From: an uncultured Oscillospiraceae bacterium
GTDB lineage: Bacteria > Bacillota > Clostridia > Oscillospirales > Oscillospiraceae
Reading direction: 5' to 3'
Length of the DNA: 54,228 bases
Assembly: GCA_947627745.1 (NCBI GenBank)
Contig: CANQXH010000004.1
Coordinates: 1-54,228, forward strand
Part shown: one piece after another, positions 1 to 54,228 of the stretch
How positions within the stretch are numbered: position 1 is the first letter of the stretch
How the letters are laid out: each line of letters starts with the position of its first letter
Made by a program: the position numbers and the translations under genes
Notes under the pieces: model-generated
What the model saw: only the letters and a program-made list of their open reading frames with translations
Told to the model about the DNA's origin: nothing
The model's database searches: none

Positions 1-1
1 C

Positions 2-724
2 AACGAGGACCTGACCGAGGCCATCGCCATGGGCCATGACCTGGGACACACCCCCTTCGGCCACGCCGGGGAGGCGGCCCTTTCCGAGGTGCTGGGGGCC
101 CCCTTCCGCCACAATGAGCAGAGCCTCCGGGTGGTGGACACCCTGGAAAACGGGGGAAAGGGCTTAAATCTGACCTACGAGGTGCGAATGGGCATTCTGG
201 GGCACACAGGGGACCGGATCCCCGAGACCTGGGAGGGTCAGGTGGTCCGCCGGTCGGACCAGATCGCCTATGTGAATCATGATATCGACGACGCCATCCG
301 GGCGGGGATCCTGACCGACGGGGACATCCCCAAGGAGATCTCTGCCGTGCTGGGCGGCAGCCACCGGGAACGGATCAACACCCTGGTCTGCGACGCCATT
401 GCCTTCACCCAGGAGAGCGGACGGGTGGGCCTATCGCCGTCGGTGGACCAGGCCCTCAAGGAGCTGCGGGCATTCATGTTCCAGCGGGTCTACCGCAACC
501 CCGTAGCCAAGGGGGAGGAGAGCAAGGCCAAGCTCATGCTCCAGCGGCTCTACCAGTTCTATTGCGACCATCCGGAGCGGCTGCCCGGGGACCTCACACC
601 CCAGCTGAGATTGGAGGGCATCCCCCGGACAGTGTGCGATTACATCGCCGGCATGACGGACAAGTACGCGGTGGACAAATATACGGAGATTTTTATTCCC
701 TCGGGGTGGCAAGTCCGGGGATAG
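2..724 (+). CDS. dgt: Deoxyguanosinetriphosphate triphosphohydrolase (dGTPase), 5' truncated
   Basis: HD-superfamily enzyme that hydrolyses dGTP to deoxyguanosine and triphosphate and so influences dNTP pools. The reading frame is open from base 2 and begins inside the family's HD-containing block (NEDLTEAIAMGHDLGHTPFG), so the real start and the first metal-binding histidine lie left of the window. The frame continues through a later SDQIAYVNHD segment that supplies the last metal-binding aspartate, and ends at TAG 722-724. About 240 residues are visible. It lies directly upstream of dnaG and rpoD, a common arrangement in Clostridia. A palindrome with a T-run follows the stop. The family call is firm; only the 3' part is seen. 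Confidence 0.93.
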   Translation, partial: NEDLTEAIAMGHDLGHTPFGHAGEAALSEVLGAPFRHNEQSLRVVDTLENGGKGLNLTYEVRMGILGHTGDRIPETWEGQVVRRSDQIAYVNHDIDDAIRAGILTDGDIPKEISAVLGGSHRERINTLVCDAIAFTQESGRVGLSPSVDQALKELRAFMFQRVYRNPVAKGEESKAKLMLQRLYQFYCDHPERLPGDLTPQLRLEGIPRTVCDYIAGMTDKYAVDKYTEIFIPSGWQVRG

Positions 725-729
725 TGTGA

Positions 730-762
730 TATAATAGCCGCGAGGCGGCTATTATACGATTT
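730..762 (+). terminator. Perfect palindrome with T-run after dgt (dispersed repeat copy 1)
   Basis: Arms TATAATAGCCGC (730-741) and GCGGCTATTATA (745-756) pair perfectly around the loop GAG, followed by CGATTTTT. It fits an intrinsic terminator between dgt and dnaG. The same arms recur at 38764-38792. Confidence 0.7.
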
Positions 763-804
763 TTAAGTCCTTTATCAGACTTTTCCCAAGGGAGGTGGTC
801 GGCT

Positions 805-2544
805 GTGGCGTTTCCGCCGGCATTTTTGGACGAGCTGGTGGCTCGAAATCCCATTGAAGAAGTGGTGAGTCAGTATGTGAATCTTCGCCGCAGCGGGGCC
901 AACCTCTTTGGCCTGTGCCCCTTCCACGGGGAGAAGACCGCCTCTTTCTCCGTTTCTCCGGACAAGGGCATGTACTACTGCTTCGGCTGCCACAAGGGCG
1001 GCGGGGTGATCAACTTCCTGATGGAGATCGAGAACCTGAGCTACCCCGATGCCGTCCGGGCCCTGGCCCAGCGGGCGGGGATGACCGTGCCGGAGGACGA
1101 GCAGTATCAGAGCCGCTACCAGCAGCAGGAGCGGCTCTGGGCGCTGTGCAAGGAGGCGGCCCGGTATTACCATGCCCAGCTCTACGCCCCCGCCGGGGCG
1201 GCGGGCCTGGCCTATGCCCAGAAGCGGGGCATGACCCAGTCCATCTTGACCCGATTTGGGGTGGGCTTCGCCCCGGATTCCTGGTCCGGCCTGGTGGACG
1301 CCATGCGGGCCAAAGGCTATACCGATCAGGAATTGCGGGACGCCGGGCTGGTGTCCGAGAAGAACGGCCGGGTTTACGACCGGTTCCGCAACCGGCTGAT
1401 GTTTCCCATTATCGACGTCCGGGGCAATCTTATCGGCTTCGGCGGTCGGGTGATGGACGACTCCACGCCGAAGTACCTAAACTCTCCCGAAACCTTGATT
1501 TTCAATAAACGGAAGAACCTTTTCGGTCTGAATCTGGCGAAAAAGAGCAAGCTGGGGTATCTGATCCTGGTGGAGGGGTACATGGACGCGGTGAGCCTGC
1601 ACCAGTACGGCTTCGACTGCGCCGTGGCCTCCCTAGGCACCGCCCTGACGGAGGACCACGCCACCCTGCTCACCAGGTATACCGAGGAAGTGGTCCTCAT
1701 CTACGACGCCGACCAGGCCGGGCAGGACGCCACCCGGCGGGCCATCCCCATTTTGGAGCGGGCGGGCCTGCGGGTGAAGGTGCTGAAGGTGAAGGACGCC
1801 AAGGACCCCGACGAGTTTTTGAAGAAATTCGGCGCGGACCGCTTCCAGGTTCTGCTGGAGGGGGCCTCCAACCGGATCGAGTATCAGCTTTCCGCCATCG
1901 TCAAAAAATACGACCTGCGGGAGGACGACCAGCGGATCCGCTTTGTCCAAGAGGCGGCGGAGCTGATCAGCACCTTGGGCAGCGCCGTCCAGCGGGAGAT
2001 CTACGGAGGACGGGCGGCGGAGGCCGCCGGCATCACGGCTGACGCCATGAAGCTGGAGGTGGAGAAGGCCTGGCGCCGCCGCCGGGCTCGGGAGAAAAAA
2101 CGCCAGGAGCGGATCGACCTGGCCCCTGCCCAGACCCTCCGGCCCAAGGACCGGAGCATCCGCTATGACAATATGAAATCCGCCATGGCGGAGGAGCTGC
2201 TGATCTGCCTGCTGATGAAGGATCCCGCCCTGGCGGACCTGACCGGGAACTTGACGGAAGCGGATTTCTCCGTCCCGCTGCTGGGCCGGGTGTTTGGCCA
2301 GTTGAAAAGCCGGCATGAACAGGGCTTGGAGCTGTCCCTGGGGGTGCTGGAGGGCCTGACCCCGGAGGAGACTTCCCATTTGGCCGGGGCGCTCCAGCGG
2401 AACCAGGGCCCGGCCCGGGAGGAAGCGGCGCGGGACTGCGTCACCGTGATTATGGATGAAAACCGGGGGACAAAGGACGGCTCGGAGGAGTCCCTTTTGG
2501 CCCTTCGGGATCGGATGAAACAGAGAAAAGGGGTCAAGTCATGA
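805..2544 (+). CDS. dnaG: DNA primase DnaG
   Basis: Makes the RNA primers used by the replisome. GTG start at 805 with GGAGGTGG at 791-798; 579 residues, a normal length for the family. The N-terminal CHC2 zinc finger has Cys38, His41, Cys59 and Cys62. The TOPRIM core has the metal-binding glutamate in LVEGYMD (about residues 255-261) and the DxD in LIYDADQAG (about 298-306). The C-terminal third is the variable helicase-interaction region. The stop overlaps the next gene's ATG as ATGA, so translation of the sigma factor is probably coupled, giving a short form of the macromolecular-synthesis operon. Confidence 0.98.
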   Translation: MAFPPAFLDELVARNPIEEVVSQYVNLRRSGANLFGLCPFHGEKTASFSVSPDKGMYYCFGCHKGGGVINFLMEIENLSYPDAVRALAQRAGMTVPEDEQYQSRYQQQERLWALCKEAARYYHAQLYAPAGAAGLAYAQKRGMTQSILTRFGVGFAPDSWSGLVDAMRAKGYTDQELRDAGLVSEKNGRVYDRFRNRLMFPIIDVRGNLIGFGGRVMDDSTPKYLNSPETLIFNKRKNLFGLNLAKKSKLGYLILVEGYMDAVSLHQYGFDCAVASLGTALTEDHATLLTRYTEEVVLIYDADQAGQDATRRAIPILERAGLRVKVLKVKDAKDPDEFLKKFGADRFQVLLEGASNRIEYQLSAIVKKYDLREDDQRIRFVQEAAELISTLGSAVQREIYGGRAAEAAGITADAMKLEVEKAWRRRRAREKKRQERIDLAPAQTLRPKDRSIRYDNMKSAMAEELLICLLMKDPALADLTGNLTEADFSVPLLGRVFGQLKSRHEQGLELSLGVLEGLTPEETSHLAGALQRNQGPAREEAARDCVTVIMDENRGTKDGSEESLLALRDRMKQRKGVKS

Positions 2545-3407
2545 GCCCATCGGTTTTACAGGAGGAGCGGACGCCCCGGAATTCCGGGGAGGACGGTCTG
2601 AGCCAGTATCTTCAGGAAATTCGCAGCTATCCTCAGCTGACGGCTGAGCAGGAGCGGGCTCTGGCCATGCGCTGCGCCCAGGGAGACGAGGAGGCGGTGC
2701 GGCAGATGGTGAGCGCCAATCTGCGGCTGGTGGTGTCCGTGGCCCGGGAGTACGCCGGGCGGGGGATGCCGCTGCTGGATCTGATCCAGGAGGGCAGTAT
2801 TGGCCTGATCGTGGCCGCCCGGAAATTTGACTATACCCTGGACTATCGCTTTTCCACCTACGCCACCAAGTGGATCCGCCAGGGCATTACCCGGTGCCTG
2901 ATGAACCACAGCGGGATGATCCGGGTGCCCCTCCATACGGCGGAGCGGATGCGCCGGGTCAGCGCCGCTCGGGCGGCGCTGTTGCAGCAGACTGGGGAGG
3001 AACCGACCCCCGCCCAGATCGCCTTGGCCTGTGATTTGCCTGAGGACCGGGTCAAGAAGCTCTTGGAGCTTACGCCCCAGACCTGCTCTCTGGACGCCCC
3101 GGCGGGGGAGGAGGACATCGCTCTGGGCGCGATGCTGGCGGATCAGGAGGCCAGCGAGCCCCAGGAGGAGCTGGTGCGCCAGGAGCTGCGGCAGATTCTG
3201 GGCCAGCTGCTGTCCCAGCTGACGCCACGTCAGCGGCAGGTGCTGGAGCTGCACTTTGGCATGACCGGGCAGACCAGCTATTCCCTGGAAGCCATCAGCA
3301 AGCAATTGGGCATTTCCAAGGAGCGGGTGCGGCAGATCGAGCGGCAGGCCATGGACAAGCTGCAAAAGCTGGGCGTGAGCCTGGGACTGGAGGATTTTTT
3401 GGAGTGA
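2541..3407 (+). CDS. rpoD: RNA polymerase sigma-70 family factor, RpoD/SigA-like, short
   Basis: Sigma factor that directs RNA polymerase to promoters. 288 residues: region 1.2 (SQYLQEIRSY, about 21-30), region 2 (NLRLVVSVAREYAGRG to WIRQGITRCL, 60-120), region 3 (120-200) and region 4.2 with GISKERVRQIERQAMDKLQ (257-275). Region 1.1 is absent, making it shorter than usual primary sigmas. In region 2.3/2.4 the usual tryptophan pair of YATWWIRQ reads YATKWIRQ, so Lys110 replaces the residue equivalent to E. coli W433; Gln114 and Thr117 (E. coli Q437 and T440) are kept. Position after dnaG suggests the housekeeping factor, but the lysine leaves room for a group 2 role. ATGA overlap with dnaG, GTGA overlap with the next gene. 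Confidence 0.9.
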   Translation: MSPSVLQEERTPRNSGEDGLSQYLQEIRSYPQLTAEQERALAMRCAQGDEEAVRQMVSANLRLVVSVAREYAGRGMPLLDLIQEGSIGLIVAARKFDYTLDYRFSTYATKWIRQGITRCLMNHSGMIRVPLHTAERMRRVSAARAALLQQTGEEPTPAQIALACDLPEDRVKKLLELTPQTCSLDAPAGEEDIALGAMLADQEASEPQEELVRQELRQILGQLLSQLTPRQRQVLELHFGMTGQTSYSLEAISKQLGISKERVRQIERQAMDKLQKLGVSLGLEDFLE

Positions 3408-4414
3408 ACGAGGATTTTTGCTTTGAGATTCCCCCCTACGAGGCGGCGCTGACGGCGCTGGGGCCGGGGGAATCCATTTCGGCGGCCCGGCTGCTGGCGC
3501 TGATCGACGGTCTCAGCCAGACCGAGGCGGAGGATGCTTTTCAGTTGGCGGAGGATCTGGAGCTGCGCCTTCTGATGGATCTGCCCCGGGAGACGGAGCC
3601 CGCCACGCCCAGGCTTGCCTGGGAGGACAGCCAGGTTCGGGCCGGCACCCTGCGCCGGGAGCTGCGGGAAAACGACCCCCTTGCTCTATATCTGCGGGAG
3701 ATCGAGGGACCTGCCCTCTCCGCCGGAGCCATCCAGGCATTGGCGGAGCGCTGCCTAGAAGGGGACCAGCGGGCCATGGAGGCCCTGGCCCGAGGCTACC
3801 TTCCCCGGGCGGCGGAGCTGGCCATGTCCATGACTGGCCGGGGCGTGCTGCTGCTGGACCTGATCCAGGAGGGCAGTCTGGGCTTGTGGCAGAGCGTCAT
3901 GCGCTATGCCGGCGGTGATTTTTCAGCCTTTGCCGACCGTTGGATCCGGTTTGCGCTGGCAAAGGCCGTGATTCTTCAAGCCCATGCCCAGGGCGTGGGC
4001 AGGGAATTGAGAAAGGCCATGGAGTCCTACCAGGCCGCGGACCGTGCGCTGCTGGCCCGGCTGGGCCGAAACCCATTGCCAGAGGAGCTTGCAAAGGCGC
4101 TGGGCTGGGACTTAGAGGAGATCCGGCGACTTGAAAAGTTGATTTCTGACGCCCAAAGCGCTCAAAGGTCCGCCCCGGAGCCGGAGGAACCGGCCCAGAA
4201 TGTGGAGCACACCGCCTATTTCCAGAGCCGCCGCCGGGTGGAGGAGCTGCTGGAGGGCGCGGACCCCGAAGACGTCCGGCTCCTCTCTCTGCGCTTCGGC
4301 CTGGAGACCGGGAAACCCGCCACGGCGGAGGAGACTGCCCAAATGCTGGGCATTTCCCCGGAAGAGGTGCTGCGCCGGGAGGCGGAGGCTCTAAAGCGGC
4401 TGCGGGAAGACTGA
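3404..4414 (+). CDS. Degenerate sigma-70-like protein coupled to rpoD
   Basis: 336 residues, GTG start overlapping the preceding stop as GTGA. Residues 1-65 look like a small helical region 1.1-type domain. Region 1.2 (DPLALYLREIEG, 91-102) and the core-binding region 2.2 (LLLDLIQEGSLGLW, 149-162) are well kept. Region 2.3/2.4 is eroded (FSAFADRWIRFALAKAV), and region 4.2 keeps a helix-turn-helix outline (TAQMLGISPEEV) without the RVRQIE recognition helix. It may therefore bind core polymerase but read promoters poorly or not at all. A dedicated alternative sigma, a competitor of the upstream factor, or a partner supplying region 1.1 are all possible. The sigma-family call is good; the role is unknown. 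Confidence 0.75.
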   Translation: MNEDFCFEIPPYEAALTALGPGESISAARLLALIDGLSQTEAEDAFQLAEDLELRLLMDLPRETEPATPRLAWEDSQVRAGTLRRELRENDPLALYLREIEGPALSAGAIQALAERCLEGDQRAMEALARGYLPRAAELAMSMTGRGVLLLDLIQEGSLGLWQSVMRYAGGDFSAFADRWIRFALAKAVILQAHAQGVGRELRKAMESYQAADRALLARLGRNPLPEELAKALGWDLEEIRRLEKLISDAQSAQRSAPEPEEPAQNVEHTAYFQSRRRVEELLEGADPEDVRLLSLRFGLETGKPATAEETAQMLGISPEEVLRREAEALKRLRED

Positions 4415-4430
4415 AAACGGAGGAGATACC

Positions 4431-5111
4431 ATGGAAAAGACCTACGCCGTCGCCATCGACGGCCCCGCCGGCGCGGGAAAAAGCACCCTGGCCCGGCTTT
4501 TGGCCCAGGAGCTGGGGTGGTATTATGTGGACACGGGGGCGATCTACCGCACCGTTGCCTATTTTCTGGATCTGCTGGGGATCAGCCCCAAGGACGCCGA
4601 CGGGGTGGCCCGTTACATCGACGAGGTGAACGTGGAGATCCGCTATGACGAGCAAGGTGTCCAGCACATGTGGATGAACGGCATGGACGTGACGGAGGAG
4701 ATCCGCACCCCGGACATCTCCCAGAAGGCGTCTCTGGTCTCCGCCCATCCGCCCGTGCGGCAGGCTCTGCTGGAAATGCAGCGGGACCTGGCGCAGCGGC
4801 ACAACGTGGTGATGGACGGCCGAGACATTGGCACGGTGGTGCTGCCCCAGGCGGCGGTGAAGCTGTTCCTCACCGCCTCCCCGGAGGTCCGGGCGCAACG
4901 CCGCTACGCGGAGCTGCGGGCTAAGGGTAAGAAAGACACCTATGAGCAGGTTCTGGAGGATCTGCGCCGCCGGGACCGGCAGGACACCACTCGCTCCGTC
5001 GCCCCCCTGCGTCAGGCCCCCGACGCGGTGCTGCTGGACACCACCGAGCTGGACATTCCCCAGACCCTGGACGCCATGCGGGCCATCGTCCGGGAAAAGA
5101 CCGGCCTATGA
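4431..5111 (+). CDS. cmk: Cytidylate kinase
   Basis: Phosphorylates CMP/dCMP to the diphosphates using ATP. 226 residues, ATG at 4431 behind GGAGGAGATACC. The P-loop GPAGAGKST lies at about residues 11-19, followed by the typical YYVDTGAIYRTVAY substrate segment and the MDGRDIGTVVLP motif (about 127-138), both diagnostic for bacterial Cmk. The C-terminal lid region has RRRDRQDTTRSVAPL. Its stop overlaps the next ATG as ATGA. A cmk followed by ispH-S1 is a recurring clostridial arrangement. Confidence 0.97.
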   Translation: MEKTYAVAIDGPAGAGKSTLARLLAQELGWYYVDTGAIYRTVAYFLDLLGISPKDADGVARYIDEVNVEIRYDEQGVQHMWMNGMDVTEEIRTPDISQKASLVSAHPPVRQALLEMQRDLAQRHNVVMDGRDIGTVVLPQAAVKLFLTASPEVRAQRRYAELRAKGKKDTYEQVLEDLRRRDRQDTTRSVAPLRQAPDAVLLDTTELDIPQTLDAMRAIVREKTGL

Positions 5112-7036
5112 GCGTCCGCCTTGCCGAGAGCGCCGGCTTCTGCTTCGGCGTGGACCGGGCCATGGGCCTGGCGGAGCAGGCGGCCAAAGAGGGGAGACAG
5201 GTGGTCACCCTGGGCCCCATCATCCACAATCGTCACGCGGTGGCCCACCTGGAGGAGCTGGGAGTCCGGGTTATTGACCGGCCCCAGGACGCCCCGGCGG
5301 GCGCGGCGGTGGTCATCCGCTCCCACGGGGTGGGCCGGGAGGTTTACCGGGCCTTGGAGGAGACCGGGGTGGCGGTGATCGACGCCACCTGCCCCTTCGT
5401 CAAGCGGATCCACCGGATCGTGGCCCAGGCGGAGCGGGAAGGGCGACTCAGTCTGATCATCGGCCAGCGGGCCCACCCGGAGGTGGCCGGGATCGCCGGT
5501 TGGTGCGGAAACTGTGTGGTGTGCGAAAGTCCGCAGGAGCTGGAAAATTGGTCAAAATCGCCCGAAATCCCGTCGGATTTGCCAATTTGCATGGTTTGTC
5601 AGACAACTTCCCCCGAATCTTTGTGGGAAATGTGCGAAAAAATTGCGAAAAAACAGTTTACTAACTTGAAATTTTTTGATACAATATGTAAAGCAACAGA
5701 GTATCGGCAGAATGAGGCAGCTTTACTCAGCGAAGGCTGCCAGGCCATGGTGATCGTGGGGGACCGCACCAGTTCCAACACGAAACGCCTGGCGATGATC
5801 TGCCGGGAGCATTGCGAAAAAGTCGTACTGGTGGACAGTGCCTCGGAGCTGGAGCCGGCCTTTTTCCGCGGTGTGACGGATGTTGGAGTCACGGCGGGCG
5901 CATCTACGCCGGCGTGGATTATAAAGGAGGTCAACAAGAAAATGAGCGAAATCATCAATGCCGAGGCAGGCCAGGAGGAGAGCTTTGAGGCCCTGCTGGA
6001 GCAGTCCATCAAAACTTTGAATACTGGAGATAAGGTCACTGGCGTCGTGACAGGCTTCGGAGCTACCGAGGTGCAGATCGACCTTGGCACCAAGCACGCC
6101 GGCTATATCCCCAACGACGAGGTCAGTTCCGATCCTTCCATAAAGCCCGAGGATGTACTCCATGTGGGCGACGAGGTCGAGGTTTTCGTGGTGCGCGTAA
6201 ACGACCAGGAGGGCACCTGCCAGCTGTCCAAGAAGAAGCTGGACGGAATGCGGGTCTGGGACGAGATGGCGGCCTATGCCGAGGAAAAGACCACCGTCGA
6301 AGGGACCATTACCGAGGACAATAAGGGCGGCCTGGTCGCCAATGTGAAGGGCGTTCGGGTGTTCATTCCCGCCTCTCAGTCCGGGATCGCCAAGGGCGGC
6401 GATATGAAGGCCATGGTGGGCAAGACCGTCAAGCTGAAGATTACCGAGGTCAACCGGGCCCGCCGCCGGGTCATCGGCTCCATCCGGGCCGTTGCCGCCG
6501 AGGAGCGGAAGGCCGCCCAGGAGAAGATCTGGAGCGAGATCGAGAACGGCAAGAAGTACCACGGCGTGGTGAAGTCCCTGACTTCCTACGGCGCCTTTGT
6601 GGATATCGGCGGCGTGGACGGCATGGTCCATGTTTCCGAGCTGAGCTGGAACCGGATCAAGACCCCCGCCGACGTGGTGAAGGTGGGCGATGAGATCGAC
6701 GTGTTCGTCATCTCCTTCGATCCTGTGAAGCACAAGATCTCCCTGGGCTACAAGACCCCGGAGATGAACCCCTGGAATCAGTTTATGACCAAGTTCCAGA
6801 CCGGCGACGTGGTGGACGCCAAGATTGTCAAGCTGATGACCTTCGGCGCCTTTGCCGAGATCATTCCCGGTGTGGACGGCCTGATCCACATCTCCCAGAT
6901 TGCGGACCGCCGCATCGGCAAGCCCGAGGACGTGCTGAAGGAGGGCCAGGAGGTCAAGGTGAAGATCACCGACATCGACGCGGAGAACAAGCGGATCTCC
7001 CTGTCCATCCGGGCGCTGCTGGAAGCCGCCGAATAA
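5108..7036 (+). CDS. ispH: IspH-ribosomal protein S1 fusion
   Basis: Residues 1 to about 280 are 4-hydroxy-3-methylbut-2-enyl diphosphate reductase, the last step of the MEP isoprenoid pathway. The three Fe-S cysteines are Cys12 (AGFCFGVDRAM), Cys95 (IDATCPFV) and Cys194 (DTICKATEYRQ). Residues about 300-640 hold four S1 RNA-binding repeats (near 306-378, 395-462, 480-550 and 565-637), as in ribosomal protein S1. This fusion is known in Clostridia. 642 residues, ATG overlapping the cmk stop. Unusually, an AT-rich patch inside the ispH half carries a promoter-like pair, and a strong ribosome site precedes an in-frame ATG at 5942 exactly at the domain junction. A stand-alone S1 product is therefore plausible. 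Confidence 0.95.
   Translation: MSVRLAESAGFCFGVDRAMGLAEQAAKEGRQVVTLGPIIHNRHAVAHLEELGVRVIDRPQDAPAGAAVVIRSHGVGREVYRALEETGVAVIDATCPFVKRIHRIVAQAEREGRLSLIIGQRAHPEVAGIAGWCGNCVVCESPQELENWSKSPEIPSDLPICMVCQTTSPESLWEMCEKIAKKQFTNLKFFDTICKATEYRQNEAALLSEGCQAMVIVGDRTSSNTKRLAMICREHCEKVVLVDSASELEPAFFRGVTDVGVTAGASTPAWIIKEVNKKMSEIINAEAGQEESFEALLEQSIKTLNTGDKVTGVVTGFGATEVQIDLGTKHAGYIPNDEVSSDPSIKPEDVLHVGDEVEVFVVRVNDQEGTCQLSKKKLDGMRVWDEMAAYAEEKTTVEGTITEDNKGGLVANVKGVRVFIPASQSGIAKGGDMKAMVGKTVKLKITEVNRARRRVIGSIRAVAAEERKAAQEKIWSEIENGKKYHGVVKSLTSYGAFVDIGGVDGMVHVSELSWNRIKTPADVVKVGDEIDVFVISFDPVKHKISLGYKTPEMNPWNQFMTKFQTGDVVDAKIVKLMTFGAFAEIIPGVDGLIHISQIADRRIGKPEDVLKEGQEVKVKITDIDAENKRISLSIRALLEAAE
5657..5685 (+). promoter_or_regulatory. 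Candidate internal promoter in the ispH half
   Basis: TTTACT (5657-5662), 17-nt spacer, TACAAT (5680-5685), inside a distinctly AT-rich stretch of an otherwise GC-rich gene. It would yield a transcript covering only the S1 part. Confidence 0.45.
5923..5944 (+). promoter_or_regulatory. Internal ribosome binding site and ATG at the IspH/S1 junction
   Basis: AAAGGAGGT (5923-5931) is followed, ten bases on, by an in-frame ATG (5942-5944, residue 279), just after the conserved IspH C-terminal segment. Initiation here would give a 364-residue S1 protein. Confidence 0.55.
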
Positions 7037-7050
7037 ACCAATTCAAATTC

Positions 7051-7080
7051 AAAAGGACCGGCCTTCCGCCGGTCCTTTTC
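7051..7080 (+). terminator. Intrinsic terminator after ispH-S1
   Basis: Perfect 12-bp stem AAAAGGACCGGC (7051-7062) / GCCGGTCCTTTT (7068-7079) with a 5-nt loop. It ends the dnaG-to-S1 run, only about 20 bases before the next gene. Confidence 0.9.
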
Positions 7081-7099
7081 CAAATTAGGAGGTAAAAAT

Positions 7100-7384
7100 A
7101 TGGTCAAGCACATCGTCATCTACACCTTGAAGGAGGGCCCCGATAAGGACGCCTCCGTGGCCTTCATCGCTTCGCTTCTGGAGCCTCTGGCGGGGCAGAT
7201 CCCGGGGCTCAAGACGCTGGAGGTCCGCCGGACCTACCAGGGGGGCATGGACTACTGCCTCTACTCCGAGTTTGACAGCCGGGAGGCCCTGGCGGCCTAC
7301 CAGCAGGATCCTCGGCACCTGGCGGCCAAGGAGCGGTTCCATCATCTGCTGGCCAGCCGGGTCTGCGCGGACTACGATGCCTGA
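7100..7384 (+). CDS. Dabb (stress-responsive alpha/beta-barrel) family protein
   Basis: 94 residues, ATG at 7100 with TTAGGAGGT upstream. The pattern MVKHIVIYTLKE..., a central GLKTLEVRR strand and the ending SREALAAYQQDPRHL is that of the Dabb ferredoxin-like fold, which usually dimerises. Known members range from plant stress proteins to small cyclases and bacterial proteins of unknown role, so no reaction can be assigned. The next gene starts eight bases before this stop, so the two are co-translated. No separate promoter fits between the preceding terminator and this start. Confidence 0.85.
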   Translation: MVKHIVIYTLKEGPDKDASVAFIASLLEPLAGQIPGLKTLEVRRTYQGGMDYCLYSEFDSREALAAYQQDPRHLAAKERFHHLLASRVCADYDA

Positions 7385-7886
7385 ACGCGTTCTGATTGTG
7401 GGCTGCCCCGGGGCGGGGAAGAGCATCCTGGCCCGCCGCCTGGGGGCGCTGACGGGCCTGCCGGTGTACCATCTGGACCTGCTGTGGCACCGGCCAGACC
7501 GGACCACCGTGGACATCGAGACCTTTGACCGGAGCCTGGACCAAATTCTGGCCCAGGACCGGTGGATCATCGACGGCAATTACAGCCGCACCCTGCCCCA
7601 GCGTATGGCCCGGTGCGACGAGGTCTTTTTCCTGGATTATCCCTTGGAGATCTGCCTGGAGGGGGCCCGTGCCCGGGTGGGGCGGCAGCGGGCGGACCTG
7701 CCCTGGCTGGAAGAGACGTTGGACCCGGAATTTTACCAGTGGATCCTGGACTATCCCAAGGAGCGCCTGCCCCGCCTGCGGGCCCGCCTGGCGTCCTATG
7801 AGGGCGCCATTCTGATCCACACCTTCCACGCCCGCTCCGAGGCGGACGCCTACCTGGCAGCCCTCGCCCGGTCCGTGAGCGAATAG
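7377..7886 (+). CDS. P-loop nucleoside/adenylate-kinase-like protein (FlaR-type)
   Basis: 169 residues. The ATG at 7377 places the Walker A motif GCPGAGKS at residues 8-15, right at the N-terminus as in adenylate-kinase-like topology modulation proteins. VYHLDLLWHRPD follows, then WIIDGNYSRTLPQRM, a hallmark of this subfamily. The physiological substrate is not known. It overlaps the Dabb gene by 8 nt, so it has no independent leader. A two-way terminator separates it from the convergent regulator. Confidence 0.85.
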   Translation: MPERVLIVGCPGAGKSILARRLGALTGLPVYHLDLLWHRPDRTTVDIETFDRSLDQILAQDRWIIDGNYSRTLPQRMARCDEVFFLDYPLEICLEGARARVGRQRADLPWLEETLDPEFYQWILDYPKERLPRLRARLASYEGAILIHTFHARSEADAYLAALARSVSE

Positions 7887-7894
7887 AGGATTCA

Positions 7895-7933
7895 AAAATC
7901 CCGGCATGACCATCACCATGCCGGAATTTTTAA
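7895..7933. terminator. Bidirectional terminator between convergent genes
   Basis: Stem CCGGCATG / CATGCCGG extended by A-rich and T-rich flanks with one mismatch, loop ACCATCAC. T-runs occur on both strands, serving the kinase (plus) and the HTH regulator (minus). Confidence 0.85.
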
Positions 7934-7942
7934 TGGGGCAAA

Positions 7943-8875
7943 TTATTCCTGGATACTGTTCTTGGCGGCCAGCCGGGCTCGGCGCAGCTGCTCCCGGACG
8001 GTGACAACTTCGGCCACATACCCCCGCTGGGTGAGCCAGTCCTCCACCCGCTCCCAGGCCTCGGCTTCCCGGTCGTAGCGCCCCTGCGCCTGCCAGCAGT
8101 AGGCCATGGAGTACAGCGCGTCCAGGCACTCCGGGTCCAGCTCCAATGCCCGCTGCCAATGCGGGAACGCCTCCTCGTACCGGCAGAGCGCCTTGCAGGA
8201 ATCCCCAGCGTAGATGTGGATCAGGCTCTCCGGCGCGCCGGCATCCTCCGCCGCAGGGACGGCCTCCAGCACGGCTTCATACGCCCCGGCGTTGTACAGG
8301 GCGGCCAGCAGCGCCAGATGGTTCTCCGGGTCCTGGGGATTCGCTTCCAGGGCCGCCCGGGCCTCCTCCAGGTCCTGGCCGCTCCGGCCGATCTGGGAGC
8401 GCAGGTAGCTGCGCTGGAGCCGGGTCCGCTGGGTCACAATGTCCCGCTCCGGGCTGGACAGGATTTTGTCGTACTGCGCCAGTGCCCGGTCCCGGCAGTA
8501 GTACATGTGGTACTCGTACAGCACCCCGTAGGACCGCTCATCGTCCCGGGTGAAGCTGCCGCTGGCGAAGAGCTTCCGAAATTCCGCGTCGGCGCGGATA
8601 AAATCGTCCTGGTCCCGGCTGGCCTCATACACCGCCAGGAGCCGCTGAGCGTCATTGTCGTACACCGCCCGCTCCGGGGAAAACAGCTCGTCGATGGTGA
8701 CGCCAAAGAAGGCCGCGATTTTGGGCAGCATCATGGTGTCAGGCAGGGTGACGCCCGTTTCCCATTTGCTCACCGCCTGGAAGGTGACATTCAACGCCTG
8801 GGCGATTTGCTCCTGGGTGAGGCCCTTCGCGTCCCGGAGCCGCTTGATGTTGCGTCCGATATTGGTTTGTTCCAT
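7943..8875 (-). CDS. XRE-family HTH regulator with C-terminal TPR-like repeats
   Basis: 310 residues, ATG at 8873-8875 behind AGGATGG. Residues about 5-62 are an XRE helix-turn-helix (IGRNIKRLRDAKGLTQEQIAQ, QAVSKWETG, LPKIAAFFGVTIDELF). The remaining 240 residues are helical with alternating short repeats (for example EEAFPHWQRALELDPECLDALYSMAYC) that read as TPR units, the typical sensor part of such regulators in Firmicutes. A peptide or protein ligand is the family expectation but is unproven here. No obvious target operon adjoins it apart from itself. Candidate promoter at 8909-8936. Confidence 0.88.
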   Translation of the reverse strand: MEQTNIGRNIKRLRDAKGLTQEQIAQALNVTFQAVSKWETGVTLPDTMMLPKIAAFFGVTIDELFSPERAVYDNDAQRLLAVYEASRDQDDFIRADAEFRKLFASGSFTRDDERSYGVLYEYHMYYCRDRALAQYDKILSSPERDIVTQRTRLQRSYLRSQIGRSGQDLEEARAALEANPQDPENHLALLAALYNAGAYEAVLEAVPAAEDAGAPESLIHIYAGDSCKALCRYEEAFPHWQRALELDPECLDALYSMAYCWQAQGRYDREAEAWERVEDWLTQRGYVAEVVTVREQLRRARLAAKNSIQE

Positions 8876-8908
8876 TTTTGATCCATCCTTTCGATTTTTG
8901 ATGGCTTT

Positions 8909-8936
8909 ATTGTAGCGCATTTTTAAGAATAAGCAA
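8909..8936 (-). promoter_or_regulatory. Promoter of the HTH-TPR regulator
   Basis: Minus strand TTGCTT (8931-8936), 16-nt spacer, TACAAT (8909-8914), about 35 bases ahead of the start codon. Confidence 0.55.
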
Positions 8937-9011
8937 TCACTTCTCCAGCGAAGCGGATTCGCCTGCCGGTTGAATCCGTTTTTGCTGCCGCCGCTGTTTC
9001 GGCGCGAAGAA

Positions 9012-9044
9012 CGGGCGAAAAGCAGACGCTTTTCGCCCGGTTTC
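9012..9044 (-). terminator. Terminator of the tmk-mltG-U32 operon
   Basis: Perfect 12-bp stem CGGGCGAAAAGC (9012-9023) / GCTTTTCGCCCG (9028-9039), loop AGAC, about 20 bases past the U32 stop. The T-run on the minus strand is short (TTCTT). Confidence 0.65.
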
Positions 9045-9059
9045 TTCCAAAAGGAACCT

Positions 9060-10277
9060 TTATTTTGCCGACAGGTCCACGCACCGGCGGAGGATGGTGT
9101 ATTCCGGCACCTGCCGGGGCAGCCGGATGTAAAATTTGCTCTGGGGATTGCGGGGCGTGTCCAGGGGAGCGCCCTCCTCGTCGGTCATGCCCTCCGCCGT
9201 CAGGGGGAAGGGCCGCAGGTCCGGGCCCACCGCCTCCAGGGCGTCGCCCCGGGTGAACTTGTTCCGCAGGCTGCACAGGGCCAAGCCTGTTTCGTCGCAC
9301 CGCTCCACGATGGCCGCTACCTGCCACTCCCGAAGATACCGGGCGCTCTGGGTGTACTGCCCCGGGGGGCCGAAGTAGAACCCGGTGGAGTAGACCCGGT
9401 GGGAAATATGCTCCACTTCGTCCCGCCACACCGGATCCAGAGGCTGTCCCGCCGCCGCCGCGTCGATGCCGTGGCGGTAGGCCCCGGTGACTACGGCGGT
9501 GTAGTAGGCAGATTTTGCCCGGCCCTCCAGCTTGACGCAGTCCACCCCGGCCGCCATCAGCTCCGGCAGATGGTCGATCATGCACATATCCCGAGAGTTT
9601 AAGATGTAGGCCCCCTGCGCGTCCTCATAGACCGGAAAATATTCCCCTGGCCGTTTCTCTTCCATCAGGGCGTATTGGTAGCGGCAGGGCTGGGCGCACT
9701 GGCCCCGGTTGGCGTCCCGGCCGGTCATGTAGTTGCTCAGCACGCACCGGCCTGAATAGCTCACGCACATAGCTCCATGGGCGAAGGTCTCGATCTCCAA
9801 TTCCTTTGGGGTTTTGGCCCGAATTTCGGCGATCTCCGCCAGACTCAGCTCCCGGGCCAGTACCACCCGGGCCGCGCCCAGGTCAAGCCAGGCCCGGGCG
9901 GTCTGGAAATTCGCCACCGACTGCTGGGTGGAGACGTGGCGGGCGCACCGGGGGGCGTATTTTTTCGCCAAGGCAAAGGTCCCCAGATCCGCCAGGATCA
10001 GAGCGTCCGCTCCGGCGTCCTGCAAGAACGCCAGATATTCGGGAAGCCCTTCCGCCTCGCTGTTTCGGGGCATGGTGTTGACGGTGACGTGGACCTTCAC
10101 CCCCCGGCTGTGGGCGAAGGCGATGGCCCGGGGCAGCTCCTCCGCCGGGAAATTCCCGGCGAAAGCCCGCATCCCGAATTGGGTCCCCGCCAGATACACC
10201 GCGTCCGCCCCATAGCGCACCGCCATGTTCAGCCGCTCGGCGTCCCCGGCGGGGCTTAATAGCTCCAGCTTTCCCAT
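9060..10277 (-). CDS. Peptidase U32 family protein
   Basis: 405 residues beginning MGKLELLSPAGDAERLNMAV, the N-terminal signature of the U32 (collagenase-like, YegQ/RlhA) family. The middle carries ELEIETFAHGAMCVSYSGRCVLSNY and the cysteine cluster RGQCAQPCRY, which in the RlhA/TrhP branch relates to Fe-S-dependent RNA hydroxylation; other members are annotated as proteases. Which branch this belongs to cannot be decided by eye. Its ATG shares one base with the stop of mltG (TGATG), so it is the last gene of the tmk-DJ1-mltG-U32 operon, a frequent pairing in Clostridia. Confidence 0.92.
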   Translation of the reverse strand: MGKLELLSPAGDAERLNMAVRYGADAVYLAGTQFGMRAFAGNFPAEELPRAIAFAHSRGVKVHVTVNTMPRNSEAEGLPEYLAFLQDAGADALILADLGTFALAKKYAPRCARHVSTQQSVANFQTARAWLDLGAARVVLARELSLAEIAEIRAKTPKELEIETFAHGAMCVSYSGRCVLSNYMTGRDANRGQCAQPCRYQYALMEEKRPGEYFPVYEDAQGAYILNSRDMCMIDHLPELMAAGVDCVKLEGRAKSAYYTAVVTGAYRHGIDAAAAGQPLDPVWRDEVEHISHRVYSTGFYFGPPGQYTQSARYLREWQVAAIVERCDETGLALCSLRNKFTRGDALEAVGPDLRPFPLTAEGMTDEEGAPLDTPRNPQSKFYIRLPRQVPEYTILRRCVDLSAK

Positions 10278-11848
10278 CAGTCTTCCTGCTCGCTCAGGGA
10301 ATCCAGGAACGCCTGGTGTTCCGAGGCGGTCTCGGAGAAGTGGTGCCGCTGGGCGTCGGGATCGAAGGCGTAGAAATAGTAATCCGTTTCCAGAGGCGTC
10401 ATGGCGGCGTTCAGGCTGGACTGACCCGGGTTGCAGATGGGCCCGGGGGTTAGACCCGCATGGGTGTAGGTGTTGTAGGGGGAATCCACAGCCAGCTCCA
10501 CCTCGGTGAGCTGTTCCACCACATCCTGACCCTGAAGCATCAGGGCATAGTAGATGCTGGCGTCGATGTCCAGATAGGGGTAGGATTCCGGGTGGGTCAG
10601 ACGGTTGTAGATCACAGAGGAGATGGTGTAGCTCTCGTCCACCCCGGCGGTCTCCCGCTCGATCAGGGAGGCGATGATGGTGATCTCCCGGATGGTCAGC
10701 CTGTGGGCCTCCACATATTCCTCGCTCATTCCCGCGTCCAGCAGCCGCTGGGCGTAGGATTCCTGGATCTCCGTCAGGCGCTCCTTCATCAGATCGGTAA
10801 ACCGGGCGTCATAGTCGTCCAGCATTTTTTTCAGCACCCGGCCAGGGTCGTCGTCGGTGTAGAATTGGTAGGTGTCCGGGTATAGATAGCCCTCCAGGCA
10901 GTATTTGTCGCCCCGTTCCACCCCTTCCAGGAACCAGTAGCCCTCCATGCCGCCGGAGCCGGCGTAGTCGCCCAGGTCGCCGGTGGCTGCGTACTGCTCC
11001 AGCTGCTGTACGGTGCAGACATTCTCCGATTCCAGCAGGGCAAAGATCTGATGGCAGTTGTAACCCTCGGGGATGACGACCTCTACCACCTGGCGGGTCT
11101 CCGCCTCCTCGGCCATGAAGTCAATGAGGGCGTTGTAGTCATACTGGGTGTTTAGGGTGAAGGTGCCGGCGGCAATGTCCTGCCGGGCGTCGGTAAACTC
11201 GGCGTAGAACTGAAACAGCTGGGGATAGCGGATCAGCCCCGCCTTTTGGAGCTTTTCCGCGATGGCGGGGATGTCGTCGGTGTCCAGAATGGTGACCTGC
11301 ACCTGCCGGTCTCCCCGGCCAAAGGCCAGCACGTCGGCGGCGCAGACCCAGATGGTCCGGCCCAGGGCGATGCCGATGGCCAGAGCAATGGCCAGCCATA
11401 CCGCCGTGGCCAGGATGTGGGGAATGCCCAGCAGACCGTACCCCGGCTTGTGGCCGGGACGGCGCTTGGCGGGCGGGGATTTCCGCCGGCGGGACGGCTC
11501 TCTGGAGGACTCCCGAGCAGGCTCGGGCTCGTCGCCGTCAAACACCGCGGCCAGACCGCCGCCGTCGCCGAAGGTATCCCGGTACTCCTCGTCCCGGAAG
11601 GGTTCCTCGGTTTCCGGGTATTCCGGCTCCGCGGGCTCCTCCGGGACCTCCTGCTGGGCTTCCTCTTCGGCTTTCATTTCCTCGGACACTTCCCGGATGA
11701 TCTGCTCCAGCTCCATGTCCTCCGGATTCGTCAGCCCGGCGGCGAAAATCGCCTGCTCATCCGGGCCGATCTCCTCCCCCATCTCCGAGGGATCAAGAAA
11801 ATCGTCCAGCCAGTGGTTTTCCTGGTTGGGGTCATTGGGTCTTTCCAT
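10277..11848 (-). CDS. mltG: Endolytic murein transglycosylase MltG (YceG-like)
   Basis: Membrane-anchored lytic transglycosylase that cuts nascent glycan strands and sets their length. 523 residues, ATG at 11846-11848 with AAGGAGG. Residues 1-138 are an acidic, low-complexity cytoplasmic tail ending in a basic patch, followed by one transmembrane helix (about 139-165). The extracellular part contains the LysM-like region (DTDDIPAIAEKLQKAGL) and the catalytic domain, with Glu397 in ASLIERET matching the known catalytic glutamate, then SVIYNRL and THAGLTPGPICNPG. The long acidic tail is much larger than in E. coli MltG. Confidence 0.95.
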   Translation of the reverse strand: MERPNDPNQENHWLDDFLDPSEMGEEIGPDEQAIFAAGLTNPEDMELEQIIREVSEEMKAEEEAQQEVPEEPAEPEYPETEEPFRDEEYRDTFGDGGGLAAVFDGDEPEPARESSREPSRRRKSPPAKRRPGHKPGYGLLGIPHILATAVWLAIALAIGIALGRTIWVCAADVLAFGRGDRQVQVTILDTDDIPAIAEKLQKAGLIRYPQLFQFYAEFTDARQDIAAGTFTLNTQYDYNALIDFMAEEAETRQVVEVVIPEGYNCHQIFALLESENVCTVQQLEQYAATGDLGDYAGSGGMEGYWFLEGVERGDKYCLEGYLYPDTYQFYTDDDPGRVLKKMLDDYDARFTDLMKERLTEIQESYAQRLLDAGMSEEYVEAHRLTIREITIIASLIERETAGVDESYTISSVIYNRLTHPESYPYLDIDASIYYALMLQGQDVVEQLTEVELAVDSPYNTYTHAGLTPGPICNPGQSSLNAAMTPLETDYYFYAFDPDAQRHHFSETASEHQAFLDSLSEQED

Positions 11849-11861
11849 GGTGATTCCTCCT

Positions 11862-12404
11862 TCAGCGCAGGACAATCTGCCGCGCCACGGCCTGGGCCGC
11901 CGCTTCGCCCTTCAGCGCCGCTACCAGCGCCAGCCCAAAGGGCACGGCGCACCCGGCGGAGGCGGCGGTGATCAGCCTCCCGTCCCGGACGCAGGCGGCG
12001 CCGGGGTCGATTTGAGCGGAGCCCATCCGGTCTTCAAAGCCGGGATAGCACACGGCCCGCTTTCCCTCCGTGATGCCGAGGCTTGCCAGCACGGTCGGAC
12101 CGGCGCAGAGGGCCGCCAGGAAGCAGCCCCGTTCCCAGCCCGCCTTCAACAGCGCTAGGGCCTCTGGACAGCCCAGCAGAGAAGCAACCCCGCCCCGGCC
12201 TCCCGGGACGATCAGCATTTCCGCTTGTTCCAGATCCACTTCCTCCAATGTCAGGTCCGCGGTCACCGGAATCTTGTGGCTTCCCACCACCTGCCGCCCC
12301 AGGATGCCCACGGTGGCGGCTTCCACGCCCCCTCTGCGCAGCAGATCCAGGGGGGTGACGGCCTCGATCTCCTCAAAGCCCGGGCCCAGAAACAGATAAA
12401 CCAT
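11862..12404 (-). CDS. DJ-1/PfpI family protein
   Basis: 180 residues, ATG at 12402-12404 with GGAGGAATAAGG. The glutamine-amidotransferase-like fold shows the DJ-1 acid in GPGFEEIEAVTPLDLLRR, the glycine-rich PGGRGGV, and the nucleophile elbow LAALCAGPTVLASLG with the reactive cysteine. This is the ThiJ/YajL-like branch; deglycase, chaperone and stress-sensor roles have been proposed for relatives and none can be chosen from sequence. It sits between tmk (two bases after its stop) and mltG (13 bases before), so it is a mid-operon gene. Confidence 0.92.
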   Translation of the reverse strand: MVYLFLGPGFEEIEAVTPLDLLRRGGVEAATVGILGRQVVGSHKIPVTADLTLEEVDLEQAEMLIVPGGRGGVASLLGCPEALALLKAGWERGCFLAALCAGPTVLASLGITEGKRAVCYPGFEDRMGSAQIDPGAACVRDGRLITAASAGCAVPFGLALVAALKGEAAAQAVARQIVLR

Positions 12405-12406
12405 CC

Positions 12407-13075
12407 TTATTCCTCCAAGCAGGTCAGCACATGACCGTAAATCTCCCGGTGAATATCCTCCACAGAACGCATGGCCCCGTTTTTCACGCACTCCACCACC
12501 GTCCAGCCGTAGTATCCGGCCGCCTCCCGGCCGCATTCCCGGCAAGCGGCGAGATAGGTCCCGTCCTGTTCGTGAATGTCGGCGTGGGTGTGGGTGTCCG
12601 CCTCCCGGCGGCGAAGGAGCTGTTCCGTAAACGCCGTGGGCACGTCCAGATACAGCGTCAGATCCGGCCTGGGCAGCTCCAAACGGCGGTATTCAAAGTC
12701 GTAGAGCCACTCCAAAAACGTCTGCCGCTCCTGTCCTGTGACCTTCACCGCCTGGTGGACGGCGTTGGAGGTGGTGTACCGGTCGGACAGCACCACGCCG
12801 CCGCCCTGGTAGTATTCCCCCCAGTCTAAGCGGAAGGAGCAGAACCGGTCCACGGCGTAAAACGCCGAGGCGGCATAGGGATTGACGGAAGCGGGATCGG
12901 AGCCGAAGTCTCCATTCAGGTACATTTTCAGCAGGGCGGAGCTGGGCTGATCGTATCTGGGGAACACGATGTGCCGGAAATCCCGTCCCTCCCGTTCCAT
13001 GCGCTGAGAAAGCAGCCGGAATTGGGTGGATTTTCCCGAACCGTCGGTGCCCTCGATCACAATTAGCTTGCCCAT
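12407..13075 (-). CDS. tmk: Thymidylate kinase
   Basis: Phosphorylates dTMP to dTDP for DNA synthesis. 222 residues, ATG at 13073-13075 behind GGGAGGTC. The P-loop EGTDGSGKST lies at about residues 8-17. DRYTTSNAVHQ is the DR motif region that binds dTMP, and PDLTLYLDVP the following strand. The lid region is arginine-rich (LLRRREADTHTHADIHEQ) with a histidine-rich stretch seen in the clostridial subgroup. It is the first gene of the minus-strand operon with DJ-1, mltG and U32, and diverges from the helicase gene. Confidence 0.92.
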   Translation of the reverse strand: MGKLIVIEGTDGSGKSTQFRLLSQRMEREGRDFRHIVFPRYDQPSSALLKMYLNGDFGSDPASVNPYAASAFYAVDRFCSFRLDWGEYYQGGGVVLSDRYTTSNAVHQAVKVTGQERQTFLEWLYDFEYRRLELPRPDLTLYLDVPTAFTEQLLRRREADTHTHADIHEQDGTYLAACRECGREAAGYYGWTVVECVKNGAMRSVEDIHREIYGHVLTCLEE

Positions 13076-13106
13076 TTTTTGACCTCCCTGCCAGAACATT
13101 TTATCC

Positions 13107-13135
13107 ATCATACCACATTTTCCGCCCTTTGTCCA
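13107..13135 (-). promoter_or_regulatory. Promoter of the tmk operon
   Basis: Minus strand TGGACA (13130-13135), 17-nt spacer, TATGAT (13107-13112). It diverges from the helicase promoter about 45 bases away. Confidence 0.65.
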
Positions 13136-13178
13136 CCGCCTGCGCGGGGGGATTTTCTTAAATTTCTATAAACGCAAG

Positions 13179-13207
13179 TTGCAAAACAAGGAAAAACCTG
13201 CTAGAAT
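13179..13207 (+). promoter_or_regulatory. Promoter of the DEAD-box helicase gene
   Basis: TTGCAA (13179-13184), 17-nt spacer, TAGAAT (13202-13207), placed just ahead of the ATG at 13236. This argues against the TTG at 13179 as the start. Confidence 0.65.
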
Positions 13208-13235
13208 AAAGAAAAACCATCAAAGGAACGAGCGT

Positions 13236-14423
13236 ATGGAGCAAATGACCTTTTCCGACCTGGGTATTTCCCAGGAAATTTTACAGGCCCTGGAGAAAAA
13301 GGGCTACGGCTATCCAACCACCGTGCAGCGGGAGGCGATTCCGCCGTTTCTGGCTTGGAAGGACGTCATTGCCAAGGCCCCTACGGGCACCGGCAAGACC
13401 TTCGCCTTCGGAATTCCCATGATTGAGCATATCGACCCGGAAAACCGGCAGGTCCAGGGACTGATTCTGGCCCCTACCCGGGAGCTGGCCCTCCAGATCG
13501 GGGAGGAGCTGCGGGATCTGCTGATCCTCCGGCCCGAGATCCGAGTGGCGGTGTACTACGGCGGCACCCGGATCCGTGGGGAGATCCGGCAGATGGAGAA
13601 AAAGACGCCCCATATCCTGGTGGCCACCCCCGGCAGGCTTTTGGACCACTGCAAGCGGGGCAGCGTCAGCCTGGACAGCGTGAAGACCCTGGTGCTGGAC
13701 GAGGCGGACCGGATGCTGGACATGGGCTTTTTCAAGGACGTGACCCGGATCGTGGAACGGTGCCGGAACCGGACCAACATGGGCCTGTTCTCCGCCACCA
13801 TCTCCCAGGAGGTAATGACGGTGTCCTGGATGTACCAGCGGGACGAGGTGGAGATCACCGTGGAGCCGGAGCTGGAGGACCGGCCGGATATCGACCAGTA
13901 TTATATCACCGCGCCCTCCTTCCTGGAGAAGGCCGACGCCACCCTCCGGCTGATTCGGGGCCAGGGCTTTGAGCGGGTGCTGATTTTCTGCAACACCAAG
14001 CACGTCTGCCAGCGGCTGTGCGACGAATTCCAGCGGGAGGGACTGGATTGCCAGTGCCTCCACGGGGATATCCGCCAGGACAAGCGGGAGAAGACCATGC
14101 AGCAGTTCCGGGACGGTAAGCTCCCGGTGCTGATTGCCACCGATGTGGCCTCCCGGGGCATCGACGTAGACGACGTGGAGTGCGTCATCAATTACGACGT
14201 GCCCAAGGAAAACGAATACTATATCCACCGCATCGGCCGGACGGGCCGGGCCAAGAAGAAGGGCGCCGCCTACTCCATTGTGGGCAACTTCCCGGAGAAG
14301 GCCAAGCTGGACGAGATCGCGAAGTACTCCAACTATCAGATCCGCCCCATGATCCTGGAGGCCGACGGTACCCTGACCCCCGGGCCGGAGGAGACCCCGG
14401 CCCCGGTCCGCAGAAGAAGATGA
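13236..14423 (+). CDS. DEAD-box ATP-dependent RNA helicase
   Basis: 395 residues, ATG at 13236 preceded by AAAGGAACG. All family motifs are present in order: the Q motif (FSDLGISQEILQALEKKGYGYPTTVQ), motif I APTGTGKT, Ia PTRELALQ, Ib TPGRLLDH, motif II as DEAD within VLDEADRMLDMGFF, motif III SAT, motif V ATDVASRGID and motif VI HRIGRTGR. There is only a short C-terminal tail (PAPVRRRR), so no extra RNA-binding domain. Probably a CshA/RhlE-like RNA remodelling enzyme for ribosome assembly or cold growth. The last codon overlaps the DprA-like ATG (ATGA). Confidence 0.96.
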   Translation: MEQMTFSDLGISQEILQALEKKGYGYPTTVQREAIPPFLAWKDVIAKAPTGTGKTFAFGIPMIEHIDPENRQVQGLILAPTRELALQIGEELRDLLILRPEIRVAVYYGGTRIRGEIRQMEKKTPHILVATPGRLLDHCKRGSVSLDSVKTLVLDEADRMLDMGFFKDVTRIVERCRNRTNMGLFSATISQEVMTVSWMYQRDEVEITVEPELEDRPDIDQYYITAPSFLEKADATLRLIRGQGFERVLIFCNTKHVCQRLCDEFQREGLDCQCLHGDIRQDKREKTMQQFRDGKLPVLIATDVASRGIDVDDVECVINYDVPKENEYYIHRIGRTGRAKKKGAAYSIVGNFPEKAKLDEIAKYSNYQIRPMILEADGTLTPGPEETPAPVRRRR

Positions 14424-15313
14424 CGAACCGGGAACGGGGCTTTCTCCTGCTGGGGAGCTCCCTGGGGATGGAGGACCGGCGGCCCCTGTCCGACCGGGAG
14501 CTGACACTTTTGGCACAGCGAGCCCGGGGGCTTCCTCGGGACGATGAGGACCGGGAGCTGACGGAGAAGGACCTGACCGCCCTGGGTTATTCCCCGGGAG
14601 AGGCGGACCGGATCCTGAGGCTGCTGTCAGACGGGGCCCTTTTGGAATACTATATACATAGGGGGCTGCGGGCCGGCTGTCGGCCCCTGACCCGGGTCAG
14701 CCCCGGCTATCCCATGGTACTCCGCCGCCGGCTGGGCCTGGCCGCGCCGGGGTGCCTGTGGTATCGAGGGGACCGGCAGGCGCTGGAAATGCCCCGAGTC
14801 GCCCTGGTGGGCAGCCGGGACTTGGGGGACGCCAACCGGGCCTTCGCCCAGGCGGTGGGCCGGGCGGCAGCGGAGCAGGGCTTCGCTCTGGTCTCCGGCA
14901 ACGCCCGGGGAGCGGACCGGGCGGCCCAGGAGGCGTGCCTGGCGGCGGGCGGCTGGGTGATCAGCGTGGTGGCGGACCGGCTGGACCGGCAGTGGATAGG
15001 GAAGCGGCTATTGTACCTGTCGGAGGACGGGTACGACCGGGAATTTTCCGCCCAGCGGGCCATCCACCGAAACCGGGTGATCCACGCCCTGGGCCTGGGC
15101 GTCTTCGTTGCCCAGGCGACCTGGAACCGGGGCGGCACCTGGAGCGGCGCCGCGGCCAACCTCCGGGGGAGGTGGAGCCCGGTGTTCTGCTGTTCCGACG
15201 GCTCTCGGGCGGCGGAGGCCCTCATCAGCATGGGGGCGAAGGCCGTTTCCCCGGAAAATCTGAATGATTTTCAGCATTTACTACAAATGGACCTTCGCTT
15301 TTTTGACCAATGA
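14420..15313 (+). CDS. DprA/Smf-like DNA-processing family protein, divergent
   Basis: 297 residues starting at the ATGA overlap with the helicase stop. The N-terminal ~110 residues resemble the helical DprA N-domain. The Rossmann (SLOG-superfamily) core follows: VALVGSRDLGD (127-137), LVSGNARGADRAAQEACLAAGG (157-178), HRNRVIHALG (216-225) and the glycine loop RGGTWSGA (237-244). Canonical DprA loads RecA on incoming single-stranded DNA. Here the GS-YG and FP-RNRI motifs are altered and no C-terminal winged helix is present, so a different job, for example nucleotide or nucleic-acid sensing, is possible. The stop codon lies inside the terminator hairpin. Confidence 0.8.
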   Translation: MTNRERGFLLLGSSLGMEDRRPLSDRELTLLAQRARGLPRDDEDRELTEKDLTALGYSPGEADRILRLLSDGALLEYYIHRGLRAGCRPLTRVSPGYPMVLRRRLGLAAPGCLWYRGDRQALEMPRVALVGSRDLGDANRAFAQAVGRAAAEQGFALVSGNARGADRAAQEACLAAGGWVISVVADRLDRQWIGKRLLYLSEDGYDREFSAQRAIHRNRVIHALGLGVFVAQATWNRGGTWSGAAANLRGRWSPVFCCSDGSRAAEALISMGAKAVSPENLNDFQHLLQMDLRFFDQ

Positions 15314-15341
15314 TGTGCAAGACCATCATTGGTCAATTTTT
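15303..15341 (+). terminator. Intrinsic terminator after the DprA-like gene
   Basis: Perfect 13-bp stem TTGACCAATGATG (15303-15315) / CATCATTGGTCAA (15324-15336) followed by TTTTT. The upstream arm includes the gene's stop codon. Confidence 0.92.
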
Positions 15342-15353
15342 ATAAAATAATTG

Positions 15354-15382
15354 TTGAAATCTATACACGAATATGGTACAAT
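15354..15382 (+). promoter_or_regulatory. glmS promoter
   Basis: TTGAAA (15354-15359), 17-nt spacer, TACAAT (15377-15382). The leader to the ATG is only about 35 nt. Confidence 0.7.
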
Positions 15383-15423
15383 AAAAATCGTTCGGGCCAC
15401 CTGCCCGTGGAAAGGAAAGGCTT

Positions 15424-17265
15424 ATGTGCGGAATCGTTGGGTACGCGGGAAAAAATCAGGCCGCTCCGGTGCTGCTGGAGGGTTTGAGCAAGCTGGAATA
15501 CCGGGGCTATGATTCGGCGGGGATCTGTGTCTACACCCCGGAGGGCCTCCGGGTGGAGAAGGCCAAGGGCCGATTGTCCATCCTCCGGGAGAAGCTGGAC
15601 GACGGGAAGGCCATCACCGGCCAGGTGGGCATCGGCCATACCCGGTGGGCCACCCACGGGGCCCCCTCGGACCTGAACAGCCATCCCCATCTTTCGGATT
15701 CGGGGAAAATCGCCGTGGTACACAACGGAATTATCGAGAATCAGGCCCGGCTCCGGGCCCGGCTGGAGAGCCAGGGGATCCGCTTCCGCTCGGAGACGGA
15801 TACGGAGGTTATCTCCAATCTGATCGGCTATTTCTACGACCAGACCCCGGACTTTATCTCCGCCGTCCGGCAGGCCATGGCCCGGTTGGAGGGGAGCTTT
15901 GCCCTGGCCATTCTCTGCGCCGACCGGCCGGGGACGGTGATCGCCGTGAAGAAGGATTCCCCCCTGATCTTCGGTTTTGGGGAGGGAGAGAATTTTGTGG
16001 CCTCCGACGTGCCCGCCATTTTGAAGCACACTCAGACGGTTGCCTACCTGGATGATGGGGACATGGCGATTTTCGACGCGAACCACGCCGTATTTTTGGA
16101 TGCCGCCGGGGACCCCCTGGAAAAAAAGCGGGAGCACGTCACCTGGGACGTGTCCGACGCGGAGCGGGGCGGCTACGACCACTTCATGCTCAAGGAGATC
16201 TTTGAGCAGCCCAAGGCCCTTCGGGACGCCATTTTTCCCCGTCTGAAGGACGGCAAGGCGGTGCTGGAGGGGCTGGAGCTGGACCGGGACTACCTGAAAA
16301 GCCTGCGGAAGATCTATCTGGTGGCCTGTGGATCGGCCTACTACGTGTCGGTGGTGGCGAAGTATACCATTGAAAAGGCCTGCCGGATCCCCACGGAGGC
16401 GGTGATGGCCTCGGAGTTCCGCTATTCCGACCCGGTGGTGGATGAAAGCAATCTGGTGATCATCATCAGCCAGTCCGGCGAGACGGCGGATACCCTGGCC
16501 GCCCTCCGGGAGGCCAAGCGCCGGGGAGCGAAGACCCTGGCCATCGTCAATGTAGTCGGCTCCGCCATTGCCAAGGCGGCGGATCAGGTGATGTACACCT
16601 GGGCCGGGCCGGAGATTGCCGTGGCCACCACCAAGGCCTTTTCCAACCAGCTGGCGGCGGTGTACCTGCTGACGCTCCACATGGCCGGCGCCCTGGGTAC
16701 CATCACCCAGGAGGAGTACGCTTCCCTGGCCGCCGCTCTGGCGGCGCTGCCCGACGCGGTGGAGCGGGTGCTGAGCCCGGAGAATCTGAAAAAGTGCCAG
16801 TATTTGGCCAGCCGGTACTGCGGGCGGCACGACGCCTTTTACATCGGCCGGAATATCGACAGCGCCGTGTGCCTGGAGGGCAGCCTAAAGCTCAAAGAGG
16901 TTGCCTACCTCCACAGCGAGGCCTATCCCGCCGGCGAGCTGAAGCACGGCCCCATCTCCCTGATCGAGGAGGGCACCCTGGTGGTGGCTCTGGCCACGGT
17001 GAAGAGCCTGTTCGACAAGACGGTTGCCAACATCCGGGAGGTGAAGGCCCGGGGGGCGGATGTGGTCTGTATCACCCTGGAGGAGATGGAGGAAGAGGCC
17101 GCCCGGACGGCGGACAGCGTCCTTACCGTCCCGGCTACCCACCCGGTCCTGCAGCCCAGCCTGACCCTGATCCCGTTGCAGCTGTTTGCCTATTATGTGG
17201 CGGTGAACCGGGGCTGTGATGTGGATAAACCCCGAAATTTGGCCAAATCCGTAACGGTGGAATAA
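15424..17265 (+). CDS. glmS: Glutamine--fructose-6-phosphate aminotransferase (isomerizing)
   Basis: Makes glucosamine-6-phosphate from fructose-6-phosphate and glutamine, the entry to peptidoglycan amino-sugar synthesis. 613 residues. The N-terminal glutaminase domain starts with the nucleophile Cys2 in MCGIVGYAG and has GHTRWATHG and the NGIIENQ segment. Two SIS domains follow (SGTA-type IISQSGETADTL and the later KLKEVAYLHSEAYPAGELKHGP), ending in the diagnostic DKPRNLAKSVTVE. GGAAAGGAAAGG lies just before the ATG. Unlike many Firmicutes, the short leader has no room for the glmS ribozyme, so control by glucosamine-6-phosphate must work some other way here. Confidence 0.98.
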   Translation: MCGIVGYAGKNQAAPVLLEGLSKLEYRGYDSAGICVYTPEGLRVEKAKGRLSILREKLDDGKAITGQVGIGHTRWATHGAPSDLNSHPHLSDSGKIAVVHNGIIENQARLRARLESQGIRFRSETDTEVISNLIGYFYDQTPDFISAVRQAMARLEGSFALAILCADRPGTVIAVKKDSPLIFGFGEGENFVASDVPAILKHTQTVAYLDDGDMAIFDANHAVFLDAAGDPLEKKREHVTWDVSDAERGGYDHFMLKEIFEQPKALRDAIFPRLKDGKAVLEGLELDRDYLKSLRKIYLVACGSAYYVSVVAKYTIEKACRIPTEAVMASEFRYSDPVVDESNLVIIISQSGETADTLAALREAKRRGAKTLAIVNVVGSAIAKAADQVMYTWAGPEIAVATTKAFSNQLAAVYLLTLHMAGALGTITQEEYASLAAALAALPDAVERVLSPENLKKCQYLASRYCGRHDAFYIGRNIDSAVCLEGSLKLKEVAYLHSEAYPAGELKHGPISLIEEGTLVVALATVKSLFDKTVANIREVKARGADVVCITLEEMEEEAARTADSVLTVPATHPVLQPSLTLIPLQLFAYYVAVNRGCDVDKPRNLAKSVTVE

Positions 17266-17270
17266 AAACC

Positions 17271-17303
17271 GGCCCATACCGCAAAGGTATGGGCCAGTCT
17301 TTT
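17271..17303. terminator. Terminator between convergent glmS and carboxypeptidase genes
   Basis: Perfect 10-bp stem GGCCCATACC (17271-17280) / GGTATGGGCC (17286-17295), loop GCAAA. A T-run follows on the plus strand, and TTTTTAT lies beyond the stem on the minus strand. Confidence 0.85.
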
Positions 17304-18381
17304 ACGCTTCTTCCAGGGCTAAGGTCAGCAGCTGCAATGTGTCCGCGAACCGATCCTCCTCCTCGGGGCATCCGAAGACCCCGATGACCAGGCTTCGCCC
17401 GTGATAGTCGAAGGCGGAGAGCAGGCAGCTTCCGGCGGCGTAGGTCTGCCCGGTCTTTAGGCCAATGGCGTAGGGGCAGTAGTAGTCGGACTCCGGATCG
17501 ATGAGGCGGTTGGTGTTTTTCCACTCCACCTCCTCGCCATGACTGTCCAGATACATGGTTTTCCGGCTCATGCCGGCGCAGCGCATGATCAGGTCGTTTT
17601 GCAGGACAAGGTGGGCGATGACCGTCAGATCCGCCGGGCAGGTGTAGTGATTGTCGTCCTGGATGCCGTCGGGGTTGACGAAGTGGGTGCCGCTAAGGCC
17701 CAACTCCTGGGCCTGGCGGTTCATTTCATCCAGGAAGGTCATTACCGCGGTCCAGGCGTATTCCTCCGGATCCCCGTCGATGACCCGTCCCGCGGCGGCA
17801 GCCATCACATAGGCGGCGTCGTTGCCGCTGGGCAGGAGCATCCCCTCCAGCAGCTGCCCCACGGTCAGGGTGTCTCCATAGCCCAGGCCCGCGATGGAGG
17901 AGGTGGGGTCCACCAGATCCAGCGCCTCCCCCACGGTGACCGTCTCCTGGGGATCCAGGTATTGCAGGGCCACATAGGCGGTAAAGAGCTTGGTGACGCT
18001 GGCGGGATAGACCGCCTCCTCCGGGTCCCCGGAGAGCAGGAGAAAATTCTCCGCGTCGTTGTCGTAGACAAACCAGCACTGGGCGGTCAGCTCCCGGTCC
18101 GGAGCCAGGACCATCCATTCCGGGCCGGGCGCGGTGGTTTCCGTAGGCTCTGTGGTCTCCGGCGGCGCCGTGGTAGGCGGCGCGGTGGTCTCCGGCGGCG
18201 CGGTGGTGGGCGATGCGGTGGTCTGCGGGGGCTGGGAAGCGGTGGAGGAGGGGGTGGAGAATTGGGAGACCTGAGCGGTCAGACCGCCAAACCAGCCCTG
18301 GATCTGCTCCTGATTCCGGAAAATCGCCAGCCCCAGCAGCACCACTACAAGGACGATTTCAATATACAGCAGTTTTTTCAT
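17302..18381 (-). CDS. Membrane-anchored D-alanyl-D-alanine carboxypeptidase (S11)
   Basis: Trims the terminal D-Ala of peptidoglycan stem peptides outside the membrane. 359 residues. One N-terminal transmembrane anchor (about 4-22) is followed by a Thr/Pro-rich linker of repeated TTAPPETTAPP type (about 50-86) and the penicillin-binding domain. Its catalytic motifs are SVTK (Ser128, Lys131), SGN in LLPSGNDAAY and KTG in GLKTGQTYA. The ATG overlaps the galK stop (ATGA). A stalk-like linker instead of a C-terminal amphipathic anchor distinguishes it from the dacF-like gene at 25136-26296. Confidence 0.93.
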   Translation of the reverse strand: MKKLLYIEIVLVVVLLGLAIFRNQEQIQGWFGGLTAQVSQFSTPSSTASQPPQTTASPTTAPPETTAPPTTAPPETTEPTETTAPGPEWMVLAPDRELTAQCWFVYDNDAENFLLLSGDPEEAVYPASVTKLFTAYVALQYLDPQETVTVGEALDLVDPTSSIAGLGYGDTLTVGQLLEGMLLPSGNDAAYVMAAAAGRVIDGDPEEYAWTAVMTFLDEMNRQAQELGLSGTHFVNPDGIQDDNHYTCPADLTVIAHLVLQNDLIMRCAGMSRKTMYLDSHGEEVEWKNTNRLIDPESDYYCPYAIGLKTGQTYAAGSCLLSAFDYHGRSLVIGVFGCPEEEDRFADTLQLLTLALEEA

Positions 18382-19586
18382 TCGGCGGCAACCTCCACGC
18401 CTCCGGCCTCCCGGATGGACAGCACATGGCAGGCGCCGCTTCCCAGGACCCGGTCCACCTCCCGGCGGAAATCGGGCAGCAGGTCCTCCGGCACGAAGGC
18501 CTGGACCGTCCCAGCAAAGCCGCCGCCGTGGACCCGGAAAGCGCCCCGGTACTCCAGCAGCCGGTGGCACAGCGCCAGGCTCAGCGCCATTTCCTGGTGG
18601 ACCGTGGCGCCGGCGGGAATCACATTTTGCAGATACATGAAGGAGGATTCCCCGCTCTCCCGCACCAGAGCCAGGAAGGCGTCAAAATTGCCTTGGCGGA
18701 GGGCCTCGGCCTCCCGGGCCACCAGCCGGTTTTCCCGGTAGAAGTGGATGGCCCGGAGGACCGCCCGGTCCCCGCAGCGCCGCCGCAGGGCGGGGAGCTC
18801 CGCTTCAAAGGCTTCCTGGGGCACCTGCCGGAGGACAGACTTCCCAAAGTAAGCGGCCACAGACCTCATCTCCGCCGGAATGGCGGCGTATTCCGCCGTC
18901 AGATCGGCGTGGCTGGCCTGAGAGTCCAAAATGCACAGAGCGTGCTGGGCGGAGGCAAAGGAAAAGTCGATTTTCTCTACCGTGGGCGCCTCGGGCTGGA
19001 CAAAGTCCATAGCGACCAACCCGCCCACGGCGGAGGCCATCTGATCCATCAACCCGCAGGGCTTGCCGAAGAAGGTGTTCTCCGCCTGCTGGCCGATCTG
19101 GGCCACCTGGATGGGGGTGGCCCTGCCGCCAAAGAACAGCCCGTTAATCACGGTGCCCAGCAGCACCTCCAGGGCCGCGGAGGAGCTAAGCCCCGAGCCG
19201 GGAAGCACCGTGGAGGTCACATAGGCGTCGAAGCCCGCTACCGGGCAGCCCAGGGCCGCGAAGCCCGCCGCCACCCCCCGGATGAGGGCGGCGGTGGAGT
19301 TGTACTCCTCCTGCCGGGGGGTGAGGTCGGTGATGTCGATCTCTACCGGGGCATAGCCCTGGGAAAGCACCCGGATCCGGTTTTCCCCGTTGGGCCGGGC
19401 AGCCGCCAGGGTGTCCAGATTCACGGCGGCAGCCAGGACCCGGCCATGCTGATGGTCCGTGTGGTTGCCGCCGATCTCCGTCCGCCCGGGAGCGGAAAAG
19501 TAGCGGGCAGGGGAGCCGCCAAAGGCGGCGGAAAAACCGGCGTCCAGGGCCTTTTTGGCCCCGCCGGAAAGCGTCAGCTGGGACAT
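18378..19586 (-). CDS. galK: Galactokinase (GHMP kinase)
   Basis: Phosphorylates galactose at C1 (Leloir pathway). 402 residues; start ATG 19584-19586 with AAGGAGACA upstream. The galactokinase signature appears as APGRTEIGGNHTDHQHG (about 33-49), slightly different from the usual GRVNLIGEHTDY. The GHMP ATP-binding motif is PGSGLSSSAALEV, and motif 3 is VHGGGFAGTVQAFVP. Related sugar substrates are possible given the altered signature. It lies 18 bases after the anion permease stop and overlaps the carboxypeptidase start, so the three form one transcript. No other gal genes are nearby. Confidence 0.9.
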   Translation of the reverse strand: MSQLTLSGGAKKALDAGFSAAFGGSPARYFSAPGRTEIGGNHTDHQHGRVLAAAVNLDTLAAARPNGENRIRVLSQGYAPVEIDITDLTPRQEEYNSTAALIRGVAAGFAALGCPVAGFDAYVTSTVLPGSGLSSSAALEVLLGTVINGLFFGGRATPIQVAQIGQQAENTFFGKPCGLMDQMASAVGGLVAMDFVQPEAPTVEKIDFSFASAQHALCILDSQASHADLTAEYAAIPAEMRSVAAYFGKSVLRQVPQEAFEAELPALRRRCGDRAVLRAIHFYRENRLVAREAEALRQGNFDAFLALVRESGESSFMYLQNVIPAGATVHQEMALSLALCHRLLEYRGAFRVHGGGFAGTVQAFVPEDLLPDFRREVDRVLGSGACHVLSIREAGGVEVAAE

Positions 19587-19604
19587 GCGCGAATGTCTCC
19601 TTCC

Positions 19605-20873
19605 TTAAATTCCGTAGACCAGCCAGATATAGATGTAGGCTGGGATAATGGCCGCCAGGGTGAAGGGAATGCCGATCTTGAAGAAGTCGGAATTCTTCAC
19701 CTCCAGCCCCTCCTTCCGGAGAATGCCGATGCCGGTGATGTTGGCGGAAGCGCCAATGGGGGTCAGGTTGCCTCCCAGGGTGGCTCCGGACAGCAGACCA
19801 AAATAAAGCGGCGTGGGGTCGATACCCAGCCCCAGGGCCAGACTCTGCACCACCGGCAGCATGGTGGCCACATAGGGAATGTTGTCCACAAAGGCGGAGA
19901 TGGCCACGCTGGCCCAGACGATGACGGTGTAGATCAGGAACACGTTTCCCCCGCCGGCCTTGGCCAGCAGATCCGCCGCCGCGTCGATGACGCCCTTGGC
20001 GGTGATGCCGCCGATCATCAGAAACAGCCCCACCAGCAGCCCGATGGTCTCAAAGTCGATCTGCTTCAGCGGCTCGACCACGGCGGAGAGGTCCTTCTTC
20101 TTCCAGAAATTGTATACCAGGCCGATGACCAGCAGCCCGCAGCAGATCAGCCCGTTGGTGGTCTCCGGCTTTTCCGGCAGGAAGGAGGCCAGGATCAGCA
20201 GCACCACGGTGCCGCACAGCAGCACGGTGGGGACGTAGTCCTTCACCTCGGTGCGGCCGCCCTTGGGGATGGGGGCCCGCTCCTTTCGGAAGAGCCAGGC
20301 CAGAATCAGGGCGGCGATCACCGCGCCCAGCTCCACGGCGAAGAAGATGCTGGGCCGTCCCTGATACCAGAAGAAATCCAAAAAGCTCATTTGGGCGTAG
20401 GAACCCAGCATGATGGCGGTGGTGTCTCCCACCAACGTGGCGGCGCCCTGGAGATTGGAGGATACGGCGATGGCGATGATGAAGGGCACGGGGTTGGTTT
20501 TCAGCTTTTTGCAGATCTCCAGAGCCACCGGGGCGATCATCAGCACCGTGGCCACGTTGTCCACAAAGGCGGAGATCAGTCCCGCGAACAGGGACAGTGA
20601 CACCGCCGCCCATAGGACATTGGGCACCCGCTCCATGATCAGGTCCGCCAGCAGCTCCGGCATCCGGCTCTCAATGAACAGTGCCACCAGGCCCATGGTG
20701 CCGGCAATCATCAGCAGCACGTTGAAGTCGATGCTTCCCCAGATCTGATCCAGGGGCAGCATTCCGGTGACGATGAAAATGGCGGCGGAGCCCAGGGCCA
20801 CATAGGGCCGGAACTTCGGCAGGGCCAGCATGAGAATATAGGTCAGGGCGAACAGAACCAAAGCAGCCAGCAT
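19605..20873 (-). CDS. SLC13/ArsB-NhaD type ion permease
   Basis: 422 residues with about eleven hydrophobic segments. Two internally related halves carry ISAFVDNVATVLMIAPVALE (about 100-119) and ISAFVDNIPYVATMLPVVQS, the inverted-repeat core of the ion-transporter superfamily (DASS/ArsB/NhaD). Each is followed by a glycine-rich helix (SNLQGAATLVGDTTAIM and GATLGGNLTPIGASANI). The substrate may be arsenite, sodium/proton exchange or a dicarboxylate; sequence alone does not decide. It heads the galK-carboxypeptidase transcript and has a good promoter at 20908-20936. Confidence 0.88.
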   Translation of the reverse strand: MLAALVLFALTYILMLALPKFRPYVALGSAAIFIVTGMLPLDQIWGSIDFNVLLMIAGTMGLVALFIESRMPELLADLIMERVPNVLWAAVSLSLFAGLISAFVDNVATVLMIAPVALEICKKLKTNPVPFIIAIAVSSNLQGAATLVGDTTAIMLGSYAQMSFLDFFWYQGRPSIFFAVELGAVIAALILAWLFRKERAPIPKGGRTEVKDYVPTVLLCGTVVLLILASFLPEKPETTNGLICCGLLVIGLVYNFWKKKDLSAVVEPLKQIDFETIGLLVGLFLMIGGITAKGVIDAAADLLAKAGGGNVFLIYTVIVWASVAISAFVDNIPYVATMLPVVQSLALGLGIDPTPLYFGLLSGATLGGNLTPIGASANITGIGILRKEGLEVKNSDFFKIGIPFTLAAIIPAYIYIWLVYGI

Positions 20874-20907
20874 AACAGCACCTCATTGGTAAGAATCGTT
20901 ATCCAAT

Positions 20908-20936
20908 AGTATAGCAAAAAACCCGGGCGGTGTAAA
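20908..20936 (-). promoter_or_regulatory. Promoter of the permease-galK-carboxypeptidase operon
   Basis: Minus strand TTTACA (20931-20936), 17-nt spacer, TATACT (20908-20913). Confidence 0.75.
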
Positions 20937-20987
20937 TATTCCAATTGTAAAAAATCATCTTCATGACCTGGGTTTTTGGGAAGCGGG

Positions 20988-21016
20988 TTGCATTTTTCCC
21001 GGTTTTGGGATATAAT
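20988..21016 (+). promoter_or_regulatory. Promoter of the NusG-II/Gx transporter operon
   Basis: TTGCAT (20988-20993), 17-nt spacer, TATAAT (21011-21016). It lies inside the longest reading frame, so the true start must be downstream, at 21045. Confidence 0.75.
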
Positions 21017-21044
21017 GGGGGCAGTTTTGGAAGGGGGCCCGGCG

Positions 21045-21395
21045 ATGGGGAAGCGGGATCTGTGGCTGATTGGGGGATTATTGCTCCTGACGGCGGCGCT
21101 GTTTCTAAGCTCGTGGCTTCTGGGCAGGCCCGGGGCCTACGCGGTGGTGCGGGTGGACGGCCGGGAGGTGGCCCGCTATGCGCTGACCCAGAACGGGACC
21201 TATGAATTAAACGGCGGCACCAATTTTCTGGTCATCCAGGACGGCGCCGCCCGGATTGTGGAGGCGGACTGCCCCGACCGGCTGTGCGTCCGCCAGGGAT
21301 GGATCTCCAAAGCCGGCCAGGTGATTACCTGCCTACCCAACCGGCTCACCGTCACGGTCTACGGGCCGGACGACGGGGTAGACGTTTATATGTAG
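21045..21395 (+). CDS. NusG domain II-containing membrane-anchored protein
   Basis: 116 residues. The ATG at 21045 is set by the upstream promoter and AAGGGGG. One N-terminal transmembrane segment (about 7-25) is followed by a small beta domain with VVRVDGREVARYAL, NFLVIQDGAARIVEADCPDRLCVRQGWISKAGQVITCLPNRL. The CPDxxCvxqGwis-x(n)-IvCLPN pattern is typical of the NusG domain II (DUF1312) family, with three conserved cysteines. It precedes the Gx transporter by 11 bases, the standard partner in Firmicutes. The function is not established; extracytoplasmic redox or flavin chemistry has been suggested from context. Confidence 0.88.
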   Translation: MGKRDLWLIGGLLLLTAALFLSSWLLGRPGAYAVVRVDGREVARYALTQNGTYELNGGTNFLVIQDGAARIVEADCPDRLCVRQGWISKAGQVITCLPNRLTVTVYGPDDGVDVYM

Positions 21396-21406
21396 GAGGA
21401 GCCAAG

Positions 21407-21901
21407 GTGAAAAAAAGCCGAAAGGTGACGGTCCTGGCCCTCTGCGCCAGTCTGGCCATGGTGCTGTCCTATGTGGAGAGCCTGTTTCCCGCCTTTGTGG
21501 CGGTGCCGGGGGTAAAGCTGGGCCTTGCCAACATTGCCGTGGTGTTCGCCTTGTATTCCCTGGGCTTTTGGGAGGCGGGGGTGGTGTCCCTGGTGCGGAC
21601 GGTGTCCCTGGCCCTGCTCTTTGGCAACGGTGCCAGCTTCCTTTACAGCTTGGCGGGAGCCTGTCTGAGCCTGGCGGGGATGGCGGCGCTGAAAAAAACC
21701 GGACTCTTTGCCCCGGTGTCTGTCAGCGTGGCGGGAGGCGTTCTCCACAACCTGGGCCAGATCGCCATGGCCTGCCTGCTGCTGGAAACCAACGTGATTT
21801 TATATTACTTGCCCTACCTGATCCTCAGCGGCACCCTGGCGGGAATCGCCATCGGCCTGCTGGCGGGGTATCTGGTCCGGCGGATCCGCATTGACTCCTA
21901 G
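21407..21901 (+). CDS. Gx transporter family protein (heptaprenyl-diphosphate-synthase component I-like)
   Basis: 164 residues, GTG start at 21407 with AGGAGGAGCC directly upstream. Five hydrophobic segments; the family's LALCASLAMVLSYVESLFP, the GxKLGLANI turn and AVLHNLGQIA-type helix (GGVLHNLGQIAMA) are clear. Such proteins are annotated either as heptaprenyl diphosphate synthase component I or as ECF-type small membrane components. The substrate is unknown. It is co-transcribed with the NusG-II protein and closed by a terminator. Confidence 0.88.
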   Translation: MKKSRKVTVLALCASLAMVLSYVESLFPAFVAVPGVKLGLANIAVVFALYSLGFWEAGVVSLVRTVSLALLFGNGASFLYSLAGACLSLAGMAALKKTGLFAPVSVSVAGGVLHNLGQIAMACLLLETNVILYYLPYLILSGTLAGIAIGLLAGYLVRRIRIDS

Positions 21902-21928
21902 CGTCGGGCTTCCCGGCGCTTATCTTTT
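21900..21928 (+). terminator. Terminator after the Gx transporter
   Basis: Stem AGCGTCGGG (21900-21908) / CCCGGCGCT (21912-21920) with one G-U pair and loop CTT, followed by TATCTTTT. Confidence 0.75.
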
Positions 21929-21950
21929 ATCCAAATTGGCAAAATTCCTC

Positions 21951-21979
21951 TTGCCTCTTGGGATCTTTTTGATTATAAT
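21951..21979 (+). promoter_or_regulatory. Promoter of the fumarase operon
   Basis: TTGCCT (21951-21956), 17-nt spacer, TATAAT (21974-21979), then AAAGGAGGG before the ATG at 22001. Confidence 0.75.
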
Positions 21980-22000
21980 GTAGCAAAAAGGAGGGCGGTT

Positions 22001-22843
22001 ATGCGAGAACTGGATGTGGCGGAAATCACCGCCTGCTTGGAGCGGCTGTGCGTCCGGGCCAATACCCAGCTGCCGGAGGATGTGCGTGGGGCGCTGGACC
22101 GCTGCGTGGCAGCGGAGCCCTGGCCCCTGGCCCGGGAGATCTTGTCGGATATCCGGGAGAACTACCGGACGGCGGAGGCGGAAGGCTGTCCCATCTGCCA
22201 GGACACCGGCATGGCCTGCGTTTTCCTGGAAATCGGCCAGGACGTCCACCTGACCGGCGGCGAACTGGAGGAAGCGGTGAATCTGGGCGTCCGCCGGGGC
22301 TATGTGGGGGGCTACCTCCGGGCCTCGGTGGTGGCGGACCCCATCCGCCGGGGCAACACCGGGGACAATACCCCCGCCATGCTCTATACCCGGATCGTCC
22401 CCGGGGAGCGGGTGAAAATCACCCTCTGCCCCAAGGGCTTCGGCAGCGAGAACATGAGCGCCATCCGAATGCTCAAGCCCTCGGCGGGACGGCAGGGGAT
22501 CGAGGATTTTATTTTGGAGACGGTGGAGGCGGCGGGGCCCAATCCCTGCCCACCTATGGTCATCGGGGTGGGCCTGGGCGGCACCTTTGACAAGGCGGCG
22601 TATCTGGCCAAGGTGGCCTTGCTCCGCCCCCTGGACCAGCCCAATCCCGACCCCTACTACGCGGAAATGGAGGCGGCGCTTTTGAAGAAGGTGAACGCCC
22701 TGGGCATCGGCCCTCAGGGCTTCGGCGGCCGCGCCACGGCCCTGGGCCTGAATATCGAGGTGCTGCCCACCCACATCGCGGGGATGCCTTGCGCGGTGAA
22801 CATCAGCTGCCACGTCACCCGCCATGCCTGGGAGGTGCTTTGA
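22001..22843 (+). CDS. Class I fumarate hydratase (or tartrate dehydratase), alpha subunit
   Basis: [4Fe-4S] hydro-lyase subunit interconverting fumarate and malate; the closely related L(+)-tartrate dehydratase cannot be excluded. 280 residues. CPICQDTGMA (Cys63, Cys66), LCPKGFGSENMSAIRML and AVNISCHVTRHA contain the cysteines expected to ligate the cluster. GVGLGGTFDKAAYLAK is the conserved glycine loop. In E. coli FumA this unit is fused to the beta part; here it is split, as usual in anaerobes. It ends TGATG with the beta-subunit start. Confidence 0.93.
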   Translation: MRELDVAEITACLERLCVRANTQLPEDVRGALDRCVAAEPWPLAREILSDIRENYRTAEAEGCPICQDTGMACVFLEIGQDVHLTGGELEEAVNLGVRRGYVGGYLRASVVADPIRRGNTGDNTPAMLYTRIVPGERVKITLCPKGFGSENMSAIRMLKPSAGRQGIEDFILETVEAAGPNPCPPMVIGVGLGGTFDKAAYLAKVALLRPLDQPNPDPYYAEMEAALLKKVNALGIGPQGFGGRATALGLNIEVLPTHIAGMPCAVNISCHVTRHAWEVL

Positions 22844-23397
22844 TGGAACGACACATCACGCTGCCTCTGACGGAGGAGCTGGCCCGCTCCCTGCGGGCGG
22901 GAGACCGGGTCTATCTCACCGGGCCGGTGTATACCTCCCGGGACGCCGGGCACAAGCGGCTTTGCGAGGCCCTGGCCCGGGGGGAGAAGCTGCCCTTTGA
23001 CCCGAAGGATGCCACCATCTATTATGTAGGCCCCACCCCCGCCCCGCCGGGGAAGGTGATCGGTGCCGCCGGGCCCACCACCAGCGGCCGGATGGACGCC
23101 TACGCCCCCACATTGCTTTCCCAGGGCGTGCGGGGCATGATCGGCAAGGGCGCCCGGTCCTGTGAGGTGGTGGAGGCCATGATCCGCTACGGTGGGGTCT
23201 ACTTCGGCGCCATCGGCGGAGCCGGGGCGCTGCTGGCAAAGTGTGTCAAGCATAGCCGCCTGATCGCTTATGAGGACCTGGGGGCGGAGGCCCTCCGCCG
23301 ATTGGAGGTGGAAGACATGCCCCTCTATGTGGTCATTGACAGTCTGGGGCAGAATCTGTACGAATTGGGCCGGGCGGCCTATCTGGAATCGATATAA
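22843..23397 (+). CDS. Class I fumarate hydratase (or tartrate dehydratase), beta subunit
   Basis: 184 residues, the C-terminal half of a class I fumarase. ATG at 22843 shares one base with the alpha stop. Motifs: LRAGDRVYLTGPVYTSRDAGHKRL near the start, VGPTPAPPGKVIGAAGPTTSGRMDAYAP, and MIGKGARS, which carries residues that complete the active site. The longer frame from 22789 is not used, because the start overlap and homology both fit 22843. Works as a heteromer with the preceding subunit. Confidence 0.93.
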   Translation: MERHITLPLTEELARSLRAGDRVYLTGPVYTSRDAGHKRLCEALARGEKLPFDPKDATIYYVGPTPAPPGKVIGAAGPTTSGRMDAYAPTLLSQGVRGMIGKGARSCEVVEAMIRYGGVYFGAIGGAGALLAKCVKHSRLIAYEDLGAEALRRLEVEDMPLYVVIDSLGQNLYELGRAAYLESI

Positions 23398-23409
23398 GGA
23401 GGGCTATCT

Positions 23410-24027
23410 ATGCGGATCATCACCATCAGCCGGGAATTTGGCAGCGGCGGGCACGAGCTGGGCAGACGCCTGGCGGAAATTCTGGACATCGATTTTTACG
23501 ACAAGGAGATCATCTCCGCCCTGGCCGCCAACAAGGATCTGGATCAGGACTACATGGCCCGGACCCTGGCCCAGGGGAATTTGCCGGGGCTGGGGGTCCG
23601 CCGTTCCGCCACGGGGCAGAGCGTGGTGCGGGTGACCAGCCTGCAGGAGCAGAAGCGGGTAATCCAGATGCTGCCCACCCTGGGCCGGGACTTTGTGATC
23701 GTGGGCCGGAACGCGGATATTCTGCTGGAAGAATACGAGCCCCTAAATCTGTTCGTCTGCGCCGGGATGGAGGCCAAGCTCCGCCGCTGCAAGGAGCGGG
23801 TGGCGGAGGGGGAGAACCTTTCCGACGGGGAGCTGGAGCGGAAGATCCGGAGCATTGACAAGGCCCGCTATCACACCCGGGAGCTGCTCACCGGGGCCCC
23901 CTGGGGGGTGGCTAGCGCCTACCACCTGACGGTGAACACCAGTTCCTGGCAGATCCAAGAGCTGGCGCCGGCGGTGGCGGAGTTTGTCCTGCGGTGGTTC
24001 GGCCGTTCCCGCCCCCGGCTGGGATGA
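23410..24027 (+). CDS. Cytidylate kinase-like family protein
   Basis: 205 residues, ATG at 23410 with AAGGAGG. It begins MRIITISREFGSGGHELGRRLAE, the modified P-loop typical of the cytidylate_kinase-2 family; GRNADILLEE and the CKERVAEGENLSDGELERKIRSIDKARYHTRELL helical lid follow. These proteins often accompany metabolic genes in Clostridia and their true substrate is not known. The window also has a bona fide cmk at 4431, so this is a paralogous group and not the housekeeping enzyme. It follows the fumarase beta gene by 12 bases, so probably the same operon. Confidence 0.88.
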   Translation: MRIITISREFGSGGHELGRRLAEILDIDFYDKEIISALAANKDLDQDYMARTLAQGNLPGLGVRRSATGQSVVRVTSLQEQKRVIQMLPTLGRDFVIVGRNADILLEEYEPLNLFVCAGMEAKLRRCKERVAEGENLSDGELERKIRSIDKARYHTRELLTGAPWGVASAYHLTVNTSSWQIQELAPAVAEFVLRWFGRSRPRLG

Positions 24028-24047
24028 GCCCGGAAGAAAGATTGTTG

Positions 24048-24076
24048 TTGAAACAGACGAAAAGCTGTGTTATGAT
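24048..24076 (+). promoter_or_regulatory. Promoter of the repeat-containing membrane protein gene
   Basis: TTGAAA (24048-24053), 17-nt spacer, TATGAT (24071-24076). It places transcription start before the ATG at 24110. Confidence 0.65.
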
Positions 24077-24109
24077 AGTGCTACATTAACCAGGAAAGAA
24101 GGCATCCAA

Positions 24110-25057
24110 ATGCAAGGACAGGAAAAGCTGCGCAAGCTGGAGCAGCGGGTGGACGGCGGCTTTATCGCGCTGATTGCCGTGCTGATCTTCACCGTCGTCA
24201 ATCTGGGAATCATGCTGGCCAACTCCACGTTCTATTTTCTCTTCTCCGCCGCAGTGCCCTATTACTTGACCTGGCTCGGCCGGATCATGGACAACGGCAC
24301 CGTGGACGGTACCGGGGAGATCATCGGGACCTATACCAATACGGCGCTGGTGATGGCCGGGATCATCCTGGCGGTGTACCTGCTGTGCGCCATTTTTTAC
24401 AAAAAGAGCCGCTTTTGGATGGCGCTGGCGGCAATCCTGCTTCTGCTGGATACCCTGGGCCTGGCGGCGGTGGCGGTGTTCCTGCTGGAGGATGCCAGCG
24501 GCGTGATTTTGGACGCGGTGTTCCATCTCTGGGCGCTGTGGCAGCTGTTCTCCGCCCTGTTCGCGGCGGGTCCGCTGCGCCGTCTGCGCAACGCGCCCCC
24601 CGCGCCCGCACCTGGTCCCGCCCCGGCGCCTGCGTGGCAGCCGCCTCAGGAGGCTCAGCAGATGAGTTGGCAGGAGTACCTGAGCCAGCAGTCCGGCGCG
24701 CCCCAGCAGCCTCCGGTCCAGCCGAACCAACCCTGGGCCTATCCTCCGGCGCAGCCGAATCAGCCCTGGACTAATCCTCAGGCCCAGCCGAATCAGCCCT
24801 GGACTAATCCTCAGGCCCAGCCGAATCAGCCCTGGACCTACCCTCCGGCGCAGCCGAACCAGCCCTGGACCTACCCTCCGGCGCAGCCGAACCAGCCCTG
24901 GACCTACCCTCCGGCGCAGCCGAACCAACCCTGGACCAACCCTCCGGCACAGCCGGATCAGTCCCGGACCGATCCTCCCGCCCAGCCGGATCAGACGCCG
25001 CCCCAGCGGCGCTCTACCACCCCGGAGCTGGACGAGCAGAAGCCCTGGCAGCCCTGA
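24110..25057 (+). CDS. Polytopic membrane protein with proline-rich 11-residue tandem repeats
   Basis: 315 residues, ATG at 24110, chosen because a promoter lies just upstream and AAGAAGG precedes it. Hydrophobic segments at about 18-37, 40-57, 78-97, 103-126 and 135-153 give roughly four to five membrane spans. Residues 160-180 are Pro/Ala-rich. Residues 204-291 are eight units of QPNQPWTYPPA type, the last one diverged. The tail is charged. No enzyme family was recognised. The tail resembles proline-rich cytoplasmic or wall-spanning extensions; with an even number of spans it would share the side of the N-terminus, but topology is uncertain. Confidence 0.85.
   Translation: MQGQEKLRKLEQRVDGGFIALIAVLIFTVVNLGIMLANSTFYFLFSAAVPYYLTWLGRIMDNGTVDGTGEIIGTYTNTALVMAGIILAVYLLCAIFYKKSRFWMALAAILLLLDTLGLAAVAVFLLEDASGVILDAVFHLWALWQLFSALFAAGPLRRLRNAPPAPAPGPAPAPAWQPPQEAQQMSWQEYLSQQSGAPQQPPVQPNQPWAYPPAQPNQPWTNPQAQPNQPWTNPQAQPNQPWTYPPAQPNQPWTYPPAQPNQPWTYPPAQPNQPWTNPPAQPDQSRTDPPAQPDQTPPQRRSTTPELDEQKPWQP
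24719..24982 (+). repeat. Eight 33-bp in-frame tandem repeats
   Basis: Eight copies encode QPNQPW-A/T-Y/N-P-P/Q-A. The middle copies are nearly identical at the nucleotide level; the last (QPDQSRTDPPA) has drifted. Suited to copy-number change by slippage. Confidence 0.9.
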
Positions 25058-25093
25058 TCCTCCCTTGGAGCCGGCAGCGGAACCATGAAATAC

Positions 25094-25131
25094 AAAGCCA
25101 TGCCCTTTCCTAGGAAAGGACATGGCTTTTT
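25094..25131. terminator. Bidirectional terminator between convergent genes
   Basis: A 17-bp stem AAAGCCATGCCCTTTCC (25094-25110) / GGAAAGGACATGGCTTT (25113-25129) with one mismatch, T-runs on both strands. Confidence 0.88.
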
Positions 25132-25135
25132 GTGG

Positions 25136-26296
25136 CTACTCCCCAACCTGCCGGGCGCAGCACACCCGGCCCAGCACCCGGCAGAACAGCTCTGTCCAGG
25201 TCAGGCGGGGTACCGCCTTTTCCGCCACCAGCGGCACCTGAGCCAGGATCTGCTCCCCAGAGCGTACCGTCATGGTGCCCAGCCGCTGGCCCTGGCTGAC
25301 CGGGGCCGTGACCGATTCATCCAGTGTGATCTGGGTGGTCACGCTGGAGCGCTGGGCCTTGTCGATCAGCAGGGCGGCCTCCTGACCCAGCTGGACCTTC
25401 ACCGATCCTTCCGCCCCCAGCTTCACCGGCACCGGATCGGCCTCCTCCAGCGCCGGGGATATCAGGGCGTAGTTGGCGAAGCCGTAGTCCAGCATGGACT
25501 TGCAGGCGGCAAACCGCTCCTGGCTGGTTTTACAGCCCATTACCACGGCGATCAGCCCCAGCCCTTCCCGCTCCGCCGAAGCGGACAGGCAGTACCCCGC
25601 CCCGGAGGTGAAGCCGGTTTTTAAGCCCGTTGCCCCGGAGTAAAACCGGATGAGCTTGTTGGTGTTGGCCAGCCCGAAGGCCCCGGAGCGCACGGTATCC
25701 ATCCAGATGGTGGTAAATTTGGTGATGCTCGGGTGATTTTTCAGCAGTTCCCGGCTCATCAGCGCGATATCGTAGGCCGAGGTGCGATGCTCCTTCGCCG
25801 AATCGTCGTCGTCCAGGCCGGTGCAGTTGACGAAATGGGTGTCCACCATGCCCAGCTCCTTGGCCCGGGCGTTCATCATTTCCACGAAGGCGGACTCGCT
25901 GCCGGCGATATGCTCAGCCATGGCGCAGGCGCAGTCGTTGGCGGAGGAGACGGCGATGGACTTGAGCATCTCCGAGACCTTCATGCTCTCGCCCACCTTG
26001 AGGTAGATCTGACTGCCGCCCTTGGCGGCGGCGGCCTCGGAGGCGATCACGGTATCGTCCCAACCGATCTTGCCGGAGTCAATGGCCTCCATGATCAGCA
26101 GCATGGTCATCACCTTGGTCACGCTGGCGGGGGCCAGGGGCTCATGGGAATTGGACTCATAGAGTACCGTCCCGGTGGCGATGTCCATGAGAACGGCACT
26201 TTTTCCCGCCACATTCAAATCCACCGCGTAGGCCCTGGCGGGCAGCAGCCCCGCCAAAAGCACGCAGATCATCAACATCCATACGGCCCGTTTCAT
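25136..26296 (-). CDS. Secreted D-alanyl-D-alanine carboxypeptidase (DacF-like, S11)
   Basis: 386 residues, start ATG 26294-26296 with TTGGAGGGATC. A signal peptide (MKRAVWMLMICVLLAGLLPARAYA) is followed by the S11 domain with SVTK (Ser58, Lys61), SAN (118-120) and KTG (226-228). A C-terminal beta domain (about 275-360) precedes an amphipathic end, as in PBP5/DacF-type enzymes that sit on the outer face of the membrane. DacF in spore formers acts on cortex peptidoglycan, but no sporulation gene adjoins it here, so vegetative wall trimming is equally likely. Confidence 0.95.
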   Translation of the reverse strand: MKRAVWMLMICVLLAGLLPARAYAVDLNVAGKSAVLMDIATGTVLYESNSHEPLAPASVTKVMTMLLIMEAIDSGKIGWDDTVIASEAAAAKGGSQIYLKVGESMKVSEMLKSIAVSSANDCACAMAEHIAGSESAFVEMMNARAKELGMVDTHFVNCTGLDDDDSAKEHRTSAYDIALMSRELLKNHPSITKFTTIWMDTVRSGAFGLANTNKLIRFYSGATGLKTGFTSGAGYCLSASAEREGLGLIAVVMGCKTSQERFAACKSMLDYGFANYALISPALEEADPVPVKLGAEGSVKVQLGQEAALLIDKAQRSSVTTQITLDESVTAPVSQGQRLGTMTVRSGEQILAQVPLVAEKAVPRLTWTELFCRVLGRVCCARQVGE

Positions 26297-26362
26297 ACCG
26301 ATCCCTCCAATGCCTTTGTGGTGACACTCTATGAACCCCCCGGCGGAATTATCACTTGGGAA

Positions 26363-26391
26363 TTGACCTTTCGAGCCTTGTCTGGTATAAT
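26363..26391 (+). promoter_or_regulatory. Promoter of the acidic protein-GluQ-methyltransferase operon
   Basis: TTGACC (26363-26368), 17-nt spacer, TATAAT (26386-26391). One of the strongest promoters in the window. It sets the start of the first gene at 26416. Confidence 0.82.
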
Positions 26392-26415
26392 GGTCAAAAA
26401 AGAGGGAGGGCGCTT

Positions 26416-26751
26416 ATGTTTCGGGATCGGGATCAGGAGCTTGACCGGCTGAACCGGGCGCTGCTGGAGGAAGAGGAAAAAGCGGGAAAGAGCTTTTATG
26501 ACTTTGAGGACGACGAGCCTCAGCCGGAGCCGGATTGGGACGATTCCTTGGACCTGGACGCCCTCTTGACCCAGGGGGAGCCGGAGGACTACGGCGAAGA
26601 CGAGGAGGACTACGATGAGGACTACGAAGAGGATTACGGGCCCGCGCCCCAGTCCGAGCCCACCAGCCCCCTTCTGATCGCGGCGGTGATTCTGCTGGCT
26701 TTCATTATCTGCCTGCTGGCCTGGTGGATCTTCGCGGGGGGCCTGCCGTGA
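26416..26751 (+). CDS. Small acidic single-pass membrane protein
   Basis: 111 residues, ATG at 26416 behind GAGGGAGGGC. The N-terminal 85 residues are extremely acidic, with runs of Glu/Asp/Tyr (YGEDEEDYDEDYEEDYG), and one transmembrane helix lies near the C-terminus (about 84-106), so the acidic part probably faces the cytoplasm as a tail-anchored protein. No known domain recognised. Its TGA overlaps the gluQ ATG (TGATG), so it is translated together with a tRNA-modifying enzyme. Small acidic tail-anchored proteins of this kind are poorly characterised. Confidence 0.82.
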   Translation: MFRDRDQELDRLNRALLEEEEKAGKSFYDFEDDEPQPEPDWDDSLDLDALLTQGEPEDYGEDEEDYDEDYEEDYGPAPQSEPTSPLLIAAVILLAFIICLLAWWIFAGGLP

Positions 26752-27662
26752 TGGTTCTGGGCCGCTTCGCCCCCACGCCCTCCGGGCGGATGCATTTGGG
26801 AAACGTGTTCGCCGCCCTGATCGCCTGGCTTTCCGCACGGTCCCAGGGGGGCGGCTTTGTGCTGCGGATGGAGGACCTGGACACTCTGCGTACCAGCGAT
26901 GTATATGCCCAGGCCATCCGGGAGGACCTGCGCTGGCTGGGCCTGACCTGGGACGAGGAGACCCAGCCCCAAAGCCTCCGGGGCCCGGCCTACGACCGGT
27001 ATTATGACGCCCTTTCGACTCGAGGGCTGCTCTACCCCTGCTACTGTACCCGGAGCCTGCTCCACAGCCCCAATGCCCCCCACCTGTCCGATGGCACCTA
27101 CGTCTACCCCGGCACCTGCCGGGATCTGACGGAGGCACAGCGGGGATCGTACCGCCGAGCCCCCGCCTGGCGGGTGAAGGTACCGGACCGGGTATTCCGG
27201 TTCACAGACCTGGCCCAGGGGGAATACAGGCAGAACCTGGCCACAGACTGCGGGGACTTCGTGGTTCGCCGGGCCGATGGGGTTTATGTGTACCAGCTGG
27301 CGGTGACGGTGGACGATGGGGAAACCGGCGTCACCGAGGTGGTTCGAGGAGCGGACCTGCTCTCCTCCACGCCCAGGCAGATGTATTTGCAGGAGCTGTT
27401 CGGCTTTTCCCAGCCCCGGTACGGCCATGTGCCCATGCTCCTGGCCCCGGACGGACGCCGCCTGAGCAAGCGAGACCGGGATCTGGATCTGGGGGCGCTG
27501 CGGCAGCGGATGCCGGCGGAAACCCTGTTGGGAATCCTGGCCCATGCCGCCGGGATGATAGGCCGGCGGGAGCCGGTGTCTGCCCAAGAGCTGATGGGAG
27601 AATTTACCTGGGACCGGCTGCGCCGGGATGCGGTCACGCTGGACCCAGCATTGCTTGAATAG
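26751..27662 (+). CDS. gluQ: Glutamyl-Q tRNA(Asp) synthetase
   Basis: Attaches glutamate to queuosine-34 of tRNA-Asp; a shortened glutamyl-tRNA synthetase paralogue without anticodon-binding domain. 303 residues. The class I signature appears as RFAPTPSGRMHLGN (HIGH equivalent), the KMSKS equivalent as RRLSKRDRDLDL, and the family's zinc site as CYCTRS with a further Cys in YVYPGTC. ATG at 26751 overlaps the previous stop. Its presence implies queuosine modification of tRNA in this organism. Confidence 0.92.
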   Translation: MVLGRFAPTPSGRMHLGNVFAALIAWLSARSQGGGFVLRMEDLDTLRTSDVYAQAIREDLRWLGLTWDEETQPQSLRGPAYDRYYDALSTRGLLYPCYCTRSLLHSPNAPHLSDGTYVYPGTCRDLTEAQRGSYRRAPAWRVKVPDRVFRFTDLAQGEYRQNLATDCGDFVVRRADGVYVYQLAVTVDDGETGVTEVVRGADLLSSTPRQMYLQELFGFSQPRYGHVPMLLAPDGRRLSKRDRDLDLGALRQRMPAETLLGILAHAAGMIGRREPVSAQELMGEFTWDRLRRDAVTLDPALLE

Positions 27663-27672
27663 GAGGAATGCC

Positions 27673-28848
27673 ATGTCGATCGGAGAAGTGCGGCTGCGCC
27701 GGGGCGAGGAGCGGGGCCTCATTGCCGGGGGGCGCTGGGTCTATGACAACCAGGCCGCCTGGGCGGACGAGGACTGCGCGGACGGCGGCGTGGTGGATGT
27801 GACCGGGGCAGACGGTGCCTTTCTGGGCCGGGGCTTTTTCAACAGTAAGTCCAAGATCCTGGTGCGGCTGCTGAGCCGGGAGCGCCAGGAGGTGGACGTT
27901 GCCCTTTTGCGGCAGCGGATCGCCGCCGCCTGGAGACTGCGGCAGGAGCTGGGCTTTTCCAACGCCTGCCGGGTGGTCTATGGGGACGCCGACGGCCTTC
28001 CGGGGCTGACGGTGGACAAATTCGGGGATTATCTGAGCTTTCAGATCACCTGCCTGGGCATGGCGGCCTATCAGGAGGCCATTGTGGTGATCCTGGTGGA
28101 GCTGTTCGCCCCCAAGGGCATTGTGGAGCGGAACGACCTGGCCATCCGGGAGCTGGAGGGCCTGCCTCAGCGCTCCGGCGTGGTCTATGGGACCCTGCCG
28201 GAGCGGGTGGAATTTTGGGAGCACGATGCCCGAATGGCTGCCGACCTGCTCCACGGGCAGAAAACCGGTCACTTCCTGGACCAGCAGGAGAACCGGGGCC
28301 GGATCAAGCCCTATTGCCCCGGAAGGAATGTGCTGGATCTATGCTGCCACACCGGCGGCTTCGCCGTCCACGCCGCGATCTACGGCGCTAAATCCGTCAA
28401 GGCGGTGGATATCAGCGGCGAGGTGCTGCCCCTGGTGATGGAGAACGCCCGGCGGAACGGCGTGGCGGAGCGGATTAGCGTCCGGGAGGACAATGCCTTC
28501 GACTTGGTACGCCGGGAGAGCGGCGAGGGAAAGCGGTATGGCCTGATCGTCTGCGACCCCCCGGCCTTTGCCAAAAACCGGAAGGCCCTGGACGGTGCCT
28601 ACCGGGGGTACAAGGAGCTGAATCTGCGGTGCATGAAGCTGCTGGAGCCCGGCGGGGTGCTGGCGACCTTCTCCTGCAGCCAGTACATGACCGCTCCATT
28701 GTTTCTGAAAATGCTCCGGGAGGCGGCGGCGGATGCCGGCCGGGAGACCATGCTGCTGGAAAGCCTGACACAGAGCCGGGATCACCCGGCCATTCTATCC
28801 AGTGAGACAAGCAGCTACCTGAAGGGGTATATTCTCCGGCTTTTGTGA
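27673..28848 (+). CDS. Class I SAM-dependent rRNA methyltransferase (RlmI-like)
   Basis: 391 residues; ATG at 27673 with AGGAGGAATG upstream. An N-terminal PUA domain (about 1-75), a central EEHD-type region (LPERVEFWEHDARMAADLLHGQKTGHFLDQQENR), and a Rossmann methyltransferase with SAM motif VLDLCCHTGGFAVHAA, DISGEVL and the catalytic block CDPPAFAKNRKAL followed by FSCSQYM. This is the architecture of RlmI, which forms 5-methylcytosine in 23S rRNA; the exact target is not certain. Last gene of the operon begun at 26416. Confidence 0.93.
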   Translation: MSIGEVRLRRGEERGLIAGGRWVYDNQAAWADEDCADGGVVDVTGADGAFLGRGFFNSKSKILVRLLSRERQEVDVALLRQRIAAAWRLRQELGFSNACRVVYGDADGLPGLTVDKFGDYLSFQITCLGMAAYQEAIVVILVELFAPKGIVERNDLAIRELEGLPQRSGVVYGTLPERVEFWEHDARMAADLLHGQKTGHFLDQQENRGRIKPYCPGRNVLDLCCHTGGFAVHAAIYGAKSVKAVDISGEVLPLVMENARRNGVAERISVREDNAFDLVRRESGEGKRYGLIVCDPPAFAKNRKALDGAYRGYKELNLRCMKLLEPGGVLATFSCSQYMTAPLFLKMLREAAADAGRETMLLESLTQSRDHPAILSSETSSYLKGYILRLL

Positions 28849-28867
28849 AAAATTACCTGTTTCCATC

Positions 28868-28896
28868 TTGCGCTTTTTCACCGGCTGACATATAAT
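28868..28896 (+). promoter_or_regulatory. Promoter of the nucleotidyltransferase gene
   Basis: TTGCGC (28868-28873), 17-nt spacer, TATAAT (28891-28896), then AAAGGAGGT before the ATG at 28927. Confidence 0.72.
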
Positions 28897-28926
28897 AAAA
28901 GGAACAACAATAAAGGAGGTAATTCC

Positions 28927-29850
28927 ATGAACCAAGAACCGGTCCTGGTGGTCCTGGCGGCGGGCATGGGCAGCCGGTACGGCGGCCTAAAGCAAATCGA
29001 TGCGGTGGGATGTCAGGGCGAGGCGATTCTGGATTTTTCCTTGTACGACGCATGGAGGGCCGGTTTCCGGACCGCCGTGATTATCATTAAAAAGGCCATT
29101 GAAGCGGATTTTATGCGCTATGTGGGCTCCAGGCTGGAAAAGTGCCCTCTGGAGATTCGCTACGCCTATCAGGAGCTTGACAGCCTGGTTCCCGCGGGAT
29201 TCCGGATCCCTCCGGAGCGGACGAAGCCCTGGGGCACCACCCATGCCGTGCTGTGCGCCCGGGAGCAGATCGGGGACGCCCCCTTTGCTGTGGTCAATGC
29301 GGACGATTACTATGGCCAGTCCGCTTTTGAGGTCATTTACCGGCAGCTAAAACAGGCGCGGGACGGCCCGCTCTACGACTACTGCATGGTGGGCTATCTG
29401 CTGGGCAACACGGTGACGGAGTATGGCTCCGTTGCCCGGGGCATCTGCCGGGTGGACGGCAGCTATCTGACGGAGGTCCAGGAGCGGACCCGGATCGAAA
29501 AATACCCCGGCGGGATCCACTTCACCGAGGATGGGGTCCACTGGACGGACGTTCCGGCGGACACCACCGTGTCCATGAATATGTGGGGCTTCACCCCCAG
29601 CTTTTTGGAGGAGGCGGCCCGGCGATTTCCCCAATTCCTGCTGTCGGCGGAGAACCCGGTAAAGGCCGAGTATTTTCTTCCCCTGGCGGTGGAGACCCTG
29701 CTCCAGGAGGGCAAGGCCCGGGTCAAAGTGCTTCGTTCCGAGGACCGGTGGTTCGGCGTGACCTACGCCGCAGACAAGCCCCAGGTCATCCAAGCCCTTG
29801 CCGAGCTGACGGCTCAGGGCAGGTATCCCAGGGGCCTTTGGACGTGTTGA
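28927..29850 (+). CDS. NTP-transferase (sugar-phosphate nucleotidyltransferase-like) protein
   Basis: 307 residues. The N-terminus VLVVLAAGMGSRYGGLKQ is the nucleotide-binding signature of GT-A fold nucleotidyltransferases. VVNADDYYG supplies the metal-binding aspartates, and GTTHAVLCAR fits the base-binding loop. There is no C-terminal left-handed beta-helix, so it resembles UTP/CTP-dependent activators of sugars or phosphorylated head groups; the substrate is not evident. Single-gene transcript with its own promoter and terminator. Confidence 0.88.
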   Translation: MNQEPVLVVLAAGMGSRYGGLKQIDAVGCQGEAILDFSLYDAWRAGFRTAVIIIKKAIEADFMRYVGSRLEKCPLEIRYAYQELDSLVPAGFRIPPERTKPWGTTHAVLCAREQIGDAPFAVVNADDYYGQSAFEVIYRQLKQARDGPLYDYCMVGYLLGNTVTEYGSVARGICRVDGSYLTEVQERTRIEKYPGGIHFTEDGVHWTDVPADTTVSMNMWGFTPSFLEEAARRFPQFLLSAENPVKAEYFLPLAVETLLQEGKARVKVLRSEDRWFGVTYAADKPQVIQALAELTAQGRYPRGLWTC

Positions 29851-29855
29851 CATTC

Positions 29856-29888
29856 CCAGGCACGGCGACCCCGTGCCTGGTTTTCCTT
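29856..29888 (+). terminator. Terminator after the nucleotidyltransferase gene
   Basis: Perfect 10-bp stem CCAGGCACGG (29856-29865) / CCGTGCCTGG (29871-29880), loop CGACC, followed by TTTTCCTT. Confidence 0.88.
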
Positions 29889-29904
29889 ATCAGGAGGGGA
29901 TCCC

Positions 29905-30831
29905 ATGGGTAAAAGGGCCTTGGCGGCAGCCCTAGCTGCGCTGTTGCTGACAGGATGCGCCTTCCGGCAGGCTCCGGCGGAAAAGACGGTGTTCTGCATG
30001 GACACGGTGATGGAGCTTCGTGTCTGGGGGAAGGACGGGCAGACTGCCTGTGACGCTCTGGAAAAAGCCCTGCTGGAGATGGACCGGACCTGGAACGCCT
30101 CTTCGGACGCCTCCGTGCTGGCGACCTTTCAGGCCGGGGAGCCGGTCTCTCAGGAGGCAGAGGACGTGCTGGCCCGGGCCCAGGCGCTCAAGGAGCGTAC
30201 CGGCGGCGCCTTTGATCCCCAGCTCTACCGGCTGACGGAGGCCTGGGGCTTTTTCTCCGGGGATTACCGGGTGCCCGCTCCGGAGGAGATCCGGGCCGCT
30301 CTGGCGGATCCGGTCTACGATCTGGGCGGGGTGATCAAGGGCTACGCCGGGGAAAAGCTGGTCGCCCTCCTGTCTGAGATGGATGTGGACCGGGCCGTGC
30401 TGAATCTGGGGGGTAACGTCCAGACCTACGGGGAAAAGCCGGGGGGCGAGCCCTGGCAGATCGCCCTGCAGGACCCCAGGGGAGAGGGACAGAACTTGAT
30501 GGTCAGCGTCACTGGGACCATGGCGGTGGTGACCTCCGGGGACTATCAGCGGTATTTTGAGCGAGATGGGGTGCGGTATCACCACATCATGGACCCCTGG
30601 ACCGGATATCCGGCGGACGCCGGCCTGGCGTCGGTGACGGTGATCTGCGCCGATGGCATGACCGCCGACGCTCTCTCCACTGCCCTGTTTGTGCTGGGCC
30701 TGGAGAAGGGGACAGAGCTGTGGCGGACCAGCGGGGACTTTGAGGCCGTTTTTATTCTGACGGACGGCCAGGTCTACGCCACCCAGGGGGTAGCCCTTTC
30801 CGGCGGAGAATATCAGGTGATTTCCCGTTAA
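29905..30831 (+). CDS. apbE: FAD:protein FMN transferase, lipoprotein
   Basis: Transfers FMN from FAD to a threonine of target proteins outside the membrane. 308 residues with a lipoprotein signal peptide ending in LLLTGC (lipobox, Cys18). The ApbE core shows CMDTVMELRVWG, SVLATFQAG, GAFDPQLYRL, YDLGGVIKGYAGEKL, NLGGNVQTYG and the metal-binding region HHIMDPWTGYPA; the late SVTVICADGMTADALSTALFVLG is also typical. No FMN-binding target protein lies in the window. Confidence 0.95.
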   Translation: MGKRALAAALAALLLTGCAFRQAPAEKTVFCMDTVMELRVWGKDGQTACDALEKALLEMDRTWNASSDASVLATFQAGEPVSQEAEDVLARAQALKERTGGAFDPQLYRLTEAWGFFSGDYRVPAPEEIRAALADPVYDLGGVIKGYAGEKLVALLSEMDVDRAVLNLGGNVQTYGEKPGGEPWQIALQDPRGEGQNLMVSVTGTMAVVTSGDYQRYFERDGVRYHHIMDPWTGYPADAGLASVTVICADGMTADALSTALFVLGLEKGTELWRTSGDFEAVFILTDGQVYATQGVALSGGEYQVISR

Positions 30832-30846
30832 CGGCAGAAAAAGTCC

Positions 30847-30875
30847 TTGACAAAACGCAAACCGTGCCGTATAAT
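30847..30875 (+). promoter_or_regulatory. Perfect sigma-A consensus promoter of the tRNA gene
   Basis: TTGACA (30847-30852), 17-nt spacer, TATAAT (30870-30875). It matches the consensus at all 12 positions, 13 bases before the mature tRNA 5' end. Confidence 0.95.
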
Positions 30876-30888
30876 AGCAACTGCTCCC

Positions 30889-30964
30889 GGACGATTAGCT
30901 CAGCTGGTAGAGCATTCGCTTGACGTGCGAAGGGTCAGCGGTTCGAGTCCGTTATCGTCCACCA
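30889..30964 (+). tRNA. tRNA-Val (GAC)
   Basis: 76 nt with an intact cloverleaf: 7-bp acceptor stem GGACGAT / ATCGTCC, D arm with AGCTCAGCTGGTAGAGC, anticodon stem TTCGC / GCGAA around loop TTGACGT giving anticodon GAC, TTCGAGT T-loop, discriminator A and encoded CCA. It decodes GUC valine codons. Own promoter and terminator; single gene. It marks the left border of the TIR-RyR accessory stretch. Confidence 0.95.
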
Positions 30965-31001
30965 AAAATCGGCAATCCTCGTTAGAGGGTTGCCGATTTT
31001 T
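30964..31001 (+). terminator. tRNA-Val terminator
   Basis: Arms AAAAATCGGCAATCCTC (30964-30980) and GAGGGTTGCCGATTTTT (30985-31001) pair with one G-U, loop GTTA. It begins at the CCA end. Confidence 0.92.
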
Positions 31002-31391
31002 ACTGAAACTTGTCAAGTATGGTGTCCCCTTTGGGGACGATTGATCTTGAGGACGGGAAGGCTTGGATCAGCCCATTAAAACGTAAATCTATCTTTTCGT
31101 ACCCTTTTGACACCCGCGAGGACACGAACACCCGGTGTTTGTATACCTCGCGTTTTTGCCCACCATTGCAAACACACCCCCCCGGACCATGTGGGCAAGA
31201 GATGCGTTCGCGGTAAAAGCAGAGATGCCGGAGAGAGCCAAGCCCTCCCCGGTACTTTTTTGCCGCAGGACCGCCTTTCGCTGGGCCATATGCGGATGCG
31301 GTTTAGCGGTGCCCGGCGGGACGTAACCGCTACGTCTAAAGATGGGCAAAAGACCCTGGCGCGCGCTTTCTGCGGTGGGCGAAATAAACTA
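31002..31391. other. Gene-poor spacer between tRNA-Val and the TIR operon
   Basis: No convincing reading frame; the frames present have atypical composition and no ribosome site. Two palindromes are visible: GTCCCC-TTT-GGGGAC (31024-31038), and CGCGAGG (31115-31121) with CCTCGCG (31146-31152) enclosing AACAC/GTGTT and followed by TTTTT. The second could end transcription in the plus direction. No repeat of the tRNA 3' end was found. Confidence 0.6.
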
Positions 31392-31420
31392 TTGACGGTT
31401 AGGGGAAAAAGTGGCATAAT
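31392..31420 (+). promoter_or_regulatory. Promoter of the TIR-RyR-SLOG operon
   Basis: TTGACG (31392-31397), 17-nt spacer, CATAAT (31415-31420), about 40 bases ahead of the GTG start at 31464. Confidence 0.75.
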
Positions 31421-31463
31421 GATACCATAAAGCGACAGATTATTCTGGCAGGAGGGCAGGAAT

Positions 31464-33272
31464 GTGAGTGCTTCAAAGAAAAAGTATGATATATTTATAT
31501 CCTACCGCCGGGATGGCGGGGAATACACGGCGAAGATCCTTCGGGATAAGCTGGAGGACCTGGGCTACACGGTGTTTTTCGATGTGGAGTCCCTGCGCTC
31601 CGGCAATTTCAACAAGGAACTGTACTCCGTCATTGAGAATTGCCGGGACTTTCTGCTGATCCTGTCTCCCAATGCGCTGGACAGGTGTAAGGATGAGAAC
31701 GACTGGGTGCGTTGTGAGATCGAGAAGGCCCTGCAGTGCGAAAAAAACGTGGTCCCCGTGCTTCTCCGGGGCTTCACTTACCCGGAGGATCTGCCGGCGT
31801 CCATATGCGACGTGCGCTATAAAAACGGTTTGGAGGCGAATTCTCAGTTTTTTGACGCCTTTATCGAAAAGCTCCAGGATTTCCTGGTAACGAAGCCCCC
31901 CTTTTTCCAAAGATTGCGCAAGAACCCGGTTTTCAAGCGGGTGATCCCGACGATCATCACGCTGCTTCTGGTCTTTGCCCTGGGCTTGGGGACATATGTC
32001 ATTTGGGACCACTCTCGGGCCGTTTTTCCCCGAACCTCCGTCGAAAAGAGCGTCACCTCCGAGGTGGTGTATTATGTTGAGAACCACTTGACGGACCTGG
32101 ATGTGATGGCCGCCGGGGTGGAAGAGGCGTTTGACGCCGCGCAGCGTTACATCAGCGCCGGTGTGGAGGACAGGACCGAATTTGAGCTGGCCCTGGAGAT
32201 CGGTTTTGCCGCCCTGGATGACAGCGATATCGACTCCCTTGCCCCAGCCGACGGCTTGCTGGAGCGGGTCGGGGCGCTGAAGGGGACGCCCTTTGATACA
32301 GCGGATTTGTCGGCAATGCATGATGTGGTCCGCATGTCCCGGGAGCAATGGGCCGAGGATCTGGTGTATCTGGATTGGCTGACAGGATCCGACGTCATCC
32401 TCCGGAAGGATGTGCGGCTGAACCTCATAGACCTCTACCGGACGACCTTTGAGGAGGACCTGCGGGGCCACGCCATCAACGCCAACGAGCTCCTGCTGCC
32501 GATCACAGACAGCTCCTTGCTTTCACAGATTAAAAATGACTTTCTGCCCATGCTGCTGCGTGTGCCGCTTTCCGCCGGCACCTGGGAGAGCGACTTGGAT
32601 ACCCTGGAGGCGGAGGCAAAGTCCTGCTATGCCAGGTCCAGGGAGGCGGTGAAGGATATTTCCGCCCTTGTGGGGAACACCAATGTGGCAAATATGAACA
32701 CCCGGGAGAGTCTGATCCGGGAGTACATGATCCAGGGCATGACCCGGGAGGAGGCGGAGACCTTGTTCCTCCAGATGAGCAAGCTTATGGAAACCTACCA
32801 GAAGCTCCTGCCCGAGACGGGCGACAGCGCGGACGTGCTGTGGATCAAGATGGAAAGCGCCATTGAGAATCGGGATTTTGACCGGGCTAAGATCTGCCTC
32901 AACGCCTACGAGGCTGCCTCTGAGGGCGAGGAAGCGCTTATTTCCGCCGTCAGGGCCTTCCTGAGCTACGCGCCCGATGCCGGGCTCAATTATGGGGTGC
33001 TGATCAGCGCTTGTACCGATTCCGAGGAAGCAAACAGCGTTTATGAAATCGGGGATATTGTCATTGCCCTGAACGGCCAGCCCTGCCGGACGGTAGACGA
33101 TTTCTTAGCCTTCGTGAATTCCCTTACAGAGGAGACGGGCTACGTCTACACCGCAACCGTCCTCCGGAATGACGGGCAGGGCGGCATGAATGTTCTGGAG
33201 CTGGATGCGAACCTCGAGGTTTCGATCAATATACGTTCCCTCTCCCTGAACGGGAGTGAGGCAGAAGATTGA
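31464..33272 (+). CDS. TIR domain - transmembrane - PDZ protein
   Basis: 602 residues, GTG at 31464 with GGAGGGCAGG upstream (the ATG two bases earlier meets a stop at once). Residues 7-143 are a TIR domain: YDIFISYRRDGGE, FFDVESLRSGNF as BB-loop region, LLILSPNAL, and NDWVRCEIEKAL, where Glu85 is in the position of the NADase catalytic glutamate of bacterial and SARM1-type TIRs. A basic stretch precedes one transmembrane helix (about 160-181), so the TIR should be cytoplasmic and the rest outside. Residues 185-500 are helical with no recognised family. Residues 505-585 look like a PDZ domain (YEIGDIVIALNGQPCRTVDDFLAFVNSL). I infer a sensor outside linked to a TIR effector inside. Confidence 0.88.
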   Translation: MSASKKKYDIFISYRRDGGEYTAKILRDKLEDLGYTVFFDVESLRSGNFNKELYSVIENCRDFLLILSPNALDRCKDENDWVRCEIEKALQCEKNVVPVLLRGFTYPEDLPASICDVRYKNGLEANSQFFDAFIEKLQDFLVTKPPFFQRLRKNPVFKRVIPTIITLLLVFALGLGTYVIWDHSRAVFPRTSVEKSVTSEVVYYVENHLTDLDVMAAGVEEAFDAAQRYISAGVEDRTEFELALEIGFAALDDSDIDSLAPADGLLERVGALKGTPFDTADLSAMHDVVRMSREQWAEDLVYLDWLTGSDVILRKDVRLNLIDLYRTTFEEDLRGHAINANELLLPITDSSLLSQIKNDFLPMLLRVPLSAGTWESDLDTLEAEAKSCYARSREAVKDISALVGNTNVANMNTRESLIREYMIQGMTREEAETLFLQMSKLMETYQKLLPETGDSADVLWIKMESAIENRDFDRAKICLNAYEAASEGEEALISAVRAFLSYAPDAGLNYGVLISACTDSEEANSVYEIGDIVIALNGQPCRTVDDFLAFVNSLTEETGYVYTATVLRNDGQGGMNVLELDANLEVSINIRSLSLNGSEAED

Positions 33273-33284
33273 TGGTGGTGGCAT

Positions 33285-33569
33285 ATGGCCTATCACCCCG
33301 CGCCCATTGACCTCTCCGGTGTGACGGTAGAGCGGGAGCTTTTGGAGGATGTGGAACGCATCGCGCGGAACGTCCATGAGACTTGGACCGCGGCGCGCGT
33401 GGAGCAGGGCTGGGTATTCGGCCAGACCGACGATCCGGGGCGGAAGACGCACCGGTGTCTGGTGGACTACGAGGACCTGACGGAGACGGAACGGGACGTG
33501 GACCGGGCGACGGTCCTGGCGACCATCAAAATGCTCAGATACCTGGGCTACGAAACAAAAAAGGAGTGA
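33285..33569 (+). CDS. Stand-alone RyR domain protein
   Basis: 94 residues, almost exactly one RyR (ryanodine-receptor repeat) domain: Y-x-P-x-PIDLSGV at the start, LEDVERIARNVHETWTAARVEQGW in the middle, VDYEDLTETERDVDRATVLATIKMLRYLGYE at the end. The family hallmarks P-x-P-[IV]-D, NVHE-x-W and the y-dL-e-e-ydr block are all visible. Bacterial RyR domains have been linked by comparative genomics to nucleotide-centred conflict systems and proposed to bind nucleotide-derived ligands; no activity is proven for this one. It lies 12 bases after the TIR gene and nine before the next, so all three are one operon. Weak ribosome site (GGTGGTGG). Confidence 0.88.
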   Translation: MAYHPAPIDLSGVTVERELLEDVERIARNVHETWTAARVEQGWVFGQTDDPGRKTHRCLVDYEDLTETERDVDRATVLATIKMLRYLGYETKKE

Positions 33570-33577
33570 AAAAACAC

Positions 33578-35227
33578 ATGAACGACACGCATTTTCAGCT
33601 AGCGCTGGGCGGCGACCTGCCGGAGGCGGCTGATCAGGCGGCGCTGGTCCTGGAACAGGCCGGCGCCGTATTGGAGACACTGGGGGAAGCCGGAAACGGT
33701 CTGCAACTGCTGATAAGTCCCTCCTACACGGGAGAAGGCTGGGCCTCCTGGGCCGGAACCAGAGGACTGAAGGCCTTCGGTGTTCTCAAAGACGGGGATG
33801 CGCCATGGCCCGGGGAATCTGTCGGGACCCTGGTGATCGATACCGCCATTCGATCCGCTGCCGGGGAGGCCCTGTGCAATGCGGCGGATTTGGTGCTGGC
33901 AGTGTGGGATGAGGATGTGGCCCAGCGCTTCGGCGCGGTGTGGGAGCTGATCGAGCTCTGCCGCCGTCACGGCACGCCCTGCGTGTGGATCTCCTCCCGG
34001 ACGGGGACCCTTTACTGGGTGGGCAGCTCCTGCTTTGAGGAACTGGAACCGGAAAAGCTCCGGAGCGTCATCACTGCCTACGGCAGCGGACCCCTGGAGC
34101 CGGCGCCGGATACTCAGACGCGCATTCCGCTCCTAAAGCTTGGACAGACGCTCCGCCGGGCTTTTTTGAATAAGTACCGGGCGGAAAAGGCCGAGACTAC
34201 TCCGGAGAAGGATAGTCTCCTGCTGGACAGCTTTTCCATGGAATCCGAGGGCGCGGGCTGCGAGCCCGCGCGCAGAAAGCTTCTGGATAAATTCCGGGCC
34301 TTTGACAAGGCCGCCGTGGGGCTGAACAGCCAGTATCAGGCCGTTACATATTGGCGGGCGGTGCTGCCCTTCCTGGCGACAGTGTTTCTGGCTGTCGGCT
34401 TTTATGCCGAGACGATCCTCAGCGTCACAAGTATGTCCTCCGGACTCCGGGCGGCAGTGGCTGGGACGGGCTTTCTGATCCATGGGCTTTTAAATCTCTA
34501 TGTCTTCTTCCTTTCCCGCAACCGGGGCGTCAAGGAAAAGCAGCGAGCCTTTATCGAGAATCGCTACAAAGCGGAGATTCTCCGTGTCCTCATCCATCTG
34601 GCGCCTTACGGCATTGGCGTGGACCTGCGCACCATGTGCGGCGAAAGCGACGCCGCGGCCTTCCGGCGGCTGGCCGCCGAGGACCGCCCCTCGGAGCAGA
34701 AGCTTGACGCCGCTTCCAGCCGCACGGCTCTGGGCCATATTGACGAGATGCTTCAAGACCAGATCTCCTACCACCGCGCCTCTGCGGAGCGATACAGCCG
34801 CGTTGTCACAAGTCTGGACCGGTGGAACAAGGTCATATTCACGGTAGGTTTTGTCACCGTGATCCTCCGGGCGCTTTTGCAGTTTTATGTGTCTTTGTTC
34901 CCTCTGGTAGGCTCCATCAACGGGGCGGACCTGAACGGATATGTGCGCTCCTTTGCCAATATGGCCGCGCTGCTGCTGCCCGGCTGGGCCTCCTATTTTG
35001 CCACGAAGATGAACCTGTGTAATTTCCGCTACAATCTGGATAACCACACTCGCATGGGCACGAGGCTTACCGCCGTTCTGAACCGGGTGCGGGGTCTGGA
35101 AGAACGGGAGTCGGTCCCTGTTGACGTGATGGGATTCGTGGCGGAGGATGTGTCCCGGAGCATGATCCAGGAGGATACGATGGCTTGGGAACACAAGCTC
35201 GGCGACTTCTCGGTGACGGCGCTGTGA
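33578..35227 (+). CDS. SLOG-like N-terminal domain with two transmembrane pairs (SLATT-like)
   Basis: 549 residues, ATG at 33578 after AAGGAG. Residues 5-170 have the alternating strand-helix pattern of a Rossmannoid SLOG/LOG domain, especially CNAADLVLAVWDEDVAQRFGAVWELIELCRRHGTPCVWI (99-138), but lack the GGT glycine motif normally found there. Four membrane spans lie at about 258-280, 290-313, 416-441 and 456-476, arranged as two pairs each followed by a charged helix. The C-terminus VAEDVSRSMIQEDTMAWEHKL resembles the E...E...W ending of SLATT effector proteins. I infer a ligand-binding cytosolic domain that controls a membrane effector. No exact family match is recognised. Confidence 0.75.
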   Translation: MNDTHFQLALGGDLPEAADQAALVLEQAGAVLETLGEAGNGLQLLISPSYTGEGWASWAGTRGLKAFGVLKDGDAPWPGESVGTLVIDTAIRSAAGEALCNAADLVLAVWDEDVAQRFGAVWELIELCRRHGTPCVWISSRTGTLYWVGSSCFEELEPEKLRSVITAYGSGPLEPAPDTQTRIPLLKLGQTLRRAFLNKYRAEKAETTPEKDSLLLDSFSMESEGAGCEPARRKLLDKFRAFDKAAVGLNSQYQAVTYWRAVLPFLATVFLAVGFYAETILSVTSMSSGLRAAVAGTGFLIHGLLNLYVFFLSRNRGVKEKQRAFIENRYKAEILRVLIHLAPYGIGVDLRTMCGESDAAAFRRLAAEDRPSEQKLDAASSRTALGHIDEMLQDQISYHRASAERYSRVVTSLDRWNKVIFTVGFVTVILRALLQFYVSLFPLVGSINGADLNGYVRSFANMAALLLPGWASYFATKMNLCNFRYNLDNHTRMGTRLTAVLNRVRGLEERESVPVDVMGFVAEDVSRSMIQEDTMAWEHKLGDFSVTAL

Positions 35228-35665
35228 GGATGGGTGAGAGCGCCCGGTATGCCGCCTTCTGAACGGAGAACTGCCCTACCACGGACAGGGCCCCGAACCT
35301 GGCAATCCCGCCGGCAGGCTTTGAGGGCCTGAAGATCCTTCGGATGGGCGTTCTCATGAACCCGTTTTTCCCAGAGCAGAAAGTAACCTACCATTTCTTC
35401 CCCGGCGCTTCCGCCTCCGGGGAGGGAAGATTTGCGCTGCGCCTTTTCCCAGAGGGACTGGATGCGGCGCTCACGTCCCCCGGCCACCGGCCGGGGGACC
35501 ATTATGAAACGAATCCCTTCAAGTCTACTTCAATCACGAATGAATCCTTGAAATAGCGGGCTTTTTCCGGGGTCGCACGGTTGCTTATAATATGGGCGAA
35601 ACCGTGGGAAACGATGAAAGAGGAACCGATATTTCTGGCGCCGAAAATGCGCAACAGGAGAAAAA
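35228..35665. other. Gene-poor spacer after the TIR-RyR-SLOG operon
   Basis: No convincing gene. Contains a perfect 11-bp hairpin GTCCCCCGGCC (35475-35485) / GGCCGGGGGAC (35489-35499) with loop ACC and no T-run. A TATAAT at 35586-35591 with a poor -35 (TTTTCC, 35563-35568) may drive the GNAT gene. No terminator for the operon could be identified. Confidence 0.5.
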
Positions 35666-36511
35666 ATGCTGATACCACTTAAAAGAGAGGAATTTGATCA
35701 GTACATAGATTTTATATATGCGCTCGCTCTGGACCCGGCCAAGTCCGGCTATCCCACCTATGCGGATGGGATTAAGACCAAGGCGGATTTTGTGAATCGG
35801 TCTCTTCGCGCTTTTGAGCGGGAGAACGAGGGCATTCTGCTCTATGAGCGGGCGGGCAGAACCGCCGGGTGGATACACTATTATTACCTGTCCGAGGACA
35901 AATATCTTGACACCTGCTCCTTCTGCGTTGAGGATGGAATGGGCGACGCGATCGAAGAATTTGTCGCCTTCGCGCATGAGCGTTTTCCCGGAAGCGAGCT
36001 CTATCTGGGCTTCCCCGGAGAGAATACACAGGCGAAAGCGGTGCTGGAGGCCGAAGGCTTTACCTGTATTGAACGAGCTTTTAACGATGTGTTTGACCTT
36101 GGCCGTTACGAGCCCCGGCAGCCGAACACGGATGTGATACCGGTGACGAGGGAGAATTTTGAACTGTTCCGCGCTCTCCATGCCGGGCATGAGGAAATGT
36201 ATTGGAACTCGGACAGGCTGCTTGCGAACATGGACGACTGGCGGCTGCTGCTGTATATGCCCGGCGGTGTGCCGATGGGAGCCCTCCAAGCCCGGAAGGA
36301 CAGCGAGATGGGGGAGATATTCGGCATGTTTTTCCCAGCCGCCTATGACGCCGAGGCATACTGGGCGTTGGTGACGGCGGCCTTGAACGGAGCAAAGGCC
36401 GACGGGGCTGGGTCCATGGTATTTTTCAATGACCGTGAGAGTCAGGCGGACGCGCTGGCCTTGGGCTTTCGGTGCGTGGGGGAGTACATGTGTTATCAAG
36501 GGGCGGTGTGA
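35666..36511 (+). CDS. GNAT-family acetyltransferase, two-domain
   Basis: 281 residues, ATG at 35666 after AACAGGAGAAAAA. Two GNAT-like halves: residues 1-150 (LYLGFPGENTQAKAVLEAEGFTCIERAFNDVF, resembling the family's acetyl-CoA and C-terminal motifs) and 150-281 (LLLYMPGGVPMGALQARKDSEMGEIFGMFF..., ALALGFRCVGEYMCYQ). The acceptor substrate is unknown. The codon use is less GC-biased than that of the housekeeping genes, like the TIR operon upstream, and it could be part of the same accessory segment, although about 440 bases separate them. Confidence 0.82.
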   Translation: MLIPLKREEFDQYIDFIYALALDPAKSGYPTYADGIKTKADFVNRSLRAFERENEGILLYERAGRTAGWIHYYYLSEDKYLDTCSFCVEDGMGDAIEEFVAFAHERFPGSELYLGFPGENTQAKAVLEAEGFTCIERAFNDVFDLGRYEPRQPNTDVIPVTRENFELFRALHAGHEEMYWNSDRLLANMDDWRLLLYMPGGVPMGALQARKDSEMGEIFGMFFPAAYDAEAYWALVTAALNGAKADGAGSMVFFNDRESQADALALGFRCVGEYMCYQGAV

Positions 36512-36580
36512 CTGGCGGAGTACGATGTATCCGCGCCTGTGCGGCCTTGACGGCCCCGCGCCCCTGCCTGTTACAAAAAA

Positions 36581-36610
36581 CGCTCCCGCCTTTTAGGCGG
36601 GAGCGAAAAA
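36581..36610. terminator. Terminator between convergent GNAT and membrane protein genes
   Basis: Perfect 10-bp stem CGCTCCCGCC (36581-36590) / GGCGGGAGCG (36596-36605), with a TTTTTTG run on the minus strand, so it best serves the minus-strand gene ending at 36614. Confidence 0.85.
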
Positions 36611-36613
36611 TTT

Positions 36614-37033
36614 TTACGCCGGGTACATATTGGTCAGCAGCAGTAACAGCGGCAGCACCAGGGAGAATACGCTGATGATCCATGGATACATGGTCCTGCG
36701 GGAGCAGAACATCAGCACCAGACACAGCACCGTCAGCACCAGGGGACCCATCACCGCGGCGTTCCGGGAGATCATCAGGGCAAATTCCCCGGTGGTCTGC
36801 AAGTCGATCCCCACCTGCTCCGGCAGATGCTCCGTGTTGTACTGGGCCAGCTGAACGGCCAAAACCAGCACCGGGATGGACAGCAGGACCTTGCGCATCC
36901 GCACCAGGTATGTAAATACCAGCTTGAAGGCGTGGCCCACGCCCCCCAGAAACGTCCCCGTCGCGTCCAGACCCGGCTGGAGCCGCTCCCGGAAGGAGAG
37001 ATATTTTTCCGTCATCGTGTTGCCGTCACGCAT
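36614..37033 (-). CDS. Small polytopic membrane protein of unknown function
   Basis: 139 residues, ATG at 37031-37033 behind GGAGGTGGCTT. After a soluble N-terminal part of about 35 residues, hydrophobic segments lie at about 48-63, 92-109 and 115-134. No family recognised. Flanked by its own promoter (37076-37104) and terminator, so it is a single-gene unit. No sign of decay. Confidence 0.8.
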   Translation of the reverse strand: MRDGNTMTEKYLSFRERLQPGLDATGTFLGGVGHAFKLVFTYLVRMRKVLLSIPVLVLAVQLAQYNTEHLPEQVGIDLQTTGEFALMISRNAAVMGPLVLTVLCLVLMFCSRRTMYPWIISVFSLVLPLLLLLTNMYPA

Positions 37034-37075
37034 AAGCCACCTCCGCGCCCAAACCGGGCTTCCCGCGTTTTCTCT

Positions 37076-37104
37076 AGTATAGCATATTTTCCGGCAGGAT
37101 GCAA
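37076..37104 (-). promoter_or_regulatory. Promoter of the 139-residue membrane protein gene
   Basis: Minus strand TTGCAT (37099-37104), 17-nt spacer, TATACT (37076-37081). Confidence 0.75.
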
Positions 37105-37131
37105 GAGAGAGAAATTGGAAGAAACGGTGAA

Positions 37132-37153
37132 TTAGTCCATTTTAACGGACTAA
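37132..37153. promoter_or_regulatory. Inverted repeat, possible operator
   Basis: TTAGTCC (37132-37138) and GGACTAA (37147-37153) separated by 8 bases, in the divergent spacer and about 46 bases before the small membrane protein ATG. No T-run follows, so it is more likely a protein-binding site than a terminator. Confidence 0.45.
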
Positions 37154-37198
37154 ATCTGTGATATCCTTGTGTCAGAAATACACAAGGAGGTTTTATTG

Positions 37199-37378
37199 AT
37201 GAGACAGTCCGCAGCCCTTCGTTTAGAGCCCATGCCTGCCCCGCCCGTGCGGGAGCCCATTCCCTTTCCCAACGCCGCGCCCAAGGTGAAGTGGAGCCAC
37301 CGGCTCCTGGACGCCCTGCTGATGCTGGCCATTGCCGGCAGTGTGGCGGCGATCGTCGCCATGCTGCTGGTGCTCTAG
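37199..37378 (+). CDS. 59-residue tail-anchored membrane protein
   Basis: ATG at 37199 with a strong AAGGAGG eight bases upstream. The N-terminal 35 residues are proline-rich (PMPAPPVREPIPFPNAAPK), then a single transmembrane helix (about 38-59) runs to the C-terminus (LLDALLMLAIAGSVAAIVAMLLVL without its ends). Clean ribosome site and composition support a real gene. Function unknown. Its TAG stop sits in the palindrome CTAG at 37375-37378, which also provides the stop of the convergent coaX. Confidence 0.75.
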   Translation: MRQSAALRLEPMPAPPVREPIPFPNAAPKVKWSHRLLDALLMLAIAGSVAAIVAMLLVL

Positions 37379-38145
37379 CTCCGCCGGTTTTCCCGGTAAA
37401 GAATCGCCAGGCCCTTCAGCACCAGATCCTGATCGTAGATCATGGGGGTAGCGCACAGAGGCGTCAGGAAGGGGGCGATGCCCCCGGTGGCGATGACCGT
37501 AGTCTTTTGGCCCAGTTCCGCTTCGATCCGGGCAACCATGCCGTCCAGCATGGAGGCGGCGCCCAGCAGGACGCCGCTGCGCATGGCGTCGATGGTATTC
37601 CGACCGATGACCCGCTTGGGCTTGTCCAGCTGGATGCCGGGCAGCAGGGCGGTGCTGCTCATGAGCGCGTCCAGGGAGATCTGGACTCCCGGGCAGATGC
37701 AGCCGCCGATGTGGGCCCCGTTTTTGTCCAGCACCGAGAAGGTGGTGGCGGTGCCCATGTCGATGAGGATCAGGGGCGGCTGGTGGCTTCTGAGAGCCGC
37801 CACATCCGCCGCCACCAGGTCCGCGCCGGTCTGGGCGGGGTTTTCCAGAAGGATGTTTAACCCGGTTTTCAGTCCCGGGCCCACCACCAGTGGGTGCTTG
37901 CCGGTGAGCTTCTCAATGGCGGCGCGGAAGTCGTTGAGCACCTGGGGTACCACGCTGGCGATGATGGCGCCTTCAATTTGGCCGGGGGCGAGACCGTTTA
38001 CATCCAGCAGGATCTTCAGATCCACGCTGTACTGATCCGCGGTTTTCCCCGGCTCCGTCCTTATGCGGGCCTGGAACCGGAGGGCGTCCCCTTCAAAGCC
38101 GCCCAGAACAATATGAGAGTTGCCGATATCCACCGTCAGGATCAT
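37375..38145 (-). CDS. coaX: Type III pantothenate kinase
   Basis: First step of coenzyme A synthesis from pantothenate. 256 residues, ATG at 38143-38145 after TTTGGAGGAAAAGCC. The ASKHA fold shows phosphate-1 motif TVDIGNSHIVLGGF, the GADLVAADVAAL helix, phosphate-2 DMGTATTFSVLD and GGCICPGVQISLDAL, all typical of CoaX, which is insensitive to CoA feedback. The ATG overlaps the stop of the phosphodiesterase gene upstream (ATGA). Confidence 0.96.
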   Translation of the reverse strand: MILTVDIGNSHIVLGGFEGDALRFQARIRTEPGKTADQYSVDLKILLDVNGLAPGQIEGAIIASVVPQVLNDFRAAIEKLTGKHPLVVGPGLKTGLNILLENPAQTGADLVAADVAALRSHQPPLILIDMGTATTFSVLDKNGAHIGGCICPGVQISLDALMSSTALLPGIQLDKPKRVIGRNTIDAMRSGVLLGAASMLDGMVARIEAELGQKTTVIATGGIAPFLTPLCATPMIYDQDLVLKGLAILYRENRRS

Positions 38146-38636
38146 GGCTTTTCCTCCAAATCTTCCCGGGTCAGGATGGCGCAGCGGATGATGGAGCCAT
38201 CTTTTGTTTCGATCAGTCCGGCGGTTCCGGCAAAGCCGCAGCTGCCCGGATTCAGCACCCAAAGCCCGTCGGGCTCCTGACGGCACAGGGGCTCATGGGT
38301 GTGCCCGAACAGCACCGCCTGGGCGTGGGCCTCCTGGGCGTCCTTTAGAAGCCGGCCCAGGCCCAGCTTTACATGCTGCATATGCCCGTGGGTCATGTAC
38401 AGCTTCACACCGCCCACGGGGTAGCACAGGGTCATGGCTGTGGACCCCGGCACCCGGTACAGGTCGCAGTTTCCCGGCACCTGATGGACCACCAGATGGG
38501 GATTCTCCTCCGCCAGGACCTGCCCGTCGGCGTAATAGTCTCCCAAATGAATGATGGCCTCGGGCTGGACCTTGGCCACATAGGCCCGCATGGTGCGGAG
38601 CACCGAGTGGGAGTCGGACAGAACCAATATTCGCAT
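38142..38636 (-). CDS. YfcE/MJ0936-type metallophosphoesterase
   Basis: 164 residues, ATG at 38634-38636 behind AAAGGGGGCGC. Metal-binding motifs of the calcineurin-like fold are in order: LVLSDSHS (D-x-H), HLGDYYADG (GD), VPGNCDLY (GNCD), TMHGH-type MTHGHMQHV and LFGHTHEPL. NPGS-type ending LNPGSCGF is conserved in the YfcE family of phosphodiesterases. The natural substrate is unknown. It is translated together with coaX. Confidence 0.93.
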   Translation of the reverse strand: MRILVLSDSHSVLRTMRAYVAKVQPEAIIHLGDYYADGQVLAEENPHLVVHQVPGNCDLYRVPGSTAMTLCYPVGGVKLYMTHGHMQHVKLGLGRLLKDAQEAHAQAVLFGHTHEPLCRQEPDGLWVLNPGSCGFAGTAGLIETKDGSIIRCAILTREDLEEKP

Positions 38637-38669
38637 GGGAAGCGCCCCCTTTCTCCCGCCGTGTACAGA

Positions 38670-38745
38670 TTTTTCCCGCCCTTCAGGCGGAAAAACGACT
38701 TGCATTCCTTTGCGGTGCCTTTTCCTCCCGCCCGCAGGGCGGGAG
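38670..38745. repeat. Two adjacent GC-rich hairpins upstream of the phosphodiesterase gene
   Basis: Hairpin one: TTTTTCCCGCC (38670-38680) with GGCGGAAAAA (38686-38695), one bulged C. Hairpin two: CTCCCGCCC (38725-38733) with GGGCGGGAG (38737-38745), loop GCA. Neither has a clear terminator T-run; both fall in the leader of the minus-strand phosphodiesterase-coaX transcript or just upstream of it. Confidence 0.65.
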
Positions 38746-38763
38746 AATAAGGACAAAATCAAA

Positions 38764-38792
38764 GTATAATAGCCGCCTTGCGGCTATTATAC
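38764..38792. repeat. Perfect palindrome, dispersed repeat copy 2
   Basis: GTATAATAGCCGC (38764-38776) / GCGGCTATTATAC (38780-38792) around CTT. The arms are identical over 12 bases to the palindrome after dgt (730-756). Each arm contains a TATAAT. Confidence 0.8.
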
Positions 38793-38831
38793 CATGAAAT
38801 GGCCCTCCGCGCAATCCCAAAATCAATGAGA

Positions 38832-38858
38832 AAACCGGCGCCGTTCCGGCGCCGGTTT
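38832..38858 (-). terminator. rpmB terminator
   Basis: Perfect 11-bp stem AAACCGGCGCC (38832-38842) / GGCGCCGGTTT (38848-38858), TTTTCTC following on the minus strand, seven bases past the rpmB stop. Confidence 0.85.
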
Positions 38859-38865
38859 GTATTTG

Positions 38866-39054
38866 TCAGATGGCACGCTGGACCTTGTTGGAACGAAGGC
38901 ATCTGGTACAAGCGTACACATGGCACGGCGTTCCATTGACGATGGCCTTGACGCGTTTGACATTGGGCTTCCATGCCCGGTTGGAGCGTCTGTGGGAGTG
39001 AGAAACCTTGATTCCGAAGGTCACACCCTTGCCGCAATAATCACACTTTGCCAT
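38866..39054 (-). CDS. rpmB: 50S ribosomal protein bL28, zinc-binding form
   Basis: 62 residues, ATG at 39052-39054 after GATAGGAGGTGC. Begins MAKCDYCGKGV and carries the family core FGIKVSHSHRRSNRAWKPNVKRV. Two cysteine pairs, C-x-x-C near the start and C-x-x-C in YACTRCLRSNKV, make this the zinc (C+) form of L28; zinc-free paralogues replace it under zinc limitation in some bacteria. Single-gene transcript with own promoter and terminator. Confidence 0.97.
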   Translation of the reverse strand: MAKCDYCGKGVTFGIKVSHSHRRSNRAWKPNVKRVKAIVNGTPCHVYACTRCLRSNKVQRAI

Positions 39055-39107
39055 TCCCGCACCTCCTATCCACACTGATTTGGCCGCGCTTTTCAAAGCG
39101 CCCTAGT

Positions 39108-39136
39108 ATGATACCAAAGTTTCGGGAAAAAAGCAA
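39108..39136 (-). promoter_or_regulatory. rpmB promoter
   Basis: Minus strand TTGCTT (39131-39136), 17-nt spacer, TATCAT (39108-39113), diverging from the hprK promoter. Confidence 0.7.
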
Positions 39137-39175
39137 GTCTTTTTTCGTAATTTTTTATCTTTTTTGAAAATTTGA

Positions 39176-39204
39176 TTGCTATTTTGCTTTTCAGCAGGTA
39201 TAAT
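39176..39204 (+). promoter_or_regulatory. hprK promoter
   Basis: TTGCTA (39176-39181), 17-nt spacer, TATAAT (39199-39204). Confidence 0.75.
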
Positions 39205-39277
39205 AGCCCAGTAAGGCAGGGGGCGGGGAAAGAATTCTCTCCGCCGGTAGGAATTTTGGGTGAAGGAAGGTCCGAAT

Positions 39278-40228
39278 ATGGTAGAGACCTACAGTGTTCC
39301 GCTGAAAACGCTGGTGCAGGCGTTTCATTTGGAGGTGGTTTACAGCGCCACCGACTATGGCTCCATCCGGCTGACGGTGGAGGATGTGGCCCGGCCCGGG
39401 CTCCAGCTGGCGGGGTACTTTGACCATTTTGAACCCATGCGCCTCCAGGTCATCGGCAATGTGGAGGCCAGCTATCTGCGCAAGCTCACCGCCACCGAGC
39501 GGGCACTGACGCTGGATCGGCTGTTTTCCTACAAATTCCCGGCGCTGCTCCTGTCCCGAAACCTGAAGCCCAGTCCGGAGCTGATGAATGTCGCCAAAAA
39601 GCACAACGTCACTGTTCTGCGCAGCCCGGAGGCTACCAGCACCATCGTTTCCGCCATCATCGCCTACTTGAAAGCTGCCCTGGCCCCCCGGATCACCCGC
39701 CATGGGGTACTGATGGAGGTCTACGGCGAGGGAGTCCTTCTGGTGGGGGACAGCGGCATCGGCAAAAGCGAGGCCGCCGTGGAGCTGGTGAAGCGGGGCC
39801 ATCGCCTGATCGCCGACGACGCTGTGGAGATCCGGAAGATCTCCGAGACCTCCCTGGTGGGCACCGCCCCGGAGCTGATCCGCAATTACATCGAGCTCAG
39901 AGGCATCGGCATCATCAACGTGGCCACCCTGTTTGGCGTGGGCGCCATTAAGCTGGAAAACGAGATCAATCTGGTGGTGAACGTGGTGCCCTGGAACAGC
40001 CAGGATGTGTACGACCGGCTGGGGCTGGAGGATCAGTACATGGACATTCTGGGGGTGAAGGTCCCAATGAACACCATTCCCATCACCCCGGGCCGGAACC
40101 TGGCCATCATTTTGGAGGTGGCGGCCATGAACAACCGGCAGCGGAAAATGGGCTACAACGCCGCCCAGGAGTTCACGGAGCAGATCAACCGGCACTTTGA
40201 TCAGGATATCGGAAAGACGCTGCTGTAA
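39278..40228 (+). CDS. hprK: HPr kinase/phosphorylase
   Basis: Phosphorylates and dephosphorylates HPr on Ser46, the switch for carbon catabolite control in Firmicutes. 316 residues; ATG at 39278 after AAGGAAGG, preferred to the GTG at 39260, which has no ribosome site. The C-terminal catalytic domain has the P-loop GDSGIGKS (157-164), RHG (141-143), LIADDAVEI and the family signature LRGIGIINVATLFGVGAI. The stop shares one base with the pseudouridine synthase start (TAATG). Confidence 0.97.
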   Translation: MVETYSVPLKTLVQAFHLEVVYSATDYGSIRLTVEDVARPGLQLAGYFDHFEPMRLQVIGNVEASYLRKLTATERALTLDRLFSYKFPALLLSRNLKPSPELMNVAKKHNVTVLRSPEATSTIVSAIIAYLKAALAPRITRHGVLMEVYGEGVLLVGDSGIGKSEAAVELVKRGHRLIADDAVEIRKISETSLVGTAPELIRNYIELRGIGIINVATLFGVGAIKLENEINLVVNVVPWNSQDVYDRLGLEDQYMDILGVKVPMNTIPITPGRNLAIILEVAAMNNRQRKMGYNAAQEFTEQINRHFDQDIGKTLL

Positions 40229-41217
40229 TGAAGGAATTGACCATCGGTCCCAACGACGCGGGCCAGCGTCTGGACCGTTTTTTGAGTAAGGCGGTGCCCC
40301 TGCTGCCTGCCTCCCTGGCTCAGAAGTACATCCGCCTGAAGCGGATCAAGCGCAACGGCGCCCGGGCGGAGCGGGACACCCGGCTGGAAGCCGGGGACGT
40401 GTTGCAGCTTTATATCAACGACGAGTTCTTTGAGACCCCCCGGCAGGATAACGCCTACCTCACCGTGACGAGTCCCCGGCTGAATCTGGTGTACGAGGAC
40501 GAAAACATCTTGCTTGCGGACAAGCGCCCGGGTTTAGCGGTCCATCCCCACGACGGGGCGGAGTACGGCCGGACCCTGATCGACCACATCCAGGCATACT
40601 TGTATCAGAAGGGGGAGTGGCGGCCGAGAGGGGAGAACGTCTTCGCCCCGGCGCTGTGCAACCGGATCGACCGGAACACCGGGGGCATCGTCATCGCCGC
40701 GAAAAACGCGGAGGCCCTGCGAATTCTCAACCAGAAGATCAAGGACAGGGAGCTGGAAAAGGTCTATCTCGCCATTGTGGAGGGGACCCCCAAGCCCCGG
40801 GAGGGATCGCTGACCGGATTTCTCTTCAAGGATTCGGTGAAAAACCGGGTCTTTATCACGGATCAGCCCCAGCCCGGCGCCAAGAGCTGCCGGACGGACT
40901 ACCGGGTTTTGGAGAGCCGGAACGGACTGTCGTTGGTAGAGTGCCGCCTGATCACCGGCCGGACCCATCAGATCCGGGCCCAGTTCGCCCATGCCGGGCA
41001 CCCCCTGCTGGGGGACGGGAAATATGGGAAGCTGGACAAGCGGTTTGACCGGAATTATCAGGCCCTGTACGCCTACCGGCTGGCCTTCCGCTTTTTGACC
41101 CCCGGCGGTGCGCTCCAGTATCTGGACGGACGGGAATTTCGGGTGGAAAAGGTAGATTTTGTGGAGGAATATTTCCCAGGATTTTCCCCGGAGCGGGTAA
41201 AAAAAGAAGAAAAATAG
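40228..41217 (+). CDS. RluA-family pseudouridine synthase
   Basis: 329 residues. An N-terminal S4 RNA-binding domain (GQRLDRFLSKAVPLLPASLAQKYIRLKRIKRNG, written in parts: about 12-44) is followed by the RluA catalytic domain with NRIDRNTGGIVI, catalytic Asp148, then YLAIVEG, LITGRTHQIRAQFAHAGHPLLGD and YGK. RluC/RluD-like by layout, so probably 23S rRNA, but the target uridines cannot be inferred. Coupled to hprK; closed by a strong terminator. Confidence 0.94.
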   Translation: MKELTIGPNDAGQRLDRFLSKAVPLLPASLAQKYIRLKRIKRNGARAERDTRLEAGDVLQLYINDEFFETPRQDNAYLTVTSPRLNLVYEDENILLADKRPGLAVHPHDGAEYGRTLIDHIQAYLYQKGEWRPRGENVFAPALCNRIDRNTGGIVIAAKNAEALRILNQKIKDRELEKVYLAIVEGTPKPREGSLTGFLFKDSVKNRVFITDQPQPGAKSCRTDYRVLESRNGLSLVECRLITGRTHQIRAQFAHAGHPLLGDGKYGKLDKRFDRNYQALYAYRLAFRFLTPGGALQYLDGREFRVEKVDFVEEYFPGFSPERVKKEEK

Positions 41218-41230
41218 CGAAAACCAAAGG

Positions 41231-41260
41231 AAAGGCCGCCGGCTCAACCGGCGGCCTTTT
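41231..41260. terminator. Terminator between the pseudouridine synthase gene and atpC
   Basis: Perfect 12-bp stem AAAGGCCGCCGG (41231-41242) / CCGGCGGCCTTT (41248-41259), loop CTCAA. Usable from both strands. Confidence 0.9.
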
Positions 41261-41267
41261 AGGCTTC

Positions 41268-43072
<1,805 letters not shown>

Positions 43073-43128
43073 CTACAACTCCTTGTTAAGTAATGGAACA
43101 GGGCGGTTTGGAAAATTTCCGAGGCCCT

Positions 43129-43974
43129 TTATGCCCCGGCCACAATCTCGGTGATCTCTTGGGTAATGGCGGCCTGGCGGGCCCGGTTGAATTTCAGGCT
43201 CAGGTCTGCGATCATATCCTCCGCGTTGGAGGTGGCGGAGTCCATGGCGGTGCGGCGGGCAGCCTGCTCGGCGGCCCGGCTCTCGCACAGGGCGCCATAA
43301 AGGATACCGCCCAGGTATTCCGGGATAATGGCGTCAAACACGGCCCCGCTGTCCGGCTCGTAGAGGATTTCCGGGCCGGAGGGCCTCTTTTCCGCCGATT
43401 CCTGCCGCAGCAGGGGCAGCAACCGCAATGTAGCGGGGGTCTGGGACAGGACGGAGACAAAATTGGTGTACCCCACCCGGATTTCGTCAAATTCTCCCGC
43501 CAGGTAGGCTTTGCACAGCGTCTTCGCCATGGTGAAGCAGTCCCCCACGGACACATCCTCGGCGACGCTGTAAGCCTCCGTCAGGATCGGCGTCTTTCGG
43601 GCGTGGAAAAAGTCCGTCGCCTTTTTCCCCAGGGGAAGGACGGAGGCGTTTTTTCCCTCCATCTCGGCGTAGCAGAGCTTTAGAATATTGCTGTTGTAGC
43701 CCCCTGCCAGACCCCGGTCCCCGGCGATGACCACATAGGCCACCCGGTTTCCCGTCCGGGGCAGCAGGTAGGGGGAGGAGAACTCCCGGTTGGAGTCCAC
43801 AATGTCGTTGATGGTTTCGTACAGGATCTCAAAATAGGGCCGGGAACATAGCACCTGGGTCTGGGCCCGGCGGAGCTTGGAGGCGGCGACCATTTCCATG
43901 GCCTTGGTAATCTGCTTGGTACTCTCCATGCTCTTGATGCGGTTTTTGATCTCCTTGGTGGAAACGCCAGCCAT
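43129..43974 (-). CDS. atpG: ATP synthase gamma subunit
   Basis: 281 residues, the central rotor shaft. N-terminal helix KEIKNRIKSMESTKQITKAMEMVAASKLRRAQ and C-terminal helix ATSNAEDMIADLSLKFNRARQAAITQEITEIVAGA (described here in parts) are the conserved coiled-coil ends; GDRGLAGGYNSNIL is also typical. ATG 43972-43974 with GGAAGGAGGCC. Normal length. Confidence 0.97.
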   Translation of the reverse strand: MAGVSTKEIKNRIKSMESTKQITKAMEMVAASKLRRAQTQVLCSRPYFEILYETINDIVDSNREFSSPYLLPRTGNRVAYVVIAGDRGLAGGYNSNILKLCYAEMEGKNASVLPLGKKATDFFHARKTPILTEAYSVAEDVSVGDCFTMAKTLCKAYLAGEFDEIRVGYTNFVSVLSQTPATLRLLPLLRQESAEKRPSGPEILYEPDSGAVFDAIIPEYLGGILYGALCESRAAEQAARRTAMDSATSNAEDMIADLSLKFNRARQAAITQEITEIVAGA

Positions 43975-43989
43975 GGGCGGCCTCCTTCC

Positions 43990-45501
43990 TTATACCGGGT
44001 TGAATTCCGCCAGCAGGGCGGTGAGGGCTTCCTTCAGCGCCTCCTCCGTGGCCGGTTCCAGCTTGCCGGTGGCGCGGATGGCCTCCAGGATCCCGCTATG
44101 CCGGTTTTCCAGGTATTCGGAGAGCCGTGCTTCAAATTCGGGGATCCGCTCCACCGCCACGTCCTTCAGGTAGCCGTTGGTCACGGCGTAGAGGATGCAC
44201 ACCTGGTGGGCCACCTCCACGGGGGCGTTGTTCTTCTGCTTCAACACCGCTACGATCCGCTCGCCCAGGGCCAGCCGGGCTTTGGTGTCCGCGTCCAGGT
44301 CGGAGCCGAACTGGGCGAAGCTCTGCAGCTCCCGGTACTGGGAATAGAGCAACTTTAGGGAACCCGCCACCTTTTTCATGGCCTTGATCTGGGCCGCGCC
44401 GCCTACCCGGGACACGGAAATGCCCGGGTTCACGGCGGGCATGATCCCGGAATTGAACAGCTCGGATTCCAGGAAGATCTGCCCGTCGGTGATGGAAATG
44501 ACGTTGGTGGGGATGTAGGCGGACACGTCGCCGGCCTGAGTCTCGATGATGGGCAGGGCGGTCAGACTGCCGCCGCCCTTCTCCGGGGCCAGGTGGGCCG
44601 CCCGCTCCAGCAGCCGGGAGTGGAGGTAGAACACGTCGCCGGGATAGGCCTCCCGTCCGGGGGGACGGCGGATCAGCAGGGAAATGGCCCGGTAGGCCAC
44701 GGCGTGCTTGCTCAGGTCGTCGTAAATGCACAGCACGTCCTTGCCCTGATGCATAAAGTATTCGCCCATGGTGCAGCCGGAGTAGGGAGCGATGTACTGC
44801 ATGGGAGCCAGCTCCGAGGCGGTGGCGGAGACCACGATGGTGTAGTCCATAGCCCCGCCCAGGGTCAGGTTGTTCACGATCTGAGCCACGGTGGACCGCT
44901 TCTGACCAATGGCCACATACACGCAGATGACGTTTTTCCCCTTCTGATTCAAAATGGTATCGGTGGCGATGGTGGTCTTGCCGGTCTGCCGGTCGCCGAT
45001 GATCAGCTCCCGCTGGCCCCGGCCGATGGGGATCATGGAGTCGATGGCCTTGATGCCGGTCTGTAAGGGCACGTTCACCGGCTCCCGGTCAATGATGCCC
45101 GGGGCGGGGGCTTCGATGGGGCGGTAGTCCGCCGCTTCGATGGGGCCTTTGCCGTCGATGGGCTGGCCCAGGGCGTCCACCACTCGGCCGATCAGCCCTT
45201 CCCCAACGGGAACGGACACCACCCGGCCGGTGCGTTTGACCGTGTCCCCCTCCTGGATGCCCTGATCGTTGCCCAGCACCACGATGGACACCGCATCCTC
45301 CTCCAGATTCTGGGCCATGCCGTAGGCGCCGTTGGGAAATTCCAACAGCTCGCCGGCCATGCAGTTGTCCAGCCCGGCGGCCCGGGCGATACCGTCGCCT
45401 ACCAGGATGACCACGCCGGTCTCGCTCTGCTCCAGGCGGGCCTCGTAATTTTTGATTTGTTCACGGATGATCTTGGTGATCTGTTCGTGTCTTGCTTCCA
45501 T
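43990..45501 (-). CDS. atpA: ATP synthase alpha subunit
   Basis: 503 residues, non-catalytic nucleotide-binding F1 subunit. Walker [23 protein letters not shown], the CTMGEYF and [13 protein letters not shown] segments and the arginine-finger region [17 protein letters not shown] are intact. Start ATG 45499-45501 with a weaker GCAGGGACG ribosome site. 15 bases to atpG. Confidence 0.99.
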
Positions 45502-45531
45502 AGCGTCCCTGCTTTCTTATTCCGTCGGAGG

Positions 45532-46071
45532 TCACAGGACCGTGGAGCGCAGCATGGCCCGAATGGCGTCCAGCCTGCCCGCCACGGTGTCCTCCACCCG
45601 TTTTCCGTCATAGTCCAGCCGCACGCCCCCCAGGGTCTTGGGGTCCACCCGGCACTGGAGCTTCACGGTCTTGCCGGTAATCTGCTCCAGCTTTTCTGTC
45701 AAACGGCGGCATTGCTCGTCCGTGAGGGCCACGGCGGTGACCGCCGTCACGCTCACGATGCCGTTGTCGGCGTAGTACTGCTCCCGAAAGACCTTCACAC
45801 AGTCGGGAAACTGACGGGCATAGCCCTTTTCGGAGAGCAGCTTGATGAAATTCAGCACATAGGGCTCCACCCGGCCTCGCAGGGCCTGGTCGGCGATGGC
45901 GCGCCGCTCCTGCTTGGGCAGCGCCGGAGAATCCAGCAGCCGGAGATACCCGGGCTCCTGGGCAAAAATCTCAGACAGGGATTCCAGCTCCTCCAGCATC
46001 GAACCGGAGAGGCCTTCGTCCCGGGCCAGGTCGTAGAGCGCCTGGCCGTAGCGCTCGGCGGCGGGGCTCAT
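45532..46071 (-). CDS. atpH: ATP synthase delta subunit
   Basis: 179 residues, part of the peripheral stalk on top of F1. N-terminal helical domain with AERYGQALYDLARDEG, and the C-terminal GGVRLDYDGKRVEDTVAGRLDAIR segment (described in parts), which matches the OSCP/delta family ending. ATG overlaps the atpF stop (ATGA). Confidence 0.95.
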   Translation of the reverse strand: MSPAAERYGQALYDLARDEGLSGSMLEELESLSEIFAQEPGYLRLLDSPALPKQERRAIADQALRGRVEPYVLNFIKLLSEKGYARQFPDCVKVFREQYYADNGIVSVTAVTAVALTDEQCRRLTEKLEQITGKTVKLQCRVDPKTLGGVRLDYDGKRVEDTVAGRLDAIRAMLRSTVL

Positions 46072-46571
46072 GCTTCACCACCCAACTGCTCGATGAAGCG
46101 GTCCACCAGGGCGGCCTGCTCATCGCCGTCCAGGCTCTTGCCCACGACCTTTCCGGCAATGGCCAGGGCCAGGTCGGAGATTTCGTCCTTGGCGTCGTTG
46201 ACCGCTTTTTTCCGCTCCTGGGCAATGTCCGCGGCAGCCTTCTGCCGGATGGCGTCGGCCTCCCGGTTGGCCTGGCGGAGGATCTCCTCCTCCCGGCTCT
46301 GGCCCCGGGCCACGGCCTCCTTCACCAGACGTTCTCCGGTGTCGGCGGCCACGGAGAGCTTCTGCTCATACTCCGCGCGCAGAGCCTCGGCCTCGGACCG
46401 GGCCTGACCGGCGGCGGCGTAGGTGTCGTCGATCTCCTTTTGGCGGGAATCGATCATCTTCATCACCGGGCCGAACAGGAATTTTTTCAGCACGAAAAAG
46501 AGGGCCAGAAAGTTGGCAAGGGCAAACAGGGCGTCCCACAGGTTCACGCCCATAAAATCTTCAAATCCCAC
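46068..46571 (-). CDS. atpF: ATP synthase b subunit
   Basis: 167 residues, peripheral stalk. GTG start at 46571 with AAGGAGCG nine bases upstream; an ATG six codons later is the alternative. One N-terminal transmembrane helix (about 10-30) is followed by a long charged coiled coil with DSRQKEIDDTYAAAGQARSEAEALRAEYEQ, typical of subunit b. A single b gene is present, so the stalk is a homodimer. Confidence 0.95.
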   Translation of the reverse strand: MGFEDFMGVNLWDALFALANFLALFFVLKKFLFGPVMKMIDSRQKEIDDTYAAAGQARSEAEALRAEYEQKLSVAADTGERLVKEAVARGQSREEEILRQANREADAIRQKAAADIAQERKKAVNDAKDEISDLALAIAGKVVGKSLDGDEQAALVDRFIEQLGGEA

Positions 46572-46611
46572 GCTTTTTCGCTCCTTTCGTCAAAAAATGG
46601 GGAGAAGAAGA

Positions 46612-46920
<309 letters not shown>

Positions 46921-47820
46921 TCACGTTGACGAAGGGACTTCCTCCGGTGGTGGACAGGCCCCGGAGATGTAGACCATGCTCAGCAGGCTGAACACAAAGG
47001 CCTGAATAAAGCCGGAAAACAGGTCAAAGTACAGCGACAGCACCGCCGGAATGCCGAACTCCAGAATGGGCACCCCGGTGAGCAGCCCGGAAAATTCCAG
47101 CAGCCCCAACAGCCCCAGTACAGCCAGGACGATGCCCACGATCCACAGCGGCGTCTTTTTCCGCTTCTTTCCCAGGAAGAACAGCCCGCCGCCCAGGGCC
47201 AGCACCACCACCGGCACGATCCAGGTGCCGGAGATCAGGCCGATCAGGATGGTGGAGGCGGCGCTGAGGGCGGTGTAGAGAATGCTGGTAATGACCCCGC
47301 CGCCGGCCACGTTGCCAAAGTGACGGAAGGCCATACTGACCGGCTGGGCCACCTCGGAGATCAGGTTCATGGGGGTCATCACCGCCACCGGCTCGGTAAA
47401 GCCCTTGAGCCAGCCGAGGAAGCCGTTGCGTTTGATGGAGTTGTACCAGATGATAGCGCTGACCATCAGCGCCCAGGTCAGCGTCACGCTGAGGTCTGCC
47501 GTAGTGGAGCGGAAGAAGCCCAGCATGCTGATGAGAGAGCCGCAGATGGAGGACAGGAACAGCGTTCCAATAAAGGGCGTCCAGGAGACGTTGTGCTCCC
47601 CCATGGTCTCCACCACCAGGGTGCGGAGCATGGTCACCGCCTTTTCCACCAAAACCTGAAGCTTTCCCGGCCGCTTTTGTAGGTTTTTCCCCAGAAAATA
47701 CCCCGTGATGCTGAGAAATACCGTCACCAGCAGCAGCGAAAGGGTGGTCTGGGTCACGGGGATGCCCCCGAAAATAGGAATATAAAAATAGATGTACGCG
47801 CCGTTGACGTTCACATTCAT
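46921..47820 (-). CDS. atpB: ATP synthase a subunit, with an inserted hydrophobic segment
   Basis: 299 residues, stator subunit with the ion channels. Start ATG 47818-47820 with AAGGAGGATC. The essential arginine is Arg166 in SMAFRHFGNV, and the C-terminal FIQAFVFSLLSMVYI helix (Gln273) is conserved. Between these conserved helices lies an unusual stretch of about 40-45 residues with a basic loop (LGKKRKKTPLW) and an extra hydrophobic helix (IVGIVLAVLGLLGLLEF) compared with the textbook layout. The ATG overlaps the atpI stop. Confidence 0.93.
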   Translation of the reverse strand: MNVNVNGAYIYFYIPIFGGIPVTQTTLSLLLVTVFLSITGYFLGKNLQKRPGKLQVLVEKAVTMLRTLVVETMGEHNVSWTPFIGTLFLSSICGSLISMLGFFRSTTADLSVTLTWALMVSAIIWYNSIKRNGFLGWLKGFTEPVAVMTPMNLISEVAQPVSMAFRHFGNVAGGGVITSILYTALSAASTILIGLISGTWIVPVVVLALGGGLFFLGKKRKKTPLWIVGIVLAVLGLLGLLEFSGLLTGVPILEFGIPAVLSLYFDLFSGFIQAFVFSLLSMVYISGACPPPEEVPSST

Positions 47821-48221
47821 GCCGGGCGATCCTCCTTCTTCCGGAAAAATGCCCCCAGGGTCAGGATCAAGCGGGGGAAAAGCAGGGGCAGCAGCAGAGC
47901 GATCAGGTTGCACTGCCCGCTTTTGGCGGCCAGGAACAGGCCCAGAAACAGCCCGGCGTACCGCAGCAGGAAGGAGGCGGCAATGACGCTCTGGCCGCCC
48001 TTCACGTTCTGCTGTTCCGCCCGGTCCGCCGCGGCGTTGACCCCCACGCTCATCAGCAGGAAGTTTGCCAGGGACAGCCCGCCGCCGATCAGCCCACCCC
48101 ATAGGACCGTAAGATCCCAGTATCCCAGGGCGGCGAATACGGCGAACATGACGGCGATCCCCGCCGCCATTCCCCCGGTGACGAGGAGCGTTTCCTTCAG
48201 GATGGTTTTCCTGGAATCCAT
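47817..48221 (-). CDS. atpI: ATP synthase subunit I
   Basis: 134 residues, ATG at 48219-48221 with TTGAGGAGAAGACT. Four hydrophobic segments (about 12-32, 38-58, 77-95 and 97-118) with GGLIGGGLSLANFLLM, as in AtpI proteins, which are thought to help c-ring assembly or Mg2+ supply and are not part of the mature enzyme. Stop overlaps atpB ATG (ATGA). Confidence 0.85.
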   Translation of the reverse strand: MDSRKTILKETLLVTGGMAAGIAVMFAVFAALGYWDLTVLWGGLIGGGLSLANFLLMSVGVNAAADRAEQQNVKGGQSVIAASFLLRYAGLFLGLFLAAKSGQCNLIALLLPLLFPRLILTLGAFFRKKEDRPA

Positions 48222-48231
48222 AGTCTTCTCC

Positions 48232-48492
48232 TCAAGCGTGATCGTTGAAAAAAACGTCGGGGGGATCGTCCTTTTTTTCCTTAGAGATCCGGTTAAGCAC
48301 CCGCAGGCTGGATAAAAACCCCTCCAGGGCGCACACCGCGCCAAAGGCCACGCCGACCCACAGCACCCAGTCCCCCAGGGAAAAGGTGTCCCGGAGCCAG
48401 GTGGACAGCCACACGCAGCCGGCCAGTGGCACGGCGACGGACAGCCCAAGCTGGGTGAGCCAGACCAGCAGCTGCAAATTCTTCAAAGGCAA
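48232..48492 (-). CDS. atpZ: AtpZ/AtpI family protein
   Basis: 86 residues, first gene of the ATP synthase operon. TTG start at 48490-48492 with GAGGGGGGC just upstream; no ATG is available in frame. Two transmembrane helices (about 7-28 and 41-62), LVWLTQLGLSVAVPLAGCVWL being the typical first one, with a charged C-terminus. AtpZ-type proteins precede atpI in many Firmicutes and are proposed to act with AtpI in Mg2+ uptake or assembly. Confidence 0.83.
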   Translation of the reverse strand: MPLKNLQLLVWLTQLGLSVAVPLAGCVWLSTWLRDTFSLGDWVLWVGVAFGAVCALEGFLSSLRVLNRISKEKKDDPPDVFFNDHA

Positions 48493-48516
48493 AGCCCCCC
48501 TCTTAATCTAAAGGTT

Positions 48517-48545
48517 ATTATACTCCATGGCGGAGGAAGATTCAA
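48517..48545 (-). promoter_or_regulatory. Promoter of the ATP synthase operon
   Basis: Minus strand TTGAAT (48540-48545), 17-nt spacer, TATAAT (48517-48522), about 25 bases before the atpZ start. Confidence 0.78.
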
Positions 48546-48727
48546 GGCAAATTACCCCCCTTTCTCAAATATTTTTTCGTTCCGGCGCCGATGGAGGCGT
48601 TTTTTGATTGAAGGGAAAGTTTTTCGGGAAAGGGGCTTTCCTTTTTTCCCAAAATATTGTAAACTAAAGAAAAACCCCACACCGATCCGGGAGAAGAGGC
48701 ATATTCTACCCATAGAGGTGGTTTGGA

Positions 48728-49084
48728 ATGCTTCTGACTGTGATTTTGGGATGCCTGGCGGCTTTCGGCGCGGTTTGCGCGCTGGCCTGCCTGCTGGGAC
48801 TGGCCCTGCCCAAGCCCAGCGGGGCGGCGGTCTGCCTGGGCCGGACGGCCTTTGCCCTGCGCTGGCTGTGGCTTAGAGAGCTGGGGCTGGCCCCCGGACG
48901 GCTGATTTGGGCGGACTGCCCCCTGGACGAGGGGGAGCGGGCAAGGTTTCAGGATCGGGGCGTGGAATTTTGCAGTCTGGCGGAGCTTCCCGCCCGGCTG
49001 GCGCGGGAGGCGGAGACCCTTGGGGGAACAGGAGCTGGAGATCTTGCAGGGCGCGGTCAGCGCGGTAGTATACCAAAACTATGA
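48728..49084 (+). CDS. Small protein with N-terminal membrane segment, unknown
   Basis: 118 residues, ATG at 48728 with AGAGGTGG. An N-terminal hydrophobic segment (MLLTVILGCLAAFGAVCALACLLGLA, about 2-25) is followed by an Arg/Leu-rich soluble part (LRWLWLRELGLAPGRLIWADCPLDEGE...). No family recognised. Its last 65 bases overlap the start of the recD2 frame, which is long for an overlap, so either recD2 starts later or the two are tightly coupled. Good ribosome site and position favour a real gene. Confidence 0.6.
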   Translation: MLLTVILGCLAAFGAVCALACLLGLALPKPSGAAVCLGRTAFALRWLWLRELGLAPGRLIWADCPLDEGERARFQDRGVEFCSLAELPARLAREAETLGGTGAGDLAGRGQRGSIPKL

Positions 49085-51236
49085 CAACGGCTACGCCGTG
49101 CTGCGCCTGGACTGTGGTAGCGGCCAGACCGTCACCGTGGTAGGCACCGTGCCCATGCCGGCGGTGGGGGAGCGGCTGGTGGTGACCGGCCGCTGGGCCA
49201 GCCACGCCAACTACGGCCGCCAGTTTGAGGCGGAGTTTTTGGAGCGGCTGATGCCCCAGACCGGGGCGGAGATCCTGGCCTACCTGTCCAGCGGCGCCAT
49301 CAAGGGCATCGGCGTGAAAATGGCGGCCCGGATCGTCTCCCAGTTTGGGGACGATACCCTGCGGATCCTGGAGCGGGAGCCGGAGAAGCTGGCCCAGGTG
49401 CCGGGGATTTCCCAGGCCAAGGCCATCGCCGTGGGCCAGCTGTTCCGGGCCCAGTCCGGGCTGCGGCAGATCATGGAATTTTTCGCCCTGCACCACCTGC
49501 CGGCGGAGCTGGCGGTGCGCACCTATAAAATCTACGGGGAGCGGACCATGGAGCTGCTCTATCAGGATCCCTATCTGCTGATGGACGACGGGCTGGACGC
49601 CCCCTTCGCCCCGGTGGACGCCTTCGCCGTGGAGCTGGGCGTGGCGGCCGACGATCCTCGGCGCGTGGAGGCGGGGTTGCTGTTCGAGATGCGGTACAAC
49701 CTGGCCGCCGGTCATAGCTTCCTGCCCAGGGACAAGCTGGCCCTGGCCACCGGGCAGCTGCTTTCCATCCCCCAAGAGGCCGCGGCGGAAGGGACTACCC
49801 GGCTGCTGGAGGCCCAGCGGCTGATTGCGGACCGGCTGGCGGGGATCGATATTGTCTACCTGCCGGAGCTGTACCAGGCGGAGACGGAGGCGGCCCGCCG
49901 CCTGCGGGAGCTGGCGGAGGAAGAATACGGCGCCCCCGCCAATTTGGAGGAGATGCTCGCCCAGGCGGAAAGGAGCAGCGGGCTGAAATACGCCCCCCAG
50001 CAGGCACGGGCCATCCGGGAGGCGGCTCAGTCCGGGGTCCTGCTGATCACCGGCGGCCCCGGCACCGGTAAGACCACCATTTTGAACGGTGTGCTGTCCC
50101 TCTATTCTCAGATGGGTCTCAAGTGCCTGCTTGCCGCCCCCACGGGCCGGGCCGCCAAGAGGCTGACCGAGGTGACGGGCCGGGACGCCTCCACCATCCA
50201 CCGGCTGCTGGAGGCGGGCATCGACCCCAATACCGGGAAAATGTTCTTCGCCCGGGACGAGGGCAATCCCCTCCGGGCCGACGCGGTGATCGTGGACGAG
50301 ATGAGCATGGTGGACGTGCTGCTGCTGGGCAGCCTGCTCCGGGCCATTCCGCCCCGCCGGAGGCTGATTTTGGTGGGGGACCCGGATCAGCTCCCCCCGG
50401 TGGGACCGGGGTTTCCCTTTGGGGATATGCTCCGCAGCGGCGTACTGCCCACGGTGCGGCTGACGGAGATTTTCCGCCAGGCCCAGCGGAGTTTGATTGT
50501 CATGAACGCCCACCGGGTCAACCGGGGAGAGCTGCCGGACCTCCGGAGCCGGAACAGCGACTTTTTCTTCCTGCCCTGCCGGTCGGAGGAGGCGGTGGCC
50601 CAGACCATCACTGACCTGTGCGAGAAGCGGTTGCCCCAAAACATGGGCATCCCCGCCGGGCAGATTCAGGTGCTGTCCCCCACTAGGAAGGGGCCGGTGG
50701 GCACCTGGGAGCTGAACAAGCGGCTCCAGGCCCGGCTCAACCCGCCGTCTCCGGCCAAAAAGGAGCGGACCTGGGGAGGATTTTCCTACCGGGAGGGGGA
50801 CCGGGTGATGCAGATCCGGAATAATTACGACATTTTGTGGAAGAAAACCGACGGCTCCGCCATCGGGGCCGGAATCTTCAACGGGGATGTGGGCACCATT
50901 CAGAAGATCGACCCCGCCATGGAGACCGTGACCGTGGTCTTTGAGGACCGGGAGGCGGAGTACGACTTTACCCAGTTGGGAGAGCTGGAACCGGCCTACG
51001 CCATGACCGTCCACAAGAGCCAGGGCAGCGAGTACCGGGCGGTGGTCATGGCCGTATGGGGCGGCTCCGGGTACTTATATAACCGCAGCGTTCTCTACAC
51101 TGCCATCACTCGGGCCCGGGAGCTGCTGATTTTGGTGGGCAGACCGGAAACGGTGGAGACCATGACCAACGCGGTTCGGGTGGGCAGGCGCTACACCGGT
51201 CTCAAGCTGCGCCTCCAGGAGAAGAAGCCATGCTGA
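49020..51236 (+). CDS. recD2: ATP-dependent RecD2-like DNA helicase
   Basis: 738 residues, SF1B helicase of the RecD2 class found without RecBC. The N-terminal OB-like region (ILQGAVSAVVYQNYDNGYAVLRL) and helix-hairpin-helix repeats (IKGIGVKMAARIV, LAQVPGISQAKA) precede the motor, with Walker A GGPGTGKTT (345-353), AAPTGRAAKRL, DEMSMVD, GDPDQLPPVGPG and the late AMTVHKSQGSEY. The start is uncertain: TTG at 49020 or TTG at 49044, the latter with AGGAG ten or so bases before. Homology begins right here, so nothing much upstream is missing. Overlaps the ComF-like gene by 7 nt. Confidence 0.95.
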   Translation: MGEQELEILQGAVSAVVYQNYDNGYAVLRLDCGSGQTVTVVGTVPMPAVGERLVVTGRWASHANYGRQFEAEFLERLMPQTGAEILAYLSSGAIKGIGVKMAARIVSQFGDDTLRILEREPEKLAQVPGISQAKAIAVGQLFRAQSGLRQIMEFFALHHLPAELAVRTYKIYGERTMELLYQDPYLLMDDGLDAPFAPVDAFAVELGVAADDPRRVEAGLLFEMRYNLAAGHSFLPRDKLALATGQLLSIPQEAAAEGTTRLLEAQRLIADRLAGIDIVYLPELYQAETEAARRLRELAEEEYGAPANLEEMLAQAERSSGLKYAPQQARAIREAAQSGVLLITGGPGTGKTTILNGVLSLYSQMGLKCLLAAPTGRAAKRLTEVTGRDASTIHRLLEAGIDPNTGKMFFARDEGNPLRADAVIVDEMSMVDVLLLGSLLRAIPPRRRLILVGDPDQLPPVGPGFPFGDMLRSGVLPTVRLTEIFRQAQRSLIVMNAHRVNRGELPDLRSRNSDFFFLPCRSEEAVAQTITDLCEKRLPQNMGIPAGQIQVLSPTRKGPVGTWELNKRLQARLNPPSPAKKERTWGGFSYREGDRVMQIRNNYDILWKKTDGSAIGAGIFNGDVGTIQKIDPAMETVTVVFEDREAEYDFTQLGELEPAYAMTVHKSQGSEYRAVVMAVWGGSGYLYNRSVLYTAITRARELLILVGRPETVETMTNAVRVGRRYTGLKLRLQEKKPC

Positions 51237-51892
51237 TCCGGTGGCTGAAGGCCCTTCTGTTTCCGCCCAAGTGCGTACTCTGCGGGAGACTGCTGGAGGG
51301 GGAGGAGACGGACCTGTGCCATGGGTGCCGGATGGACAGGCCTCTTCATCCCCGGCCCTCCGGCGGAAAGGAATTTATTGACCGATGGACCGCGGTGTGG
51401 TATTATGACAAGGTAGTGCGGCGCAGTTTGCTGCGGTACAAGTTTCACGGCGCCCGGCACTATGCTTCCTGTTACGGTAGAATGCTTGCTATGAAGCTGA
51501 CGGAGGAAGATCTGACGGATTTCGACCTGCTTACCTGGATCCCGGTCAGCGCCAAGCGCCTGCGGAAGCGGGGCTATGATCAGGCCCGGCTTTTGGCCCA
51601 GGCGGTGGGGGCGGAATTGGGCAGGGAACCCACGCCCACGCTTCGGAAAAAATGGGACAACCCGCCCCAGTCCGGCATTTCCGGGCCGGCTCAGCGCCGG
51701 GCCAATGTGCTGGGGATCTACCAGGTCTTGGATCCGGGGCAGGTGCGGGGAAAGAAAATTCTGCTGCTGGACGATATTCTCACCACCAGCGCCACCGCCA
51801 GCGAATGCGCGCGGATGCTGCTGACGGCGGGAGCGGAGCGCGTGACCCTGGGCGCGGTAGCCGCCGGGGGGAGAAAAAAGGATAACGGGTGA
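51230..51892 (+). CDS. ComF family phosphoribosyltransferase-like protein
   Basis: 220 residues. An N-terminal zinc-finger-like part (PPKCVLCGRLL and DLCHGCRMDRP, two C-x-x-C pairs) is followed by the PRTase core, with YDKVVRRSLLRYKFHGAR, WIPVSAKRLRKRGYDQARLLA and the PRPP loop LLLDDILTTSAT. Such proteins (ComFC) are needed for DNA uptake or recombination in competent bacteria, and also occur in species without known competence. It sits between recD2 and mreB; GTGA overlap with the next gene. Confidence 0.93.
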   Translation: MLIRWLKALLFPPKCVLCGRLLEGEETDLCHGCRMDRPLHPRPSGGKEFIDRWTAVWYYDKVVRRSLLRYKFHGARHYASCYGRMLAMKLTEEDLTDFDLLTWIPVSAKRLRKRGYDQARLLAQAVGAELGREPTPTLRKKWDNPPQSGISGPAQRRANVLGIYQVLDPGQVRGKKILLLDDILTTSATASECARMLLTAGAERVTLGAVAAGGRKKDNG

Positions 51893-52956
51893 TTTTTATG
51901 CCATTTCAAATGCCATTCCAACTGTTTACAAATGACCTGGGCGTGGATTTGGGCACCTCCAATGTGCTGATCTATGTCCACAACCGGGGCATCGTGGTGC
52001 GGGAGCCGTCGGTGGTGGCGGTGGACAAGAATACGGGCCGGATCCTCCAGGTGGGGGCCGCCGCCCGGAATATGCTGGGCCGGACCCCCGGAAATGTGGT
52101 GGCTATGCACCCCCTCCAGGACGGAGTCATCTCCGACCATGAGATGACCGTGCGGATGCTCCAGCGGCTGTTCCGCACCGCTACCCGCACCAGCCTGTTT
52201 ACCCCCAAGCCCCGGGTGGTGATCTGCGTGCCCAGCGGGGTGACGGAGGTCCAGGAGCGGACGGTGATCAATGCCGCCATCGAGGCCGGCGCCCGCCGGG
52301 TGTACCTCATCGAGGAGCCTCTGGCGGCGGCGCTGGGCGCCAATCTGGACATCAGCGGTCCCAGCGGGTACATGGTGGTGGATATCGGCGGCGGCACCAC
52401 CGATATCGCCGTGCTGTCCATGAACGGGGTAGCGGCCTCCTCCTCCATCAAGGTGGCGGGGGACGCCTTTGACGACGCCGTAGCCCGGTTCGTCCGGCGG
52501 CAGTTTGGCGTGGTCATCGGCCAGGCTACGGCGGAGAACATCAAAATTCAGATCGGCTGCGTCTATCCCCGCCCCCAGGACATTTCCATGAACGTCCGGG
52601 GCCGGGACACCAAGACCGGCAGGCCCCGGGATATCACCATTCTGTCCTCCCAAATTTATAACGCCCTGCGCCGCCTGGGTCGGCAGATCGCCGACGAGGT
52701 CCTCTCCGTGCTGGAGCAGAGCTCTCCGGAGCTGGTGGGGGACATCTCTCAGAACGGCATCACCCTCACCGGCGGCGGCAGCCAGATCTGGGGCATGGAC
52801 GCCCTGCTGATGGAGCATACCGGCATCCAGACCACCCTAGCGGACGACCCGGATTCCTGCGTGGCCTACGGCTGCGGCAAAAGTCTGGAGTGGATCAACC
52901 ATATGCAGGAGGGACCCATCAACATTGCCCGCCGCCGCATTATGCGGGAGCGCTGA
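51889..52956 (+). CDS. mreB: Rod shape-determining protein, MreB/Mbl family
   Basis: 355 residues, bacterial actin that positions elongation-phase wall synthesis. GTG at 51889 (GTGA overlap, AAAGGATAA upstream) or ATG at 51898. Actin motifs: phosphate-1 LGVDLGTSNVLIYV, VVAVDKNTG, connect-1 EEPLAAALGANL, phosphate-2 MVVDIGGGTTDIAVLS, and adenosine TLTGGGSQIWGMD. An N-terminal amphipathic stretch rich in Phe/Met (MPFQMPFQLF) may aid membrane binding. MreC/MreD do not follow, so it may be the Mbl/MreBH-type paralogue instead of the mreBCD copy. Confidence 0.95.
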   Translation: MIFMPFQMPFQLFTNDLGVDLGTSNVLIYVHNRGIVVREPSVVAVDKNTGRILQVGAAARNMLGRTPGNVVAMHPLQDGVISDHEMTVRMLQRLFRTATRTSLFTPKPRVVICVPSGVTEVQERTVINAAIEAGARRVYLIEEPLAAALGANLDISGPSGYMVVDIGGGTTDIAVLSMNGVAASSSIKVAGDAFDDAVARFVRRQFGVVIGQATAENIKIQIGCVYPRPQDISMNVRGRDTKTGRPRDITILSSQIYNALRRLGRQIADEVLSVLEQSSPELVGDISQNGITLTGGGSQIWGMDALLMEHTGIQTTLADDPDSCVAYGCGKSLEWINHMQEGPINIARRRIMRER

Positions 52957-53049
52957 AAGACGGAAAAAGAACCCCCAGGGGGGCTTCCCAAAGGGACGGC
53001 GGGGAATTATAATGAAACCATCGGTTACCTCTTAACGATCCCAAGCCCT

Positions 53050-53094
53050 CCGCGCCGCGCTTTTTGGGGAAAAAGCGCGGCGCGGTATTTTTTG
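53050..53094 (+). terminator. Strong intrinsic terminator after mreB
   Basis: Perfect 16-bp stem CCGCGCCGCGCTTTTT (53050-53065) / AAAAAGCGCGGCGCGG (53070-53085), loop GGGG, then TATTTTTTGG. About 95 bases after the stop. Confidence 0.93.
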
Positions 53095-53106
53095 GAATAT
53101 ACCGTC

Positions 53107-53135
53107 TTGCTATTTCCCCCATTTCCGCGTATAAT
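53107..53135 (+). promoter_or_regulatory. Promoter of the S51 peptidase-like gene
   Basis: TTGCTA (53107-53112), 17-nt spacer, TATAAT (53130-53135), then GAGGAGGAGAG before the ATG at 53161. Confidence 0.78.
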
Positions 53136-53160
53136 GAACGGCAACGAGGAGGAGAGAAAA

Positions 53161-53883
53161 ATGATCTTGTATTTGACCAGCAGCCCCTGCGTGCCGGGGG
53201 CGGACCGGGCGATTCTGAACCCGGCCAATAGTTTTTTGGACCGGCTTCGGGCGGACTTGCCGGAGCGACCCAAGTGCCTGATGGTCTGCTCGGACCCGAA
53301 CGACCCGGATGGAACCGATCACTTTGCCTGGGACATGGCCGGAGCCTTTGGGGAGGCCGGGATGCCCTGGGGGGAATTGCGGGTGCTGGACGGCCGCAAC
53401 CCTTTGGATGCCCGGGATCTGGTGGAGTGGAGCCAGCTGATCATTCTTGCCGGGGGCCATGTGCCCACCCAGAATCAGTTTTTCCGGGAGATCGGCCTGG
53501 CAGGGTTCCTCCGGGACTATTCCGGAACGATCATCGGCGTCAGCGCCGGCAGCATGAACAGCGCCGCCATGGTCTATTCCCACCCGGAGCTCCGGGGGGA
53601 GGCGGTGGACCCGAATTATCAGCGGTTCCTGCCGGGCCTGGGCCTGACCTACATCAACATCGTTCCCCATTTCCAGCAAATCCGGGATCTGCGCCTGGAC
53701 GGGCTGCTGGTGGTGTGGGATATCGCCTTAGGGGACAGCCGGGGGCACTGCTTCTACGCCCTGCCCGACGGGACCTATTTTTACACCCGGGACGGAAAGA
53801 CACTCCTGTGCGGCGAGGCTTACCGGATGGAGGAGCGCCATTTCTACCAGGTCTGCCGGGAGGGGGAGACCCTTGCCCTGTGA
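53161..53883 (+). CDS. Type 1 glutamine amidotransferase-like / peptidase S51 family protein
   Basis: 240 residues, ATG at 53161, chosen because the promoter lies within the longer frame. The fold of peptidase E/cyanophycinase: LIILAGGHVPTQNQFFREIGL, the serine nucleophile elbow GVSAGSMNSA (Ser128), and a later VVWDIALGDSRGHCFYALPDGTYF. Family members cleave Asp-X dipeptides or cyanophycin; the substrate here is open. 13 bases before the oxidoreductase gene, so likely co-transcribed. Confidence 0.88.
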   Translation: MILYLTSSPCVPGADRAILNPANSFLDRLRADLPERPKCLMVCSDPNDPDGTDHFAWDMAGAFGEAGMPWGELRVLDGRNPLDARDLVEWSQLIILAGGHVPTQNQFFREIGLAGFLRDYSGTIIGVSAGSMNSAAMVYSHPELRGEAVDPNYQRFLPGLGLTYINIVPHFQQIRDLRLDGLLVVWDIALGDSRGHCFYALPDGTYFYTRDGKTLLCGEAYRMEERHFYQVCREGETLAL

Positions 53884-53896
53884 AAGGAGCAAAAAG

Positions 53897-54228
53897 ATGA
53901 AGCGGGACTTAAAGATCGTGCAGATCGGCTTCGGCCAGCGGGGGATCCCCATGCTGGAGCTGATGCTGAAGACCATGGAGGACATCCGGGTGGTGGGCGT
54001 ATGCGACGCCTACCCGGACCGCACCGCCGCCGCGGCGGACCGGATTGAGAAAGCCCGGGGCTGCCGCCCCACCCAGACGGAGGACTACCGGGACCTTCTG
54101 GCCCTGGACGCCGACGCGGTGCTGATCACCAGCGCCTGGGAGGGCCACATTGATATGGCCTGCCAGGCCATGGAAGCGGGGCTCGACGTGGGCTGCGAGG
54201 TGGGCGGCGCCTATCGCGTTGAGGACTG
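53897..54228 (+). CDS. Gfo/Idh/MocA family oxidoreductase, 3' truncated
   Basis: About 110 N-terminal residues are visible, ATG at 53897 with AAAGGAG. The Rossmann NAD(P)-binding start KIVQIGFGQRGIPMLELML is followed by VGVCDAYPDRTAAAADRI and YRDLLALDADAVLITSAWEGHIDMACQAMEAGLDVGCEV, where the EK-P motif of the family would be expected next. The gene runs off the right edge, so the C-terminal substrate domain is not seen. Probably an NAD(P)-dependent sugar or inositol dehydrogenase-like enzyme. Confidence 0.88.
   Translation, partial: MKRDLKIVQIGFGQRGIPMLELMLKTMEDIRVVGVCDAYPDRTAAAADRIEKARGCRPTQTEDYRDLLALDADAVLITSAWEGHIDMACQAMEAGLDVGCEVGGAYRVED

Follow-up and report, generated by a model that had tools for sequence, protein, structure and literature searches.

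The slot behind dnaG is the classic dnaG-rpoD site of the primary sigma gene. In an uncultured Oscillospiraceae bacterium (GCA_947627745.1) this site contains two overlapping sigma-like genes, raising the question of what each of them does and how the pair arose. Both lie at positions 2541-4414 of the 54,228-nt stretch of contig CANQXH010000004.1 that was analyzed here, hereafter the window. Based on the ORF list, the gene order is dgt - dnaG - ORF1 - ORF2 - cmk - ispH/rpsA, and all the features located below are on the plus strand. The stop codon of dnaG (primase, 805..2544), a gene assigned from the ORF list and from synteny across genomes, overlaps the start of ORF1 by 4 nt. According to Pfam, NCBIfam and a residue table, ORF1 (2541..3407) encodes a group-2-like sigma-70 protein of 288 aa that spans regions 1.2-4.2 and lacks region 1.1, and ORF2 (3404..4414) encodes a degenerate SigA paralogue of 336 aa. 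The initial annotation had located the pair correctly, including the overlap of the downstream gene: the GTG start of ORF2 sits inside the stop of ORF1 (GTGA), giving a 4-nt overlap, and a GGAGG identified by eye 10 nt before the GTG (3389..3393) is its likely ribosome-binding site. The overlap is of 4 nt in 23 of 35 species and of 8 nt in 10 of them, and such an arrangement suggests coupled expression of ORF1 and ORF2. Further along the window, a single frame of 642 aa (5108-7036) appears, judging by its sequence, to be a fusion of IspH with ribosomal protein S1-type repeats.

Neither ORF1 nor ORF2 is the housekeeping sigma factor. The source genome, which is 98% complete, has on contig C10 a separate and complete SigA in which region 1.1 is present and the contact residues are canonical, and the existence of this gene rules out the housekeeping role for ORF1. 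The initial annotation had regarded another full-length SigA, together with absence of the pair from relatives, as evidence against its proposal; the SigA does exist, and the relatives are considered below. The unlinked C10 gene (locus L002, 1150-2322) has features of its own, as its finger reads DTSIGSFVED, not DSHLGDFI, and the Y425 position is occupied by Asn, both being conserved across the genus and its sister genera. Two congeneric species show further changes in SigA content: a recent tandem duplication of the unlinked gene in G013 (L212, 1414-3935) and an extra, fast-evolving SigA-like gene of about 322 aa in G028 (L207, 1343-2311).

The class of ORF1 was assessed from its domains and contact residues, whose roles follow E. 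coli sigma70 numbering and the papers cited. As initially annotated, region 1.1 is absent: Pfam matched regions 1.2, 2, 3 and 4, and the protein begins at region 1.2 in all species aligned. Its best NCBIfam match, PRK09210, scored 267 bits, under the cut-off of 572 for that model, and it is 41% identical to the C10 SigA of its own genome. In the alignment to E. coli sigma70, the core-binding region 2.2 (2763..2831, LDLIQEGSIGL) keeps D403, Q406 and E407, and the residue table gives Ser at N409 in most ORF1 sequences. Residues W434, Y430, Q437, H455/E458, E585, R586, R588 and Q589 are retained in most or all species, and R451 and most of the sigma finger persist in all or nearly all species. 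Two positions carry Lys in 33 of 34 species, namely Lys260 (3318..3320) at R584 of region 4.2 and Lys110 (2868..2870) at W433 of the promoter-melting W-dyad; the latter is the substitution of a promoter-opening tryptophan that had already been noticed in the window. A Lys-Trp dyad and the absence of region 1.1 place ORF1 outside group 1, and its regions 1.2, 2, 3 and 4, related to those of group 1 and without a region 1.1, are those of a group 2 sigma. W433 belongs to a set of aromatic residues required for open complexes (PMC2613000). Sigma32, with His at this position, is able to melt DNA, though the W-dyad does so better, the ranking being WW > HW > QR (PMC10216364). Since sigma32 works with His, ORF1 with Lys probably works too, and weaker melting is expected of it because Lys takes the place of the W433 wedge. 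ORF1 is probably, then, a working alternative sigma of the group 2 type. Two other assignments were discarded: MzaA, the MZA defence sigma, gave 250.7 and 71.4 bits against an NCBIfam cut-off of 800, which is general sigma similarity only, and general sigma similarity was likewise all that was found for a phage origin.

Concerning ORF2, Pfam matched regions 2, 3 and 4 with lower scores than in ORF1. The Pfam model of region 1.1 did not reach E=1 against ORF2. However, hhalign comparison of residues 10-61 (3431..3586) with region 1.1 of the SigA that is linked to dnaG in sister genera, which was the best region 1.1 match, gave P 2.4e-5 with a probability of 75%, a score reached by 0 of 200 column shuffles. 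A shuffle control against single-copy SigAs gave erratic scores and was left out of this evidence. The 1.1-like start proposed for ORF2 is, judged by these profiles, a remote but significant region 1.1. Region 2.2 (GVLLLDLIQEGSLGLWQ, 3842..3910) is largely kept, with D403, L404, Q406 and G408 in 35/35 species and E407 in 33/35, so that the clamp residues expected of a core-binding protein are there at the sequence level. The description of this region as intact holds for those five residues and not for N409, which is Ser in most species, or M413, which is Trp; both changes could weaken core binding. We take these individual residues of 2.2, in E. coli numbering, to be core-binding; no paper naming them was found in the openly accessible literature.

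The regions that read and open promoters have fared differently, and their erosion goes further than had been claimed, as it includes R451, R584, R586, the finger and the C-terminal tail. ORF2 retains 65% of the SigA-invariant residues of region 2.2 and 96% of those of 3.1 (three sites only), whereas the figures fall to 18% for 2.3, 34% for 2.4, 8% for 3.0, 10% for the finger and 39% for 4.2. None of the 11 SigA-invariant sites of region 2.3 is retained in at least 80% of the species, the melting and -10 residues of 2.3-2.4 (3911..4000) are lost, and so are the extended -10 residues. R451 is Gly in 34/35 species and P453 is also replaced by Gly. The finger segment (region 3.2, 4148..4198) is unconserved and shorter by about 6 residues. 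In region 4.2 (4310..4411) the helix-turn-helix is kept, the -35 contacts are replaced (R584 by Pro or Ala, R586 by Glu in 30/35 species, R588 mostly by hydrophobic residues) and the C-terminal tail is missing. Before region 4.1, a linker motif found only in ORF2, VExTAYFQxRxR (4202..4237), has V267, E268, T270, A271, F273, Q274, R276 and R278 conserved at 90% or more, most of them differing from SigA. The whole protein is acidic, with a mean pI of 4.57 and a mean net charge of -26. Its AF2 model, built from 6 near-identical sequences, was poor (pLDDT 49). ORF2 thus lacks the melting, -10 and -35 contacts and the sigma finger needed for initiation. It might be proposed that ORF2 still functions as a sigma and has diverged to recognize promoters of a new kind, given that the region 4 helix-turn-helix persists (Pfam 38.6 bits) and that the gene is under purifying selection. 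We consider this unlikely, because finger and melting residues are gone, positive charge has disappeared from 2.3-2.4 and 4.2, and region 2.3 is not conserved even within ORF2, where its mean entropy is 1.74 bits vs 0.56 in ORF1.

The pair had been described as split-looking. One sigma gene cut in two is ruled out, as both proteins span regions 1.2-4.2, which indicates a duplication followed by unequal decay. Comparison with relatives shows the preceding states: many other genera of the family have a single full-length SigA, which follows dnaG in the genomes checked, and in about a dozen sister genera an intact SigA occupies the dnaG slot and an unlinked, slow-evolving SigA, the counterpart of the C10 gene, is present as well. 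In the genus of the window the slot is occupied by ORF1 and ORF2 instead of SigA. The coexistence of slot and unlinked copies in sister genera argues for duplication of the slot copy, and not for the splitting of one gene. ORF1 and ORF2 each formed one clade in a first tree, which joined long branches, and rooted trees leaving out one or the other nested each with the dnaG-linked SigA. The two also share N409S, which occurs in no SigA. In an explicit tree test, descent from the unlinked SigA was not rejected, so the slot copy is favoured by synteny and by the region 1.1 match. The pair most likely arose, we infer, by tandem duplication of the dnaG-slot SigA. Tandem pairs of full-length canonical SigA genes behind dnaG were also seen in two other families of the order (L165, 3896-6224; L166, 3806-6167), apparently as independent duplications.

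ORF2 is widespread in its genus. A search profile was built from 23 ORF2 sequences, and genomes scoring above SigA level were counted. It matched 126 of the 136 species of the genus and 39 of the 40 high-quality genomes, and among 295 genomes of the order no ORF2 above SigA level was found outside the genus, where the best score, 199.7 bits, belonged to a dnaG-linked SigA of a sister genus (genus members, 243-546). The pair is, then, far from absent in relatives. Among the ten species without ORF2, seven have assemblies that lack dnaG, two are broken at a contig end and one (G510, locus L225) represents a real loss, with a contiguous dnaG-ORF1-cmk arrangement in which ORF1 has K433 and K584 unchanged. 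This species is a natural control for ORF2 function, and it bears on the proposal that a single sigma is assembled from ORF1 and ORF2 as its two subunits, with region 1.1 supplied in trans by ORF2. The overlap of the genes, the absence of 1.1 from ORF1 and its presence in ORF2 would fit such a division, and two-part sigmas are known in SigO-RsoA of Bacillus subtilis and gp55-gp33 of T4. These systems resemble our pair in having two cooperating sigma-like proteins, gp33 being a DNA-blind, flap-binding partner. Yet they divide the regions between partners, whereas ORF1 and ORF2 each carry 1.2-4.2, ORF1 already has every promoter-reading region, and ORF2 keeps 2.2, so that both would compete for the same clamp site. 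This shared site and the persistence of ORF1 without ORF2 in G510 make an obligate two-part sigma unlikely on sequence grounds; the divided function suggested for the pair is disfavoured, and we regard the two-subunit arrangement in general as improbable.

Both genes are under purifying selection, with dN/dS between close species of 0.05-0.24 for ORF1 and 0.08-0.38 for ORF2 (0.04-0.13 for dnaG), and decay of ORF2 in close strains, named initially as a sign against the proposal, was not what we found. No gene of the locus evolves faster than ORF2 (tree length 14.4 vs 6.1 for dnaG), which, together with the loss in G510, could be taken to mean that it is a slowly decaying relic carried in an essential operon. 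However, its frame is open in nearly all of the 126 species in spite of identities to the window protein down to about 40%, a stop codon in one species clips only its last residues, and its dN/dS is well below 1 and it has a private conserved motif; a relic is very improbable, and dN/dS and open frames rule out a pseudogene. The evolutionary rates of ORF1 and ORF2 are weakly coupled (rho 0.35, p 0.011 for all branches; 0.25, p 0.2 for tips).

ORF2 has retained the 2.2 clamp surface and lost the residues for reading and melting promoters along with the finger, a pattern expected of a docking sigma that does not start transcription. A competitor or regulator of core polymerase, one of the functions initially suggested, is the best reading of ORF2. 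We give a probability of about 0.5 to the view that ORF1 is an alternative sigma and ORF2 a promoter-blind one that tunes competition for core, both derived from a duplicated slot SigA; the duplication history, core binding, competition and effects on transcription are what we infer from comparing sequences. Under this scheme the unlinked SigA would have taken over housekeeping, leaving the dnaG-linked SigA redundant, and the latter would have been duplicated in tandem in the ancestor of the genus. One copy, ORF1, would have dropped region 1.1 to become an alternative sigma, expected to have preserved core binding and the recognition of SigA-like -10/-35 promoters but to melt them more weakly. 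The other, ORF2, would have preserved an acidic head resembling region 1.1, the surface of region 2.2 and the helix-turn-helix scaffold while shedding promoter-reading, melting and finger residues. Unable to start transcription, it would use 2.2 to dock on the beta' clamp, or else on an anti-sigma, and, being made together with ORF1, may set the share of core available to competing sigmas. In group 1 sigmas, region 1.1 masks the DNA-binding parts of free sigma and acts as a DNA mimic in the polymerase channel (PMC4598750), and the ORF2 head could block that channel. A bolder version, less likely than not, would have ORF2 as a chromosomal SigA-derived decoy that loads on core, plugs the DNA channel by means of its 1.1 head, opposes the housekeeping sigma and helps ORF1.

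Core binding is not the sole reading of the ORF2 2.2 surface because anti-sigmas also bind region 2.2, those of the RseA type covering it (PMC4598750). The main rival is therefore a sigma mimic, which would use 2.2 and the sigma4 scaffold to capture an anti-sigma directed at ORF1, thereby releasing ORF1, and the gene overlap suggests the ORF1-coupled expression that it would call for. The likeness is to PhyR of alphaproteobacteria, in which a sigma-like domain regulates by protein binding and not as a sigma. But PhyR is ECF-like and has a receiver domain, whereas ORF2 derives from SigA and has regions 1.1 and 3.1, and a Pfam scan found no receiver domain in it. The anti-sigma partner of ORF1 is hypothetical, and a mimic has no obvious need for the region 1.1 and much of the 3.1 that ORF2 keeps, so we judge this mimic to be rather unlikely.

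Among other known systems, ORF1 resembles group 2 sigmas such as RpoS and the SigA paralogues of cyanobacteria and actinobacteria, which are near group 1, have regions 1.2-4.2 without 1.1 and exist beside a primary SigA. Unlike them, it stands in the dnaG slot of the primary sigma, has Lys at W433 and overlaps a degenerate twin. The duplicated or alternative primary sigmas of Burkholderia (PMC2194791) are likewise copies of a primary sigma kept in a clade, but those duplicates keep all promoter and core regions and ORF2 lacks the promoter-reading ones. No paper on such a sigma pair was found in the openly accessible literature, subscription papers lying mostly outside the search.

If ORF2 does bind core without reading promoters, the primary sigma itself would have supplied the material for a regulator, and the stepwise duplication behind it is still legible in living sister genera. 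Such a regulator would make sigma competition testable in uncultured gut Oscillospiraceae and would illustrate how a housekeeping sigma can give rise to its own competitor.

Follow-up and report, generated by a model that had tools for sequence, protein, structure and literature searches.

Conserved promoter and start-site signals inside an IspH-S1 fusion gene of Oscillospiraceae point to a probable second product, free ribosomal protein S1

The locus and its fused reading frame

The window analysed here is a stretch of 54,228 nucleotides from an uncultured Oscillospiraceae bacterium (GenBank assembly GCA_947627745.1, contig CANQXH010000004.1). Within it lies an open reading frame (Table 1) whose ATG overlaps the stop codon of cmk (ATGA, 5108-5111) and whose product, by Pfam, has the domain architecture of the IspH-RPS1 proteins, with a LYTB domain at residues 3-279 followed by four S1 repeats. 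The frame is the sole full-length copy in the genome, where no other IspH match to the protein was found and the S1 part is echoed in two short stretches only. In a nine-member alignment of the IspH part C12, C95, and C194 are invariant, and these we take, from what is established for IspH, to be the cysteine ligands that bind its cluster. The protein is a member of the known IspH-RPS1 fusions, with enzyme activity predicted; the closest named hit is Oscillospiraceae bacterium isolate SIG501 (76% identity). The same strand carries, directly before cmk-ispH-S1, a gene for a sigma-70-family protein with regions 2, 3, and 4 (336 aa, 3404-4414). The sole Rfam match, a eukaryotic IRES in cmk (4814-4868), scored 23.9 bits against a cut-off of 40 and was taken as chance.

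The IspH-RPS1 "Rosetta stone" fusion, typical of anaerobes, was described by Rao et al. 2015 (PMC4746011) with the same order of parts, IspH and then four S1 repeats. It was treated there as one full-length protein, for which the stringent response or Fe/O2 sensing was proposed as the role, and the main text mentions no start codon, Shine-Dalgarno sequence, or free RPS1.

Table 1. Features of the IspH-S1 gene, in window coordinates
Feature	Position	Strand	Remarks
IspH-S1 fusion ORF, 642 aa	5108..7036	+	stop-free reading frame
A-tract, UP-like, codons Lys181-Lys182	5648..5653	+	just upstream of the -35; Lys181 AAA in 125/125 family loci
Putative -35 element TTTACT (family consensus TGTACA)	5657..5662	+	A at the third base of Thr185 in 116/124 (21.7 expected)
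Putative extended -10 TGATACAAT, codons Phe190-Ile193	5677..5685	+	motif kept in 125/127 family loci
Internal Shine-Dalgarno AAAGGAGGT, codons Ile272-Val275	5923..5931	+	GGAGG in 276/277 fused entries
Internal start ATG, Met279 (codon 279), in frame	5942..5944	+	spacing of 11 nt from GGAGG and 10 from the final T
Free ribosomal protein S1 (predicted), 364 aa with four S1 repeats	5942..7036	+	frame checked; production predicted
Third element conserved at synonymous sites, consensus AAAACTTTAAATACAGGAGA, codons 302-308	6011..6030	+	z of 11-19 in the third-base scan (codons 303-307)

The predicted internal start site and its conservation

The initial annotation had placed a Shine-Dalgarno sequence ten bases before an in-frame ATG exactly at the domain boundary, and this description is accurate in each part: AAAGGAGGT and codon 279 stand in that relation, and the LYTB match ends at residue 279 with the S1 repeats after it. 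Judged on the window alone, the pair is weak evidence and mildly unusual, ranking fourth by anti-SD pairing energy among 265 internal in-frame ATGs, with the exact string AAAGGAGGT-N10-ATG found once against 0.04 expected. What appears decisive is conservation across relatives rather than such window statistics.

Relatives were sampled at two depths. The family sample comprised 201 genomes of 106 genera, the window's own included, from which the junction was extracted at 128 loci; the wider sample reached through order, class, and phylum and gave, with the family, 277 fused entries, equivalent to about 270 distinct loci since a few genomes were counted at two levels. At the family junctions both ATG and GGAGG are present in 128 of 128 and always 11 nt apart, despite a linker that varies in sequence and length. 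From the same family out to other classes of the phylum, GGAGG with an in-frame ATG occurs in 276 of the 277 fused entries, at a spacing of 11 nt in 264 and of 8 nt in 12. Conservation in related fusions, on which the initial annotation had made its proposal depend, is therefore near-invariant for Shine-Dalgarno sequence, ATG, and spacing alike, across more than 70 family-level groups as counted by the tool's family numbers, a spread that takes in much of the Firmicutes. A chance origin of the signals, on which the window alone was not decisive, is ruled out by this conservation.

The codons that form the site behave differently from their neighbours. Within the family Lys273 is AAG in 124 of 124 loci, where the codon usage of the individual genes would predict 87.5, and Glu274 is GAG in 128 of 128 (81 expected on the same basis), in statistics that treat related loci as independent, which strictly they are not; nearby codons such as Thr262 and Pro268 show mixed synonymous choice. 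Glu274 remains GAG in 278 of 278 across the wider sample, including all 46 loci below 40% GC, in which the gene-wide share of GAG is 0.23 (log10 P about -31 if the loci were independent, which is not strictly so). Residue 273 itself varies (K/E/R/Q/M/L/G), its third base being G save for one exception, AGA in L247, and once among the named relatives, in Sporomusaceae (L373), the internal ATG is replaced by GTG, also a start codon. Because residue 273 changes while its third base stays G, GAG is fixed, and ATG gives way to GTG, selection is, on this comparative evidence, acting on the nucleotides that form the start site, beyond the residues they encode. Protein constraint on K-E-V and M is ruled out by the same facts, the synonymous choice being fixed against codon usage and the third base of 273 kept. 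An unbiased third-base scan of 629 codons in 124 loci placed signals of the ribosome-binding site at codons 269-272 and 281-282, among the strongest in the gene. In L363 and L386 the usual site is without GGAGG, and a Shine-Dalgarno-like sequence and ATG stand in the linker instead.

Loci in which the fusion is broken are informative natural experiments. Small indels split ispH from S1 in some genomes and the ribosome-binding site remains: in L181, L183, L184, and L186 the ispH frame differs from the S1 frame after the Shine-Dalgarno sequence, and S1 starts 9-10 nt past the same GGAGG. In L384 and five f102 loci (L379-L383) short ispH reading frames run into S1, with GGAGG in the end of ispH. 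The overlapping ispH-rpsA pairs of the same phylum (f102, L384, L181, L183, L184) resemble the fusion in carrying the same Shine-Dalgarno sequence in the 3' end of ispH before S1, and differ in that their S1 sits in another frame, hence no fusion. IspH genes that are without the S1 arrangement (L376-L378, L387, L390, L392, L394) have no GGAGG at the corresponding position, and in the named loci L368-L370, where ispH has its own stop, the site likewise is without GGAGG. Judged from gene arrangement, these comparisons show the same ribosome-binding region in use ahead of stand-alone S1 genes.

Such loci also bear on what else a Shine-Dalgarno-like sequence might do here. It might be kept to slow ribosomes at the IspH/S1 boundary as a folding pause, with no initiation, a reading suggested by its place where the LYTB domain ends and by a GGAGG-ATG spacing above the usual. 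A pause needs no start codon, yet wherever a fused entry has kept GGAGG it has kept ATG too, and the codon is once replaced by GTG; the out-of-frame S1 genes start 9-10 nt past the same sequence, and the promoter described below would be left unexplained, so that pausing is very unlikely. As for the spacing, other starts in the window have 6-7 nt (by counts in the window and the named loci), and Shine-Dalgarno spacings in S. aureus are 2-3 nt longer than those in E. coli (PMC13009471). Either 8 or 11 nt is a natural choice for an in-frame site, and 11 nt may hold initiation at a set level.

An upstream Shine-Dalgarno sequence can also stimulate frameshifting, and the ATGA found at the junction of many loci holds a stop in the +1 frame, which would suit a programmed frameshift that released free IspH. 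No conserved slippery sequence was found at the junction in the relatives' loci compared, however, and ATGA is not kept (ATGGAT, ATGTGC, and ATGGAA are common) while ATG is, which leaves frameshifting scarcely credible. It is, likewise, highly improbable that the signals are neutral relics of an ancestral separate rpsA gene that have lingered after fusion. Split and overlapping arrangements with the same Shine-Dalgarno sequence do occur in the order and the phylum, but neutral sites would not last at synonymous positions over so many family-level groups with the neighbouring codons mixed.

The AT-rich patch and the predicted promoter

In the ispH half the initial annotation had noted TTTACT-17-TACAAT in an AT-rich patch unlike its GC-rich surroundings. 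Both observations hold: the motif lies at 5657-5685, and GC content is 0.39 at 5550-5699 against about 0.70 upstream, the DNA around the patch being about 60-70% GC. TACAAT (5680-5685) follows TTTACT after a 17-nt spacer and TG at 5677-5678 makes the -10 extended, so that a sigma-70-type -35/-10 pair in the 16-18 nt spacing range is present with 9 of 12 matches, the window's -35, TTTACT, being a weak match. On the window alone the evidence for a promoter is weak, since 4 kb holds two sigma-70-like sites and shuffled sequence 0.8 +/- 0.8; the string TTTGATACAATATG occurs once in the 2.33-Mb genome.

Across relatives the picture is sharper. Over TTTGATACAATATG synonymous choice is near-invariant in 125 family loci, with Asp191 as GAT in 125, Thr192 as ACA in 124, Ile193 as ATA in 122, and Phe190 as TTT in 117, and the family consensus, drawn by eye, reads AAAAAAA-NN-GTGTACAAAY-N3-RAAATNTTTGATACAATATG. 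GC3, which is about 0.75 for most of the gene, falls family-wide to 0.22-0.27 in codons 173-192, and a recent foreign insert is ruled out as the source of the patch, the trough being family-wide at the same codons. The third-base scan placed promoter signals at codons 174-197, again among the strongest. Outside the family the motif fades: TGATACAAT is present in 125 of 127 loci of the family, 69 of 81 at order/class level, 15 of 40 further out in the class, and one of 28 at phylum level, and the pattern TNTAC-N15-TGATACAAT in 226 of 401 loci. The GC3 trough tracks the motif (mean difference 0.42 with it and 0.05 without). The AT patch that the initial annotation had wished to see conserved is thus kept at synonymous sites in the family and most of the order, and the predicted promoter is limited to a clade, the ribosome-binding site being more widespread. 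The promoter pattern is present as well in the split loci L181, L183, L184, and L384. Cultured relatives such as Flavonifractor and Oscillibacter (L298, L300) carry these signals too.

A further natural experiment is a single genome of 85% completeness (G068), in which most of ispH is lost at the S1 locus (L118). A promoter island of about 95 bp, with 83-89% identity to relatives, is left there. The 3' end of ispH is also kept, with Shine-Dalgarno sequence, ATG, and S1, though the codons for Cys194 and Trp270 are stops. An ispH of different type lies elsewhere in that genome (L399).

Conceivably the ribosome-binding site acts by itself and free S1 would come from the long transcript only, the AT patch being a local feature of codon use or protein folding. 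The patch does cover an IspH segment in which the conserved DTIC cluster motif lies, and most phylum-level loci are without the promoter motif. Against this, the conserved string has an extended -10, a 17-nt spacing, and the -35-like TGTACA, its third bases persist through a change of residue (Phe190), and G068 retains it in a decayed ispH; we regard the ribosome-binding site acting alone as unlikely.

Promoter, ribosome-binding site, and the element at 6011-6030 are the strongest synonymous-site constraints in the gene across relatives. The last of these lies inside the S1 part, about 70 nt past the internal ATG, and recurs in split loci and in part of the other Clostridia.

One frame, two predicted products

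The comparisons across relatives show nucleotide-level selection on the predicted promoter, the Shine-Dalgarno sequence, the start codon, and their spacing. Given that the start signals and spacing are near-invariant, that the promoter is conserved, and that the ribosome-binding site is kept in frame-broken genomes, the initial annotation's suggestion of two proteins from the fusion gene is supported, and the gene most likely makes both the fusion and a free 364-aa S1. We put at roughly 0.88 the probability that it yields the 642-aa fusion together with an S1 transcript from the internal promoter and free S1 from the internal start. A long transcript from upstream cmk-ispH, entered by ribosomes at 5108, would give the fusion. 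The extended -10 promoter would give a second, S1-specific transcript, with RNA polymerase predicted to start at about 5691-5693 and a leader of about 250 nt, for which no common fold was obvious by eye in single-sequence folds. Ribosomes starting at 5942 on either transcript would then produce free S1. We infer from the conserved signals that both sites are used in the Oscillospiraceae source organism, the promoter by RNA polymerase and the start site by ribosomes; the amounts in which each product would arise are likewise a matter of prediction.

S1 is needed at about ribosome number, and the need for IspH is lower. The benefit of the arrangement may be that S1 can reach ribosomal levels whatever the supply of the enzyme, and a decoupling of S1 supply from isoprenoid synthesis may reasonably be inferred. 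More tentatively, and perhaps doubtfully, the IspH-S1 fusion of Clostridia might in essence be a two-gene operon hidden in one frame, in which free S1 is the main product and the fusion a minor one, and in which ribosome traffic from ispH over the internal start tunes S1 supply, perhaps with S1 binding at 6011-6030.

Related systems are known. Cas11b is likewise a shorter C-terminal protein, made from cas8b by an internal start in the same frame (PMC11899642), production here being predicted only; the second product here differs in being a ribosomal protein and, in one clade, in having an internal promoter as well. Intragenic sigma-70-type promoters in operons (e.g. PMC12083536) similarly lie in coding sequence and feed a downstream coding part, whereas here that part shares the frame of the promoter-bearing gene and is fused to it. 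The fusion is already known and internal in-frame starts are a known kind, and the internal start of IspH-S1 appears unreported: no report of free S1 or of an internal start in these genes was found in the literature searched, most subscription papers lying outside its coverage, and a profiling paper on C. ljungdahlii names RpsA and has nothing on the IspH-S1 junction.

Many anaerobes, of the gut and elsewhere, have IspH-S1 fusions, and the reason for joining an isoprenoid enzyme to a ribosomal protein has been a puzzle. The conserved signals within the gene suggest that the fusion is half the story and that free S1 is very probably also made. The puzzle of the fusion becomes directly testable, and the annotation of such genes would change. 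If the reading as a hidden operon were true, the gene itself would couple the expression of isoprenoid genes to the supply of ribosomes. More broadly, the gene is a clear example of a regulatory code and a protein code sharing one stretch of sequence over long evolutionary times.
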